A stretch of DNA of 50,457 bases from Anaerolineae bacterium (lineage in GTDB: Bacteria > Chloroflexota > Anaerolineae > UBA4142 > SHND01): positions 1-50,457 of the forward strand of contig JADZCJ010000009.1 of NCBI GenBank assembly GCA_020851635.1. Direction: 5' to 3'. The position numbers and the translations under genes were made by a program. The notes under the pieces were generated by a model, which was given only the letters and a program-made list of their open reading frames with translations, was not told the DNA's origin and made no database searches. Below, in pieces: positions 1 through 50,457 of the stretch (its first letter is position 1; every line of letters starts with the position of its first letter).

Positions 1-1
1 T

Positions 2-1498
2 CCCGATATTTCCTATCTGCTCGAAAATCGCGAACGCGTGCTGGGGATCATTGTCTCGCACGGACACGAAGACCATATCGGGGCGCTGCCCTATATTTTG
101 CCGCGCCTGAACGTTCCCTTGTATGCGACCAAACTCACCGCCGGTCTGATCCAGGTCAAGCTCAAGCTGCACAAGGTGCGGGATGCAACCATCAATGTCA
201 TCAAAGAGCGTGACACTCTACAATTGGGACCTTTTACCGTCGAAACGTTTCACGTGAGCCATTCAATTCCCGACGGAATCGGCACGGCGCTGACCACGCC
301 GGTGGGCACGATTGTCCACTCGGGCGATTTCAAGTTTGACCCCGACCCCGCCGATGGCGAAATGACCGATTTTGCAAAGCTGGCGGAATTTGGCACGCGT
401 GGTGTGCTGGCGCTGCTGAGCGACAGCACGAACGCGGATTCGCCCGGACACACGCCGAGCGAACGAATCATCGGCGACACTTTTGCGCGAGTCTTTGCCC
501 TCGCCGAAGGACGGATCATTGTCGCCACGTTCGCTTCCAATATTTCGCGCATTCAACAGGCAATTGATGCGGCACAGCGTTTCGAACGTCGCGTGTGCAT
601 CGTCGGGCGCTCGATCCAGGACAATGTCAAAATGTCGGTCGAGCTGGGTTATCTGCAAGTTGATCCCAATCGGTTCATTCGCGCGGATGAACTGGACGAC
701 TATTCCGATGCGGAGATTTTGATTGTCTGTACGGGTGGGCAGGGCGAACCGGCGAGCGCGCTGACCAAAATGGGGAATCGCGAGCACAAGCAAGTGACAT
801 TAAAAAAGGGCGATACGGTGATTCTCTCGGCGAGCGCGATTCCCGGCAACGAAGAGATGGTCAACAAGACCCTCAACAATTTGTTTCGCGAGGGCGCGAC
901 CGTGTACTACGACCGCTTTATGGATGTGCACGTGTCGGGACATGCGAGCCAGGAAGAGCAAAAATGGATGATTCAACTGGTGCGCCCCAAGTATTTTATT
1001 CCGGTGCATGGTGAATATCGTCATCTGGTCATTCATGGGCGCCTGGCTGAATCGCTCGGTTATCAGCCCGAGAATGTTCTGGTCGTGGAAAAGGGCGACG
1101 TGATCGAGTTTGACCTGCAGGGCAGGGGGCATGTGGCGCGCGGTCTGGTCGCCGCCGCGGACGTATTGGTGGATGGACTGGGCATCGGGGATATCGGCAA
1201 TGTGGTATTGCGAGACCGGCATCAGCTGGCGCAAGACGGCTTTTTTATCGCGATGCTCGGCATTGATTTGCGGACGGGCGAGATCGTGTTTGGTCCCGAA
1301 ATAGAGACGCGGGGGTTTGTTTACAATCCCGAAGCCGAGAGTCTCATCGAGGGCGCAAAACAGACGATTCGCGATGCGGTAGCAGCCAGCGCGCACGATA
1401 CGGGCTTGAGCGCGACGCTCAAGCAAGTCCTGGGCGAATATCTCTACAAGACGACACGGCGGCGGCCGATGGTCATTCCGGTTGTCACCGAGTTATGA
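2..1498 (+). CDS. rnj: Ribonuclease J, 5' end outside window
   Basis: Metallo-beta-lactamase/beta-CASP ribonuclease that degrades and processes mRNA and rRNA precursors, with 5'-3' exonuclease and endonuclease activity in the cytoplasm. The zinc-binding motif HGHEDHIG is seen near the window edge, HSGDFKFDPDP carries a further metal ligand, and the late PVHGEYRHL motif is typical of RNase J. Reading the frame back from the first internal GTG to base 2 gives PDISYLLENRERV, which matches the family upstream of the catalytic motif, so the gene begins outside the window; about 60 N-terminal residues are missing relative to the usual ~555. It converges on rpoC across a shared terminator. A beta-lactamase-fold function other than RNase J is unlikely given the C-terminal domain. 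Confidence 0.95.
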   Translation, partial: PDISYLLENRERVLGIIVSHGHEDHIGALPYILPRLNVPLYATKLTAGLIQVKLKLHKVRDATINVIKERDTLQLGPFTVETFHVSHSIPDGIGTALTTPVGTIVHSGDFKFDPDPADGEMTDFAKLAEFGTRGVLALLSDSTNADSPGHTPSERIIGDTFARVFALAEGRIIVATFASNISRIQQAIDAAQRFERRVCIVGRSIQDNVKMSVELGYLQVDPNRFIRADELDDYSDAEILIVCTGGQGEPASALTKMGNREHKQVTLKKGDTVILSASAIPGNEEMVNKTLNNLFREGATVYYDRFMDVHVSGHASQEEQKWMIQLVRPKYFIPVHGEYRHLVIHGRLAESLGYQPENVLVVEKGDVIEFDLQGRGHVARGLVAAADVLVDGLGIGDIGNVVLRDRHQLAQDGFFIAMLGIDLRTGEIVFGPEIETRGFVYNPEAESLIEGAKQTIRDAVAASAHDTGLSATLKQVLGEYLYKTTRRRPMVIPVVTEL

Positions 1499-1566
1499 CG
1501 CTTGAGCGTGGTTCCCGCGACGAGAAATCCGGTGGGACCGATTGCGATTCCGGGTGGATTACAGAC

Positions 1567-1607
1567 AAAAAACAGCGGGACCTGACACAGGTCCCGCTGT
1601 TTTTTTT
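1567..1607. terminator. Bidirectional terminator between rnj and rpoC
   Basis: A 14-bp perfect stem (1571-1584 with 1588-1601, loop ACA) is flanked by six A on the left and eight T on the right, so it can end transcription of rnj (+) and rpoC (-). It sits just beyond both stop codons. Confidence 0.92.
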
Positions 1608-1613
1608 GCTTTA

Positions 1614-4600
1614 TTATTCCGCTTCAGGTTCTTCTTCTTCTTCTTCTTCTTCCATCTCATCATCGTCGAGTTCGAGTGAGGAATCTTCGTCAAGGTCTTC
1701 TTCGACCTCTTCGGCTTGTTCCTCTTCTTCCTCTTCGACCTCTTCGACTTCGGCGACGACGTCCTCGCCTTCGACCTGAGATTCCGGAGCTTCTTCCAGT
1801 TCCGCATCCACTTCGCTGATCAATTCTTCGTCGAGCGCTTCGACCTCCGCCAGTTCTTCATCTTCCAGACGGATATCCTCGTCGAGTTTGTGACCGAGGC
1901 GACCCATCGTGCCGATCTTCATCTCTGCGATCGGTCCGCGTGTGCGCGGGCGGAAACCCGTGCCTGCGGGAATCAGTTTGCCGATGATGACGTTTTCCTT
2001 GAGTCCATACAGGTCATCGCGCTTGCCCTCGATTGCCGCTTGTGAAAGGACGCTGATGGTGTGTTGGAACGATGATGCGCTCAGGAACGAGTCCGTCGAA
2101 AGCGACGCTTTGGTGACGCCGAGCAGAATCGGGTATGCCGTTGCAGGAGTGCCTTCCGCTTCGGTGATTTTCTCATTCACGTCTTCAAACGCGAGCCGGT
2201 CCACCAATTGTCCGGGCAGGAAATCGGTGTCGCCGGTGGATTTGACGCGCACGCGGCGGAACATCTGGCGCAAAATCATTTCGATATGCTTGTCGTTGAT
2301 ATTCACACCCTGAGAGCGATACACTCGCTGGATTTCTTCGACCAGATAAATCTGGGCGGCGTCGCGTCCGAGAATCCGCAGAATGTCGTGCGGGTTCTTG
2401 GGTCCCTCGGTCAACTGGTCGCCGGCGTTGACGAGTACGCCGTTTTCAATTCCGCCGCGCAGACGAGCGGCGGCAGCCACCTCGTAGGGGCGCTCGTCGC
2501 GGATCTCGCGTCGAATCATGATCGAGCGACCTTCACGCTGCACCTGCCCCTCGTTGGCGGCGTAGACATCGTTGCCCTCTTTATCATGGAACAGGACCGT
2601 GTCGGCGGCGATAAAATCGCCTTCTTTGACGAGCGCTTTGGCATGCGGCGGCATTTCGTACTCGTCAACCTCGGTTTTTGAGGCGACGATGCGAATCACG
2701 CGCTGTCCGTCCTCGACCGAGATCTCGACAGTGCCGTCAATTTCGGCAATGAGCGCCTGCCCCTTGGGGTCGCGCGATTCGAAAAGTTCTTCGATGCGCG
2801 GGAGGCCCGTCGTGATGTCATCCGCGCTTGCCACACCCCCCGTATGGAACGTGCGCAAGGTCAGCTGCGTACCCGGTTCGCCGATGGATTGGGCGGCGAT
2901 GACGCCGACCGCTTCGCCAATGCCGATCAAACCACGCCGCGCCAGATCGCGCCCATAACACTTGGCGCACAAACCATGCCGCGCGCCGCAGGTCAGCGGA
3001 CTGCGCACAAAGACGCGCGTCACACCCGCGGTTTTCATTTGCGCCCACAATTCTTCGGTGATCATTTCGCCGACATTGACAATGACTTCGCCCGTTTTCG
3101 GGTTTGCCACCGGGCTGGCGGTGACGCGTCCGATCACGCGCTCGTCAAATCCTTCGCCCGTGCGTTCTTTCGAGTCGGCAGCGAGCCAGATGCCCGCGTG
3201 CGTGCCGCAGTCGTCTTCGTTGATAATGACATCTTGCGCCACATCCACCAGACGGCGGGTCAGATAACCGGCGTCTGCAGTGCGAAGCGCCGTATCGGCG
3301 AGACCTTTGCGCGCCCCGTGCGTCGAGATAAAGTATTCGAGCGCGGTCAATCCTTCGCGAAAGTTGGACGTGATGGGCAGTGGAATGATACGCCCTGCCG
3401 GGTCTGCCATCAGACCGCGCATACCCGCCAACTGACGGAGTGGGGTGAAACCACCCTTGGTCGCGCCGGAATTTGCCATGACGCGGACGGGCGAATCCTG
3501 CGCGAACGATTTTGCCACCGCATCGGTGATTTCTTCGGTCGCTTCGGTCCACAGTTCGACCGTCTTGACGTATTGTTCGTCTTCGGTGATGAGACCGCGC
3601 CGATACTGCTTTTCTACTTCTGCCACCTTGTCTTCGACGCCCTTGACGATCTGGTCTTTGTTTTCGGGTACGGTAATGTCGTCAATGGCGATGGTCAGAC
3701 CCGAACGCGTCGCATATTTGAAACCAATGTCCTTGATGCGGTCCACGATTTCAGCTGTCCCTTCGGGACCGACGACCTGGTAGGCGCGGGCGACCAACTC
3801 TTTGAGTTTCTTTTTGTCCTGAATGTCATTGACAAAGCGCATCTCTTCGGGAAAGATTTCGTTAAACAACACGCGTCCGACGGTCGTTTCGATCAATTCG
3901 CGTTTCTTGCCCCTGATGAACTGCACTTTGATTTTGGCATGCAAATCAACGACACGCAGTTCGTATGCCAGCGCGACTTCTTCAAACGAGGCAAATACTT
4001 TGCCGTCGCCGATGTTGTCGGGTTTGTCCATGGTGAGATAAAAGCAGCCGAGCACCATGTCTTTGGTCGGTTCCACAATCGGCTCGCCCGAAGCCGGTTT
4101 GAGCAGGTTCGATGCGCTCAGCATGAGCGTGCGCGCTTCGTGCTTGGCGGACTCGGAAAGCGGAACGTGCACCGCCATCTGGTCGCCGTCAAAGTCCGCA
4201 TTAAAGGCGGCGCAGACGAGCGGATGAATTTGAATCGCGCTGCCTTCGACCAGCACCACTTCGAACGCTTGAATACCCAGACGGTGAAGCGTCGGCGCGC
4301 GGTTCAACAGCACGGGATGGTCCTGGATAATGTCTTCGAGGACGTCCCACACTTCCGGCGACATGCGGTCCACCAGCCGTTTAGCGGACTTGATGTTGTG
4401 CGCGAAATTGTTTTCGACGAGTTTGCGCATGACAAACGGTTTGAACAATTCGAGCGCCATCTGCTTGGGCAGACCGCACTGGTTCAGTTTCAGGTGCGGA
4501 CCAACCACGATCACGGAACGTCCGGAATAGTCCACGCGCTTGCCGAGCAGGTTGCGGCGGAAACGACCCTGCTTGCCTTTGAGCAGGTCCGAGAGCGATT

Positions 4601-6071
4601 TCAGTTTGCGCTGTCCGCGCTGGGAAACCGCTTTGCCGCGCTGCGAGTTGTCAATCAACGAGTCTACGGCTTCTTGAAGCATGCGTTTTTCGTTGTTGAC
4701 GATCACTTCGGGCGCGCCGAGTTCCAACAGCCGCTTGAGGCGATTGTTGCGGTTGATGACGCGGCGATAGAGGTCGTTCAAATCGCTGGTCGCAAAACGC
4801 CCGCCGTCCAGCTGCACCATCGGGCGCAAATCGGGCGGGATAACGGGCAGAATCGTCAAAATCATCCATTCAGGACGATTCGAGGATTTGCGGAGCGATT
4901 CGACGACGCGCAATTGCTTGATTGCTTTTTTGCGCTGCTGCTTGGAGCGGGTCCCGCGAATCTCACGCCGCAGGGATTTTGCCATCTCGTCCATGTTCAT
5001 GCGACGCACGATTTCGAGCACCGCTTCCGCGCCCATGCCGGCTTTGAAAACGTGACCCCATTTATCGGAGAGGTCGCGGTATTGCGACTCGGTCAGAAAT
5101 TCCTTGACGGCGATCGCCTGGAGTTCTTCGAATTTGGGGTCGTATTCACTACGCAGGGCGTTGGCTTTGTCTTCGATTTGACCCTGCAGCGAGGCGGCTT
5201 GTTCCTCAAAGGTTGCGCGCAGCGTTTCGGCTTTACCCTGAGCATCGAGACGCTTGTCTTTTTGGTCCTGTTTGATGCCCGCTTCGATCTCGTTCAAATG
5301 TCCCTGCATCACTTCGGCGAGTTTTTTGCGATGCTTGGGCGCGATCTCTTCGCCCTCTTCGACAATCACATCGTCGGTGGGTTCAAAGACAATCGCTTTG
5401 CGCACTTCTTTGCCGCGGTCTTCGAGCTTGCGTTCCAGCTGCTTGCCGAGCGAAACAACCTCGTCGGTCTTTTCGGCGAGTTTTTCATCCAACCGGGCGA
5501 TCTGGTTTTCTGTTTTCTTGTCGAGTTTTTCCAACTCTTCCATCAACTCGAGTTCGAGTTTTTCAAGTTTGTCGGCGAGCGTCTTGGTATCTTTGATGAT
5601 TTTGTGATCGAGTTCTTCTTCGAGTTTCTTGAGCGCCTTGTTGCGCGCGCCTTCGTCAATGTGGGTAATAATATATTGGGCGAAATAGAGGACCCGATCC
5701 AGATTGCGGCGGGAGACATCCAGCAAGAGACCGAGATACGAGGGAACGCGGCGCGTATACCAAATGTGCGCGACGGGCGCCGCCAGTTCGATATGTCCCA
5801 TGCGCTCGCGGCGCACGCGCGACGGCGCGACCTGCACGCCGCACTTTTCGCAGATCATGCCCTTGTAGCGGACTTTTTTGTATTTGCCGCAGTAACATTC
5901 CCAATCGCGCGTCGGACCAAAAATGCGTTCGTCGAACAGTCCATCGCGTTCGGGACGCAGGCGGCGATAGTTGATGGTTTCGGGCTTGAGCACCTCGCCG
6001 TGCGACCACGCGCGAATCTGGTCGGGGGAGGCGAGTGAGATCCGGACGGCGGAAAAATCTTTGATTTCCAT
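1614..6071 (-). CDS. rpoC: DNA-directed RNA polymerase subunit beta'
   Basis: Largest catalytic subunit of RNA polymerase, about 1485 residues from the ATG at 6071, which is preceded by an AGGGGTG ribosome-binding site; a longer frame to 6119 lacks support. The N-terminal zinc site uses C59, C61, C74 and C77. The catalytic Mg motif NADFDGDQ lies at residues 624-630, and a second zinc cluster ([11 protein letters not shown]) follows the trigger-loop region. Residues about 140-335 form a Lys/Glu-rich coiled-coil insertion at the place where Thermus carries a non-conserved domain. The last ~80 residues are an acidic tail ending in eight GAA codons. The upstream neighbour is a recombinase, not rpoB, which is unusual. 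It is probably co-transcribed with the recombinase from the promoter at 7087-7114. Confidence 0.97.
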
Positions 6072-6126
6072 GAACACCCCTTTAATGTGTTTGGTAGCGT
6101 TTACGGTAGAAAAAAACAAGCAGATG

Positions 6127-7026
6127 TCAGACTTGATATTTGTTCAAAGGTTCAATACTTTTGTGACCCAACCATTTGGCGACAAATTCAGGTGAGTTTT
6201 CAGCCAACAATTTTTTGGCGCATGTGTGACGCAGAGTATAAGCGGACACATCCGAGAGCTGCGCGGCGTTCGCATACGCTTCGACCAGCCGTTGGATGGA
6301 ACGGGTCGAGAGCGGTTTGCCCTGTTGACTGACAAACAGAGTCGTCACCTCGGGCAGATCGGGTCGCACCTGCAAATATTCCCGAATCGCCCGCGCCAGT
6401 GTCTCGTTCAACGGCACCTGTCTGAAATGATGCTCGGCGGTGCCACGGACCACGAGGCGCAGCCCGTTCGACGTAGGAATAATGTCGTCCTTGTTGAGCA
6501 GGGCGACTTCGTTGACGCGCAAGCCCGCCTGGAGCATCAACTCGATGATCGCATAGTCGCGGCGCATCAGGCGGCGACGGGCGCCCGCGCGCACGGCGAC
6601 GATCAAGCTCGCTATCTCGTCGTCATCCAGAACCCGCGGCGGGGTCTCTTCGGAACCGTTCGAGACGAGCTGCAAGGTTTGGGCGGGGTTGGCTTGCGCG
6701 AAACCCTTTTCGAGTAAAAAGCGACCGAAAACACGCAGTGACTGGAGGCGACGGTTGATGGTGGCGGGTGACTGGTCGGTCGCTTGAACAAGGTGCAGAC
6801 GATAGCGTTCAAAATCGGATTCGGAGGGAATCGTCGGCGTGTGCCCGTTCCGCTGCTCGTGCAGGAAACGCACAAAACCCCGCACATCGGCGCAATAATT
6901 GCGAATGGTGGCGGGGGCGAGTTCGACGCGTTGGAGATGCCCTTCCAAGTCTTGTAAAAGCGTCGGCGCAAAAGCGGGCGACAGGGTGCGAGCGCGCGGC
7001 ACGATAAATCCAAAAAATCGGTTCAA
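6127..7026 (-). CDS. Tyrosine recombinase of XerC/XerD type, with altered active site
   Basis: Site-specific recombinase, 299 residues, with an N-terminal SAM-like core-binding domain (about residues 25-110) and a C-terminal catalytic domain. Arg-I (GLRVNEV), Arg-II (TLRHT), the LGH motif and the nucleophile Tyr three residues from the end are all present, with the normal nine-residue spacing from LGH to Tyr. Two canonical residues look changed: the His of HxxR is Tyr (YTLR), and no Lys is visible in the beta-hairpin ([13 protein letters not shown]). The first in-frame codon is TTG at 7026; GTG at 7002 is an alternative, and neither has a strong ribosome-binding site. The stop is 55 bp before rpoC. 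It may be a chromosome-dimer resolvase or a diverged integrase; no attachment site is seen. Confidence 0.85.
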
Positions 7027-7029
7027 GGC

Positions 7030-7070
7030 AAGGCGAGCGGCTGCACCTTGCGCGCATCTCCGCTCGCCTT
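7030..7070 (-). promoter_or_regulatory. Hairpin in the leader of the recombinase-rpoC transcript
   Basis: An 11-bp perfect inverted repeat (AAGGCGAGCGG at 7030-7040 and its complement at 7060-7070) lies between the predicted transcription start near 7080 and the TTG at 7026. No T-run follows it, so it is not a simple terminator. It could stabilise the leader or hide the start region. Confidence 0.6.
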
Positions 7071-7086
7071 GAATTTATACGCCAGT

Positions 7087-7114
7087 ATTATATGCAGTTA
7101 TTGTAACTTGTCAA
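7087..7114 (-). promoter_or_regulatory. Sigma-70 promoter for recombinase-rpoC
   Basis: Perfect TTGACA (7114-7109) and perfect TATAAT (7092-7087) with a 16-bp spacer, reading leftward. It is among the best promoter matches in the window and fits strong expression of rpoC downstream. Confidence 0.85.
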
Positions 7115-7344
7115 GTGCGATTTTGGGGACAGGGTGGACCAAAAAGCGGTGCGAGTCGTTTGAACCCGCACCGCCGGCGTTGTCAGAGAACCTTCGCCAC
7201 GATAGAGCTTTTGGCAAATGCACGGGAAAGGAGGTAAAACCGGACACTGCCCGAAATTACAGCGCTTTCGACGGCGAAGGTAGACCCTGATATTTAGGGC
7301 TGCTCCAGCCAACTTTAGATATGGTGACGCTTGTATCCCAATTC
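7115..7344. other. Intergenic region downstream of the sigma/anti-sigma operon
   Basis: No convincing coding gene. A minus-strand hairpin (GCGGTGCG at 7146-7153 with its complement at 7167-7174) followed on that strand by five T is a likely terminator for the galK-sigma-anti-sigma operon. Arms CCTTCGCC (7191-7198) and GGCGAAGG (7273-7280) enclose a plus-strand AAAGGAGGT at 7227-7235, a perfect Shine-Dalgarno match with no start codon at a useful distance. Confidence 0.5.
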
Positions 7345-7671
7345 TTACCCCTCACGTTCGATTTTTCGCCACAATGCATCCTCTGAGGGCCAGGAATCCT
7401 CGGTATCCATACGGGCACAATCGCGCAGGATCTGGAACTCTTCGGCACAGGGCAGGCACTGCAAAACGTGAAGCAGAAGGTCTTGCAGCTCTTGCTCATT
7501 CACGTTGCCCTGCATGAGCGCGTCCACCAAACGCGCCGAGTGCTTGGCGCAATCGTCGCACCCGACTTCGTCGGCGCGGGTGCGCGCGATTTTGATCATG
7601 AACGTTTCCAACTTGAGGTAGGTCAGACGCATAGCGTCACTCTCTGATTCAGTGTTGAAAAGGTTGCTCAT
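7345..7671 (-). CDS. Putative zinc-finger anti-sigma factor
   Basis: A 108-residue soluble protein with one CxxC pair (CDDC) and a later H-x3-C-x2-C motif (HVLQCLPC), the signature of zinc-associated anti-sigma domains. No membrane segment is visible, so if it is an anti-sigma factor it is cytoplasmic. The ATG at 7671 lies one base beyond the stop of the sigma gene, which suggests translational coupling and supports a partner role. The name is inferred from motif and context; direct sigma binding is not shown. Transcription probably ends at the hairpin near 7146-7174. Confidence 0.7.
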   Translation of the reverse strand: MSNLFNTESESDAMRLTYLKLETFMIKIARTRADEVGCDDCAKHSARLVDALMQGNVNEQELQDLLLHVLQCLPCAEEFQILRDCARMDTEDSWPSEDALWRKIEREG

Positions 7672-7672
7672 C

Positions 7673-8356
7673 TTACGCCATCCGCGGCGCGGGAGTTGTT
7701 CCAAACAAATTCAGGATTTCGCCTACATCAAACCCGCGGTCCTCGAGCCGGCGCTTTAGTTTTGCGCGCGCGTCGTGGACCATCTTGTAGACGGCGTTTC
7801 GGTTCATGCGAAATTCCTTGGTGACGACATCCACGGGCACGTCGTCAAAGACGACTGCCGTCAGGATGGCGCGCTGCCGGGCGGTCAGGTCATTTTCAAT
7901 GACATCGCGCACGGTCTCCCAGACTTCACGCTGCTGTGCGCGTCGGTCGGGGTCGGGCGAATCCTTGTCTTCGAACTGCAAATCGGGCAGTTGGGAATTT
8001 TCCAGAATCTTGTCGAGCGAAACATTCTTCCAGCGCTGGCGGCGGGCTTCTACCAACGACATGTTGATGGCAAAGCGATATGCCCAGGTGGTGAACTTGC
8101 TCTCGCCGCGGAATTCATCCAGGTGCTTGAGGATGGTCAAGAGCGCATCCTGAGCAAGGTCTTGGGCGACCTGCTCCAATTCCGCGCGCGCCAACGAGCG
8201 TAGATCGCCGGGGTTTTGGCTAAAGAAATACAAAACCGCGCGAAGCAGATAAAGACGCAAATCTTCGATAGCTTCCGCCTGTTCGGGCGTGCCATCGGCG
8301 CCAAGTTGTGACAGCCACTCGGAGTTTGAGCGCTGCCGTGCGCGCGCCTGACTCAT
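7673..8356 (-). CDS. ECF-like RNA polymerase sigma factor
   Basis: Sigma-70 family protein of 227 residues with region 2 (AQDALLTILKHLDEF, then FTTWAYRFAIN for -10 recognition) and region 4 (LTARQRAILTAVVF, helix-turn-helix NRNAVYKMVHDARAKLKRRL) but no region 3, as in extracytoplasmic-function sigma factors. The C-terminal extension after region 4 (about 20 residues) is not recognised. Its ATG overlaps the galK stop by four bases (ATGA), and a zinc-finger anti-sigma candidate follows at once. The regulon and the signal are unknown. Linkage to galK suggests, but does not prove, a response tied to carbohydrate or envelope precursors. Confidence 0.88.
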   Translation of the reverse strand: MSQARARQRSNSEWLSQLGADGTPEQAEAIEDLRLYLLRAVLYFFSQNPGDLRSLARAELEQVAQDLAQDALLTILKHLDEFRGESKFTTWAYRFAINMSLVEARRQRWKNVSLDKILENSQLPDLQFEDKDSPDPDRRAQQREVWETVRDVIENDLTARQRAILTAVVFDDVPVDVVTKEFRMNRNAVYKMVHDARAKLKRRLEDRGFDVGEILNLFGTTPAPRMA

Positions 8357-9543
8357 TTTTTTACTTCTCCGGTTTCCAAACCAATCATGCCGGCGCCTTG
8401 AGAAGGCACGACGGCAGAGACCCAGGGGGTGATGCCTGTCCGCGTCGCGTATTCATGCGCCACTGTTTTTATAAAAAGCTCCATATTTTCATCGCGCACA
8501 AGGTTGACGGTTGCGCCGCCCCAGCCCGCGCCCGTGAGACGTGAACCGAGACAGCCCGGTTGTTTTTGCGCGATTTCCACCATGATATCCAGCTCGGGCG
8601 AACTGGCTTGATAATCGTCGCGCAGACTCGTCTGCGATTGTGTCATGAGTTTGCCAAATTCGACGGCGTCGTTGCGCCGGGCGGCTCGCTCCGCTTTTTC
8701 AACGCGTTCGTTTTCGGTAATGACGTGCCGTGTGCGTCGCATGAGATTGTCAGGCAGGTATTTGGCGGCTGACTTGAATTCCTTGTACGAGACGTCGCGC
8801 AGGGCAGCTATATTTTTGCCCAACAACTGGCTCAGCAGCACCGCCGCATTTTCACATTCCATCCGCCGGGTGTTATAGTCCGACCCCGCCAGGTGACGCT
8901 TTTTCCGGGTATCGGCGACGACGACGCTGACGCCGCGCGGCAGTTTCACGATGGTATACGTCAGCGAGCGACAGTCAATTTTGATTGCGGCGCCCGCTGC
9001 GCCCAGCGCCGAGGCGTACTGGTCCATAATGCCGCTTTTTACTCCCACAAAGTTGTTTTCGGCGCGCTGGCACACTTGCGCGACGACGACGGGGCTGACC
9101 GGACGGGTCGTGTACGCCTGAAGCATGGTGGCGGCACAAACTTCGAGGGCTGCCGACGACGAGAGACCCGCGCCGGAAGGGACATCGGAAGTAAAAGCCG
9201 CATCAATGCCCGTGAGCGGGACATGCTGCGCTTGCAAATAAAATGCGACGCCGCGAATATAGTTCGCCCAACGATAATCGGGATGATGGGGAATGTCGTC
9301 AAGGTCAAAAACGTCCGTTTCGGTCCCCGGAATATCGAGCGCGGTCACGCGGATTTTGTTGTCGGTCCGGGCGCGCGCCGCCATCACCACATCGCGGTCA
9401 ATGGCGATGGGCATGACAAACCCGTCGTTGTAATCGGTGTGCTCGCCGATCAGGTTGACGCGCCCCGGCGCGCGGGCAATTTTCTCCGGCGCAATGCCAT
9501 AAATGCGCCTGAATTCGGTCACCAGTGTATCAAGAATGGGCAT
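8353..9543 (-). CDS. galK: Galactokinase
   Basis: GHMP-family kinase of 396 residues that phosphorylates alpha-D-galactose to galactose 1-phosphate using ATP, the first step of the Leloir pathway. The galactokinase signature GRVNLIGEHTDYND, the ATP-binding loop DVPSGAGLSSSAALE and the C-terminal motif SRLTGAGWGGATV are all intact. The ATG at 9543 is preferred to an upstream GTG at 9567 because homologues start near PILDTL. A TGATATAAT extended -10 lies about 40 bases upstream. No galT or galE is adjacent; instead the stop codon overlaps the start of a sigma-factor gene, an unusual operon partner. Confidence 0.95.
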   Translation of the reverse strand: MPILDTLVTEFRRIYGIAPEKIARAPGRVNLIGEHTDYNDGFVMPIAIDRDVVMAARARTDNKIRVTALDIPGTETDVFDLDDIPHHPDYRWANYIRGVAFYLQAQHVPLTGIDAAFTSDVPSGAGLSSSAALEVCAATMLQAYTTRPVSPVVVAQVCQRAENNFVGVKSGIMDQYASALGAAGAAIKIDCRSLTYTIVKLPRGVSVVVADTRKKRHLAGSDYNTRRMECENAAVLLSQLLGKNIAALRDVSYKEFKSAAKYLPDNLMRRTRHVITENERVEKAERAARRNDAVEFGKLMTQSQTSLRDDYQASSPELDIMVEIAQKQPGCLGSRLTGAGWGGATVNLVRDENMELFIKTVAHEYATRTGITPWVSAVVPSQGAGMIGLETGEVKK

Positions 9544-9581
9544 GGTCACGAGACATCCACGAGACACAACGCGGAATAAAC

Positions 9582-9590
9582 ATTATATCA
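9582..9590 (-). promoter_or_regulatory. Extended -10 promoter for the galK-sigma operon
   Basis: TGATATAAT (TATAAT at 9587-9582) lies 39 bases upstream of the galK ATG. No good -35 is visible at 16-18 bp, as expected for an extended -10 promoter. Confidence 0.5.
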
Positions 9591-9619
9591 CACGCGGAGA
9601 GGGGTTTTGCGGAGGCGCG

Positions 9620-11494
9620 CTAAAAATCCGCTTCGGGCGGAAATTCGCCTTCAATCTCGGTAGAGGGCGCGCGCGCGGCGAGAGAGGGGGGGGGGCCCTG
9701 CGGCTCGGATTGAGTCTCGGCGGCGGAGGTCGGAGCAGGAGCGGGCGAATCCTGAAAACGTTCCGCCATCATCAAACGGTGGTATGCCACGATGGCATCC
9801 ACGACCTGGCGCGTATTTTCGCGCGCGGTGCGTTCGGTCGCGCGCAGTTTTAGGATCTCGATGCGTTCTGAAATCTCGTCAGCGACCATCCGCGGGTGAG
9901 TCACCGCGATAAAGGTAAACGGCTGGGCGTTGCCTGCGACGCGGGTAATTACATCGCCATAATCGAGCAGGGTATTGATGATCCCTTCCCGCGCATACGT
10001 GACGTCTTGAATTCTGTTCAGGTCTGCCTTGCTTTCATGATAGCGCAGCCCAAACGGCAAACTTTCAATGTCGAAAATTTCGTTCTCGGTCAGCCGATAG
10101 AGGTCTACCCGCCAATCCAGCCACTGCCAGACGACGCCCAGGAAAGCAATCAATGTCAGAAAACCGAGCCCCGTATAGACTCCGTTGTTGACAAAGCTGC
10201 GGATGTCGCCGGCATAGGTGATTGCGGCGATCACGGCGACGAGAACAAGAAAAAACAAGAGCCAGATGCCAATCTGCTGAAAGAGGATGAAATAGTCTTT
10301 GCGCCAGGTGACAATTTTGCCCTCACGGATTTCCGTGCCAAACATCGAAATCCAGATATCGCGCAGGCGTTTTCGCAGAGGCACGGGCGGCGTCTTGGGT
10401 CTTGGTCGCGCGACGCGTTTTTTTCGACCGCGCCCCCACCTTTGCCAGGGCAGAACAACGGCGGCGGCGCGCGCTGAATATTCGGTCTTGGCGGGTTCGG
10501 GCGCCGCGGGTTGTTGAAAGACATAAGGCCGAATCTCGCGCGCAATCTGCCCGCGCAGTTGTTCGCGTTCCTTGGCGCGGTTAACTTCCTGCACGCGGAC
10601 TTGCTCGTTCGAGATGATGTGCTGAATCCTTTCGACATCGCCCACCTGCGCAAAGAGGACACCCATCGCATCGCTCGAGGCCGAGGTAATTCGCAAATCC
10701 GAAATGTTGAGCAGGACCGAGATGGGTCCGCCGCGCTCGATCCTTTGAGACTGGATCTTGTCAATGGCGAGTTCGTTGCGCGTTTCAGAAAAAAAGATGA
10801 TCTTGTTGATACTGACGACGCGCCTGTTGGTCACGATAAAAGTGTCATTCCACCAATTGAGCGCGCGCCACGCGGTCCATACGAGACACGCGACCATGAC
10901 CACGGCATAGACGGGCAGGAGCCAGTTCAGCCGTGCGGCGACCCCGAGCCGCGCCGAGACCCAGAAAGCGATTGAAAACAGAGCGGCGACGGCGAGCGGC
11001 AAGCTGCACATGAGCACGAGCGCCCACCAGTGTCTGCGCGTCATCAGGTGGATCACTTCACCCGGCGCCAGCCAGTCCAACCCGCGCGTGAGCCGTTCAA
11101 ACTCTTGCCGCAGCTCGGGCATGTGGTCGAGGAACCCCGGACTCTCTGCCAACACCCTGTCCCATTCGCGACGTTCAAGCACCCAGAGAGAAGCTGCGCT
11201 GATGGATTCAAAGGTATATTCCGATGGTTCCTGGGTCGTGAACATTTTGATGCCGAAATAGTCGCCGGGACCCTTGGACCCGACAGGGCGTTCCAGCCCG
11301 CTGCGGTCGGTATGACGCATGTTGACTGCGCCCGCTTCGACAATAAAAAAGCGCTCGGTCTGCTGTCCTTGTTTAAGGATATCGTCGCCCTCGATATAGC
11401 GCGTCAAATGGAAATGCGCCGCCAACGCCTCGAACTCGTGCGGTTCGAGGTGTTCGAAAAACGAAATGTTGCGGAGGTGCGTGAGTAATTCCAT
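9620..11494 (-). CDS. Membrane protein with cNMP-binding-like domain and two bacterial PH-like domains
   Basis: A 624-residue protein. Residues about 1-125 fold as a cyclic-nucleotide-binding domain, but the phosphate-binding cassette reads FGIKMFTTQEPSEY and lacks the usual Glu and Arg, so cyclic-nucleotide binding is doubtful. Two similar units follow, each with a pair of membrane helices (about 160-215 and 400-460) and a bPH2/DUF304-like domain (FIVTNRRVVSINKIIFF and LYRLTENEIFDIESLPF). A basic linker separates the units and a Pro/Ala-rich tail ends the protein. The tail codes through a G10 run at 9684-9693. It lies 11 bp downstream of uvrC. The role is unknown; membrane-stress sensing is one possibility. 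Confidence 0.8.
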   Translation of the reverse strand: MELLTHLRNISFFEHLEPHEFEALAAHFHLTRYIEGDDILKQGQQTERFFIVEAGAVNMRHTDRSGLERPVGSKGPGDYFGIKMFTTQEPSEYTFESISAASLWVLERREWDRVLAESPGFLDHMPELRQEFERLTRGLDWLAPGEVIHLMTRRHWWALVLMCSLPLAVAALFSIAFWVSARLGVAARLNWLLPVYAVVMVACLVWTAWRALNWWNDTFIVTNRRVVSINKIIFFSETRNELAIDKIQSQRIERGGPISVLLNISDLRITSASSDAMGVLFAQVGDVERIQHIISNEQVRVQEVNRAKEREQLRGQIAREIRPYVFQQPAAPEPAKTEYSARAAAVVLPWQRWGRGRKKRVARPRPKTPPVPLRKRLRDIWISMFGTEIREGKIVTWRKDYFILFQQIGIWLLFFLVLVAVIAAITYAGDIRSFVNNGVYTGLGFLTLIAFLGVVWQWLDWRVDLYRLTENEIFDIESLPFGLRYHESKADLNRIQDVTYAREGIINTLLDYGDVITRVAGNAQPFTFIAVTHPRMVADEISERIEILKLRATERTARENTRQVVDAIVAYHRLMMAERFQDSPAPAPTSAAETQSEPQGPPPSLAARAPSTEIEGEFPPEADF

Positions 11495-11505
11495 GTCTGG
11501 GTGTG

Positions 11506-13566
11506 CTACAAGTGCGCTTGCAGTTTCTCGGCAGCGCTGCGCGTCATGCCTTCAACCGTGAGGATTTCTTCGATGCTCGCGTCACGGATGGCTTCGAGCG
11601 AGCCGAATTTTACCAAAAGGGCGCGGCGGCGGCGCGGTCCAATGCCGGGGATGGCGTCCAGCTGAGAGTGCAGCCCCTTTTTGACGCGCAGCGAACGGTG
11701 ATAGGTGATGCCAAAGCGATGCGCTTCGTCCCGGATCCGCTGCAGGAGGTGGAGCGCTTGCGAGTGTTTGGGCAAGCGCAGGGAATCGGAACGGTTCGGA
11801 ACAAAAACCTCTTCTTGACGTTTTGCGAGCGAAATCAATTTTACGCCCTCGATCCCCATCTCGCGAAACACCTCTTCAGCCGCATTCAGCTGTCCTTTGC
11901 CGCCGTCAATAATGACCAGGTCGGGCATGCGCGCCCACGATTCGTCGTTCTTGCGTTCCGCCGTGCGGATGCCCTTGCTCAACGGAATTTTCGATTTGCG
12001 CTTTTTTGTGAGAGTTTCGGCGACTGCAGAGGACGGACCGCCAACCGCCGCCCGGGTTTCGGTTCCGTCCGCCGTCGGCGGGCTGTCCGGCGCTGCTTGA
12101 GCACTATCTGCCGCCGTCTGCGGTTCCGCTTTGGCCATCAATTCGATGTCGTCCTGCCATTCGCCCGCGCCCCGCGCGGCTTTTTGTGCGTCGTGATAAC
12201 GCTTGAAACGGCGTCGCAGCATTTCCTGCAAACTGGCGAAATCGTTTGCGCCAACGACTGATTTGATTTTGAATTTGCGATAGTCGCTCTTTTTTGCCGC
12301 GCCGTTTTCAAACACGACCATTGCGCCGACGGAATTTGTGCCTTGAATGTTTGAAATATCATAACATTCCATTCGAAGGGGCGGATTTTCCATTTCGAGC
12401 GCCTGCTGTAATTCTTCGACGGCTTGCAGATGCTTGGTCTTGTCCGCGAGCCACTGTTGTTTGATCGTGTCGAGGGTGATCCGCGCATTCTCTTCCGCCA
12501 TGTTCAGCAGTTCGCGCCCACCGTTGCCGTTGTGCGGCACGCGGATTGTCGTGGCTGCGCCCTTGTTTTGTTTGAGCCACGTTTCGATGATTTTGGCTTC
12601 GTCAATCATTTCGGGCAGCAGGATTTCGGGCGGCACATACGCTGCCTGATCGTAAAATTGCTGTACAAAGGAGGAAAGCACGTCGTCGTTGTTGGCGTGA
12701 GTGGCGCCTTCGAGCACAAAATATTCGCGCCCGAGCAGTTTGCCCGCGCGGATAAAAAAGACCTGGACGCAGGCATTGCCATCGTCTTTGGCAAAGGCGA
12801 TCACATCCTGGTCAATCATCTGCGGCGAAACAACTTTTTGATGTTCGGTGATGCGCGCGATCGCCTGCAGCTGGTCGCGATAGACGGCGGCGCGCTCAAA
12901 TTCCAGGTCCTCGGCTGCCTGCTGCAGTTTGCCGTGAATGTTTTCGGTGACCTGTTCGCTTTGCCCCTGCAAGAACTGCGAGAGCCGATCAATCATGCCG
13001 CGATACTCGTCGCGCGACACTGCGCCGATGCAGGGGGCAAGACACAGCCCAATGTCATAATACAAGCAGGCGCGGCGGTCCTTGCCCGTAATCTCCCGAT
13101 CACAGGTGAGATAGGGAAAGACTTTGCGTAGCGTGTCGAGCGTTTCGTGGACCGCCCACACGGCGGTGAACGGACCAAAATAGCGCGCCCCGTCGTCGTC
13201 CATGCGGCGGGTCATGAACACTTTGGGATAGTTGTCTTGCCAGGTGATCTTGATATAAGGGTAGGTCTTGGCGTCCTTGAGCCGAATGTTGTATTTGGGG
13301 CGATATTTCTTGATGAGATTGTTTTCGAGGACGAGCGCCTCGAGTTCGGTCTCGGTGACGATAAATTCAATGTGCTCGACATGCGCGGTGAGTGAAATCA
13401 CCTTGGCGTCAAATGCGTTGCCGTGATAATACGACCGGACGCGACTGCGCAGGTTCACCGCCTTGCCGACATAAATGATGGTCCCGTCGTCATTTTTCAT
13501 CAAATAGACGCCCGGTTTGGTCGGAAGGGTATCGAGGATTTGTTGAATCTCTGGTTTTGCAGGCAT
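11506..13566 (-). CDS. uvrC: UvrABC excinuclease subunit C
   Basis: Makes both incisions flanking bulky DNA lesions in nucleotide excision repair, acting on the UvrB-DNA complex. The 686-residue protein has the GIY-YIG nuclease (GVYLMKNDDG, IIYVGKAVNLRSRV), a UVR motif around residues 205-240 that binds UvrB, the RNase H-like second nuclease (YDISNIQG, LVIIDGGKGQL) and tandem helix-hairpin-helix motifs (IPGIGPRRRRALL). Residues about 459-543, inside the second nuclease domain, are a low-complexity Ala/Thr/Pro-rich insertion not usual in the family. The ATG overlaps the TAA of the upstream nucleotidyltransferase reading frame by one base, suggesting coupling. Confidence 0.96.
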   Translation of the reverse strand: MPAKPEIQQILDTLPTKPGVYLMKNDDGTIIYVGKAVNLRSRVRSYYHGNAFDAKVISLTAHVEHIEFIVTETELEALVLENNLIKKYRPKYNIRLKDAKTYPYIKITWQDNYPKVFMTRRMDDDGARYFGPFTAVWAVHETLDTLRKVFPYLTCDREITGKDRRACLYYDIGLCLAPCIGAVSRDEYRGMIDRLSQFLQGQSEQVTENIHGKLQQAAEDLEFERAAVYRDQLQAIARITEHQKVVSPQMIDQDVIAFAKDDGNACVQVFFIRAGKLLGREYFVLEGATHANNDDVLSSFVQQFYDQAAYVPPEILLPEMIDEAKIIETWLKQNKGAATTIRVPHNGNGGRELLNMAEENARITLDTIKQQWLADKTKHLQAVEELQQALEMENPPLRMECYDISNIQGTNSVGAMVVFENGAAKKSDYRKFKIKSVVGANDFASLQEMLRRRFKRYHDAQKAARGAGEWQDDIELMAKAEPQTAADSAQAAPDSPPTADGTETRAAVGGPSSAVAETLTKKRKSKIPLSKGIRTAERKNDESWARMPDLVIIDGGKGQLNAAEEVFREMGIEGVKLISLAKRQEEVFVPNRSDSLRLPKHSQALHLLQRIRDEAHRFGITYHRSLRVKKGLHSQLDAIPGIGPRRRRALLVKFGSLEAIRDASIEEILTVEGMTRSAAEKLQAHL

Positions 13567-14160
13567 TACTTGGTTTCGCCCAGGCGACGGTGATGTTCTT
13601 GGAGAATCTCCTCCCAGATTGGCTCTACTCCGGTCTCTCTGGCCCAGTATGAAATATAGTCCAGTTCAATCGTTTGTTGATGAGTTTCGAGTATCGCCAG
13701 AATGTCGCGCGGGTGCTTGGGCATTCTGCCCTCGTTGAAATATTTGAGTTTGTACAGGATCACATCCTCCGGCGAGTACATGATTGCTGATTCGCCCGAT
13801 TCCTGGGCAAAAGGAACGGTGCGCACTCGCTCAAACACAGAAATCTCCAGAGGCGTCTTCCCGACCAGAAAAAAAACCTACCTTGAACCCGCTTGCCGCG
13901 TCAATTACATTAAATGGAGTTTGCCAGATTACGGTATCAAGGATTGCATCCATATTGACATAATAGCCCAGCGCTGTGAACGCCTTGATGAATTTTTCCG
14001 AATCGGCAAGCTCCATCTTGATGGAAATATCAATATCGTTCGTTGTACGATATGCTCCATAAGCGCTGCTTGCAACCGAGCCCCCAATGGCATATGGAAT
14101 GCTCAGCTCCTGCAACGTCGCGAGAACCGAGCGCGTAAATTCTCGAAACGATCTAGTCAT
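13566..14160 (-). pseudogene. Nucleotidyltransferase, frameshifted at a T8 tract
   Basis: Two overlapping frames make one nucleotidyltransferase-fold protein. The first (ATG at 14160) carries GGSVASSAYGAYRTTNDIDI, the GS...DxD active-site core, and ends early after KVGFFSGRED. The second begins ...FLVGKTPLEISVFERVRT and continues with YSPEDVILYKLKYF, the usual C-terminal part. Dropping one T from the minus-strand T8 (13869-13876) joins them as KVGFFLVGKTPLEIS, which fits the family well. The tract could be a true mutation, a slippage or phase-variation site, or a base-calling error. A small partner gene overlaps its start by eight bases. Members of this family are often antitoxin-like partners, but no toxin is proven here. 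Confidence 0.8.
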
Positions 14161-14401
14161 TTGTGGTGAGGATTCTCCGGCTGATACGCGCGTCGATCTC
14201 ATCCTCGGTCAGGTTTGGATGATAGTGGCGTTCCACATTTGAAGCGAGCTGTCGCATAAAATCGCACATCTCAAACATCAGGGCAAGACATTCGGTCGGC
14301 GAAAGCCGCGCAATCACGGCAAGCTGGCGGGAATCCAGTTCGTCGGAAGCCATTCGGACGAGTTCACGTGTTGTCAGTGGTGGGTTGAGCAAAAGGGACA
14401 T
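14153..14401 (-). CDS. Small protein paired with nucleotidyltransferase
   Basis: An 82-residue helical protein with the pattern LSPTECLALMFEMCDFMRQL followed by HPNLTEDEIDARI. I know this pattern only as an uncharacterised small partner commonly encoded beside nucleotidyltransferase genes. The ATG at 14401 follows a TGCTATAAT box by about nine bases, so the mRNA may be nearly leaderless. Its stop overlaps the nucleotidyltransferase start by eight bases, showing they form a unit. A toxin/antitoxin role is a guess from this pairing. Confidence 0.65.
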   Translation of the reverse strand: MSLLLNPPLTTRELVRMASDELDSRQLAVIARLSPTECLALMFEMCDFMRQLASNVERHYHPNLTEDEIDARISRRILTTND

Positions 14402-14410
14402 GACAAGAAA

Positions 14411-14419
14411 ATTATAGCA
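14411..14419 (-). promoter_or_regulatory. Extended -10 promoter, near-leaderless
   Basis: TGCTATAAT (TATAAT at 14416-14411) places the expected transcription start within about three bases of the ATG at 14401. No Shine-Dalgarno sequence fits in so short a leader. Confidence 0.6.
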
Positions 14420-14482
14420 CAATTGCGAACACGCGTTCGTCGAGCTTGAAAATTCGCGCAATCTTTTGAATGTAAATCAACG

Positions 14483-14521
14483 AAAAAAATGCGCCGCGCG
14501 AATCATTTCGCGCGGCGCATT
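14483..14521 (-). terminator. Terminator for the DUF4126 gene
   Basis: A 12-bp GC-rich stem (GCGCCGCGCGAA at 14491-14502 with its complement) followed on the minus strand by seven T. It lies 37 bases after the DUF4126 stop. Confidence 0.88.
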
Positions 14522-14557
14522 CATATTTGTCGGGGCGGCAGCGAATGGCAGAGGCAG

Positions 14558-15178
14558 CTAAGTGCGGGGCCAGTCGAGTCCCGAGTCCGTACCCTGCGAA
14601 GTGCCGGGAGCGGTGTTGGCGGCTGCGGGCTTGTTTTTGCGTCCCCAAACCATGATTGCCGCGAGCACGAGGGCAACAAAGGCAAAAAGGAGCAAGATCG
14701 GCGCAAGGATGGCGGAGAGCGTCAGTCCGACGGACGCCACATCCTCCACCGTACTCACAACCGGATTGCCGATTCCGCCCGTCGCGACGGCGACCACGGG
14801 GCGCGCTGCGGCTTTGGTGGCATGCACGCCAAAGGCGACGAGCAGCCCCAGAATCATGGCAAAGGCGGGATGGATCTCCGTAATGACGTTTGCTTCGGCG
14901 GCGAACAGGAACGCGCCTGCGGCGGGACGGATGAACGTCTGAATCACGTCATTCGCATTATCCACAAGCGGAATTTTGTCGGCAAAAAACTCGAGGGCGA
15001 GCAGGACCGTCAACGCTGCCAACACATAATCGTTGGTCAACAGGTCGAACGGCGCCGAGAGCGTAATCCAGTTTGTAAAGCGCGCCGTCAGCCCAACGAG
15101 CAGCAGCGGGATATAAGCGTTTAGCCCGCTTGCGGCGGACAGACCAAAGGCAGAGAAAATAGATGCGACACCACTCAT
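14558..15178 (-). CDS. DUF4126 family membrane protein
   Basis: A 206-residue integral membrane protein with about five hydrophobic segments and a polar C-terminal tail. The N-terminal AASGLNAYIPLLLVGL pattern is characteristic of DUF4126. No function is established for this family. The ATG at 15178 follows a GGGAGGT ribosome-binding site; the frame extends to 15214 without support. It lies 68 bp downstream of the DUF4013 gene on the same strand, so they may share a transcript, which ends at the hairpin at 14483-14521. Confidence 0.8.
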   Translation of the reverse strand: MSGVASIFSAFGLSAASGLNAYIPLLLVGLTARFTNWITLSAPFDLLTNDYVLAALTVLLALEFFADKIPLVDNANDVIQTFIRPAAGAFLFAAEANVITEIHPAFAMILGLLVAFGVHATKAAARPVVAVATGGIGNPVVSTVEDVASVGLTLSAILAPILLLFAFVALVLAAIMVWGRKNKPAAANTAPGTSQGTDSGLDWPRT

Positions 15179-15246
15179 CAAGAGACCTCCCTCAAACGAC
15201 GTTTGGGACAGCATGCAATGCTATCCCAAAAATCCACAGCGAAAAA

Positions 15247-16008
15247 TTATGCTGACGCCGCCGGTTCATACGGAGGACCCGGCAGATAACTCGGCGGCTC
15301 GTTGGTCGGTGGCGGAGCGGGGGGCAGTATGTCCGAGTCGGTCGGCGTCAGATTGCTGCGCGCGACCTGCCCAAACAAATGTGCCGCGACGAGCGCAGCC
15401 CAAAAAGTGGTGAAAAACACGCCGATGAAACAGGCAATCACGCCAAACCCCGCCACAAAATTCGCAACCAGAGCTAAAAGGAGCGCAATAATATAATTGC
15501 CGGGATTGGCTTTGATAAAACCCCAGATCCCGCGAAAATCCCAGAACGTGTTGATCCGGTTGTTTAGCGCAAACGTGGTTATCGGGGCATAGATAAATAT
15601 ATTGATCGCAATCCCCACGATAAACATGAGGCAGTAAAGGCATGCCAACAGCACCCCGCCGATCCCGCCCATGGCATCATTTGCGCCGCCGCTCCCGTCC
15701 GCCGCCGCGCTGATCCCGGTGATTGCGATCGCGCTGCAGCACAAGAGGAGAAGGAGGGGGCTTGCCCAAATCAAGACGCCGACGATAGCATACAGCCCCT
15801 TGACAAACATATCGCCGATGTTGGTCCATTCCGGCAGGGGGGCGGGGTCGCCGTCATGAACGCGCTTGGTCACTGCCAAACAATAGCCGACGAGCAGAGG
15901 AATTGGGATAATAAAGGTGGACAACAAGACGACGATGGCGCCAATGGCTATCTTGGCGATCCAGTCCTTGTCTTCGAACATAAATGTAAACGACTTGCCG
16001 ACATCCAT
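15247..16008 (-). CDS. DUF4013 family membrane protein
   Basis: A 253-residue protein starting MDVGKSFTFMFEDKDWIAKI, the typical DUF4013 beginning, with about five or six membrane helices and a Pro-rich cytoplasmic tail (PPAPPPTNEPP). The soluble loop HDGDPAPLPEWTNIGDMFVKG is also typical. It has a very strong AAGGAGG ribosome-binding site, and a TGCTATAAT box about 95 bases upstream is the likely promoter. The function of the family is unknown; it is common in archaea and Chloroflexota. Confidence 0.82.
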   Translation of the reverse strand: MDVGKSFTFMFEDKDWIAKIAIGAIVVLLSTFIIPIPLLVGYCLAVTKRVHDGDPAPLPEWTNIGDMFVKGLYAIVGVLIWASPLLLLLCCSAIAITGISAAADGSGGANDAMGGIGGVLLACLYCLMFIVGIAINIFIYAPITTFALNNRINTFWDFRGIWGFIKANPGNYIIALLLALVANFVAGFGVIACFIGVFFTTFWAALVAAHLFGQVARSNLTPTDSDILPPAPPPTNEPPSYLPGPPYEPAASA

Positions 16009-16104
16009 GGACGCCTCCTTGAAACGACGATTGGGTCAGTTCACCGCACCGATAAAACCAGGGAAAAACCGCAGTTCGATTTTTACAACTAACCTTACGA
16101 CGCG

Positions 16105-16113
16105 ATTATAGCA
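16105..16113 (-). promoter_or_regulatory. Extended -10 promoter for the DUF4013 gene
   Basis: TGCTATAAT (TATAAT at 16110-16105), with a weak TTGTGC about 17 bp upstream. It lies between the tRNA-Phe terminator and the DUF4013 start. Confidence 0.55.
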
Positions 16114-16176
16114 AAAGTTACACCCCCGCACAAAGTCCCGCGGGTCTGCGCCCATTTTGCGCTCAAATCGGGAAAC

Positions 16177-16220
16177 AAAAAAGCGTTCGAGACGCTCATT
16201 AGAGAGCAAATCTTGAACGC
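16177..16220 (-). terminator. Terminator of the tRNA-Phe transcript
   Basis: A GCGTTC/GAACGC outer stem (16215-16220 with 16183-16188) encloses a GCTC/GAGC inner stem, followed on the minus strand by six T (16182-16177), 17 bases after the tRNA. Confidence 0.75.
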
Positions 16221-16236
16221 GTTTTCGCAATCGGAA

Positions 16237-16309
16237 TGCCGAGACGCAGAATCGAACTGCGGACACTGCGGTTTTCAGCCGCATGCTCTACCAACTGAGC
16301 TATCTCGGC
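16237..16309 (-). tRNA. tRNA-Phe (GAA anticodon)
   Basis: A 73-base cloverleaf read leftward: acceptor GCCGAGA/TCTCGGC, D-stem GCTC/GAGC, anticodon stem TGCGG/CCGCA with loop CTGAAAA (anticodon GAA), a five-base variable loop, T-stem CGCAG/CTGCG with loop TTCGATT, and discriminator A. CCA is not encoded. It has its own promoter and terminator. This is the tRNA that would be sensed by the Phe T-box at 48990-49250. Confidence 0.97.
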
Positions 16310-16323
16310 GACAGTGGAAAGCC

Positions 16324-16351
16324 ATTTTACGCAGATTAGGGTGGATGTCAA
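16324..16351 (-). promoter_or_regulatory. tRNA-Phe promoter
   Basis: TTGACA (16351-16346), 16-bp spacer, TAAAAT (16329-16324), with the start expected about ten bases before the tRNA 5' end. The -35 overlaps the T-run of the upstream terminator. Confidence 0.75.
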
Positions 16352-16399
16352 AAAAAACGCGCTGCCCGTTCATCGCCGATGATGAACAGAACAGCGCGT
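16350..16399 (-). terminator. Terminator upstream of the tRNA-Phe promoter
   Basis: ACGCGCTG/CAGCGCGT outer stem (8 bp) and GTTCATC/GATGAAC inner stem (7 bp), followed on the minus strand by eight T. It ends a leftward transcript that has no recognised coding gene. Confidence 0.8.
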
Positions 16400-16585
16400 G
16401 GCTCACGGTCGTGGTTACCTCCCCGCGCAGACGCCGACGCGAGGAGATAACCGTTCGAAAAGGAGGAGAAGAAGTATGTTCCGCGATTTTATAGGTAAAA
16501 AAAAGACGAGCTGCTGACCCGCCAGGGTCAAAGCCCGTGATCTGTCTCGGCAATATTTGCATCGGGGCGAGAACCGCCCATAAAC
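16400..16585 (-). other. Structured non-coding segment downstream of the riboswitch terminator
   Basis: No coding gene with a credible start is seen. A 15-bp stem (16413-16427 with 16438-16452, two G-U pairs when read as minus-strand RNA) contains GGGGAGG. A second hairpin (TGACCC at 16515-16520 with GGGTCA at 16525-16530) is followed on the minus strand by eight T (16504-16497), a terminator-like arrangement. The structure suggests small RNA or leader elements, but I cannot assign a family. Confidence 0.5.
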
Positions 16586-16615
16586 AAAAATGACCACAGG
16601 TCAAATCTGTGGTCA
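16586..16615 (-). terminator. Terminator of the c-di-AMP riboswitch
   Basis: A perfect 9-bp stem (TGACCACAG at 16591-16599 with CTGTGGTCA at 16607-16615), loop of seven, then five T on the minus strand. It lies directly after the aptamer and is the likely expression platform. Confidence 0.85.
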
Positions 16616-16621
16616 GACAGA

Positions 16622-16771
16622 CTTGTCCCCTTCAGTGCCTACGAAGTTAGCTGTCGGGTTAGAACTGAAAGATGTTCTTTTGAATGTTCGGCGCGAGAAA
16701 CGCCGCATTCGAATTCACCCCGTTAGTGGTTCCTCCGCTCTCTGCTTGCTTGCAGAGATTCGGCTGACAAG
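16622..16771 (-). promoter_or_regulatory. Cyclic-di-AMP (ydaO/yuaA) riboswitch
   Basis: Read leftward, the RNA contains the conserved ydaO blocks in order: CAGCCGAATC, GCGGAGGAACCAC, GGGGTGAAT, AACCCGACAGCTAACTTCG and GTAGGC, then GAAGGGGAC. P1 forms from CTTGTC (16771-16766) and GACAAG at the far end. The class senses c-di-AMP and usually terminates transcription of cell-wall, osmolyte or potassium genes. Here a promoter (16846-16874) lies upstream and a terminator (16586-16615) just downstream, so the device looks complete. No coding gene follows on this strand until DUF4013 at 16008, beyond two more terminators and tRNA-Phe, so its target is unclear. Confidence 0.93.
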
Positions 16772-16845
16772 GACTATTTGGTTGTTTGTAATTCCGGTCG
16801 CGCTCGACAAACGTTTGTTGTTTGCGACGCTAACCCTACACGCGT

Positions 16846-16874
16846 TGTATATCACGAATCCAAATGCTTGTCAA
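16846..16874 (-). promoter_or_regulatory. Promoter for the c-di-AMP riboswitch transcript
   Basis: Perfect TTGACA (16874-16869), 17-bp spacer, TATACA (16851-16846). The start would fall near 16839, about 70 bases before the aptamer. Confidence 0.8.
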
Positions 16875-17129
16875 GCAAAAAAGCGATATTTACAATATCC
16901 TCTGGTACTATTCGTTTGTGAGGCGCTCGAAATCGGTTCTGGACGCGCCATTCATCGGCTGAACATCAACAAGCTGCACTATTGATAACACACGATTGAT
17001 GCCCGAGTTACGGATTTTGTTCTACGTTCAGGATAAAAGAAAAGGGCGAACGAGGAGATTTGACAGCGGACGGCGCAAGCGGGCATGAGAGACACAACGG
17101 GGAGGGCGAGTACAAGGAGGTTGGAGAAT
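16875..17129. other. Intergenic region without a gene
   Basis: Open frames here are short, lack ribosome-binding sites and show no recognisable protein. Apart from the flanking promoter and terminator, I see no structured element in this stretch. Confidence 0.6.
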
Positions 17130-17163
17130 AAAAAAGACAACCGCCGAGGGTGGTCGGCGGTTG
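17130..17163 (-). terminator. Terminator downstream of the small secreted protein gene
   Basis: A perfect 10-bp stem (CAACCGCCGA at 17138-17147 with its complement at 17154-17163), six-base loop, then a T-rich run on the minus strand (six A at 17130-17135 on the plus strand). A 16-base palindrome centred near 17195 lies between it and the gene. Confidence 0.85.
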
Positions 17164-17309
17164 CGTTTCTGCGAGTGGCTTTTTCGGGTCTGAGCTCAGA
17201 CCGGTCTCGCGGATGGGCAGCCGGGTGTCAGCCATTGAGACTGCAGCGGATCAACCCGTCCCGAGACTGCGGCAATTCGTGATCTCCGCCGCAACACAAT
17301 CCGAATTTT

Positions 17310-17588
17310 TTACCAATACGGATTATAGTGGTTCCATTGCGGAGCGGGAGAAAACGTGTTGTACGGATATTTGTACCAGCCCGATACCGGATAGGGCGGA
17401 ACAAAGCGGTATGAGCAGTTCCAAGAACTGTACATACAAACCCTATTGTAGCCCGAACCCGGAAAGACGTATCCGTAGCCATGGCCACCATAGCCCCACG
17501 GTCCGTCCGCCTGTGCCGTCGCTGCGATGGGCGCCACGACCGTAATCAGCAATGCCAGCGCAAAGACGACAAGTAGTGCTCGCTTCAT
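17310..17588 (-). CDS. Small secreted Gly/Tyr/Pro-rich protein
   Basis: A 92-residue protein with a clear Sec signal peptide (MKR, hydrophobic stretch, ATAQA cleavage site near residue 27). The mature part is rich in Gly, Tyr, Trp and Pro (WGYGGHGYGYVF, WNHYNPYW) and has two Cys (CMYSSWNC) that could form a disulfide. It has a strong GAGGAGGTGA ribosome-binding site and a 5' leader with a stable hairpin (17621-17656). I do not recognise the family. The composition suggests a surface or matrix component, which is inference. It is a lone gene with its own promoter region and terminator. Confidence 0.78.
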   Translation of the reverse strand: MKRALLVVFALALLITVVAPIAATAQADGPWGYGGHGYGYVFPGSGYNRVCMYSSWNCSYRFVPPYPVSGWYKYPYNTFSPAPQWNHYNPYW

Positions 17589-17620
17589 TTGGTCTCACCT
17601 CCTCTGGTTGAGCAAATATT

Positions 17621-17656
17621 TTGAACTTGGACCGGCAGTGAACTGCCGACAAGTTC
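17621..17656 (-). promoter_or_regulatory. Leader hairpin of the secreted-protein mRNA
   Basis: GAACTTG/CAAGTTC outer and CGGCAG/CTGCCG inner arms form a stable stem about 35 bases upstream of the ATG. The likely -10 (TATAAT) is at 17711-17706, with a weak TTGAAA further up. Confidence 0.55.
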
Positions 17657-18031
17657 GGGTTGGATTGAATCACGAAACGTACTGACGTCAGCACATCTCG
17701 AATAAATTATACAGGGAAACGAGCGCATTGTTTCAACGACATGCCTATCCGAACGCCAAAAATGCGCGTAGTAAGCGTTTCGTAATATGACTATCAGAAA
17801 AATCGTTACAAACAAAAAACATTCGCGCGCTATCCGGCGCGCGAATGTTTTTTGTTTTCCAGAAACCCGCCGTGACCTTTGCGCGCATCGGACAATGTTT
17901 TCGGGTGGGGGGGGTGATCGCGTTTGGCGGGTGAAAATGGGGCGTGGTGGGGAAATTTTTCGGAAAAGCGTGCGACAAGTGTTCTATTGACGCGGGCGGC
18001 ACAGGGCGCGCGGGAATCGCGCGCCGGGAAA
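17657..18031. other. Intergenic region with promoter, terminator and G-rich tract
   Basis: No gene. It contains the promoter region of the secreted-protein gene (-10 at 17706-17711), a long bidirectional terminator (17810-17857), and a G-rich plus-strand tract from about 17901 to 17952 with at least four G-runs, including G8 at 17905-17912, that could form a quadruplex. Confidence 0.6.
17810..17857. terminator. Bidirectional terminator
   Basis: Perfect 21-bp arms (17810-17830 and 17837-17857) around a six-base loop, with A-rich and T-rich outer ends. It can end the leftward transcript of the large multidomain gene, whose stop is at 18032. Confidence 0.9.
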
Positions 18032-21000
18032 TTATCGTTCGGACGCGCGCATGGGACCCACCCAGTCGGTCATGGCTTTGGTGACGCGCGCTTCGCGGAT
18101 TGCCAGAGGCACCTCGGCGCTCTGGAGCAGTTGGATGTTGAGGTATTGAGTGCGGACGGGCGCAAATGAAATGTTGATCGGCTCGGTGTTGTTTTGTTTT
18201 TCGGCTATTTTTTGCCAGCCGCCCGCATTCTGGTTCCAGATGCTCACGCGATACCCGAGCGGGATTTCGTCCTTGGGGGGGGTGAGCCGCAGACCGCTGA
18301 CGCTCTCGACACGCCCGAGATCGAGTTGGAACCACATGTTGGGCGCCTGCGGTTCGACGGTCGTCCACGCGGTCGTGGGATTATCGTCAATGGCGTTGTG
18401 GGCGTATTCGTTGTTGTTGCTCGCGGTGGCGTTCCATGCGGGGCACGCGTGAATCTGGACTTCGCTGAGCATCCATTCCTGATCATGCGGCGCGAGCAAA
18501 TCAATCTGGGCGTAGCGAACGCGGTAGGGCGCAAACATCGCGACGACATCGCGCGTGTTGCCCTGCGCGATTGCCCAGACTGTGCGCCATACCTGACCGT
18601 CGTCGGAAATGCGAACGGTATAGCCGGACGGATAGCCCTGTCCCGGCGAACGAAACGCGATGCCGTCCATCAAGCGGGGTTCGCCAAAATCTACACGGAA
18701 CCACATGCCCTGTGATTGACGCGCTTGATTGGTCCAGAACGAACCGAGGTCGCCGTCAATCGCGAGAATCGCCGACGCGCCGTTGTGACTGGCTTCGGCG
18801 CGCCAGTTTGTCGTCGGCGTGGGCGCGTCGGTGACATTGACGGGGAGAACGAGCGCGGGGTTGCCGCCGTCAGAGAACCATGAGATGCCTTCGGCAATCA
18901 AGTCCCAATGAAGTTGATAGAGACCGGGCGCATTTGGCGCGGCGAGCGACGCGGCAAAATCCACCTGGTCCTCGGGCTTGACCTCTTGTGGCAGAGCTGT
19001 GCGGAGTTCCTGGACCGAGAACTGTTGTGTGCCGTTCGGGTTGAACCACTGGTATGCAATGTGGACGGGATTTGCGCCGTCGGTCTTCCACGCGCGTTTG
19101 CCGGTGTTGACGATGCGGAGCGCCACATCCACGGTCTGTCCGGCGGTGAGGTGGGCGGGCGTGTTGCTCGAAACAAATTCTGCGCCCCATTCGAGCGGCG
19201 GCGCTTTGACGCGCACCTGCGTCTCGGCGGCGATGCTGGTCGCGTTCGAAAACCATTCGTCGCCGTGCAGCAGATCAAATTGCAGAGTGTAATCCCCGGG
19301 CGTGACGGGCGTTTGAATGACAACATCTTCAAAGGCGATTGTCTCGCGCGGCGGCACGTCATTCAACAACAAGCGGTGTCCGGGATAAGCGGGAGCAGGG
19401 ACCTCGTCGCCGATCAGGTTGAACCAGCGATAGCCGAGCCGCACCGCGTCCTCACCCTCCGCCTGCCATGTTTCCGCGCCGGCGTTACGGACGAGCACGC
19501 GTCCGGCGACCGTTTCGCCCGCGGTGATTTGATTCTGAGGAATCGCAAAGATTTCGAGAAATTGGGCGACGATGGGCGGCGCATCGGTCTTGACCGCGAC
19601 CTGTGCTTCGAACGGTTTTGCGCCCGCGGCAGAGAACCACGTCACGCCTTCGTGCGTCAAGTCGAACGCGAGTTTGTATTTGCCCTGAATGATCGGCGCG
19701 CGCACGACGACATTTTCAAACGTCGCCATGCCTTGTGGGGCGACATCCTCGCGCAGAGCAAAGTTGCCGGGGTATGCGGCGAGGGTGATGGTGTTGTTGT
19801 CGGGGTCGTACCAATGATAGCCCAGTTTGACGGGGTTTTCGCCGGACGCGAGCCACGTTTTTGCGCCGGTGTTTTGGACGGTGACGGTCCCGGTGATCGT
19901 CTCGTTGGGTTCGAGCGCGCCGCGCACGTCCAAAAAGAGATTGATCCACTTGACCGAATAATCGGGGATGGGCGTATAGACGTGAACGACCTGGTCGAGG
20001 GTTTCGACGCCCTGCTGACTGAACCAGGTGAGACCCTCGTGGAGCACGTCCCAGCGGAGGGTGAACGCACCCTCGTAATGCGGGGCGCGCAGGACGACGC
20101 TGCTGAATGTCGCGGTCCTGCCCGGCGGCGTGTCGGCGTCCATCTCGAAATCGCCCGCATACGGATTGACGGGCACCTGTACACCTTGCGCGTTGTACCA
20201 GCGATAGCCCAGCCGGACGGGATTGGGACCCGTCTTGTACCAGACGCGCGAGCCGAGATTTTTGACCGCGACCGCGCCGATGGTGTTGGAATTGAGCGCG
20301 ACGCCCTTGTCGCCGAGCGGGATGCTTTGCTCCCATTCGAGCGCATACGGCGGCGCCTGCACGGTGAGGTTGAGGTCGCGGGTGAGCGAGCCGAGCGCGC
20401 TAAACCAGGCGTGACCCTCCTGAATGAGGTCGAACCTGACCACATATTCGCCCTGCCATTGCGGAGCGCGGAGTTTGACGTTTTCGATGATGGCGTTTTG
20501 ACCGGGCAAGACGTTCTGGGCGAGCGAAAAATGTTCGGCGGGTGGGGCGAGGGGAATTTCGACGCCCTGCACGTTGTACCAGCGATAGCTGAGCCGAATG
20601 GGATTTGCGCCGCCTGCAAGCCACGCCCTCGCGCCAATATTTTTGACGACAATGCGTCCGCTGACCACCTCGTTGGTGGTGAGCTGGTTTTGCGGCACGG
20701 TGAGAGCGCTGACCCACTGCGCTTTGAAATCGGGCGTGGGCGGCAGACCGGGCCAGCGGAGTCGAAAATCGTTTTGGAGGGCGGCGCGCAAATCATTGAC
20801 CGCCTGGGGCTTGTCGGCGAGCCCCCAGCCGGGCGGGTCGCCGGGAAGCGACTGCCAGCGGGATAAACAGAGCGCCTGTATCGGCTGGTTCTGGCTGTTG
20901 CTGTTCCAGTTGTTGATCTCGGCGAGCGCGGCTTGCATCCATCCGCGATTGGCATTGCTCCAGCCGGGTTCAAAGGGTGATGCGCCCGTGATCAAGACCG

Positions 21001-21883
21001 GCAGATTGCGCAGGGCGGGCAAGACCGCCGACAGAAAATCGCGATAGGCGCGGAAATGCCAATGGCGGTTCTGGAACTGGTTGATGCCTTTGGCGTCACT
21101 GGTGACAAAATTGGCGTCATAGCCGTGTGTGTGGGTGTGCAGAGCTAACGCGTCCGCGCTGCCGCCCTGTGAGGTGATCTGGAACAGGGTGTCGGCAAAA
21201 TAGCGGACCCAGTCGCCGGAAGGGTTGCCGGGATAATTGGTCTGGGTATTAAAGGGGGCAATCGCGGCGGGCACGATGAAATCCTGATCGTGACCGGGGA
21301 GCGCGCGGATTGCCCTGCGCGCGAGGTTAAAGAGCCGGGCATACATTTCGGGCGTGACGAGTTCGCCCGAATTGACCGCGCCGTCGAACATGGCGCGCTC
21401 GCGCGCGGAATTGGGCTCGTTGCCAATGACCCAGATGCGCGCGCCTCGAGATTTTTTTACAAAGTTGGCGCACTGTTGGGCAAAATGCTCGTAATCGTAT
21501 GAATTGGGAAACGCGCCCTGGGGTGCGCTGTTGTTGGACAGGACGACGATGACGCCGAGACCTTTGTCTGAAAGGTGGGTATAATCGCCGCTCGCTTCGG
21601 GAGGTTTGACCTGGGCGCGGACGACGATCCAGCCGGGTTTGCCCGCCGCGAGGAGATGGGTTTCGCCGCCCGCGTCCACCAGTCCCGCCAAATAATGCGG
21701 CAGACCGAGATAACGCGATTCGTCCGCCGGTCGTGCGGGCGGTTTGGGAAGATTGCGTGTGGGAAGGGGTGGTGGACTGGTCTTGGCTGCCACAGGGTGT
21801 CTCCAACGCGTTTCAAAAATGTTGTAATAGGGACGAGTTTTTTGGGCTCGGCGAATTTTAGCCCAAACCGACTTGCTGTCCAT
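18032..21883 (-). CDS. Multidomain glycosidase-like protein with five Ig-like repeats and two discoidin-like domains
   Basis: A 1283-residue protein. Residues about 55-390 resemble a clan GH-A TIM barrel (IWVIGNEPNSARERAM gives the acid/base Glu context), but the expected nucleophile region reads VLITGASPFEPGW without a clearly placed Glu, so catalysis is uncertain. Five tandem repeats of about 125 residues follow (about 390-1020), each with an NPxRLGYRWYN-like core and an EGxxWFS end; they look like CARDB/NPCBM-type Ig-like domains. Two F5/8 type C-like domains (about 1021-1275) end the protein (GDLGSFWTNQ, DDNPTTAWTT). No signal peptide is visible at this start, odd for a carbohydrate-binding surface protein. 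A TGCTATAAT promoter lies near 21940. Confidence 0.75.
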   Translation of the reverse strand: MDSKSVWAKIRRAQKTRPYYNIFETRWRHPVAAKTSPPPLPTRNLPKPPARPADESRYLGLPHYLAGLVDAGGETHLLAAGKPGWIVVRAQVKPPEASGDYTHLSDKGLGVIVVLSNNSAPQGAFPNSYDYEHFAQQCANFVKKSRGARIWVIGNEPNSARERAMFDGAVNSGELVTPEMYARLFNLARRAIRALPGHDQDFIVPAAIAPFNTQTNYPGNPSGDWVRYFADTLFQITSQGGSADALALHTHTHGYDANFVTSDAKGINQFQNRHWHFRAYRDFLSAVLPALRNLPVLITGASPFEPGWSNANRGWMQAALAEINNWNSNSQNQPIQALCLSRWQSLPGDPPGWGLADKPQAVNDLRAALQNDFRLRWPGLPPTPDFKAQWVSALTVPQNQLTTNEVVSGRIVVKNIGARAWLAGGANPIRLSYRWYNVQGVEIPLAPPAEHFSLAQNVLPGQNAIIENVKLRAPQWQGEYVVRFDLIQEGHAWFSALGSLTRDLNLTVQAPPYALEWEQSIPLGDKGVALNSNTIGAVAVKNLGSRVWYKTGPNPVRLGYRWYNAQGVQVPVNPYAGDFEMDADTPPGRTATFSSVVLRAPHYEGAFTLRWDVLHEGLTWFSQQGVETLDQVVHVYTPIPDYSVKWINLFLDVRGALEPNETITGTVTVQNTGAKTWLASGENPVKLGYHWYDPDNNTITLAAYPGNFALREDVAPQGMATFENVVVRAPIIQGKYKLAFDLTHEGVTWFSAAGAKPFEAQVAVKTDAPPIVAQFLEIFAIPQNQITAGETVAGRVLVRNAGAETWQAEGEDAVRLGYRWFNLIGDEVPAPAYPGHRLLLNDVPPRETIAFEDVVIQTPVTPGDYTLQFDLLHGDEWFSNATSIAAETQVRVKAPPLEWGAEFVSSNTPAHLTAGQTVDVALRIVNTGKRAWKTDGANPVHIAYQWFNPNGTQQFSVQELRTALPQEVKPEDQVDFAASLAAPNAPGLYQLHWDLIAEGISWFSDGGNPALVLPVNVTDAPTPTTNWRAEASHNGASAILAIDGDLGSFWTNQARQSQGMWFRVDFGEPRLMDGIAFRSPGQGYPSGYTVRISDDGQVWRTVWAIAQGNTRDVVAMFAPYRVRYAQIDLLAPHDQEWMLSEVQIHACPAWNATASNNNEYAHNAIDDNPTTAWTTVEPQAPNMWFQLDLGRVESVSGLRLTPPKDEIPLGYRVSIWNQNAGGWQKIAEKQNNTEPINISFAPVRTQYLNIQLLQSAEVPLAIREARVTKAMTDWVGPMRASER

Positions 21884-21936
21884 TCTTGAAATGCGTTGTC
21901 GGGAGCGTGGGCGTGGTGTGGGGAATCGCGTACGCG

Positions 21937-21945
21937 ATTATAGCA
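21937..21945 (-). promoter_or_regulatory. Extended -10 promoter for the multidomain gene
   Basis: TGCTATAAT (TATAAT at 21942-21937), about 55 bases upstream of the ATG. It immediately adjoins the end of the broken HepT frame. Confidence 0.5.
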
Positions 21946-21949
21946 TATA

Positions 21950-22284
21950 TCAATCGCGTAATTGAGCGAGGATTCTTGAAACTTGTGTGAACAACGGAGA
22001 AATCTGCGTCTCGACGATGTTCCAAAGAGTTTCGTCTTCTAGCCCAAAATACCCGTGCGCCAAGATGTCTCGCAAGCCCGCCATTCCACATCGGGATACT
22101 GTTCACGAAACTCTTGTGGGACATTCTTGGCGGCTTCGCCGATGATTTCCAAATTCCGGAGAATCGCATCGTATGCGATCTTGTTCGACACAAAATCTTC
22201 GAATGCCATTGCAATCGAGTACTCTAGAATATGCGATGAAGCTTCAACTACATCGTCCAAGTAAAGGCGGACATCACGTGACAT
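21950..22284 (-). pseudogene. hepT: HepT-like HEPN RNase toxin, frameshifted
   Basis: The frame from ATG 22284 gives the HepT N-terminal half (AILRNLEIIGEAAKNVPQEF) and then goes off at VEWRACETSW to a stop at 22039. Another frame, from 22084 to the stop at 21950, reads MAGLRDILAHGYFGLEDETLW, which is the expected C-terminal half with the HEPN RxxxxH motif (RDILAH) and the following Tyr that MntA modifies. The break sits at GTGGAATGGCGGGCTTG. Intact relatives read W-R-x-M-A-G-L here, so loss of about ten bases between two ATGGCGG-like copies would explain it. The RNase active site is out of frame, so the toxin is probably dead. Confidence 0.85.
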
Positions 22285-22564
22285 AAATCGCCTCGCGCTC
22301 GACTTGAGGAAGTATACGCGGTTTTAGTGTTTTACGCGGAACCAGATCCACGGCGCGACCCAGCAAATCTTCAAGATAGAACTTGAGATTCATGTAATCA
22401 TCAAAGGTGGGCGGGGAGTTGAATTCTACCAGGAGATCAATATCGCTGTCCTGTCGTGCCTGCTCTCTGGCAAAAGAGCCAAAAAGGGCGAGAGATTGTG
22501 CCCCAAATTGGCGAACTTCTCCGCGATGCTCGCCAAGCAAGTCAAGAATTTCTTGTCTGTTCAT
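22274..22564 (-). CDS. mntA: MntA-like antitoxin nucleotidyltransferase
   Basis: A 96-residue minimal nucleotidyltransferase with GSFAREQARQDSDIDLLVEF, the GSxxR...DxD active site. In studied pairs such proteins add AMP to a Tyr of HepT and so neutralise the HEPN RNase. It overlaps the hepT start by 11 bases, the usual antitoxin-first arrangement. A TGCTATAAT box lies about 20 bases upstream (TATAAT at 22590-22585). The antitoxin is intact while the toxin is frameshifted. Confidence 0.88.
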   Translation of the reverse strand: MNRQEILDLLGEHRGEVRQFGAQSLALFGSFAREQARQDSDIDLLVEFNSPPTFDDYMNLKFYLEDLLGRAVDLVPRKTLKPRILPQVEREAIYVT

Positions 22565-22584
22565 CGAATCCTACAACCGCAATG

Positions 22585-22593
22585 ATTATAGCA
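22585..22593 (-). promoter_or_regulatory. Extended -10 promoter for mntA-hepT
   Basis: TGCTATAAT (TATAAT at 22590-22585), about 21 bases before the mntA ATG, without a clear -35. Confidence 0.55.
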
Positions 22594-22658
22594 TATCAAG
22601 AACCCTCAAATCACATTGCCAATCAAGCGGGATGCATGTCACGATTTTGGGCGGTAAG

Positions 22659-22764
22659 GAACGAACGCTGTTTCGTTCCCCGCGCGGCACGCTGCGGCGA
22701 GCGTGTCCTACTCGCAACCAAAGATGTGACGCACCTCCAATAGTCCGGCAGGGCGCAAATCGGA
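22659..22764. repeat. Cluster of short palindromes
   Basis: GGAACGAA/TTCGTTCC (22659-22680) and GCAAATC/GATTTGC (about 22754-22771) are short imperfect palindromes in a gene-free stretch. They resemble small interspersed palindromic repeats. No second copy of the whole cluster was recognised in this window. Confidence 0.35.
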
Positions 22765-22833
22765 GATTTGCGGTCCCAGGGGGTGGCTTGTGGTATTGTA
22801 AAAAGGCGGGCGTTCTATTATGATTCGGGCAAG

Positions 22834-22983
22834 ATGGAACCTTTTTGTTTGGTTGCAGAAGTGGTGATTGGGTTGACGCTTGATGCTGCCGGCGCGTTCG
22901 ACAAGGTGCGCGATTCGCTGGGGCGCAATCCGGCGAAATTGGCGCACGTGTGCGCGCGGGCGCGGGCGCAGGAAGCGAAATAG
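22834..22983 (+). CDS. Possible small protein upstream of an unassigned operon
   Basis: A 49-residue frame starting MEPFCLVAEVVIGLTLDAAG, with high GC at third positions like true genes here and ending 52 bases before the next gene. No family is recognised and the ribosome-binding site is weak. It could be a small gene of the operon, a remnant, or chance. Confidence 0.3.
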   Translation: MEPFCLVAEVVIGLTLDAAGAFDKVRDSLGRNPAKLAHVCARARAQEAK

Positions 22984-23035
22984 AAATTCTCCAATCCGGC
23001 TCGAACCTCTCATCTACATCATAAAGGAGAAGAAC

Positions 23036-23848
23036 ATGGCATCATCAAAAAAGAAAAACAAGGGCGGCAAGGTCAAGGCGAGCGCGCAACTGCAAGCGGT
23101 AGTTATCCCGACGTATCTCGAAGACTGGGCGAGCTCGTTTTCGATCGCATCGCTGCCGCCGCCGGGCATGGCGGTGGGCGTCGAGACGAGGGATTTGGAG
23201 CCGATGTATCGCATCCAGCAGGTTGTGTTTCGGGCGCTGACGTCGCCCGATTTCGAGATGAAACGGGTGCTGTTCCAGAGCAATCCGAAAAAAGAGTTCA
23301 AGAACCTGCTCGAGATTTATAACCAGATGCGCGGTTGGCTCGATCCCGCGAACTTTATTGATGTGCCGCCCATTCACTCCGGGACGACGCCCACCACGCG
23401 CGCTCTGATCCTGGCATACTTGGTGGGCGGGAGATGTCCGACGCGCGTGCGGCAAGAGATGGTGCGCCCGGACATCAAGACGATTGGGGACGAAGAGCTA
23501 GAGATGATGCTGGATATCGGGCGCATCATCCTCGAAGAGCAGCTCAACGCCCGGCTGGGTCTGCCCTGGCTCGCCGAGGATGACGCGCGGGGACGATTCT
23601 GGGAGGGCAACGCGAGCAACATCGGGCATTATTTTGGCGGTGTGCTGGGGCGCGCGATTGCCACGCTGGGGGCGACCACGATTTCGCCGTTTATCAATTT
23701 GCCGGAAGAGGTGACGCGTGGCGTCGGGTTTGTCTTTGCGGTGACGGGGCGCAAACTCGCAGAGGCGGCAATGCATCAGGAACTGGTAAACAACCCGAAC
23801 GATTATCCGCCGCCCGAATTGACGTTTGAAGAAGGGCTGGAAGATTGA
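23036..23848 (+). CDS. Hypothetical protein, first of an unassigned gene pair
   Basis: A 270-residue protein that I do not recognise. It starts with a Lys-rich stretch (SSKKKNKGGK) and an otherwise soluble body; a moderately hydrophobic stretch lies at about residues 198-225 (YFGGVLGRAIATLGATTISP). The ATG is preceded by AAAGGAGA at good spacing. The next gene begins two bases after its stop, so the two are co-translated. Nothing in the neighbours gives a clear function. Confidence 0.7.
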   Translation: MASSKKKNKGGKVKASAQLQAVVIPTYLEDWASSFSIASLPPPGMAVGVETRDLEPMYRIQQVVFRALTSPDFEMKRVLFQSNPKKEFKNLLEIYNQMRGWLDPANFIDVPPIHSGTTPTTRALILAYLVGGRCPTRVRQEMVRPDIKTIGDEELEMMLDIGRIILEEQLNARLGLPWLAEDDARGRFWEGNASNIGHYFGGVLGRAIATLGATTISPFINLPEEVTRGVGFVFAVTGRKLAEAAMHQELVNNPNDYPPPELTFEEGLED

Positions 23849-23850
23849 CC

Positions 23851-24432
23851 ATGACAGAGAATGAACACGCGCACGAGCAAGAGCATGACCAGGGGGACAA
23901 GGGTGAGAGGTTTTTGCACCCGTGGGTGGATGTAAACAGTTATATGCGGGAGGATTATCGTCTGCTGGTGGCGACGATGGCGGCGCGACAGCTCAAAAGC
24001 GCCCCGACAGAGTTGGCGACACTGGCGCGTAGGGCGTTTGACGCGATTCCCGTGCCCGGCGCGCGTTCGTTTTTTCGCGCCGACCTGTTGGGACAGCGCA
24101 AGGCGCTCGCCAAGATGATGCAGAGCGCGCCGCAGGTTTCGACGCTGGTGATCGTCCTATGGGCGGGCGCGGCTGAGGCGCAGATCAATCTGTTGAAACA
24201 GGCGGGCGAGACCGCAGGTCTGGAATTTGCGACAGAATGGGACTGGAGCAAAGGGATGGAGGGATTTTTTGATTTTAATGACATTCCCCTGCTCTCGACC
24301 CTGTCCGACAAGCTGGGCGAGCAGATGTCGGCGCAGGACGCCGACCATTTGAAACTCGCCGCGCTGTGGCTGGGACCCGCCGTGACGAATGTGGAAGCGT
24401 TGGGCGAGCCGGAAGAAAAAGAATCGGAATAA
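23851..24432 (+). CDS. Hypothetical protein, second of an unassigned gene pair
   Basis: A 193-residue protein beginning with a His/Glu/Asp-rich segment (TENEHAHEQEHDQGDKGE) and ending in an acidic tail. The middle has one moderately hydrophobic stretch (STLVIVLWAGAAEAQINLL). No family is recognised. Start and stop positions, tight spacing to the preceding gene and a strong terminator right after the stop support a real gene. The His-rich start could bind metal, which is speculation. Confidence 0.68.
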   Translation: MTENEHAHEQEHDQGDKGERFLHPWVDVNSYMREDYRLLVATMAARQLKSAPTELATLARRAFDAIPVPGARSFFRADLLGQRKALAKMMQSAPQVSTLVIVLWAGAAEAQINLLKQAGETAGLEFATEWDWSKGMEGFFDFNDIPLLSTLSDKLGEQMSAQDADHLKLAALWLGPAVTNVEALGEPEEKESE

Positions 24433-24465
24433 AAAACTTGGCAAACACAGTTTGCCAAGTTTTTT
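24431..24465. terminator. Bidirectional terminator
   Basis: Perfect 16-bp arms (24431-24446 and 24450-24465) with loop ACA, with A6 and T6 at the ends, between convergent genes. Confidence 0.93.
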
Positions 24466-25318
24466 ATTTGGAATGCTTATAGAAGCCCTTGCCTGACTTG
24501 CGACCATGGTGACCTGCGGCGACCATGCGGCGGAGGAGGGGGGGGGCGGCATAGCGCGGGTCTTTGGTCTCGGCATACACCTCGTCGGCGATATAGAGGA
24601 CCGTGTCAATGCCGACAAAATCGCAGAGCTCGAGCGGACCCATCGGATGATTCAGTCCGAGCCGCACGCCCTTGTCAATGTCCTCGATGGATGCCATCCC
24701 GTTTTCGTAAAACCGAATGGCGTCGAGTTGAAAGGGGACGAGGAGCGCGTTGACGATAAAGCCGGGATAATCTTTGGCGACAATGATCTGTTTGCCGAGC
24801 GATTCGCCGAGCGCGCGGGAGGTCTGGTATGTTTCCTCGCTCGTCATGAACGAACGGACCATTTCGAGCAGGGGCATGACGGGCACGGGGTTGAAAAAGT
24901 GCATTCCCAAAACCTTCTCGGGTTTTTTTGTCTTGCTCGCCATTTCGGCGATCGAGAGCGACGAAGTGTTGGACGCAAGAATCACGTCGGGGCGCGTAAT
25001 GTTGTCGAGCCGTTCGAAAATATCTTTTTTGAGATTCAAGTTTTCGATCGCCGCCTCGATGACGTAATCGCACGGCGCAAGCTCTTCGAGTTTGGTCGTC
25101 GGCGTGATGCGTTCGAGCGCCTGCTGGCGCTCAGCGGCGGAGAGTTTGCCTCGGTCAACCGCTTTTTGCGTGGACGCCCGGATGCGCTCGATGCCCTTGT
25201 TCAGGAAATCGTCATTGACCTCGCGCACAATGACGTTGTAACCGTTCTTGGCAAGGACTTCGGAGATGCCGCTACCCATGAGGCCGCAGCCGACAATGCC
25301 AACTGTTTTGATGTTCAT
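24464..25318 (-). CDS. 3-hydroxybutyryl-CoA / 3-hydroxyacyl-CoA dehydrogenase
   Basis: A 284-residue NAD-dependent dehydrogenase that interconverts 3-hydroxyacyl-CoA and 3-oxoacyl-CoA, in beta-oxidation or butanoate metabolism. The Rossmann motif GCGLMGSGI, the ASNTSSLSI and GMHFFNPVPVMPLLE catalytic segments (His-Glu pair), and the C-terminal domain (NHPMGPLELCDFVGID, KSGKGFY) are intact. The length suits the single-function Hbd/PaaH type rather than the multifunctional FadB. A G9 run (24538-24546) falls in the C-terminal coding part. No other fatty-acid gene is adjacent. Confidence 0.93.
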   Translation of the reverse strand: MNIKTVGIVGCGLMGSGISEVLAKNGYNVIVREVNDDFLNKGIERIRASTQKAVDRGKLSAAERQQALERITPTTKLEELAPCDYVIEAAIENLNLKKDIFERLDNITRPDVILASNTSSLSIAEMASKTKKPEKVLGMHFFNPVPVMPLLEMVRSFMTSEETYQTSRALGESLGKQIIVAKDYPGFIVNALLVPFQLDAIRFYENGMASIEDIDKGVRLGLNHPMGPLELCDFVGIDTVLYIADEVYAETKDPRYAAPPLLRRMVAAGHHGRKSGKGFYKHSK

Positions 25319-25380
25319 GATGTTTTTGAGAGCGGCAGACGCAAGCGTCTTGCGTCCGCCGCCGTCGCCGTGTCATAGAT

Positions 25381-26355
25381 TCAGGGAGTCGGGCTGACCG
25401 CAGGCGCGGTCGGTTGACCCGGCAGTTCGAGCGGAATGGCATCGGCGGGCGCCTCGATGGGGGCGACATCGCCGAAATTAGAGATCCGCATGAGAATTTC
25501 GAACGCGCCTTTTTGGTCGGCGTTTTCGGGCTCGTGTCCCTCGATCAGCATTTTGACCTGATGCAGATAGCCGTCGGGACAAACCCAGAACTTGAATTCG
25601 GCGTTATCAATCGAGTCCAGCTCTTCCTGGGACGCGCCGGCTGCGCCGCCGAGTTTACCAAAGGCGCTGACGACTGCCGCCTTGTCACCCGCAAAAACCT
25701 CGCACATCTGACCGTCGAGGGGTTCAATGCCGACGGACTTGAACTCTTGGGGGTTGATGCCCGCTTGGTTGAACGAATCGAGGAACGAGCCGGGGGTGAG
25801 CGGCGGCTGTGCCACGCTGGCTGCCTGCGGCGGCGCAACATACCATTTTTCTTCAAGGGCGCCGAGAAGCGGGACAGGACCTTTGAGATATGCCTTGCCG
25901 CCCGCGCTGATGACTTCGAACTTTTTGTCCGGTTCGATGCCGAGAAAAGCGGTCATGAGACCTTGCAGGACAAAGTGGGCGTCCTTGCCGTTCACCTGAC
26001 CCTGCATGACGACGAGCGTAATGGGTTCGTCCTGTGCGCCCGAGGCGGGAGTTGATCCGACGGCTGCCGCAAAGTTGCCCTTGCCCGTGATGGAAAGGTC
26101 AACCTTGTACGCGCTCGCCGCTTTGACCGCGCCCAGGGCGTCGGCAAGAGTGCCGCCGCTCGCGGTCCCTGATGAGGCGGAGGCGGTGGTTGGTTGTGGC
26201 GCGGGTGTGGGCGGCAGAGCTGTGGGGACGGCAGTCGGGAGAGCCGTCGGCGGTGCGGCAGTCGGAGTGGGTGTAGGGTCGCCCCCACATCCAATCAACA
26301 AGCCGCTGATGATTCCGATCAATAACAAGCCAAACAGATTTCGTTTGATGGTCAT
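25381..26355 (-). CDS. Predicted lipoprotein, LppX/LprAFG-like
   Basis: A 324-residue secreted protein with a lipoprotein signal peptide ending in LLIGC (Cys23), then a Pro/Thr/Ala-rich linker and a beta-rich domain. The layout, with tests of a hydrophobic-pocket type fold (ADALGAVKAASAYKVDLS, MCEVFAGDKAAVVSAF), resembles mycobacterial LppX/LprG-type lipid-carrier lipoproteins; the assignment is structural guesswork at low identity. Strong GGAGGAGAG ribosome-binding site, with promoter at 26397-26424. Divergent from the S1-domain gene. Confidence 0.7.
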   Translation of the reverse strand: MTIKRNLFGLLLIGIISGLLIGCGGDPTPTPTAAPPTALPTAVPTALPPTPAPQPTTASASSGTASGGTLADALGAVKAASAYKVDLSITGKGNFAAAVGSTPASGAQDEPITLVVMQGQVNGKDAHFVLQGLMTAFLGIEPDKKFEVISAGGKAYLKGPVPLLGALEEKWYVAPPQAASVAQPPLTPGSFLDSFNQAGINPQEFKSVGIEPLDGQMCEVFAGDKAAVVSAFGKLGGAAGASQEELDSIDNAEFKFWVCPDGYLHQVKMLIEGHEPENADQKGAFEILMRISNFGDVAPIEAPADAIPLELPGQPTAPAVSPTP

Positions 26356-26396
26356 TCTCTCCTCCGGAAAAGTGGAAAGGCAATTTCAGTCGGCGC

Positions 26397-26424
26397 ATTT
26401 TAGCAGACGCGTTCCGATTTACAA
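26397..26424 (-). promoter_or_regulatory. Promoter for the lipoprotein gene
   Basis: TTGTAA (26424-26419), 16-bp spacer, TAAAAT (26402-26397), leftward. Confidence 0.6.
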
Positions 26425-26470
26425 ACAAATGAGTTGTGCGTTTGTTTGTAGCATGTTTCACGAATTTGGC

Positions 26471-26500
26471 TTGACAAGGAAAAAAGGATTCGACTATAAT
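26471..26500 (+). promoter_or_regulatory. Promoter for the S1-domain gene
   Basis: Perfect TTGACA (26471-26476), 18-bp spacer, perfect TATAAT (26495-26500). The start near 26507 gives a leader of about 42 bases. Confidence 0.82.
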
Positions 26501-26548
26501 CTCCGCAAGTCTTTTGCTGGCTGTTGTTTGCTTACTACGAGGTATGTG

Positions 26549-27601
26549 ATGATTCCAGAACTTTATGAATATGGGGATGAGTCGCAGGCGCCGCCGCCGC
26601 CGCTCAAGATAGACCCGCTGGATGAGACCCTCGAGAGCGCAATCAAGCGCACGGAATCGCTTCCGCCCCCCGAAGCGGCAAGTTTTACGCACCAAGCCAC
26701 GCCCGAACCCCCCCCCGCACCACAACTCTCCGGTTGGGATACTGCACATGCCAGTTATGCCGATGGTCTGACGCTAGAGTTGAATGTAGTCGGTTATAAT
26801 CGCGGCGGGCTGTTGGTTGACCTGGGCGATGTGCGCGGTTTTGTGCCTGCCTCGCAGCTGGTTTCGTTTCCGCGACGCAACACCGAAGAAGAACGCATGG
26901 CGGAAATGGCGCATTACGTCGGCAAAAAACTGCGGCTCAAGGTGATAGAGCTCGACCGCGCGCACAACCGGCTGATTTTGTCGGAACGAATCGCCAAAAT
27001 GCCCGTATCGCGCAGCGAACAGTTGTTGAATTCGATACAGCCCGGACAGTCGCTCAAAGGGACCATCCGCAACGTGACCGATTTTGGCGCATTTGTGGAC
27101 CTGGGCGGGGTGGAGGGGCTGATTCATGTTTCAGAAATGTCGTGGCAGCGCGTCAATCACCCACGCGATATTTGCACCGCCGGGGCGCCGGTCAATGTGT
27201 ATGTGATTGATGTGAATCGCGAGCAGCGGCGGATCGGGCTTTCGCTGAAACGGCTCGCTCCCGACCCCTGGGCGCTGGCGGTCCAACATTATAAACCCGG
27301 GGATATCATTACGGCGGTTATCACCAATGTAGTCTCGTTTGGCGCGTTTGCGCGCCTGCCCGAAGGTATCGAGGGCTTGATCCACACTTCGGAGCTTGCC
27401 GAGGGCAATTTTCTGCATCCCCACGATGTGGTGCGCGAAGGGGACACGGTGCGGGTGCGCGTGATAAATATTGACCCGGCGCGTCAGCGGATCGGCTTGA
27501 CGCTGCGCCTGACGGACTCGTCGCGTATGCCTTTGTCCGCGCCGCTGGCAGGACCGCCCGAAAACGACGATGGCTACTGGAACAGTCTGGCTGCCGGCTG
27601 A
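26549..27601 (+). CDS. S1 RNA-binding domain protein (ribosomal protein S1-like)
   Basis: A 350-residue protein with an acidic, Pro-rich N-terminal segment followed by three S1 domains. The clearest repeats are GTIRNVTDFGAFVDLGGVEG with GLIHVSEMSW, and AVITNVVSFGAFARLPEGIEG with GLIHTSELAE; the first (NRGGLLVDLGDVRGFVPASQ) is more diverged. It should bind mRNA on the 30S subunit as bacterial S1 does, though it is shorter than six-domain S1. The ATG at 26549 has a GAGG upstream and lies after a strong promoter; frame extension to 26006 is antisense to the lipoprotein and is rejected. Confidence 0.88.
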   Translation: MIPELYEYGDESQAPPPPLKIDPLDETLESAIKRTESLPPPEAASFTHQATPEPPPAPQLSGWDTAHASYADGLTLELNVVGYNRGGLLVDLGDVRGFVPASQLVSFPRRNTEEERMAEMAHYVGKKLRLKVIELDRAHNRLILSERIAKMPVSRSEQLLNSIQPGQSLKGTIRNVTDFGAFVDLGGVEGLIHVSEMSWQRVNHPRDICTAGAPVNVYVIDVNREQRRIGLSLKRLAPDPWALAVQHYKPGDIITAVITNVVSFGAFARLPEGIEGLIHTSELAEGNFLHPHDVVREGDTVRVRVINIDPARQRIGLTLRLTDSSRMPLSAPLAGPPENDDGYWNSLAAG

Positions 27602-27704
27602 CGCATATTTCTCTTTGGACGGATTTGCTGTAAGATAGCAGAGGATTGATTCAATTTCATTTGTATTGATTGGCGCATCGTCTCCCACTACGGTGCGTAT
27701 GAGG

Positions 27705-27710
27705 TAGAAT
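27705..27710 (+). promoter_or_regulatory. Possible near-leaderless -10 box for ftsK
   Basis: TAGAAT ends 11 bases before the ftsK ATG at 27722. No good -35 and no Shine-Dalgarno at normal distance are visible, so a very short leader is plausible. Confidence 0.4.
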
Positions 27711-27721
27711 TTAACCATTAA

Positions 27722-30214
27722 ATGCCGCGTCGTTCAAACACGCCTTCTCCCGAGCCAGTCGCGCCCGCGCGCCCATCGCGACGCGCTGCCCCTCAAACAC
27801 ACGACGAGCCAGATTCCCGTTTTCGCATCATCCTGAGCAAACACCGCCAGCGTGAGATTGTCGCGCTGGCTCTGATCGCGGCAGGCATACTCACGCTGTT
27901 GAGCTTGTTTGGCGTCACCGGGTCGGTCACCGCGCTCTGGGCAACGCTGCTCACCAAATTTGCCGGCTGGGGTGCGTATGCGCTGGGCGGCGCGCTGGTG
28001 ATGGCGGGGATCGCGCTGCTGCGCCGACAGGAAAACGTCTATGGCGAATTTGAGGTTTCCTGGTCGCGCATCGTGGGTCTGGAACTCGTATTTGTTGCCG
28101 GATGTGGATTGTTGTCGTTGGCTTTTGCGGCGGATAATCGTGACGCGCTGCGGCTCGCCGACGCCGGAGAAGCGGGGGGGTATCTGGGGCTCGCGGTCTA
28201 TTCGCTCCTCACCCGCGCGTTCAGCAACGTGGTCAATCCCGATCTTGCTGTGATCCTTGCGTCGGTCTTGCTCATTGTCGTCATGATCGCGACGCTGCGG
28301 TTTGCGTTCAATCTCGGCTGGCTCGGTTCGTTCCTGACTCGCGCGCTAGAGAGTCTGCGCCCCGCGCAATCTCCTGCGCCAGCCGCCGCGGGCGTCGCGC
28401 GGTATGCGCCGACGCCGCGCCCTTCTGCAACGACAATGCCGCCGCGTCCTTCTGCGACGAGTCCCCCCGCGCCGCGTCCCGCATCGTCGCCCGCGCAGGC
28501 GCTGCCCTCATCTGACTCGCTGGTGCAGCTGCCGCTTCCTAAAAAGAGCGACCCCGAAATCTCGGACAAACCGGAGAGCGGTAAGGAAATTGATCCCGCC
28601 ATCACCAAAGCCATTGGTCCGCGCGGCGCGCTGGCTGCCTTGTTTGGACAACAGGGCGCCAAAGACAAAACGAGACCGCAAGCCAAAGCACCCCCCCCGC
28701 CGCCAGAACATGATCCCTTGCTCGCCGTCAAGCGGGAGGCGGCTGCGAAACGCACGGGGCACACACCTTCGCTGGATCTTTTGGAGATTTCGTCGGAAGC
28801 GGCTTTTGCTCAAGCGACGGCGGCGCAGAAAGCAAAAATAATCGAAGAAACGCTTTCGCATTTTGGCATTCCCGCCAAAGTGATTGACACAAAGGCGGGT
28901 CCGACGATTACGCAGTTTGCCGTCGAGCCGGGTTTTATCGAGCGCAAGGGGCTGGACGGGTCCATGCTGCGGCGCAAGGTGCCCGTCAACCGCATCCTGG
29001 CATTGTCCAACGATCTTGCGCTCGCGCTTGCTGCCTCGCCCATTCGCATCGAAGCGCCCGTGCCCGGACGCAATTACGTCGGCATCGAAGTGCCGAACGA
29101 AACGATTGCGATGGTCAGTCTGCGCGGCGTCATGGAGACCGAGCCCTATAAAAAGCTCAGTCTCAAAGGGGTCTTGCCCTTTGCGCTGGGGCGTGACGTG
29201 TCGGGCGCTCCGGCGGCGGCAGACCTGGCGGGGATGCCCCATCTTTTGATTGCGGGCGCGACCGGTTCGGGCAAATCGGTTGCGATCAATGCGATCATCG
29301 CGTGCCTGCTCTTTGCCCACTCGCCCGACGAGCTGCGTCTGGTCATGGTGGACCCCAAACGCGTCGAACTCGTAAACTATAATGGGATTCCCCATCTGCT
29401 CGGCGATGTGATTACCGATGTGTCGAACGTGGTGCCCGCCCTGCGTTGGGCGACGGGGCTGATGGACGCGCGGTTCCAGGTCTTTTCCAAGGCGCGCACG
29501 CGCAATATCGAAGCATACAATCAAAAGATGGATAAAGAGGGCGGCGACAAAATGTCGTATGTCGTCTATATCATTGACGAGCTCGCCGACTTGATGCTCG
29601 CCGCGCCGGACGAAATAGAGAAATTGATTACACGGCTGGCGCAGATGGCGCGGGCGACAGGCATCCACCTGATTCTGGCGACTCAGCGGCCCTCGGTAGA
29701 CGTGGTCACGGGGTTGATCAAGGCGAACTTTCCCGCGCGCATTTCCTTTGCCGTGACCAGTTCGGTGGACTCGCGCGTGGTGCTGGACTCGCCGGGCGCA
29801 GAAAAGTTGCTCGGTCGCGGCGACATGCTCTATATGGCGCCCGATTCGTCCAAACTGTCACGTTTGCAGGGCTGTTTTGTTTCGGATGAAGAGCTCTCGC
29901 GATTGTCCAACCACTGGCGCGGGCTGCAAGAAGAATTTGATTTTGTCGCCAAAGCGCCCTGGGACACGAGCAAACATCGCGGCGGTCAAGAAAAGGAAAA
30001 AGCGGGCGATGCGTTGACCGATGAGGCGATAGAGATCATTCGCACGACCAACCAGGCGTCCATTTCGCTGTTACAGCGAAAACTGGGCATCGGCTATCCT
30101 CGCGCCGCGCGGTTGATGGACCAGCTGGAAGAAATGGGCGTCGTGGGACCGGACGAGGGCAACGGCAAGCCGCGGGCGATTCTACCGGAAGAAAAACCAA
30201 AGAAAAAGAAATAA
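27722..30214 (+). CDS. ftsK: DNA translocase FtsK/SpoIIIE family
   Basis: A septal ATPase that pumps DNA during chromosome segregation and dimer resolution. The 830-residue protein has four or so membrane helices between residues 45 and 215, a Pro/Ala/Ser-rich linker to about 330, an FtsK alpha domain, Walker A GATGSGKS near residue 513, Walker B VYIIDELADLM near 615, and a C-terminal gamma winged helix (ISLLQRKLGIGYPRAARLMDQL) that reads KOPS-type sites. The linker is shorter than in E. coli. XerC/D partners would be expected elsewhere; the recombinase at 6127-7026 is a candidate. C8 run at 28691-28698. Confidence 0.95.
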   Translation: MPRRSNTPSPEPVAPARPSRRAAPQTHDEPDSRFRIILSKHRQREIVALALIAAGILTLLSLFGVTGSVTALWATLLTKFAGWGAYALGGALVMAGIALLRRQENVYGEFEVSWSRIVGLELVFVAGCGLLSLAFAADNRDALRLADAGEAGGYLGLAVYSLLTRAFSNVVNPDLAVILASVLLIVVMIATLRFAFNLGWLGSFLTRALESLRPAQSPAPAAAGVARYAPTPRPSATTMPPRPSATSPPAPRPASSPAQALPSSDSLVQLPLPKKSDPEISDKPESGKEIDPAITKAIGPRGALAALFGQQGAKDKTRPQAKAPPPPPEHDPLLAVKREAAAKRTGHTPSLDLLEISSEAAFAQATAAQKAKIIEETLSHFGIPAKVIDTKAGPTITQFAVEPGFIERKGLDGSMLRRKVPVNRILALSNDLALALAASPIRIEAPVPGRNYVGIEVPNETIAMVSLRGVMETEPYKKLSLKGVLPFALGRDVSGAPAAADLAGMPHLLIAGATGSGKSVAINAIIACLLFAHSPDELRLVMVDPKRVELVNYNGIPHLLGDVITDVSNVVPALRWATGLMDARFQVFSKARTRNIEAYNQKMDKEGGDKMSYVVYIIDELADLMLAAPDEIEKLITRLAQMARATGIHLILATQRPSVDVVTGLIKANFPARISFAVTSSVDSRVVLDSPGAEKLLGRGDMLYMAPDSSKLSRLQGCFVSDEELSRLSNHWRGLQEEFDFVAKAPWDTSKHRGGQEKEKAGDALTDEAIEIIRTTNQASISLLQRKLGIGYPRAARLMDQLEEMGVVGPDEGNGKPRAILPEEKPKKKK

Positions 30215-30348
30215 CGGCGGGCCCGAGTCTCCCGCCCGTCCGCCGCGCATTTTGAAAATACGCCAAAATCGAGTATTGTTTATAGAGCTATTTTTCATCG
30301 GAAACAGCCGAATCGCGACAGCGGTTCGTGATTCAAGCCAGGAGCTTT

Positions 30349-30606
30349 ATGCCAAGACCCAAACGACCCGTCAAGACCAAAGAAGAAAAGCAAAAAGACA
30401 CTATCGAAGTCGAAGGGACCATTACCGAAGCGCTGCCCAACGCGATGTTTCGAGTCAAGTTGGACACGGGTCATGAGGTGCTGGCGCACATTTCGGGCAA
30501 GATGCGGATGTACTATATTCGGATTTTGCTGGGCGACCGCGTGCGCGTCGAGCTCTCGCCGTACGATTTGACGCGCGGTCGGATCACCTACCGGTTCCGC
30601 ACATAG
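30349..30606 (+). CDS. infA: Translation initiation factor IF-1
   Basis: An 85-residue OB-fold protein that occupies the ribosomal A site during initiation. The core [37 protein letters not shown] and [12 protein letters not shown] is nearly invariant IF-1. A basic N-terminal extension of about 13 residues ([15 protein letters not shown]) precedes it and is longer than in most IF-1. The ATG at 30349 follows AGGAG. It lies between ftsK and a MEMO1-family gene rather than in a ribosomal-protein operon. Confidence 0.95.
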
Positions 30607-30635
30607 ACGGCTGGTCCGGTACCCGTAAAGTTTTC

Positions 30636-31484
30636 ATGTCTATCAAGCGCGCTGCTATCTGCGCCGACGATCGCTGGTATCCCCGCGACGCGGCGCAGTT
30701 GCGTTTTCTGCTGGACTCGTTTTTTGCCAATGTGCCGGGCGCGCCGTCGCCGGGAGAGTTGGTGGGACTGGTCGAGCCACATGCAGGTTATCAGTTTTCG
30801 GGACAGACGGCGGCGTATGGGTATAACGCGCTGCGCAAGGGCGATTTCGGACGGGTGGTGGTGCTGGGACCGAGTCATTTTCAGGACCTCGGCGCGCAGG
30901 CAATGACGCGGGCGGATTTGTACGAATCGCCGCTCGGCGATGTGCCGGTGGATAATGCGCTGGTGACCAAGCTGGGCGCGCTCGTGCCGATCAATTTCGT
31001 GCCGCTGGACCGCGAACATTCGCTCGAAATGCAGTTGCCCTTTTTGCAGCGCCAGCTAAAGAAATTCACACTGCTGCCGCTGATGATGTCGCACCCGTTC
31101 TATTATTATGGGCTGCGAGTCCGCAACGAATGTGAAACGCTGAGCCATGCGCTTGCGCCGTTGATGGGCGACGATACACTGCTGGTGGCGAGTTCCGATC
31201 TGTCGCATCTGCACAGTTATAACGCTGTCACGTATTTTGATCAGGGATTCGAAAACTTGATGCTGGAATTTAACGTCGGCGCGTTGATTGACTATATGAT
31301 CAACGAGGGCGAGCCGCGCGCGTGCGGCGACATGGCGATTGTGACGATGCTCATGACCGCGCGATTGCGCGGGGCAAACACGGTCCGCGTGCTCTATCGC
31401 ACCAATTCCGGCGACGTGACGGGGGACAGGGAGGAAGGCAAGTATACGGTGGGGTATATGGCGGCGGGGGTGTACAAGGTGTAG
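30636..31484 (+). CDS. MEMO1 / AmmeMemoRadiSam system protein B family
   Basis: A 282-residue protein of the MEMO family, related by fold to class III non-heme iron dioxygenases. The conserved segments EPHAGYQFSG, VVLGPSHF, LDREHSLEMQLPFLQ and SSDLSH hold the presumed metal-ligand His and Asp residues. In bacteria and archaea it is often next to AMMECR1 and radical-SAM genes; neither is adjacent here, so a complete AmmeMemoRadiSam set is not shown. It follows infA by 29 bases and probably shares its transcript. A terminator lies right after it. Confidence 0.88.
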   Translation: MSIKRAAICADDRWYPRDAAQLRFLLDSFFANVPGAPSPGELVGLVEPHAGYQFSGQTAAYGYNALRKGDFGRVVVLGPSHFQDLGAQAMTRADLYESPLGDVPVDNALVTKLGALVPINFVPLDREHSLEMQLPFLQRQLKKFTLLPLMMSHPFYYYGLRVRNECETLSHALAPLMGDDTLLVASSDLSHLHSYNAVTYFDQGFENLMLEFNVGALIDYMINEGEPRACGDMAIVTMLMTARLRGANTVRVLYRTNSGDVTGDREEGKYTVGYMAAGVYKV

Positions 31485-31506
31485 AGTTTGTGCCCGGAGA
31501 AAAATC

Positions 31507-31543
31507 AAGTGGGGATGGTTTCAACCGTCCCCACTTTTATTTT
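31507..31543 (+). terminator. Terminator after the MEMO1-family gene
   Basis: AAGTGGGGA (31507-31515) pairs with TCCCCACTT (31528-31536), enclosing GGTT/AACC, followed by a T-rich run. It lies between convergent genes. Confidence 0.85.
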
Positions 31544-31963
31544 TTATACCAGTCTCGCTTCGGCTTTGATTTCGGGTCCACCTGACAGGGCTTTGGAGAC
31601 GGGACATTCCTTTTTGGCGCGATCAACATGTTGTTGAAAAGTCGCGGCGTCAACTCCCGGCACCTCTGCTTCGGTGTGGAGCGTGATCGAGGTGATCGTC
31701 GGTCCGTCGCCGAGCGCGACCTGAGCGGTGGTGCGGATCTGTTTGGGGATGAAACCGCTATTGGACAGAATTGCGGCGAGATACATCGAGTAGCAGCCCG
31801 CGTGGGCGGCGCCCAACAATTCTTCGGGATTTGTGCCCTCGCCCTCTTCGAACCGAGAGGCGCGTGTAAAATTGCCTGTGAACCAGTCTTTGCCGACGGT
31901 CATGGTGCCGGCGCCGTCTTTAAGGTTTCCGTTCCACACAGCAGTTGAATTTCGAACAGGCAT
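31544..31963 (-). CDS. OsmC-family peroxiredoxin
   Basis: A 139-residue thiol-dependent hydroperoxide reductase of the OsmC/Ohr fold that detoxifies organic hydroperoxides. The two catalytic Cys are visible in HAGCYSMYLA and ECPVSKALSG, and EGTNPEELLGAAHAG is the OsmC-type signature. The length suits OsmC (YhfA is similar). An AAGGAG ribosome-binding site and a TTGACA/TATATT promoter precede it, divergent from priA. Confidence 0.93.
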   Translation of the reverse strand: MPVRNSTAVWNGNLKDGAGTMTVGKDWFTGNFTRASRFEEGEGTNPEELLGAAHAGCYSMYLAAILSNSGFIPKQIRTTAQVALGDGPTITSITLHTEAEVPGVDAATFQQHVDRAKKECPVSKALSGGPEIKAEARLV

Positions 31964-32008
31964 TGCGTTAAACTCCTTGAAAATTATATGCTGTATCCAG
32001 CAGAAAGA

Positions 32009-32037
32009 AATATAGGGATGAATCGGGAGTGTGTCAA
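32009..32037 (-). promoter_or_regulatory. Promoter for osmC
   Basis: Perfect TTGACA (32037-32032), 17-bp spacer, TATATT (32014-32009), leftward. Confidence 0.78.
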
Positions 32038-32073
32038 TTCTGGCGGCGGAAAAAGTATTCGCACTCTATGCGT

Positions 32074-32079
32074 TATAAT
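32074..32079 (+). promoter_or_regulatory. -10 box for priA
   Basis: TATAAT 17 bases before the ATG at 32097, giving a leader of about ten bases or fewer; no strong -35. It is divergent from the osmC promoter about 40 bp away. Confidence 0.5.
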
Positions 32080-32096
32080 GTTTGTCTAGGTATCTC

Positions 32097-35018
32097 ATGA
32101 AATTTGCCAATGTGGTTGTGCATGTTCCCTTGCAACACGCGCCCGCGTTTGCCGCGCCCGACGACCCTGACAGCGCGCCCCTGCCGCGGGCGTGGCTGGA
32201 CCGCAGTTTCACATACGAGATTCCCGAAGATTTGCGCGACCTGATTCGCGTGGGTCAGTTGGTGTGGGCGCCGTTTGGCGCGCGCCGTTTGCAGGGCATT
32301 GTGGTGGAACTGACCGAAACGACAGAAATTGAAAAAACGCGCCCTCTGGAAACGATTGTCCAGCCCGAACCTCTGGTTACGCTGCAGCAGATTGAACTCG
32401 CGCAGCGCATTTCCAACAAATATCTCACTCCATTGTCCGACTGTATCTGGCTGTTTTTGCCGCCCGGAATCGAGGACAAGGTCGAAACGTTTATCGAGCT
32501 GGTCCCCGACGCCGTCACGGGGGGGCTGACGGAAAAGCAGAGCGCGCTGGTGGAGCGAATCCGCGACGCCAAGTCATTCAAGACCACGCAGCTGGCAGTT
32601 TCACAACGCGGGATGGTGGAAACGCTGGTCCGTAAGGGGGTTCTGGTCAAACGCGCGTCCGTGCGGCCCGCGCGCGCCAGACCGCGACATGTGGATTCGG
32701 TCAAGTTGACCGTCCCACCCGACGCCGCGCGAGCGCGCATCGCCGCGCTTGACCGGCGCGCGGCGGTGATTCGCGCGCTGGATGCGGCTGGCGGTTCGCT
32801 CACGGACGCGGAATTGGCGGAACAAACGCGCGTGACCGAGGGCACCCTGCGCCGTCTCGAACGCGACAAGATCATTGAACGCGTCAGACCGCTGACCCAG
32901 TATCAGCTTTCGGAAAAATATAAAGAGGAATTGCCAGAGCTGCCGGTGGCACAGGCGCGGGTATCTGTCTATTTGCGCGAACATGGCGGGCGTGCGACCC
33001 CGCAAGAGCTAGAGAACGCGCTCGAGATTTCCGCGCTGACACTCAAGAGTTTGCGCAAAGGCGGCTGGGTTTTCAAGCTGCAAGCTCCCCAGCGTTTTGT
33101 GCTTGCCGAGCGGCAAAAGGTTCCCCCACTCTCGCCGAGCCACGAGCGACTGCTGCGAATTGTGGAATTGCTCGCGCAAGAGAAAAATCCGATGTGGGTG
33201 AGCGCGCTGTATGCGGCGGCGGATGCCAAACGCGCTGACCTGCAAAAGCTGGAGCAGCTGGGGCTGGTGGAACTCGGCTCGACTGAAATTGTGCGCGACC
33301 CGCTGGCAGGGCGCACGTTTATCCCCGTTCCCGCGCCGACACTCACGTCCGAACAGCAAGCCGCGTGGCGCGAAATCGAGCGCGCATTGATGGCGGGAGG
33401 AGACGCGGACACGCGCGCGTTTCTCTTGCACGGCGTCACCGGCTCGGGCAAAACGGAGATTTATCTGGATGCGATTGACCGCACGCTCGCGCAAGGCAAA
33501 CAGGCGATCGCGCTGGTGCCGGAAATCTCGCTGACACCGCAGACGATTCGACGGTTTGGCGCGCGGTTTGGCGAACGCATCGGGGTCATTCATTCGCGGC
33601 TGAGCGAGGGCGAACGATATGACACCTGGCGGCGTGTGCGCGACGGCAAAATTGATGTGGTGATTGGCGCGCGGTCGGCGCTCTTTGCGCCGCTGCCGCG
33701 TTTGGGGTTGGTGGTGATTGACGAAGAGCACGACGCGTCCTACAAGAACGATGTCGAGTTTCCGAACCAGCCGGGTTATCACGCGCGCGATGTGGCGCTG
33801 GAAATGGCGCGGCGGACGGGAGTTTTGTCGCAGACAGAGGGCGTGGTGGTTATCCTGGGGAGCGCGACGCCCGATGTCGAGACGTATGCGCGGGCGCTGC
33901 GCGGCGAAATCAAGTTGTTGACCCTGCCGCAGCGCGTGATCGCGCACGAGAGTGATGATGCGCCGATTCGTTACCAGGACCTGCCCCCGGTCGAAATTGT
34001 GGACTTGCGGCGGGAACTCAGAGAGGGGAATCGTTCGGTCTTGAGCCGCGCACTGCAAACGGCGCTGACCGAGACGCTGGCGCGGGGCGAGCAGGCGATC
34101 TTGTTTTTGAATCGGCGCGGCAGCGCCAGCGCGTATGTGTGTCGTGACTGCGGCGCGGCGGTCAAATGCCCGCGCTGTAACAACCCATATACACTGCACA
34201 CATATGGCGACGAGGTAGCTGCGGAACTGGTATGTCACCACTGCGGCAGGCGGACGAATTTGCCGCGCAAATGCCCCAACTGCGGCAGCACGCGCATACG
34301 GGGCATGGGGCTGGGCACCGAAAAGCTAGAGATGGATGTGCGGGCTGAATTTCCCACCGCGCGCCCGATGCGCTGGGACTATGATGTTACACAAGAAAAG
34401 AACGCGCACGAATTGCTGATGGAAAAATTCATGCGCGGCGAAGCGAACGTGCTGATTGGGACACAGATGATCACCAAGGGGCTTGACCTGCCGCGCGTGA
34501 CGCTGGTTGGGGTGGTCAACGCCGACACCGGACTGCATTTGCCCGATTTCCGCGCAAGCGAGCGAACGTTTCAGCTCTTGACGCAGGTTGCGGGACGGGC
34601 GGGGCGCAGCGCGCGCGTGGGCAAAGCGATTGTGCAAACTTATGCCCCAGAGCATTATGCGGTCCAACTGGCGGCGCGGCACGACTATGATGCTTTTTTT
34701 GAACGGGAGACGCGATTCAGGCGCGAGACCGGATATCCGCCCTATCGTCCGATGATTCGTCTATTGTATGCGAGCGAGAATGCAAAACAAGCGCGCGCGG
34801 CAGCCGAAACGTTTACGGCACAGCTCCGGGACCGGGTCCGCCGCGAAGGGGCACTGGATGTGGAAGTAATCGGAGCTGCGCCCGCGTTCTTTCAACGTCT
34901 GAGGGGACGTTATCGCTGGCACATTCTGCTCAAGGGCAGAGGCGCGCACGACTTGCTCGCCGCCTATCCGCCGCCGCCCAACTGGCGCATTGATGTAGAC
35001 CCGATTGACCTTTTGTGA
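32097..35018 (+). CDS. priA: Primosomal replication protein N' (PriA helicase)
   Basis: A 3'-5' helicase that reloads the replisome at stalled forks. It has an N-terminal 3'-end-binding domain, Walker A GVTGSGKT near residue 445, the DEEHD box near 540, eight cysteines of two zinc sites (CRDCGAAVKCPRCN, CHHCGRRTNLPRKCPNCG) around 683-730, and helicase motifs V-VI. At 973 residues it is about 240 longer than the E. coli protein; the extra part, about 195-430, contains winged-helix-like repeats (SLTDAELAEQTRVTEGTLRRLERDK). The ATG at 32097 is chosen over the TTG at 32082. Confidence 0.95.
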   Translation: MKFANVVVHVPLQHAPAFAAPDDPDSAPLPRAWLDRSFTYEIPEDLRDLIRVGQLVWAPFGARRLQGIVVELTETTEIEKTRPLETIVQPEPLVTLQQIELAQRISNKYLTPLSDCIWLFLPPGIEDKVETFIELVPDAVTGGLTEKQSALVERIRDAKSFKTTQLAVSQRGMVETLVRKGVLVKRASVRPARARPRHVDSVKLTVPPDAARARIAALDRRAAVIRALDAAGGSLTDAELAEQTRVTEGTLRRLERDKIIERVRPLTQYQLSEKYKEELPELPVAQARVSVYLREHGGRATPQELENALEISALTLKSLRKGGWVFKLQAPQRFVLAERQKVPPLSPSHERLLRIVELLAQEKNPMWVSALYAAADAKRADLQKLEQLGLVELGSTEIVRDPLAGRTFIPVPAPTLTSEQQAAWREIERALMAGGDADTRAFLLHGVTGSGKTEIYLDAIDRTLAQGKQAIALVPEISLTPQTIRRFGARFGERIGVIHSRLSEGERYDTWRRVRDGKIDVVIGARSALFAPLPRLGLVVIDEEHDASYKNDVEFPNQPGYHARDVALEMARRTGVLSQTEGVVVILGSATPDVETYARALRGEIKLLTLPQRVIAHESDDAPIRYQDLPPVEIVDLRRELREGNRSVLSRALQTALTETLARGEQAILFLNRRGSASAYVCRDCGAAVKCPRCNNPYTLHTYGDEVAAELVCHHCGRRTNLPRKCPNCGSTRIRGMGLGTEKLEMDVRAEFPTARPMRWDYDVTQEKNAHELLMEKFMRGEANVLIGTQMITKGLDLPRVTLVGVVNADTGLHLPDFRASERTFQLLTQVAGRAGRSARVGKAIVQTYAPEHYAVQLAARHDYDAFFERETRFRRETGYPPYRPMIRLLYASENAKQARAAAETFTAQLRDRVRREGALDVEVIGAAPAFFQRLRGRYRWHILLKGRGAHDLLAAYPPPPNWRIDVDPIDLL

Positions 35019-35048
35019 ATAGACATCGGAGCGTTTAGCTCGATTTTT

Positions 35049-36413
35049 ATGGATCGTTCACGCATCGTTCTCGGCATCATCCTTTTATTTCAGCTCGTTT
35101 TCGGCGTCATGTATGCCGTGCGGACTCCGCATTGGCAGGCGCCCGACGAGCCGGCTCATTTTAATTATGTGCGCGACCTGGTAGAGACGGGCGCGTTTCC
35201 CGTCTTGCGGCATGGGGACTATGACGGCGCGTATCTCGAACAAATCAAAGCAGCCAAATTTCCCCCCGAGATGCCGATTGACTCGATTCGCTACGAAGCG
35301 CACCAGCCGCCGTTGTATTATGTCGCTGCCGCGCCCGTTTATCTCGTCGCCCGCGCGCTCGATGTGGATGTGGCGCTGGCTCTGCGGCTCTTGAACGTGG
35401 GTCTCGCGCTGGTCTTGTCGTTGATCGCGTTTCGGATTTTTCGGTATGTCTTTCTCGAAAACCCGTTACTGCGTCTGGTGGGTGTGGGCATCATTGCGAC
35501 CGTGCCGATGCATATTGCCATGAGCTCTGCCATCAATAACGATACGCTGGCAGAAGTGATCGTCGCAACCGTGCTGTTGTTCGCGGTGTTGCGCTTGAAC
35601 GGCGAAATGGAAGGACGGCGCTTTATTATTCTGGGCGGGTTGGTGTATGGGCTGGCGTTGTTGACGAAAACGACGATCTATTCGAGCGCGGTCTTGCTGC
35701 TCGCTGCCGAGCTCGGCTATCAACGGATTCTTCCCGCGCGGCAGGACGCCGGGTCCGCCACGCTGCGACCGGTAAGGCGCGCGGCGCGCGGTGCGGGCAA
35801 AACGTTACTGCCGCTCTTTGGAATTTCGCTCGGGGTGGCGGGATTGTGGTTTGTGCGGAACGCGCTGGTGTATGGGGCGAACGATTTGTTTGGCTGGGTG
35901 CGGCATGACCGGGTGGTCGCGGGACAGATGACGACGGCGCAGTGGATTGCGGACAACGGGCTTCAGGACACGCTTTTTGATTTGTTGACAATCTCGTTCA
36001 AATCCTTTTGGGCGCAGTTTGGCTGGATGGGCGTATTGGTGAATGATCGGATTTATACATTTCTGTTTGTGCTGTGCGCGGCGGCGAGTTTGGGCGCATT
36101 GTTTATGCTGGTCCGCTTGTGGCGGGAACGACGCGCCATGCCGGGCGAGACACGGTGGACATGGCTGCTGCTCGGTCTGCTGCTTGTGTTTGTCATCGCG
36201 GCGGATATCTATTACAACCTGAAATTTTTCCAGCCGCAGGGACGGTATCTCTTTTACGCGCTGATTCCGATTGCGGCGCTGTGGGGCGGGGGACTGTTCG
36301 AGCTGTTGAACGCGCGCTATGCGCGTTATGTGTTTGGCGTGTTGTATGTGGTCATGCTGGGTCTGGACTATATCAGTCTGACCCTATTCATAGTGCCGCA
36401 GTTGGCGCGGTGA
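35049..36413 (+). CDS. DUF2142-like / GT-C membrane glycosyltransferase
   Basis: A 454-residue membrane protein with about 10-11 helices. The first loop has PHWQAPDEPAHFNYVRDL and the later YEAHQPPLYYVAAA, an arrangement seen in DUF2142 and PMT-like GT-C enzymes, where an acidic pair in the first loop acts on a polyprenyl-phosphate sugar donor. Substrate and acceptor are unknown. It lies 30 bases after priA and 11 bases before a small zinc-ribbon gene. Confidence 0.72.
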   Translation: MDRSRIVLGIILLFQLVFGVMYAVRTPHWQAPDEPAHFNYVRDLVETGAFPVLRHGDYDGAYLEQIKAAKFPPEMPIDSIRYEAHQPPLYYVAAAPVYLVARALDVDVALALRLLNVGLALVLSLIAFRIFRYVFLENPLLRLVGVGIIATVPMHIAMSSAINNDTLAEVIVATVLLFAVLRLNGEMEGRRFIILGGLVYGLALLTKTTIYSSAVLLLAAELGYQRILPARQDAGSATLRPVRRAARGAGKTLLPLFGISLGVAGLWFVRNALVYGANDLFGWVRHDRVVAGQMTTAQWIADNGLQDTLFDLLTISFKSFWAQFGWMGVLVNDRIYTFLFVLCAAASLGALFMLVRLWRERRAMPGETRWTWLLLGLLLVFVIAADIYYNLKFFQPQGRYLFYALIPIAALWGGGLFELLNARYARYVFGVLYVVMLGLDYISLTLFIVPQLAR

Positions 36414-36424
36414 TGGGAGGCAAG

Positions 36425-36763
36425 ATGAGTTTTTTGAAAAAGATTCTGGGCGGCGGGTCCGGAGACAAGGGCGCCGATTCGGATGCGAACGCCATGTGGT
36501 TGTATGTGCGCTGTAACAAGTGCGGCGCGCCGGTGGCTATTCGGGTGGATATGCGGAATGACATCAGCACCGATTACGAGACGGGGGCGCGGTTTCTACG
36601 CAAAGAGATCATGGACGGCACATGCTTTCAGCTCATGTATGCAAATGTGAAATTCGACTCGGCGGGCAAAATCAATGACAAGAGCATCGAGCGCGGGACA
36701 TTTTTGACGCGGGAAGAATACGAGACCGCGCGCGCCGAATTCGATGCCGCGCGCGGCAAATGA
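36425..36763 (+). CDS. Small hypothetical protein with a CxxC motif
   Basis: A 112-residue soluble protein with a single CNKCG near residue 36 and a conserved-looking RVDMRNDIS segment, ending in a Glu/Arg helix. One CxxC is not enough for a complete zinc ribbon unless it dimerises. The ATG follows GGGAGG. I do not recognise the family. Its DUF2089 neighbour, a true zinc-ribbon protein, starts 213 bases on under a separate promoter. Confidence 0.6.
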   Translation: MSFLKKILGGGSGDKGADSDANAMWLYVRCNKCGAPVAIRVDMRNDISTDYETGARFLRKEIMDGTCFQLMYANVKFDSAGKINDKSIERGTFLTREEYETARAEFDAARGK

Positions 36764-36899
36764 GAGCGCCCAACCAGCCGAAAAAAGGTCGAGTTTTGAC
36801 GAAAAAACTGCTGGTCCGATCAATTTGGCAAAAATTTTGTGTTCCGGCGATAAAATTTGTTGCCGAAACGGGAAATTTTTGAAAATATTGGAAAAAGTA

Positions 36900-36927
36900 T
36901 TGACAAATTTTTCATTTGTGGTAAAAT
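36900..36927 (+). promoter_or_regulatory. Promoter for the DUF2089 gene cluster
   Basis: TTGACA (36900-36905), 16-bp spacer, TAAAAT (36922-36927), in an AT-rich stretch unlike its surroundings. Confidence 0.72.
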
Positions 36928-36975
36928 TTTTGCACAAGCAAGCAGAAAGCTGAACAAGATCGAGTGCGAGACAAA

Positions 36976-37359
36976 ATGAACAAGTTACTGCAAAAATGCC
37001 CTGTTTGTGAGCAAGAATTTCATGTCACCAGTCTGGAATGCGCGCACTGCGGCACAGAATTGCGGGGTCATTTCGAGTTGGGACGCTTTGCCCGGCTCGA
37101 TTCCGGCGACCTGCACTTTATCGAGATTTTTGTAAAGAACCGGGGGAACGCCTATCGAGTTGCCGAGGAATTTGAAATCCCGTATTCGGGCGTGCGCGCG
37201 CGGCTAACACAGGTCATCCAGGCGCTTGGTTACGACGAGGACAATGAACCTGCAGAGGAATCAACACTGCCGCCGGAACGCCGCAAGGAGATTTTGGAAC
37301 AGGTCTCGACCGGAAGAATCACGTCCGAGCAGGCGGTGAAACTGCTCCAAGGAGAGTAA
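36976..37359 (+). CDS. DUF2089 family protein (zinc ribbon plus SHOCT-like tail)
   Basis: A 127-residue protein. Residues about 8-27 form a zinc ribbon (CPVCEQEF, ECAHCG), the middle (LHFIEIFVKNRGNAYRVAEEF) is a helix-turn-helix-like DUF2089 segment, and the tail ERRKEILEQVSTGRITSEQAVKLLQG is a SHOCT-like module. It is a likely transcription regulator, inferred from the domain. The ATG at 36976 is preferred to GTG 36964. Its tail matches the N-terminus of the protein at 38892, linking the genes of this cluster. Confidence 0.83.
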   Translation: MNKLLQKCPVCEQEFHVTSLECAHCGTELRGHFELGRFARLDSGDLHFIEIFVKNRGNAYRVAEEFEIPYSGVRARLTQVIQALGYDEDNEPAEESTLPPERRKEILEQVSTGRITSEQAVKLLQGE

Positions 37360-37363
37360 CGCG

Positions 37364-37807
37364 ATGCCCCAAACCCAACGCCAACCGGTCCCGTTCAAAC
37401 CATCGAAAACACAGACGATCGAGGTTATCACCGAGACGCCGCGCAGCGATCGGATCATTGACATTAACACGGATGCGCGGCAAGTGCAGGAAATGTCAAG
37501 CGGGTCGAATTTTCGATTCTTTCGCCGCTGGTTTTTTATTTGGTTTCGTGTTTATGTCAAAGAGACCAAATATGGCAAATCGGAAAAAGTGAACGTCTCG
37601 ATTCCCTTGCCGATTCCCATCGTCGGCGCGACGTTTGCGAGACATTTGTCGCTGCAAAAGGCAGCTCGTCTGGCGAACGAGGCGCGCCGGGGTGAAATTG
37701 ATCTGGACGAGGCGCTGGAATCCACGATGGGCTTTGAATTTGTGCGGGTGCATGAGGCAAACCCCGAACGAGGCAAGAGTTCACTGGTGGTGGTTGGGTT
37801 CGATTAG
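37364..37807 (+). CDS. Hypothetical protein, paralogue of the protein at 38892
   Basis: A 147-residue protein starting four bases after the DUF2089 gene, with AAGGAGA upstream. Its middle (FFIWFRVYVKET then GKSEKVNVSIPLPIP) resembles the RWLNVRVTDQRTGKRKVNVRIPLSLV core of the protein at 38892-39275, so both carry the same uncharacterised domain. It lacks the N-terminal SHOCT-like module, which here ends the preceding gene. The function is unknown; such modules occur in envelope-stress type proteins. Confidence 0.65.
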   Translation: MPQTQRQPVPFKPSKTQTIEVITETPRSDRIIDINTDARQVQEMSSGSNFRFFRRWFFIWFRVYVKETKYGKSEKVNVSIPLPIPIVGATFARHLSLQKAARLANEARRGEIDLDEALESTMGFEFVRVHEANPERGKSSLVVVGFD

Positions 37808-37815
37808 GGCGGTCA

Positions 37816-38805
37816 ATGGTTGCGCAAACCGTTCATCACGGCGCTCAAGCATTTCGAGGCGTGCGCCCGCTGAATCCGGCGCGAGATTTGCGCCAGGTGG
37901 CGCTGCTGCTCGAAGAGTCGTTTCGCAGTGATCTCGGCGCACTGCATGCGTGGTCGCGGGTGCCGGTCCTGCGTGAGGTGGGTGCGGCATTGATTTCGTC
38001 GGCATTCATGCCGGTCCCGACCGAAAATCTGCGCGGGTTTGTGTATGAAGAGAACGGGCAGATTCTCGGGAACGTGACGCTTACGCTCGACGACAGCCGC
38101 GAGCGACGGTGGATGATCAGCAATGTCGCCGTCGCCGAAAAATATCGCCGTCGCGGGATTGCGCGTCAAATGATGCAGGCGGCGCTTGACGAGGCGCACG
38201 ACCGCAACGCGACATGGGTGATTTTGAATGTGCGCCCGTGGAACGAAGGCGCCCTCCGCCTGTATGCTGCGCTCGGTTTTGAGACGGTGGACACGGAAAC
38301 ACAGTATGTGCGGACACGTTCACGCGACTTGACGCAAGCGCCCGTGCCACTTCGTCCCTTGCGCGGCAATGAACTGCGGGCGGCTTTTGAGCTGGCGCGC
38401 GCCGGGATGAGCGAACGGCTGCGGATGTTTCGACCGCCTGCGCTATCGGAATTTGGCGTGCGTCTGGAAGACCGTTTTGCCGAGCATCTGCTCGATTTTT
38501 TCTTGCTCGAAGCTACCGAGCGCTATGGCTTTTTTGTAAACGAAGTGTTGACGGCGACGGTTGTATTGCATGCACAGCGGTTGGGCACGCCGCACAAACT
38601 GGCGATACGGGTGCTGCCCGAGGCGCGCGGGAGTCTCGAAGCGGGTCTGGTTGCGGCAGCGTTACAACACCTGCGTCAATTTGCGCCACGCAACATCGAG
38701 ACACGCGTCCTGGCAAGTCATAAAGAACTCGTCAACGCGCTGGCAGACGCGGGCTTTGTCCCCACGCGCGGCTTGACGTTGATGGCAAAGGGATTTCGAA
38801 ATTAG
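37816..38805 (+). CDS. Double GNAT-fold acetyltransferase
   Basis: A 329-residue protein with two GNAT repeats. The first (residues about 15-175) has the acetyl-CoA loop VAVAEKYRRRGIARQMM and LYAALGFETVDTE; the second (about 180-329) is diverged and lacks an obvious Q/RxxGxG/A loop, so probably only the first binds acetyl-CoA. The substrate cannot be told. It lies nine bases after the preceding gene and 86 bases before the next. Confidence 0.82.
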   Translation: MVAQTVHHGAQAFRGVRPLNPARDLRQVALLLEESFRSDLGALHAWSRVPVLREVGAALISSAFMPVPTENLRGFVYEENGQILGNVTLTLDDSRERRWMISNVAVAEKYRRRGIARQMMQAALDEAHDRNATWVILNVRPWNEGALRLYAALGFETVDTETQYVRTRSRDLTQAPVPLRPLRGNELRAAFELARAGMSERLRMFRPPALSEFGVRLEDRFAEHLLDFFLLEATERYGFFVNEVLTATVVLHAQRLGTPHKLAIRVLPEARGSLEAGLVAAALQHLRQFAPRNIETRVLASHKELVNALADAGFVPTRGLTLMAKGFRN

Positions 38806-38891
38806 AGAAACCTCACCCCGGTCCTCTCTCCGGCAAGGAGAAGGAGCGACGCTCTGTTGAACAGAGCGCGGATTGGAATAGGAGCACGAGA

Positions 38892-39275
38892 ATGGCAACG
38901 GCGGACGAACGAATGCAGATTCTGCGAATGATCGAGAATCGTCAGATTTCGGCGGAAGAAGGATCGCGACTATTGGCAGCGCTCGAAGAAAAGCCGAACC
39001 CCGAGCTGCCGCCGCCGCCCTCGCCGCAGACGCGCGGGCGCTGGCTGAACGTGCGGGTGACCGACCAGCGGACGGGCAAGCGCAAGGTGAATGTGCGTAT
39101 CCCGTTGAGTCTGGTGGATGTCGGTCTCAAACTGGGCGCCAAGTTCTCGCCGGTTGGCATGGAGGGGCTGGACATGAGTCAGATCATGGCTGCGGTCAAA
39201 GCCGGCGGGATGGGCAAGATCGTGGATGTAGAGGACGAAGAAGACGGCGAGCACGTCGAAGTCTATATCGAGTAA
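38892..39275 (+). CDS. SHOCT-like domain protein
   Basis: A 127-residue protein with an N-terminal SHOCT-like module (RMQILRMIENRQISAEEGSRLLAALE), a Pro linker and the KVNVRIPLSLVDVGLKLG domain also found at 37364-37807. The N-terminal module is the same type as the start of YvlB and the end of the DUF2089 protein. It ends in an acidic strand (DVEDEEDGEHVEVYIE). Ribosome-binding site AGGAGC. A hairpin (CGCTCTGTTGAACAGAGCG) lies just upstream. Possibly an envelope-stress accessory protein; not proven. Confidence 0.68.
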   Translation: MATADERMQILRMIENRQISAEEGSRLLAALEEKPNPELPPPPSPQTRGRWLNVRVTDQRTGKRKVNVRIPLSLVDVGLKLGAKFSPVGMEGLDMSQIMAAVKAGGMGKIVDVEDEEDGEHVEVYIE

Positions 39276-39371
39276 TTTCGAACTCGACCGGAATTTGCTA
39301 ATTCAAGAGGCACTGCAGCCCACCCCGGACGCAACGCGTCCAGGTCTTGCTCTGCCTCTATTTTTTTTCTC

Positions 39372-40628
39372 ATGTTTCACGCATTACGCAACCGAAATGT
39401 CGCGCTCTTGTTTGGCGCACAGGGAATTTCCATTGCGGGCGATATGGTGCTTTTTATTGCGCTCCCGTTCTGGATTCTGCAGCTGACCGGTTCGGCAATG
39501 GCGACCGGCATGATGTTTGCCGCGCTGACAATCCCGCAGCTGTTGGTCAGTCCGATTGCAGGTGTCCTGGTGGACCGCTGGGACCGCAAGCGTCTGATGA
39601 TTTTTGCCGATGTGACGCGCGCGGCGCTCGTGTCCTGTTACTTGCTGATCAATTCGGCGGACCAGGTGTGGCTGATTTACTTGATTGCCTTTTCCGAATC
39701 GGCGGTCTCGCAATTTTTTCGCCCCTCGGTGATGGCAGTCCTGCCAACTCTGGTGAATGGGGAGGAAGAGCTGACGCAAGCGAATGCAGCTATCGGCGCT
39801 TCGTTTGCGCTGGGGCAACTGGGCGGACCTGCGCTCGGCGGAGCGTTGGTCGCAATGTTTGGACCCCATGCCGCCGCATTGTTTGACGCGGGCACGTATT
39901 TGTTGTCAGCCCTCTTTGTTGTCGCCATGATAATCCCCTCGCGCGAAAGGGCAGCGGTCGGATTTGCGAATGCGCGGCACGCCGTCGGACAAATCACCGA
40001 GGACCTTGTCAAGGGTGTGCGCGTTGTTTTGGCGCGTCCGACTCTGCGGATTGTATTTCTTTCGATTGGGTTCTTGTTTCTGTCGCAAGGCATAATCAAT
40101 GTCTTGCTGGTTGTGCTTGTCAAACAAATCTGGCACGTGGGCGCGCAAGAGCTGGGTTTTGCGGTGAGCGCGCAGGGGGTTGGCGGCATCATTGGGACCC
40201 TCATCGTGGGCGCGCTGGCTGCGCGCGTCTCGCCGCGCAAGATGATTATCGGCGGCGGTGGAATTGCGGGGCTGGTATTTCTGGTGATGGTGAACCAACC
40301 TTCCGCATACACGGCAATTGGTCTGATGGTGTTTTTGGGAATGTGCATCGTGGCGTTTGATGTGGGGTTGACGACCTTGCTGCAACTGGGCAGTGATGAC
40401 GAGAACCGCGGGCGCGTTTCCAGTTTGATGCAAACGGTCATGGCGTTGGCGCAGTTGGTTTCGATTGGCTTGACAAGTTTGTTGGCGGACGGGCTGGGCG
40501 CGCCGGTCTTGCTGAACATCGCGGGTGTCTTGTTTGTGCTGGGCGGACTGGTGGCGGTGCTGGCGCCGCAGAAAACGGCGGAAGCGGGCGCGTCGGCGGT
40601 CTTGCCGGGCGCCCAACCCGCCGAATAA
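39372..40628 (+). CDS. MFS transporter
   Basis: A 418-residue major-facilitator protein with 11-12 helices. The loop-2 motif GVLVDRWDRKRLMIFAD and the fourth-helix region FSESAVSQFFRPS are typical of the drug/macrolide-efflux-like (MefA-type) subgroup. The substrate is unknown. No Shine-Dalgarno precedes the ATG; the upstream bases are a T-rich run. A strong terminator follows at 40662-40693. Confidence 0.9.
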   Translation: MFHALRNRNVALLFGAQGISIAGDMVLFIALPFWILQLTGSAMATGMMFAALTIPQLLVSPIAGVLVDRWDRKRLMIFADVTRAALVSCYLLINSADQVWLIYLIAFSESAVSQFFRPSVMAVLPTLVNGEEELTQANAAIGASFALGQLGGPALGGALVAMFGPHAAALFDAGTYLLSALFVVAMIIPSRERAAVGFANARHAVGQITEDLVKGVRVVLARPTLRIVFLSIGFLFLSQGIINVLLVVLVKQIWHVGAQELGFAVSAQGVGGIIGTLIVGALAARVSPRKMIIGGGGIAGLVFLVMVNQPSAYTAIGLMVFLGMCIVAFDVGLTTLLQLGSDDENRGRVSSLMQTVMALAQLVSIGLTSLLADGLGAPVLLNIAGVLFVLGGLVAVLAPQKTAEAGASAVLPGAQPAE

Positions 40629-40661
40629 TTCGGGGCTGCGCCATTGTTTGCCAGAAGCGGG

Positions 40662-40693
40662 AACGACCTGTCGTTTGGACGGGTCGTTTTTTT
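40662..40693 (+). terminator. Terminator of the MFS gene
   Basis: An 11-bp stem (AACGACCTGTC at 40662-40672 with 40678-40688, one G-U pair), five-base loop, T7. Confidence 0.93.
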
Positions 40694-40709
40694 GTTGCGG
40701 GTAACGGGA

Positions 40710-43076
40710 TCAGCGGACGGCGAGCCGGGCGACGGTGACGCCCTCGCCGCCCTCGGCGGGTTCGGCGGTCTGGAACGAAGTGACGAGAGGGCTGGCTTGT
40801 AACAGATCGCGGGCGAGTTTGCGGAGGGTGCCGGCGCCTTTACCGTGGACGACGCGCACATAGGGCAAACCCGCCATCATGGCGCGGTCGAGGTATTTTT
40901 CGAGCGCGTCCATGGCGTCTTGGGCGCGCATGCCGCGTAGGTGGATTTCCATCCCCGGCGATTCCACCTCGGGCATGACCACGCTGGTTTGTGAGACAGG
41001 TTTTGAGGGGGCGGACCGGCGCGGCTGCAAGTCCACCTGGTCGGGCGCGAGGGTCATGCGGAACGAGCCGATCTGCACGACAAGCTCGCTGCCGACTCCG
41101 ACCACCTGTCCGTATTGGTTCAGACTCGGAACATAGACCTCGTCGCCGACGAGGATGCGTTCCTGTGTGCGCGCGGGTCCCGGCTTGTGGGGCGCGGGCG
41201 GCGGTTCGAGCGCGTTGGTCGCATCTCCCAGCGCCTGCAAATCGCTCTCGGCGCGTCCGAGTGCCTGGGGATTCAGACCCCCCTCGCGCCATTCGCGTTT
41301 CATGCGATTCAATTCGGCGCGCGTCGCTTCCAATTCGGCGCGCGCTTGCTCGCGCGTGGCGCGCAGGATTTCGCTGCGCTGGCGCTGGGTGTCGGATAAT
41401 TCGCGCCGCACTTGTTTGGCGGCGCGTTCGGCGCTCTCACGCGCGGCGGCGGCACGCGACTGTTCGCGCGCCGTTTCCGCACGCGCCTTGTTCAACTGCG
41501 CCAGCAGTGTTTCCAGCTCCACATTGCTCTTGCCCACATTTTCGCGGGCGCGTTCCACGAGCGCGGGGTCGAGACCCAGCCGCGTGGCGATGGCAAACGC
41601 ATTCGAGCGTCCCGGAATACCGAGGATGAGGCGATAGGTCGGCGCGAGCGTTTCGATATCAAATTCCATCGAAGCGTTTTGCACGCCCGGCGTGATGTGG
41701 GCGAACGCCTTGAGTTCGGGATAGTGCGTGGCGACCATGCCGGGCATTTTGTGTTCCAGCAGATACTCGACAATCGCGCGGGCAAGCGCCGCGCCTTCGA
41801 CGGGGTCCGTGCCGGCGCCCAACTCGTCAAACAACAAGAGCGACCCGGAATCGGCGGCGCTCAGGATGTTGATGATGTTTTTCATGTGTCCCGAGAACGT
41901 CGAGAGCGACTGCGCGATGGATTGTTCGTCGCCAATATCGGCATAGACGCCGCTATAGACGGGGAGGCGCGAACCTTCCTGCGCCGGAATGTGCAAGCCG
42001 CTTTGCGCCATCAACGCCAATAAACCCACCGTCTTGAGGGTCACGGTCTTGCCGCCCGTGTTGGGACCCGTAATGATGAGAATGGAAAAGATGCGCTGCA
42101 ATTCGAGCGTGGTCGGAACGACCGTATCGGGATCGAGCAGGGGATGCCGCGCCTGAATCAGTTCGAGAAAGGGCGGTTGTTGGCGCGAGCCGGTGTCAAT
42201 GATCGGTTGGACGGCGCGGATTTGCGCGGCGTATTTTGCTTTGGCGAACGCAAGGTCGAGGTGCGCCAGAGTTTCGACGGTAGAGTCAATCGCGTCGGCG
42301 TGCCCGCCCACGAGCGCGGTCAGCTCGCGCAGGATGCGTTCGATTTCGCGCTGCTCCTGAATAGAGAGTTCGCGCACGCGATTGCCCAGCTCGACCACGG
42401 CAAACGGTTCTATAAAAAGCGTCGCGCCGCTCGCGCTCGAGTCATGCACAATTCCATTGATGCGACCTTTGGCTTCGGCGCGCACGGGAATCACATAGCG
42501 CCCCTCGCGCTGGGTGATGATCGCCTCTTGCAAATATTTGGCATATTGGGATGAGGTGATGAGGTGGTGCAGTCGCTCCATCACGCGCTGTTGGGCGATT
42601 CGCAGCTCGCGGCGAATCTGCGCCAGTTCGGGCGAGGCGTTATCAGAGACTTCTCCGGACTCGGTCAAGACGCGACCGATTTCGTCAATCACGCGCGGCG
42701 CGTCGTCGAGCCACCCGGCGATGAACGCAAGGCGCGGGAAATTTTCGCTCACGCGCAGAATGTTTTTTTTCAGATTGCGCGCGGACAACAGAGTGCCGCG
42801 CAAGTCCATAAATTCAGTCGGCTGGATCATCCCGCCGATGCGCGCGACCCGGGTTGTGGGGCGCACATCGCGCGCGCTGCCCACGCCGAGCTGCGGCTGC
42901 AGGTCCAGCAGCTGGCGAGCTTCGGTCGTCTCTTGTTGGAGCGTCTTGACCTCGTCGGGGTCGGAAGAGGGCGCGAGGGCGCGCGCCAGCTCGTGAGACG
43001 CCGAAAAGGATGTGTGGGCAGAGAGCCGCGCTCGCACCTGGTCAAATTCGAGAGGACGAAATGAATTCTGTTTCAC
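40710..43076 (-). CDS. mutS2: MutS2 / RqcU family ATPase
   Basis: A 788-residue MutS2 protein that resolves collided ribosomes and suppresses recombination. MutS-like core with Walker A GPNTGGKT near residue 335, Walker B LLLFDELGAGTDP, a coiled-coil segment (about 530-630), an acidic/Pro linker, and a C-terminal Smr nuclease domain (IHLRGMRAQDAMDALEKYL, VRVVHGKGAG). The start is GTG at 43076, since no in-frame ATG fits. It follows cvpA on the same strand, a common pairing. Confidence 0.95.
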   Translation of the reverse strand: MKQNSFRPLEFDQVRARLSAHTSFSASHELARALAPSSDPDEVKTLQQETTEARQLLDLQPQLGVGSARDVRPTTRVARIGGMIQPTEFMDLRGTLLSARNLKKNILRVSENFPRLAFIAGWLDDAPRVIDEIGRVLTESGEVSDNASPELAQIRRELRIAQQRVMERLHHLITSSQYAKYLQEAIITQREGRYVIPVRAEAKGRINGIVHDSSASGATLFIEPFAVVELGNRVRELSIQEQREIERILRELTALVGGHADAIDSTVETLAHLDLAFAKAKYAAQIRAVQPIIDTGSRQQPPFLELIQARHPLLDPDTVVPTTLELQRIFSILIITGPNTGGKTVTLKTVGLLALMAQSGLHIPAQEGSRLPVYSGVYADIGDEQSIAQSLSTFSGHMKNIINILSAADSGSLLLFDELGAGTDPVEGAALARAIVEYLLEHKMPGMVATHYPELKAFAHITPGVQNASMEFDIETLAPTYRLILGIPGRSNAFAIATRLGLDPALVERARENVGKSNVELETLLAQLNKARAETAREQSRAAAARESAERAAKQVRRELSDTQRQRSEILRATREQARAELEATRAELNRMKREWREGGLNPQALGRAESDLQALGDATNALEPPPAPHKPGPARTQERILVGDEVYVPSLNQYGQVVGVGSELVVQIGSFRMTLAPDQVDLQPRRSAPSKPVSQTSVVMPEVESPGMEIHLRGMRAQDAMDALEKYLDRAMMAGLPYVRVVHGKGAGTLRKLARDLLQASPLVTSFQTAEPAEGGEGVTVARLAVR

Positions 43077-43125
43077 AGGACTGCACCAAGAACCAAAAGA
43101 TTAGCACAAGACGCGACAGGCACAA

Positions 43126-43158
43126 AACAAGAGACGCCTCGCAGAGGCGTCTCTTGTT
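43126..43158 (-). terminator. Hairpin between cvpA and mutS2
   Basis: Near-perfect arms (43126-43140 with 43144-43158, loop GCA) with a broken T-run on the minus strand; more likely an attenuator than a full stop. Confidence 0.6.
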
Positions 43159-43207
43159 TGGAGGGGGCAGGCGCTTGCCAAGCCGTGATGTGGTTGACGA
43201 CGCTTGG

Positions 43208-43762
43208 TCAGATGTCAAAGAGGGCAGGAAACGTGCCCGGAAACCACACGCGAATTGTCGAGATGATCATGGGCAGACTCGTCGCGGTGACTTCAGCCAC
43301 GAGCGAATGATGGACCCCATTTTCCAGAATCAAGCGATAGCCCTCTGCCTGTCCCGCCCATGCCTCGGTGATGACTGCAAAGGTGAGGACATTGACCGAG
43401 ACGGCGACGAGCACCCACATGCTGGCGACGCCCAAAATCATGCCCAACACATGATCCAACAAAGGAAAGATGCGGAGGCGCGTGGCGCGATAGGCATCCT
43501 TGCCCAGCACGTTGATGAGCGCAGTGACAACAATCAGAATCACAAAGAATGAAATCATGTTGCTCAGCGTGTTTGGCGGGGTCCGGGTGAGGGAGGAAAA
43601 CATCAGGGTCAGCGGGACAAAAAACTGGGTGGCAATGACCAGCCCGATGTAGATTGCCGCAAACCCGACCAACTGGCGGACAAAGCCCTGCGCGTACCCC
43701 ATCGCCAGCCCGCCAAGCAGCAGCGCGATGAGAAAATAGTCAATCCAATTGAATTCAGCCAT
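43208..43762 (-). CDS. CvpA family membrane protein
   Basis: A 184-residue protein with four membrane helices and the CvpA-type start NWIDYFLIALLLGGLAMGYAQGFVRQLVGF. The family is named for colicin V production but has a wider, poorly understood role in bacterial envelopes. It precedes mutS2 by 131 bases, an often-seen neighbour pair. Confidence 0.85.
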   Translation of the reverse strand: MAEFNWIDYFLIALLLGGLAMGYAQGFVRQLVGFAAIYIGLVIATQFFVPLTLMFSSLTRTPPNTLSNMISFFVILIVVTALINVLGKDAYRATRLRIFPLLDHVLGMILGVASMWVLVAVSVNVLTFAVITEAWAGQAEGYRLILENGVHHSLVAEVTATSLPMIISTIRVWFPGTFPALFDI

Positions 43763-43852
43763 GTAGAGTCCGATCCTTGGTGCGAGTATAGCAGGTTGCC
43801 GCGCGCGTGAATACAGGAAAAAAGGGGCATAACGGCGGTGGGGCGCGGAGGG

Positions 43853-43890
43853 AAAAAAAAGAGAACGGGTGACTCGGTCACCCGTTCTCT
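43853..43890 (-). terminator. Terminator of the pheST operon
   Basis: A perfect 14-bp stem (43860-43873 with 43877-43890, loop TCG), then eight T on the minus strand. It begins directly after the pheT stop. Confidence 0.94.
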
Positions 43891-46467
43891 TTAGCCGCTG
43901 CGTAGTTCCGCGCCGACCTCGCGTTCGAGGCGGCGCACTATTTTTTCGCGCAATTTGGCGGCGTCCGCATCCGACAGGACGTGGTCGGGTGACTGGAATT
44001 TGAGCGTGTAGGCAAGCGATTTCCGGGCGGAGGGGAGGGGCGCGCCGCGATAGACGTCAAAGAGCTCGACCGAGTTCAAGAGCGCGCCGCCGGTCTGACG
44101 GATCAATGCCCGCACGCGCTCTGCCTCGACATTTTCGTCCACGATGAGCGCAATGTCCTGCACAATGACGGGATAGCGCGAGATCGGTTTGACGATAAAG
44201 CGTTCCTGCATGTGCGCGAGAAGCGCATCCAAATCAAATTCGGCGACCAGCACGGCTTGGTTGGGCAGCTCCCATCGTTCGCGCACCAGCGGGTGCATCT
44301 CGCCCAGCACACCGACGGATGCGCCGCCGATCCGCAGTTCAGCCGCGCGCCCGGGATGGAGCATCGGATGTGTAGTTGGGGCGAAACTTGAATCGGCGAT
44401 GTGTAAACCGGCAACGAGATCCTGGACGACACCTTTGAGGTCGAAAAAGTCCATCGGCGTTGTGTCTGCCGGCTGCCATGTCTTGTCGGACCGCGGACCC
44501 GAGAGGACCAATGCTAAACGGCGCGGTTCCAATGGCAGGGGCAGCCCGTCATCTTCGGGCAGATCGCCGCGCTCGTTTTCGCCGGGGCGGCGCGTCAAAA
44601 AGACCACGCCGATTTCATAGAGCGCAACCCGATCGGCAAAGCGCAAATTCGACGCGGCAATGTCGAGCATGTTTGCCAGCAGCGTCTGGCGCAGAACGGA
44701 ACGCTCCGGGCTGATTGGATTGGCGATGGCAACATACGGGCGCGACGACAGGGGAAAGGGAACGCCGTTTGAACCGGTCAGCATGTCGGGCGAGGCAACC
44801 AGCGTCGTTTCGTGGGCGGGATGCGTGAAAGAATAGGTGACGATTTCCTGCATCCCCGAGTCCCCCAACACATCGCGCGCCGTTTCTTCCTGTTCCAGCG
44901 CGGCATTGCCGTCCAACGGCGGCAGGGCGTCGGCAATCAACGTGCTCGGTATTTTTTCATAGCCATAGATGCGCGCAATTTCTTCCAGCACGTCGTCGGT
45001 CCCGTCCACATCGGTCCGATAGTCGGGTGGCGTGACGCGCAGCGCGTTTTCGCCCGCCGTCTCCACCTTGAAATCAAGGCGACGGAGAATGTCGGTGATT
45101 TCAGCGATCGCCGGTTCGATGCCCAGAATGCGTTTCACATCGCGCAGGGTGAGATGGACCGCCGATTCAATTTGGGGCAGGGGATAGTTGTCGGCGAGCG
45201 CCGGGGCGACACCCCCCCCTGCAAGGTCGCGCATCAAAGCGGCGGCGACTTGGGCGGGCGCGACATTTTGCGACGGCGGAATGCCGCGCCCAAAACGTGT
45301 TGCCGCTTCGCTCGGCAGTTTTTGTTCGCCGGTCGTGCGTCGGATCGAAATGAAATCAAAAATTGCCGTTTCGACAAGCACGTTCCGGGTCGCGTCCGAA
45401 ACTTCGGTCTCGGAGCCGCCCATGATGCCCCCGATGCCGACAGGACCTCGGGAATCGGTGACCAGGATGTCGTGAGGGGTAAAGACGCGCATCTGCCCAT
45501 CGAGCGTCTGCATTTTTTCGCCCGCGTGCGCCGCGCGGATGGTGATGGTCGGTTTTTTGCCGTCCGCGCGCGCAACGAGTGAATCGTAATCGAACGCGTG
45601 AAGGGGCTTGCCGTACCCGATCATGACATAGTTGGTAATGTCCACGACGTTGTTGATTGGGCGCATCCCTGCGCGCAGGAGGCGCTGCTGCAGTTTGAAC
45701 GGCGACGGCTTGATTTCTACGTTGCGGACCAGGAGCGCCGAAAAGCGCGGGCAGAGCTGCGGGTCGGTGATTGCGATTTTTACAAAATCGGTCTCGGGCG
45801 CGCCGACCTGCGCCGTGTCCCAATCGTCCGGCAGCCGCACGGTCTGTCCCGTCAGCGCGGCGACTTCGCGGGCGACGCCGAGAATAGATTGGGCGCGGGC
45901 AAAATTGGGATTGATTTTGACATCCAGCACAACGTCGCCCATGTAATCCACGAACGGCGTGCCGACAGGAGCATCGTCGGGCAGGATGATGATGCCTTCG
46001 TGCTCATCGGAAATGCCGAGCTCTTTTTCGGAACAAACCATCGAGGAGGACTCGACGCCGCGAATTTTTGACTTTTTGAGGGTCATGATCTCGCGACCGT
46101 CTTTGTGTCCGTCATAGAGGCGCGACCCCTCGAGCGCGAGGACCACCTTTTGACCCGAATCACCAAGATTGATGTTGGGCGCGCCGGTCACCATCCGGAC
46201 GGGTTCGCCGCGCCCGTAAGCGACGCGCACAATACGCAGGCGGTCGGCGTTGGGATGGGGGAGCGTTTCGACGAGCTCGCCGACAAGGATTTTTTCGCGG
46301 TCCCAGGCGAGCGAATTGTCCTTGCTCCCTTGTTTTGTGGGCGCGGGGACGCCGATATACTCTATTTCTTCCACTTCCAGACCCGCAAAGGTGAGCTTGT
46401 CGGCGAGTTGGTCAATGGGGATTGTAATGTCAACAAAATCTTGCAGCCAGGAGACGGGGACTTTCAT
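43891..46467 (-). CDS. pheT: Phenylalanyl-tRNA synthetase beta subunit
   Basis: An 858-residue subunit that pairs with PheS to charge tRNA-Phe. It has an N-terminal EMAP/tRNA-binding domain (about 45-165), the B3/B4 editing domain (about 215-390), B5 (about 420-490), the catalytic-like core, and the C-terminal FDX-ACB domain (PISRYPVIVQDIALIVDE, HVLSDADAAKL). The ATG at 46467 is clear. It is the last gene of a T-box-controlled operon and is separated from pheS by two membrane-protein genes, instead of the usual pheST pair. Confidence 0.95.
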   Translation of the reverse strand: MKVPVSWLQDFVDITIPIDQLADKLTFAGLEVEEIEYIGVPAPTKQGSKDNSLAWDREKILVGELVETLPHPNADRLRIVRVAYGRGEPVRMVTGAPNINLGDSGQKVVLALEGSRLYDGHKDGREIMTLKKSKIRGVESSSMVCSEKELGISDEHEGIIILPDDAPVGTPFVDYMGDVVLDVKINPNFARAQSILGVAREVAALTGQTVRLPDDWDTAQVGAPETDFVKIAITDPQLCPRFSALLVRNVEIKPSPFKLQQRLLRAGMRPINNVVDITNYVMIGYGKPLHAFDYDSLVARADGKKPTITIRAAHAGEKMQTLDGQMRVFTPHDILVTDSRGPVGIGGIMGGSETEVSDATRNVLVETAIFDFISIRRTTGEQKLPSEAATRFGRGIPPSQNVAPAQVAAALMRDLAGGGVAPALADNYPLPQIESAVHLTLRDVKRILGIEPAIAEITDILRRLDFKVETAGENALRVTPPDYRTDVDGTDDVLEEIARIYGYEKIPSTLIADALPPLDGNAALEQEETARDVLGDSGMQEIVTYSFTHPAHETTLVASPDMLTGSNGVPFPLSSRPYVAIANPISPERSVLRQTLLANMLDIAASNLRFADRVALYEIGVVFLTRRPGENERGDLPEDDGLPLPLEPRRLALVLSGPRSDKTWQPADTTPMDFFDLKGVVQDLVAGLHIADSSFAPTTHPMLHPGRAAELRIGGASVGVLGEMHPLVRERWELPNQAVLVAEFDLDALLAHMQERFIVKPISRYPVIVQDIALIVDENVEAERVRALIRQTGGALLNSVELFDVYRGAPLPSARKSLAYTLKFQSPDHVLSDADAAKLREKIVRRLEREVGAELRSG

Positions 46468-46509
46468 GGTGTGTGGAATCTATTCCTCTATTATGGTTGG
46501 AAGGTGACC

Positions 46510-46746
46510 TTACTGCATTCGTTTGCGATGTTGAGCGAGTAAAACAGCAAACACCACGATTGCCATGCCAACGAGGACGACCGTGTGCCCGAACTCGCCA
46601 AGGATGTCAATCACGGGCGACCAGGTCACATCCGAAACAAGAGGCGCGAGGTGATAGATCAGGTCCCAACCGCCGCCACCGATGATCAGCGCCCAGCCGA
46701 TGAGACCGATGGGTGAGAATGCGGGTGAATGCAGGAAACGTTTCAC
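46510..46746 (-). CDS. Small two-helix membrane protein
   Basis: A 78-residue protein with two membrane helices (IGLIGWALIIGGGGWDLIY and TVVLVGMAIVVFAVLLA) and a basic C-terminus. It starts at GTG, one base after the stop of the DUF2085 gene, so translation is probably coupled. No family is recognised. Its place inside the pheS-pheT operon suggests it acts with the DUF2085 protein. Confidence 0.65.
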   Translation of the reverse strand: MKRFLHSPAFSPIGLIGWALIIGGGGWDLIYHLAPLVSDVTWSPVIDILGEFGHTVVLVGMAIVVFAVLLAQHRKRMQ

Positions 46747-46747
46747 C

Positions 46748-47530
46748 TTAACCTTGACCCTCTACCTCGTGAATGCGCGCCAGTTGATACTCGAGGTCTT
46801 TTTGGGTTTCGAGCATCGCCGCCGCGATGATCGGGAAAATGGCAAAGACGGTGGTTATGCCAAAGAGCAAGCCGGTGATCCAGCGCGCCCATGAATTGAA
46901 TGAGCCGAGCATGTTGCCATAGTAAAACTCGTCAGAAAAAATGTTGCCTGTCGCCACGCGCAGCCATTCGTTGGTGTCGCGAAAACCCTGCCCCGAACTG
47001 CCCGCGAGGATGTCATTGAAAAAGTGAGTAAAGCCATCGAGCGCGAGCGGCAGGACGCCGACGACGAGCCAGACGACGAGCGAAAGGCGCGGGACACGCT
47101 TGCCAAAAATTGCCCAGAGGACCGCGCCGAGCCAGATGCCGCCATATGCGGAAATCATGCGGTCGCTCCATGCCATTTTCCAACCCATTTCGGCGTTGCC
47201 GACGAATTGGCGCAGCACGAGTTGACTGGTTGTGGGCCAGACCTGCCCGATCTGTTCGAGACTGTACATGGTCTGCGGTCCAAAGAAAAAGAGCGAACGT
47301 TCGGGGAGCTGATGGCAAAAGAGACTGTAGACAAAATATAATGATTCGCCCGCCGTCGTCCAGCCGTTATGCATCAAGACGGGCGCGAGAAACGGCGCCC
47401 AGACCCAAATGCCATAGACCAGCAAAAAGAGACCGAGCCAATGCTTGACGACAAATAATGCCGCGCGGTCAACGGCTTTGATGATGCCGCGCGACTTGGG
47501 GCTGACGGCGCTTGGAGTTGTGCTTGCCAT
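46748..47530 (-). CDS. DUF2085 family membrane protein
   Basis: A 260-residue protein with about five membrane helices and the DUF2085 signature SLFCHQLPERSLFF, with DGFTHFFND later. The ATG at 47530 is chosen over the upstream start codon at 47560. The function of the family is not established. It sits between pheS and pheT with a small membrane protein, so all are controlled by the Phe T-box; why membrane proteins share that control is unknown. Confidence 0.8.
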   Translation of the reverse strand: MASTTPSAVSPKSRGIIKAVDRAALFVVKHWLGLFLLVYGIWVWAPFLAPVLMHNGWTTAGESLYFVYSLFCHQLPERSLFFFGPQTMYSLEQIGQVWPTTSQLVLRQFVGNAEMGWKMAWSDRMISAYGGIWLGAVLWAIFGKRVPRLSLVVWLVVGVLPLALDGFTHFFNDILAGSSGQGFRDTNEWLRVATGNIFSDEFYYGNMLGSFNSWARWITGLLFGITTVFAIFPIIAAAMLETQKDLEYQLARIHEVEGQG

Positions 47531-47604
47531 GATTATGCTTGCCAATGGGCGAACGACCAATGACCAAAACCAATGTCTGATCCGTCGTCATTCGCCTTGC
47601 GTTG

Positions 47605-48633
47605 TCAAAACTGTTCCAAAAAGCGGAGGTCGTTCCCCCAAAAATAGCGAATATCGGTGATGCCGTGTTTGAGCATTGTAATCCGTTCGGGTCCCATGCC
47701 AAACGCAAAGCCGCTCCACTCGTCGGGGTCATAACCGCCGTTACGGAGCACCACGGGATGCACCATGCCGCCGCCGAGAATTTCGAGCCAGCCGGTGTAT
47801 TTGCACAGCGCACAGCCCGCGCCTTCACAGATAATACACTTTACGTCCATCTGGGCGGAAGGTTCCGTGAACGGGAAATGGTCGGCAAAAAAGCGGACGG
47901 GTCGTTCGCCAAACATGCGCCGCGCAAACTCGGTGAGCGTCCCTTTGAGGTCGCCAAAGGTGATATTGTGCCCGACCGCCAGCCCTTCGAGCTGATTAAA
48001 CTGAATTTCATAGCGCGAACTGATCTGCTCGTAACGGTAGCACAGTCCCGGCAGAATCGCGCGAATGGGTCCGGGATACATCTCGCGCATCACGCGAACT
48101 TGACCCGGTGATGTGTGGGTCCGCAGAACGACGCGTTCGTCCGTGTCGGCAACATAGAACGTGCTCCAATTGTCGCGCGCGGGATGATACGGCGGGATGT
48201 TGAGCAGTTGGAAATTCATCAGGTCTGTTTCCACCTGTCGCGTGCGATAGACTTGAAAACCCATCTCGCCAAAAATTTTATACATCTCGCGGAGCGTCTG
48301 TGTCGTGGGATGCAAGCGCCCGCGCTGTGGACGGCGGCCCGGCAGGGTCACGTCGAGTGGCTCGGCTTCGAGCGCTTCCGAGAGCGCGCGCTGCTTGACC
48401 GCGCCCTGTCTGGCGGTGAATGCTGTTTCGAGCGCCTGCTTGACCTCGTTGGCTTGTTTGCCGAACGCGCCGCGTTCCTCTTTGGAGATCGAATTGATTT
48501 GTTCAAAGAGGGCATTGACCGCGCCTTTGCGTCCGATAAATTCGACGCGCCATTCTTCTAATTTCGCGGGGTCCCAGATCGAATCCAATTGCGCCAGGGC
48601 GCGGGCTTGCAGTGCTTGTCCGTTTTCGTTCAT
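47605..48633 (-). CDS. pheS: Phenylalanyl-tRNA synthetase alpha subunit
   Basis: A class II synthetase subunit of 342 residues that activates phenylalanine and transfers it to tRNA-Phe. It has the N-terminal coiled-coil, motif 2 (GLCYRYEQISSRYEIQFNQ) and motif 3 (GFAFGMGPERITML). A Cys-rich insert (CIICEGAGCALCKYTGW) could bind zinc and is known from many PheS. The ATG at 48633 with GAGGA upstream is preferred; GTG 48648 overlaps the DUF952 stop and is an alternative. Controlled by the T-box. Confidence 0.96.
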   Translation of the reverse strand: MNENGQALQARALAQLDSIWDPAKLEEWRVEFIGRKGAVNALFEQINSISKEERGAFGKQANEVKQALETAFTARQGAVKQRALSEALEAEPLDVTLPGRRPQRGRLHPTTQTLREMYKIFGEMGFQVYRTRQVETDLMNFQLLNIPPYHPARDNWSTFYVADTDERVVLRTHTSPGQVRVMREMYPGPIRAILPGLCYRYEQISSRYEIQFNQLEGLAVGHNITFGDLKGTLTEFARRMFGERPVRFFADHFPFTEPSAQMDVKCIICEGAGCALCKYTGWLEILGGGMVHPVVLRNGGYDPDEWSGFAFGMGPERITMLKHGITDIRYFWGNDLRFLEQF

Positions 48634-48644
48634 GCGTTCCTCAT

Positions 48645-48980
48645 TCACAGTTTTTCGGGCGGCAAAAAGTTGCCCCTCGCATCGCGTCGGGCGAGTTTGA
48701 CGGCGACCACCGCATCATGGTTCAAACCGCCGTAGATGTGCGGATATTTCCGTTCAGGGTCGTCATACACCGTCCGGGCTTGCAGCTTGCGTGTGTCAAT
48801 ATATAGATAGATGTGGGGACCGTTTTCTGACCTGTAGAAACGGTTGGCAACGCGCGCCATTTCGTCCGGCTCTCTGGTGCAGTGGATAAAGCCGTCCTCC
48901 GTAAAGAGTTTGGGTAGATACACGGCGTTTTTCTTTTGGCTCTCGTAAAAACGTTTCGGCGTGAGGTGGTAAATGATCAT
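48645..48980 (-). CDS. DUF952 family protein
   Basis: A 111-residue protein with the DUF952 pattern IYHLTPKRFYESQ, DGFIHCTREPDEMARVAN and FPHIYGGLNHDAVVAV-like end (YPHIYGGLNHDAVV). The fold is ADP-ribosyltransferase-like in published structural comparisons, but its activity is not known. It is the first gene after the T-box terminator and so is under control of tRNA-Phe charging; its link to PheST is unexplained. Confidence 0.82.
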   Translation of the reverse strand: MIIYHLTPKRFYESQKKNAVYLPKLFTEDGFIHCTREPDEMARVANRFYRSENGPHIYLYIDTRKLQARTVYDDPERKYPHIYGGLNHDAVVAVKLARRDARGNFLPPEKL

Positions 48981-48989
48981 GGTTCAACT

Positions 48990-49247
48990 AAAAAACTCTC
49001 ATCCCACATTGGGACGAGAGTTTGAATTCACATTCGCTTCCCGCGGTACCACCCAGATTGAGGGCATCCGCTTTTTGGATGCCGCACCACTCGAACGCGT
49101 AACGTGCGTGTCACGGCGCGGGCTACTGAATTCGCCCACGCGGCTCGGGAGTGAATTTCCGCCGCCGCTGCATGATCAAGAGTTTCAGCCGATGCTCTTG
49201 TCTCTCTGGAATGCGTGGGGTGACGTACTCGTTCCGTCGTCGCCGAT
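48990..49247 (-). promoter_or_regulatory. T-box riboswitch, Phe (UUC specifier)
   Basis: Read leftward: AGTA near the base of stem I, GAA-TTC-A (TTC at 49130-49128, with the lower stem CCCACGC/GCGTGGG), the T-box sequence GGGTGGTACCGCG (49054-49042), then a terminator (10-bp stem, 49020-48996) and T6 at 48995-48990. The UUC specifier agrees with tRNA-Phe GAA. Uncharged tRNA-Phe should stabilise the antiterminator and switch on DUF952, pheS, DUF2085, the 2TM protein and pheT. Confidence 0.93.
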
Positions 49248-49253
49248 GTGGTT

Positions 49254-49283
49254 TTATTATGGGGAATTGGGCGGATTTGTCAA
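49254..49283 (-). promoter_or_regulatory. Promoter of the pheS-pheT operon
   Basis: TTGACA (49283-49278), 18-bp spacer, TAATAA (49259-49254), about 10-15 bases before the T-box stem I. Confidence 0.7.
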
Positions 49284-49419
49284 TGACCGGCGCTTGGTCA
49301 GCATGGCAACTGCCAAGTCGCGGTCCATGTCAGGTCGAACGATCTCGAGCGCAGTCGAGAGAGAGACATCTCGCGCGGGCACAACAACCGAGATTTCTCC
49401 TTCCAAGTATAGCTTGCGC

Positions 49420-50022
49420 TCATGTCTTGTTTCGTATGCTCAGGTAATAGTGCCAGAACATGCGCGCCGCGACGGCGCGATAGGGTCTCCAGGGTTCGCT
49501 CATGCGGACAAGGTCATTGTCCGTTGGGCGGTGCGGCAACCCCTTGACTTGTTGGACGGCGACTGCCAGCGCGAGGTCGCCGCGGGGCCAGATGTCGGGT
49601 CTGAGCAGCGCCATCAAGAGATAAATGTCCGTCGTCCAGCGTCCGATGCCCTTGATTTGGCTCAAGGTGAGATGCACATCCTCGTCACTTGCGAGATAGA
49701 GCTGTTCCAGATCGAGACGCCCCTCGACGAGCGCGATCGCCAATTCGCGCCCGTACCGCGTTTTTTGGCGGCTGAAACCGACGCGCTTGAGCGCGACATC
49801 ATCCAACTGCAAAAAACGTTCGGGGGTGAGTGGATTGGTTGCCGCAATCAAGCGCGTGTGCGCGGCTTTTGCAGAGGCAAGCGAGACCTGCTGTTCGAGG
49901 ATGATATGGATGAGGGTCGAGAACCCTTGTTTGCGTGCCCAGAGCGGCGGCGGACCGAACTCTTGATAGATTCGATCCAGGTCGGGGTCACGTTCGGCAA
50001 GGAGGCGCGCCGTGCGGCGCAT
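49420..50022 (-). CDS. AlkA-like DNA-3-methyladenine glycosylase
   Basis: A 200-residue helix-hairpin-helix base-excision enzyme that removes alkylated bases. The GPD motif LSQIKGIGRWTTDIYLL and the catalytic Asp in PRGDLAL are clear; ILEQQVSLASAK is the family substrate-pocket segment. It lacks the AlkA N-terminal beta domain, as in the compact AlkA/YfjP-type group. ATG 50022 is chosen; the frame extends to TTG 50088 but that part overlaps the inverted-repeat element. No terminator is obvious before the pheS promoter. Confidence 0.9.
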   Translation of the reverse strand: MRRTARLLAERDPDLDRIYQEFGPPPLWARKQGFSTLIHIILEQQVSLASAKAAHTRLIAATNPLTPERFLQLDDVALKRVGFSRQKTRYGRELAIALVEGRLDLEQLYLASDEDVHLTLSQIKGIGRWTTDIYLLMALLRPDIWPRGDLALAVAVQQVKGLPHRPTDNDLVRMSEPWRPYRAVAARMFWHYYLSIRNKT

Positions 50023-50062
50023 AGCGCGTTCCGAGAGTGGTCTGATTTTGTTCAAGTGAGAT

Positions 50063-50160
50063 CTAGCAGGTTGTCGGAGTGAAACCAAATTATAGTTCTT
50101 TTTGAGATACTACGACGCGCGTTCATGATTACAAATGAGGTCTCTCCGACAACCTGCTAG
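50063..50160. mobile_element. 98-bp MITE-like inverted-repeat element
   Basis: Perfect 17-bp terminal inverted repeats (CTAGCAGGTTGTCGGAG at 50063-50079 and its complement at 50144-50160) flank an AT-richer core with no coding capacity. The CTAG at each end could be a four-base target-site duplication, as in some IS5-family insertions, with 13-bp repeats inside. The right end overlaps the TAG stop of the DUF3224 gene. It could also be a folded terminator for that gene, but it lacks a T-run. Confidence 0.65.
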
Positions 50161-50457
50161 GAGAGCGTGTATTCGAGCACATAGGCGTGCCCACCGCCCG
50201 AAAGGTCGAGGGTCATTCTGCCTGTCAGTCCCACCAGCTCGCCGCTGCCCGAATTGGGCGCGACAAAAATCGAGAGTTCTTGCGAATTTGGCGTCGCGAC
50301 GCCCTGATGGACGAGCGCGAAACTGCCCTGCTTGCCGTGCAGTGTGCCGGTGATGCGCTCGACGGCGACATAGACCGATGGACCGGCATCCGTAACGACG
50401 GTGAGCATTTCGCCCTTGCCAATCCCCGTAATGTCGCCGTGAAATACCTTGTCGAGA
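50157..50457 (-). CDS. DUF3224 family protein, 5' end outside window
   Basis: The 3' part (about 99 residues) of a small DUF3224 protein with the pattern VYVAVERITGTLHGKQGSFALVH, VAPNSGSGELVGLTGRMTL and HAYVLEYTLS. The frame continues to the window edge (GDITGIGKGEM), so the start is beyond the window. DUF3224 proteins have a lipocalin-like fold and no assigned role. The TAG stop lies inside the terminal CTAG of the adjacent inverted repeat. Confidence 0.8.
   Translation of the reverse strand, partial: LDKVFHGDITGIGKGEMLTVVTDAGPSVYVAVERITGTLHGKQGSFALVHQGVATPNSQELSIFVAPNSGSGELVGLTGRMTLDLSGGGHAYVLEYTLS

Follow-up and report, generated by a model that had tools for sequence, protein, structure and literature searches.

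A c-di-AMP riboswitch in the Anaerolineae that probably controls a conserved small RNA predicted to repress ABC solute-binding lipoprotein mRNAs

In a genome of the class Anaerolineae (Chloroflexota), a c-di-AMP riboswitch is followed by a conserved non-coding element, and we consider it probable that this riboswitch, acting as an OFF switch, controls a dedicated small regulatory RNA (sRNA) which represses the mRNAs of ABC solute-binding lipoproteins. With somewhat less assurance, we favor the broader reading that an anti-Shine–Dalgarno sRNA found across the class, normally made from an OmpR/PhoB-type promoter, has been captured in one order by the riboswitch, such that a second messenger would directly set the translation of many ABC importers via a base-pairing sRNA. 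The window, i.e., the whole stretch of DNA that was analyzed (50,457 nt), belongs to a 5.8 Mb genome (G000), in which the aptamer is present as a single copy. An earlier note on this DNA, made from the sequence alone, had described an orphan riboswitch with no target gene, either because the target was lost or because the riboswitch controls a short RNA or a tiny peptide. The parts of the locus are as follows.

16846-16874, minus strand: promoter of the riboswitch–sRNA unit, TTGACA (16874-16869), 17-nt spacer, TATACA (16851-16846), read from the sequence
16621-16775, minus strand: c-di-AMP riboswitch aptamer, RF00379 (cmscan)
16603-16624, minus strand: predicted antiterminator, AAGUCUGU (16624-16617) with ACAGAUUU (16610-16603) (folding)
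16586-16615, minus strand: terminator 1, the riboswitch terminator, with its U tract (hairpin 16615-16591), present in 16/16 genomes
16497-16538, minus strand: terminator-like hairpin 2 with a U8 tract (hairpin about 16538-16505)
16455-16474, minus strand: invariant tract of the putative sRNA, CUUCUUCUCCUCCUUUUCGA, the predicted seed complementary to Shine–Dalgarno sites (alignment, folding)
16413-16452, minus strand: hairpin of the putative sRNA, 15 bp, loop UCGGCGUCUG (covariation)
16350-16399, minus strand: terminator 3, the predicted 3′ end of the sRNA unit, with a U8 tract (hairpin 16399-16357; folding)
16237-16351, minus strand: separate tRNA-Phe unit, promoter TTGACA-16-TAAAAT (16351-16324), tRNA-Phe(GAA) (16309-16237)
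15247-16008, minus strand: DUF4013 membrane protein (PF13197, 4.4e-27, Pfam), with its own TATAAT box (16110-16105)

The earlier note had recognized a complete riboswitch device, and its promoter, aptamer and terminator are all borne out. The Rfam search that the note had proposed returned a match to the RF00379 (ydaO/yuaA) aptamer on the minus strand (16775-16621) at 75.4 bits, against a gathering score of 38, with an E value of 8.4e-16 and spanning model positions 1-134, i.e., the complete model. TTGACA-17-TATA boxes lie at the matching place in relatives, and an Rfam scan of the window stretch found no second aptamer and no other riboswitch. The predicted antiterminator shares sequence with both of its neighbors: its 5′ arm reaches into the aptamer 3′ end, and its 3′ arm doubles as the 5′ arm of terminator 1. 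The two further terminator-like hairpins that the note had pointed out are indeed followed by U tracts, and the stretch 16620-16320 folds 6.6 sd below shuffles. Hairpin 2 is found in five of the six species of the genus of the window and is missing in G003, the sixth, and outside the genus; it has a UUUGACC segment in common with terminator 1, which suggests that it arose by duplication or acts as a second conditional terminator.

An adjacent downstream protein gene under control, which is a usual feature of RF00379 riboswitches although not part of the aptamer definition, is absent here. The interval from the riboswitch to the tRNA contains no conserved open reading frame (ORF), and there is no coding gene before DUF4013, either in the window or in relatives, as the note had stated for the window. 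DUF4013 and tRNA-Phe were considered as riboswitch targets and rejected, for both have promoters of their own, which for tRNA-Phe had also been noted earlier: the TATAAT box of DUF4013 is found in G001 and G003 as well, and the tRNA-Phe unit, whose −35 box is overlapped by the U8 tract of terminator 3, ends at a terminator of its own (16197-16181). Two other features of the window may be recorded. Adjacent ORFs at 14202-13831 and 13838-13566 (minus strand, 13566-14202 together) resemble one nucleotidyltransferase-type gene split by a frameshift, and a short secreted Gly/Tyr-rich protein without a Pfam match is encoded at 17310-17588 (minus strand) with a strong terminator of its own (17164-17137); a similar gene sits upstream of the riboswitch in G003.

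What the earlier note overlooked is a conserved element between terminators 2 and 3. Relatives were searched with the stretch 16880-16230, and the best-kept parts outside the genus are the 3′ part of the aptamer, tRNA-Phe and the segment 16476-16413, whose 64 nt show 92% identity in G013. The element itself (16474-16413, minus strand) consists of the invariant tract CUUCUUCUCCUCCUUUUCG and a hairpin and is closed by terminator 3. The CUUCUUCUCCUCCUUUUCG sequence, i.e., the first 19 positions of the tract, is identical in all 16 element-bearing genomes of the order, at least 15 nt of the tract hardly vary throughout the class, and folding predicts the tract to be unpaired, in a class member too. 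The hairpin shows compensatory double changes in 12 of its 15 pairs in the order alignment, with a covariation score that was reached by 0/500 shuffles and far lower scores in slid controls. In a class-wide alignment of 35 matches, which also takes in matches from outside the class, 97.7% of the cells are paired and double changes occur in 15/15 pairs; this alignment was fitted to the structure, which favors pairing, yet stems unrelated in sequence still pair. A single strand conserved in sequence next to a hairpin conserved only in pairing is the usual signature of a base-pairing sRNA, and the element has the other attributes of a trans-acting sRNA as well, namely an independent non-coding unit, a conserved unpaired seed and a terminator. 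No Rfam 15 family matched the element in the window stretch, either at gathering score or at E values up to 10, and none matched in relatives. By these comparisons, the element is a small-RNA family new to Rfam and found across the class Anaerolineae. Some exact 19-mer matches in unrelated phyla were dismissed on inspection as apparently coding, pyrimidine-rich DNA without the hairpin.

The linkage between aptamer and element was followed with a covariance model of the element built from the order (R1), which found one strong copy each in 16 of the 20 order genomes. The RF00379 aptamer is present in exactly the same 16 genomes and absent from the other 4, and in all 16 the element lies just downstream of the riboswitch terminator with no gene between. 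In 10 of the 16, including G003 of the genus of the window, the distance from the end of the terminator 1 stem to the tract is only 11-21 nt, which leaves no room for a separate promoter, save inside the terminator, suggesting that aptamer and sRNA part belong to one transcription unit. The other five genomes of the genus, G000 included, carry hairpin 2 inside a gap of 101-153 nt, in which no convincing promoter was seen by eye. A tRNA-Phe follows the element in 11 of the 16 genomes and is missing in 5, showing that tRNA-Phe is not the riboswitch target. The note would have given up its proposal if relatives had a conserved gene directly downstream; this was looked for, and no protein gene is there. 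The existence of the sRNA and its coupling to the riboswitch are well supported by this comparative evidence, and the note's idea that the riboswitch controls a short RNA gains strong support from the covariation, from riboswitch-free copies elsewhere in the class and from the lack of room for a promoter; the label "orphan" does not hold, given the same non-coding element directly downstream in every aptamer-bearing genome of the order. Second copies of the c-di-AMP riboswitch also exist in order genomes and in G030 (L144, L145, L146, L147, L148, L163), where protein genes follow wherever the sequence is readable, as ordinary cis targets; read from sequence, these neighbors are an ABC sugar permease (G003), an ion-transporter-like gene (G005) and a respiratory-complex-like operon (G019, G030). 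Beyond the order, the aptamer adjoins the element in G048 (29 bits) and more weakly in G030 (18.7 bits).

Elsewhere in the class, the element occurs without the riboswitch. R1 matches, some of them weak, were found in 147 of 396 class genomes, and a wider, class-built model (R2), which was applied to a phylum sample, matched 31 of the 38 class genomes in it. Outside the class, R2 matched 10 of roughly 260 genomes, mostly weakly, and the element was therefore not taken as a phylum-wide feature. In 33 of the 40 class loci that were inspected, CGT boxes at 11-bp spacing lie upstream, typically CGTAGGGAAAG-CGTAGGTTTTG-CGTCCAG, mostly at a distance of 60-90 nt from the tract and immediately preceding a −10 box (e.g., L110-L123, L124-L127, L130, L131 and L133). 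In most class loci, the sRNA appears to be made from a promoter of its own, which usually carries CGTAGG direct repeats of 11 bp. Direct repeats of the CGTAGG type resemble the binding sites of OmpR/PhoB-family response regulators, and the repeats likely mark a regulon of this family (phosphate, potassium or envelope stress). Several families have a structured leader in place of the repeats, about 20-100 nt upstream of the tract, in which GGCAUGG...CCAUGCC arms are found together with recurring GGCAUCC and AAGGUCA segments (L129, L150, L151, L153, L159, L160); this leader has no Rfam match and is possibly another riboswitch or attenuator for the same sRNA. Two tandem sRNA copies about 260 nt apart are found in G184 (L122:1187-1240 and L122:1501-1556, minus strand), and several genomes of family f29 contain two or three matches. 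A strong copy (56.5 bits) with the CU tract, a pairing hairpin and a U tract, but with no c-di-AMP riboswitch found beside it, is present in Candidatus Gottesmanbacteria (Patescibacteria; L067:3798-3858, plus strand), for which horizontal transfer, deep homology and a binning error are alternatives.

The tract is complementary to ribosome-binding sites of the form ...GGAGGAGA..., and its complement CGAAAAGGAGGAGAAGAAG amounts to a strong ribosome-binding site that includes a purine spacer. Within 2 mismatches of AAAAGGAGGAGAAGAAG, the whole genome of the window contains only two other sites, both of which are start regions of ABC solute-binding lipoproteins (Peripla_BP_4 and Peripla_BP_6 by Pfam); a further such site in G002 reads TTTCGAAAAGGAGGAGGAGAAGAAGATG. 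A search of eight genomes for AAAGGAGGAGA-N2-9-ATG placed solute-binding proteins at 17 of 28 non-self sites, 2 of these assignments being by close similarity to a Pfam-searched protein, and the 17 come from unrelated Pfam families (SBP_bac_1, 3, 5, 6 and 8, Peripla_BP_4 and 6, and Bmp), whereas the equally strong AAAGGAGGTGA precedes solute-binding proteins at only 1 of 26 sites. In 1.75 Mb of the genome of the window, sampled regardless of content (1,339 ORFs, with gene starts set by a simple rule rather than a gene finder), GGAGGAG stands ahead of 13/63 lipobox genes vs. 7/1,276 others (p = 9e-14), and most of the lipobox genes with GGAGGAG that were checked belong to solute-binding families by Pfam. 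GGAGGT, GGAGGC and GGAGGG show no enrichment before lipobox genes in the same sample.

The predicted energy of the duplex with the sRNA is −19 kcal/mol for solute-binding genes vs. −10.4 kcal/mol for the rest, a difference that holds after correction for Shine–Dalgarno strength, with the solute-binding set partly defined by motif-found proteins. The same set was used for the flanks of the core, where the observed effect was reached by 0/150 random left flanks and 4/150 shuffled flanks. Since the set is partly motif-derived, the lipobox test is the cleaner one. Complementary sites thus lie at the start regions of a coherent gene set, more weakly so in other families, from which ten sRNA-bearing genomes gave a weak enrichment of about 3/11. 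Genomes lacking the sRNA contain 9 AAAGGAGGAGA starts in about 34 Mb, compared with 33 in about 47 Mb with the sRNA, and 3 of the 8 usable gene starts in the former still belong to solute-binding proteins. Given this persistence and the weak enrichment in other families, part of the solute-binding gene preference for GGAGGAGA may be generic, as a property of these genes. The action of the sRNA in trans and its targets are predictions.

A mechanism can be proposed on this basis. In G000, G009 and G011, a transcript that halts short of the terminator 1 3′ arm folds as the antiterminator, in which the strand next to the lowest helix of the aptamer pairs with the 5′ arm of the terminator; these parts are kept in all 16 genomes, and in folding either the antiterminator or the terminator can form, but not both. 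Because antiterminator folding uses the 5′ arm of terminator 1, ligand binding should favor termination. OFF logic is established for c-di-AMP riboswitches: it has been measured for B. thuringiensis kdpFABC, where c-di-AMP drops under potassium limitation (PMC6488665). At high c-di-AMP, the ligand would stabilize the aptamer, terminator 1 would form and transcription would end, whereas at low c-di-AMP the antiterminator would form and the polymerase would read through into the sRNA, i.e., the CU-rich seed, the hairpin and terminator 3. In five of the six species of the genus, hairpin 2 would also have to be passed. The sRNA would then pair via CUUCUUCUCCUCCUUUU with the ribosome-binding sites of GGAGGAG(A) mRNAs, chiefly those of ABC solute-binding lipoproteins, and block the translation of these ABC-importer messages, a job like that of AbcR and GcvB. 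In this scheme, the switch direction and the read-through are inferred, as are the action in trans, the repression and the part that a chaperone might play; the sRNA could also be processed or act on a protein.

That last point leads to the strongest of the competing explanations, in which the riboswitch still gates the sRNA, but the sRNA binds a protein in the manner of EutX/Rli55, or acts as a general ribosome-binding decoy, rather than pairing with importer mRNAs. There is precedent for such a role, as Rli55 and EutX sequester EutV (PMC8383071), and a tract in which at least 15 nt are nearly invariant class-wide exceeds the needs of a short seed. However, the complementary sites cluster strongly ahead of solute-binding lipoprotein genes, the flanks beyond CCUCCUU contribute, as seen with the random and shuffled flanks, and the GGAGGT, GGAGGC and GGAGGG sites lack enrichment, all of which make this explanation unlikely. 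The strict linkage to the aptamer in the order would also agree with a cis-acting extra part of the riboswitch expression platform in place of a trans RNA, but across the class the element is found without any aptamer, directly behind its own promoter boxes, and no protein gene is consistently downstream; we regard this reading as quite improbable.

Even less credit is due to a riboswitch remnant, in which the protein target was lost, as the earlier note had suggested, and the tandem terminators merely insulate tRNA-Phe. The absence of a downstream coding gene and the protein genes behind other aptamer copies in the order fit a remnant, whereas the retention of aptamer, terminator and element together in 16/16 aptamer-bearing genomes does not, nor do the five among them that lack a downstream tRNA-Phe. 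A tiny peptide, which the note had offered as another kind of product, was considered on the plus strand (AAAAGGAGG, then MFRDFIGKKKTSC at 16476-16517); it draws on a strong Shine–Dalgarno-like sequence at 16458-16466 (plus strand), but this sequence is the reverse complement of the CU tract, neither the ATG nor the frame is kept in relatives, and the hairpin co-varies as an RNA stem, such that a peptide product was rejected and is barely conceivable to us. The preferred reading therefore remains a riboswitch-controlled sRNA that pairs with importer mRNAs.

If this reading is true, one aptamer gives c-di-AMP translational control over a whole nutrient-importer regulon, while riboswitches usually regulate adjacent genes in cis and few act via a trans RNA. 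With sister families placing one conserved sRNA under different controllers, the system would be a clear example of how regulation is rewired while the sRNA is kept, in a phylum in which small RNAs are almost unstudied; two large ncRNA-discovery papers do not mention Chloroflexota. The locus is also a warning that "orphan" riboswitches without a downstream gene may have a non-coding target. Neither an sRNA controlled by a c-di-AMP riboswitch nor the present sRNA family came up in the open-access papers searched, which are an incomplete set.

Trans-acting riboswitch RNAs and anti-Shine–Dalgarno sRNAs are already known, and what is new is the combination of a c-di-AMP riboswitch with an sRNA, plus the sRNA family itself. 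GcvB of enterobacteria represses many ABC-importer binding proteins, and Yfr1 of cyanobacteria has the layout of a hairpin, an unpaired CU-rich seed and a terminator hairpin. The seeds and lineages of both differ from those of the sRNA described here, with homology compared through Rfam alone. Relative to RF00379 riboswitches such as that of B. thuringiensis kdpFABC (PMC6488665), the aptamer, the intrinsic-terminator platform and the predicted OFF logic are alike, whereas the usual controlled protein gene appears to be replaced here by a non-coding RNA. Among cyclic-dinucleotide riboswitches, one for c-di-GMP has already been reported to be followed by terminators in tandem (PMC11218506).

The known trans-acting riboswitch RNAs, EutX/Rli55 with B12 and SreA/SreB with SAM (PMC8383071, PMC7266159), are alike in that the making of a trans RNA, or the form it takes, depends on a riboswitch. 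The ligand here is c-di-AMP instead, and regulation would fall to a separate sRNA family that is widely conserved and has its own promoter elsewhere; moreover, the sRNA here is predicted to pair with many mRNAs, whereas a protein is the partner of EutX and Rli55, and SreA is nothing but the riboswitch in its terminated form. There is also a likeness to AbcR1/AbcR2 of alpha-proteobacteria (PMC3712013), in that an anti-Shine–Dalgarno motif is exposed (UCCUCCC there, UCUCCUCCUUUU here) and that mRNAs of ABC solute-binding proteins are targets, as predicted here; AbcR1 of Sinorhizobium, which exposes UCCUCCC, represses livK (PMC3712013). The two belong to different phyla, and a comparison with Rfam models alone gave no match hinting at homology with the element. 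The regulator named for AbcR is LsrB, of the LysR type (PMC8844928), whereas the sRNA described here would be under the control of either a riboswitch or a response-regulator-type promoter.
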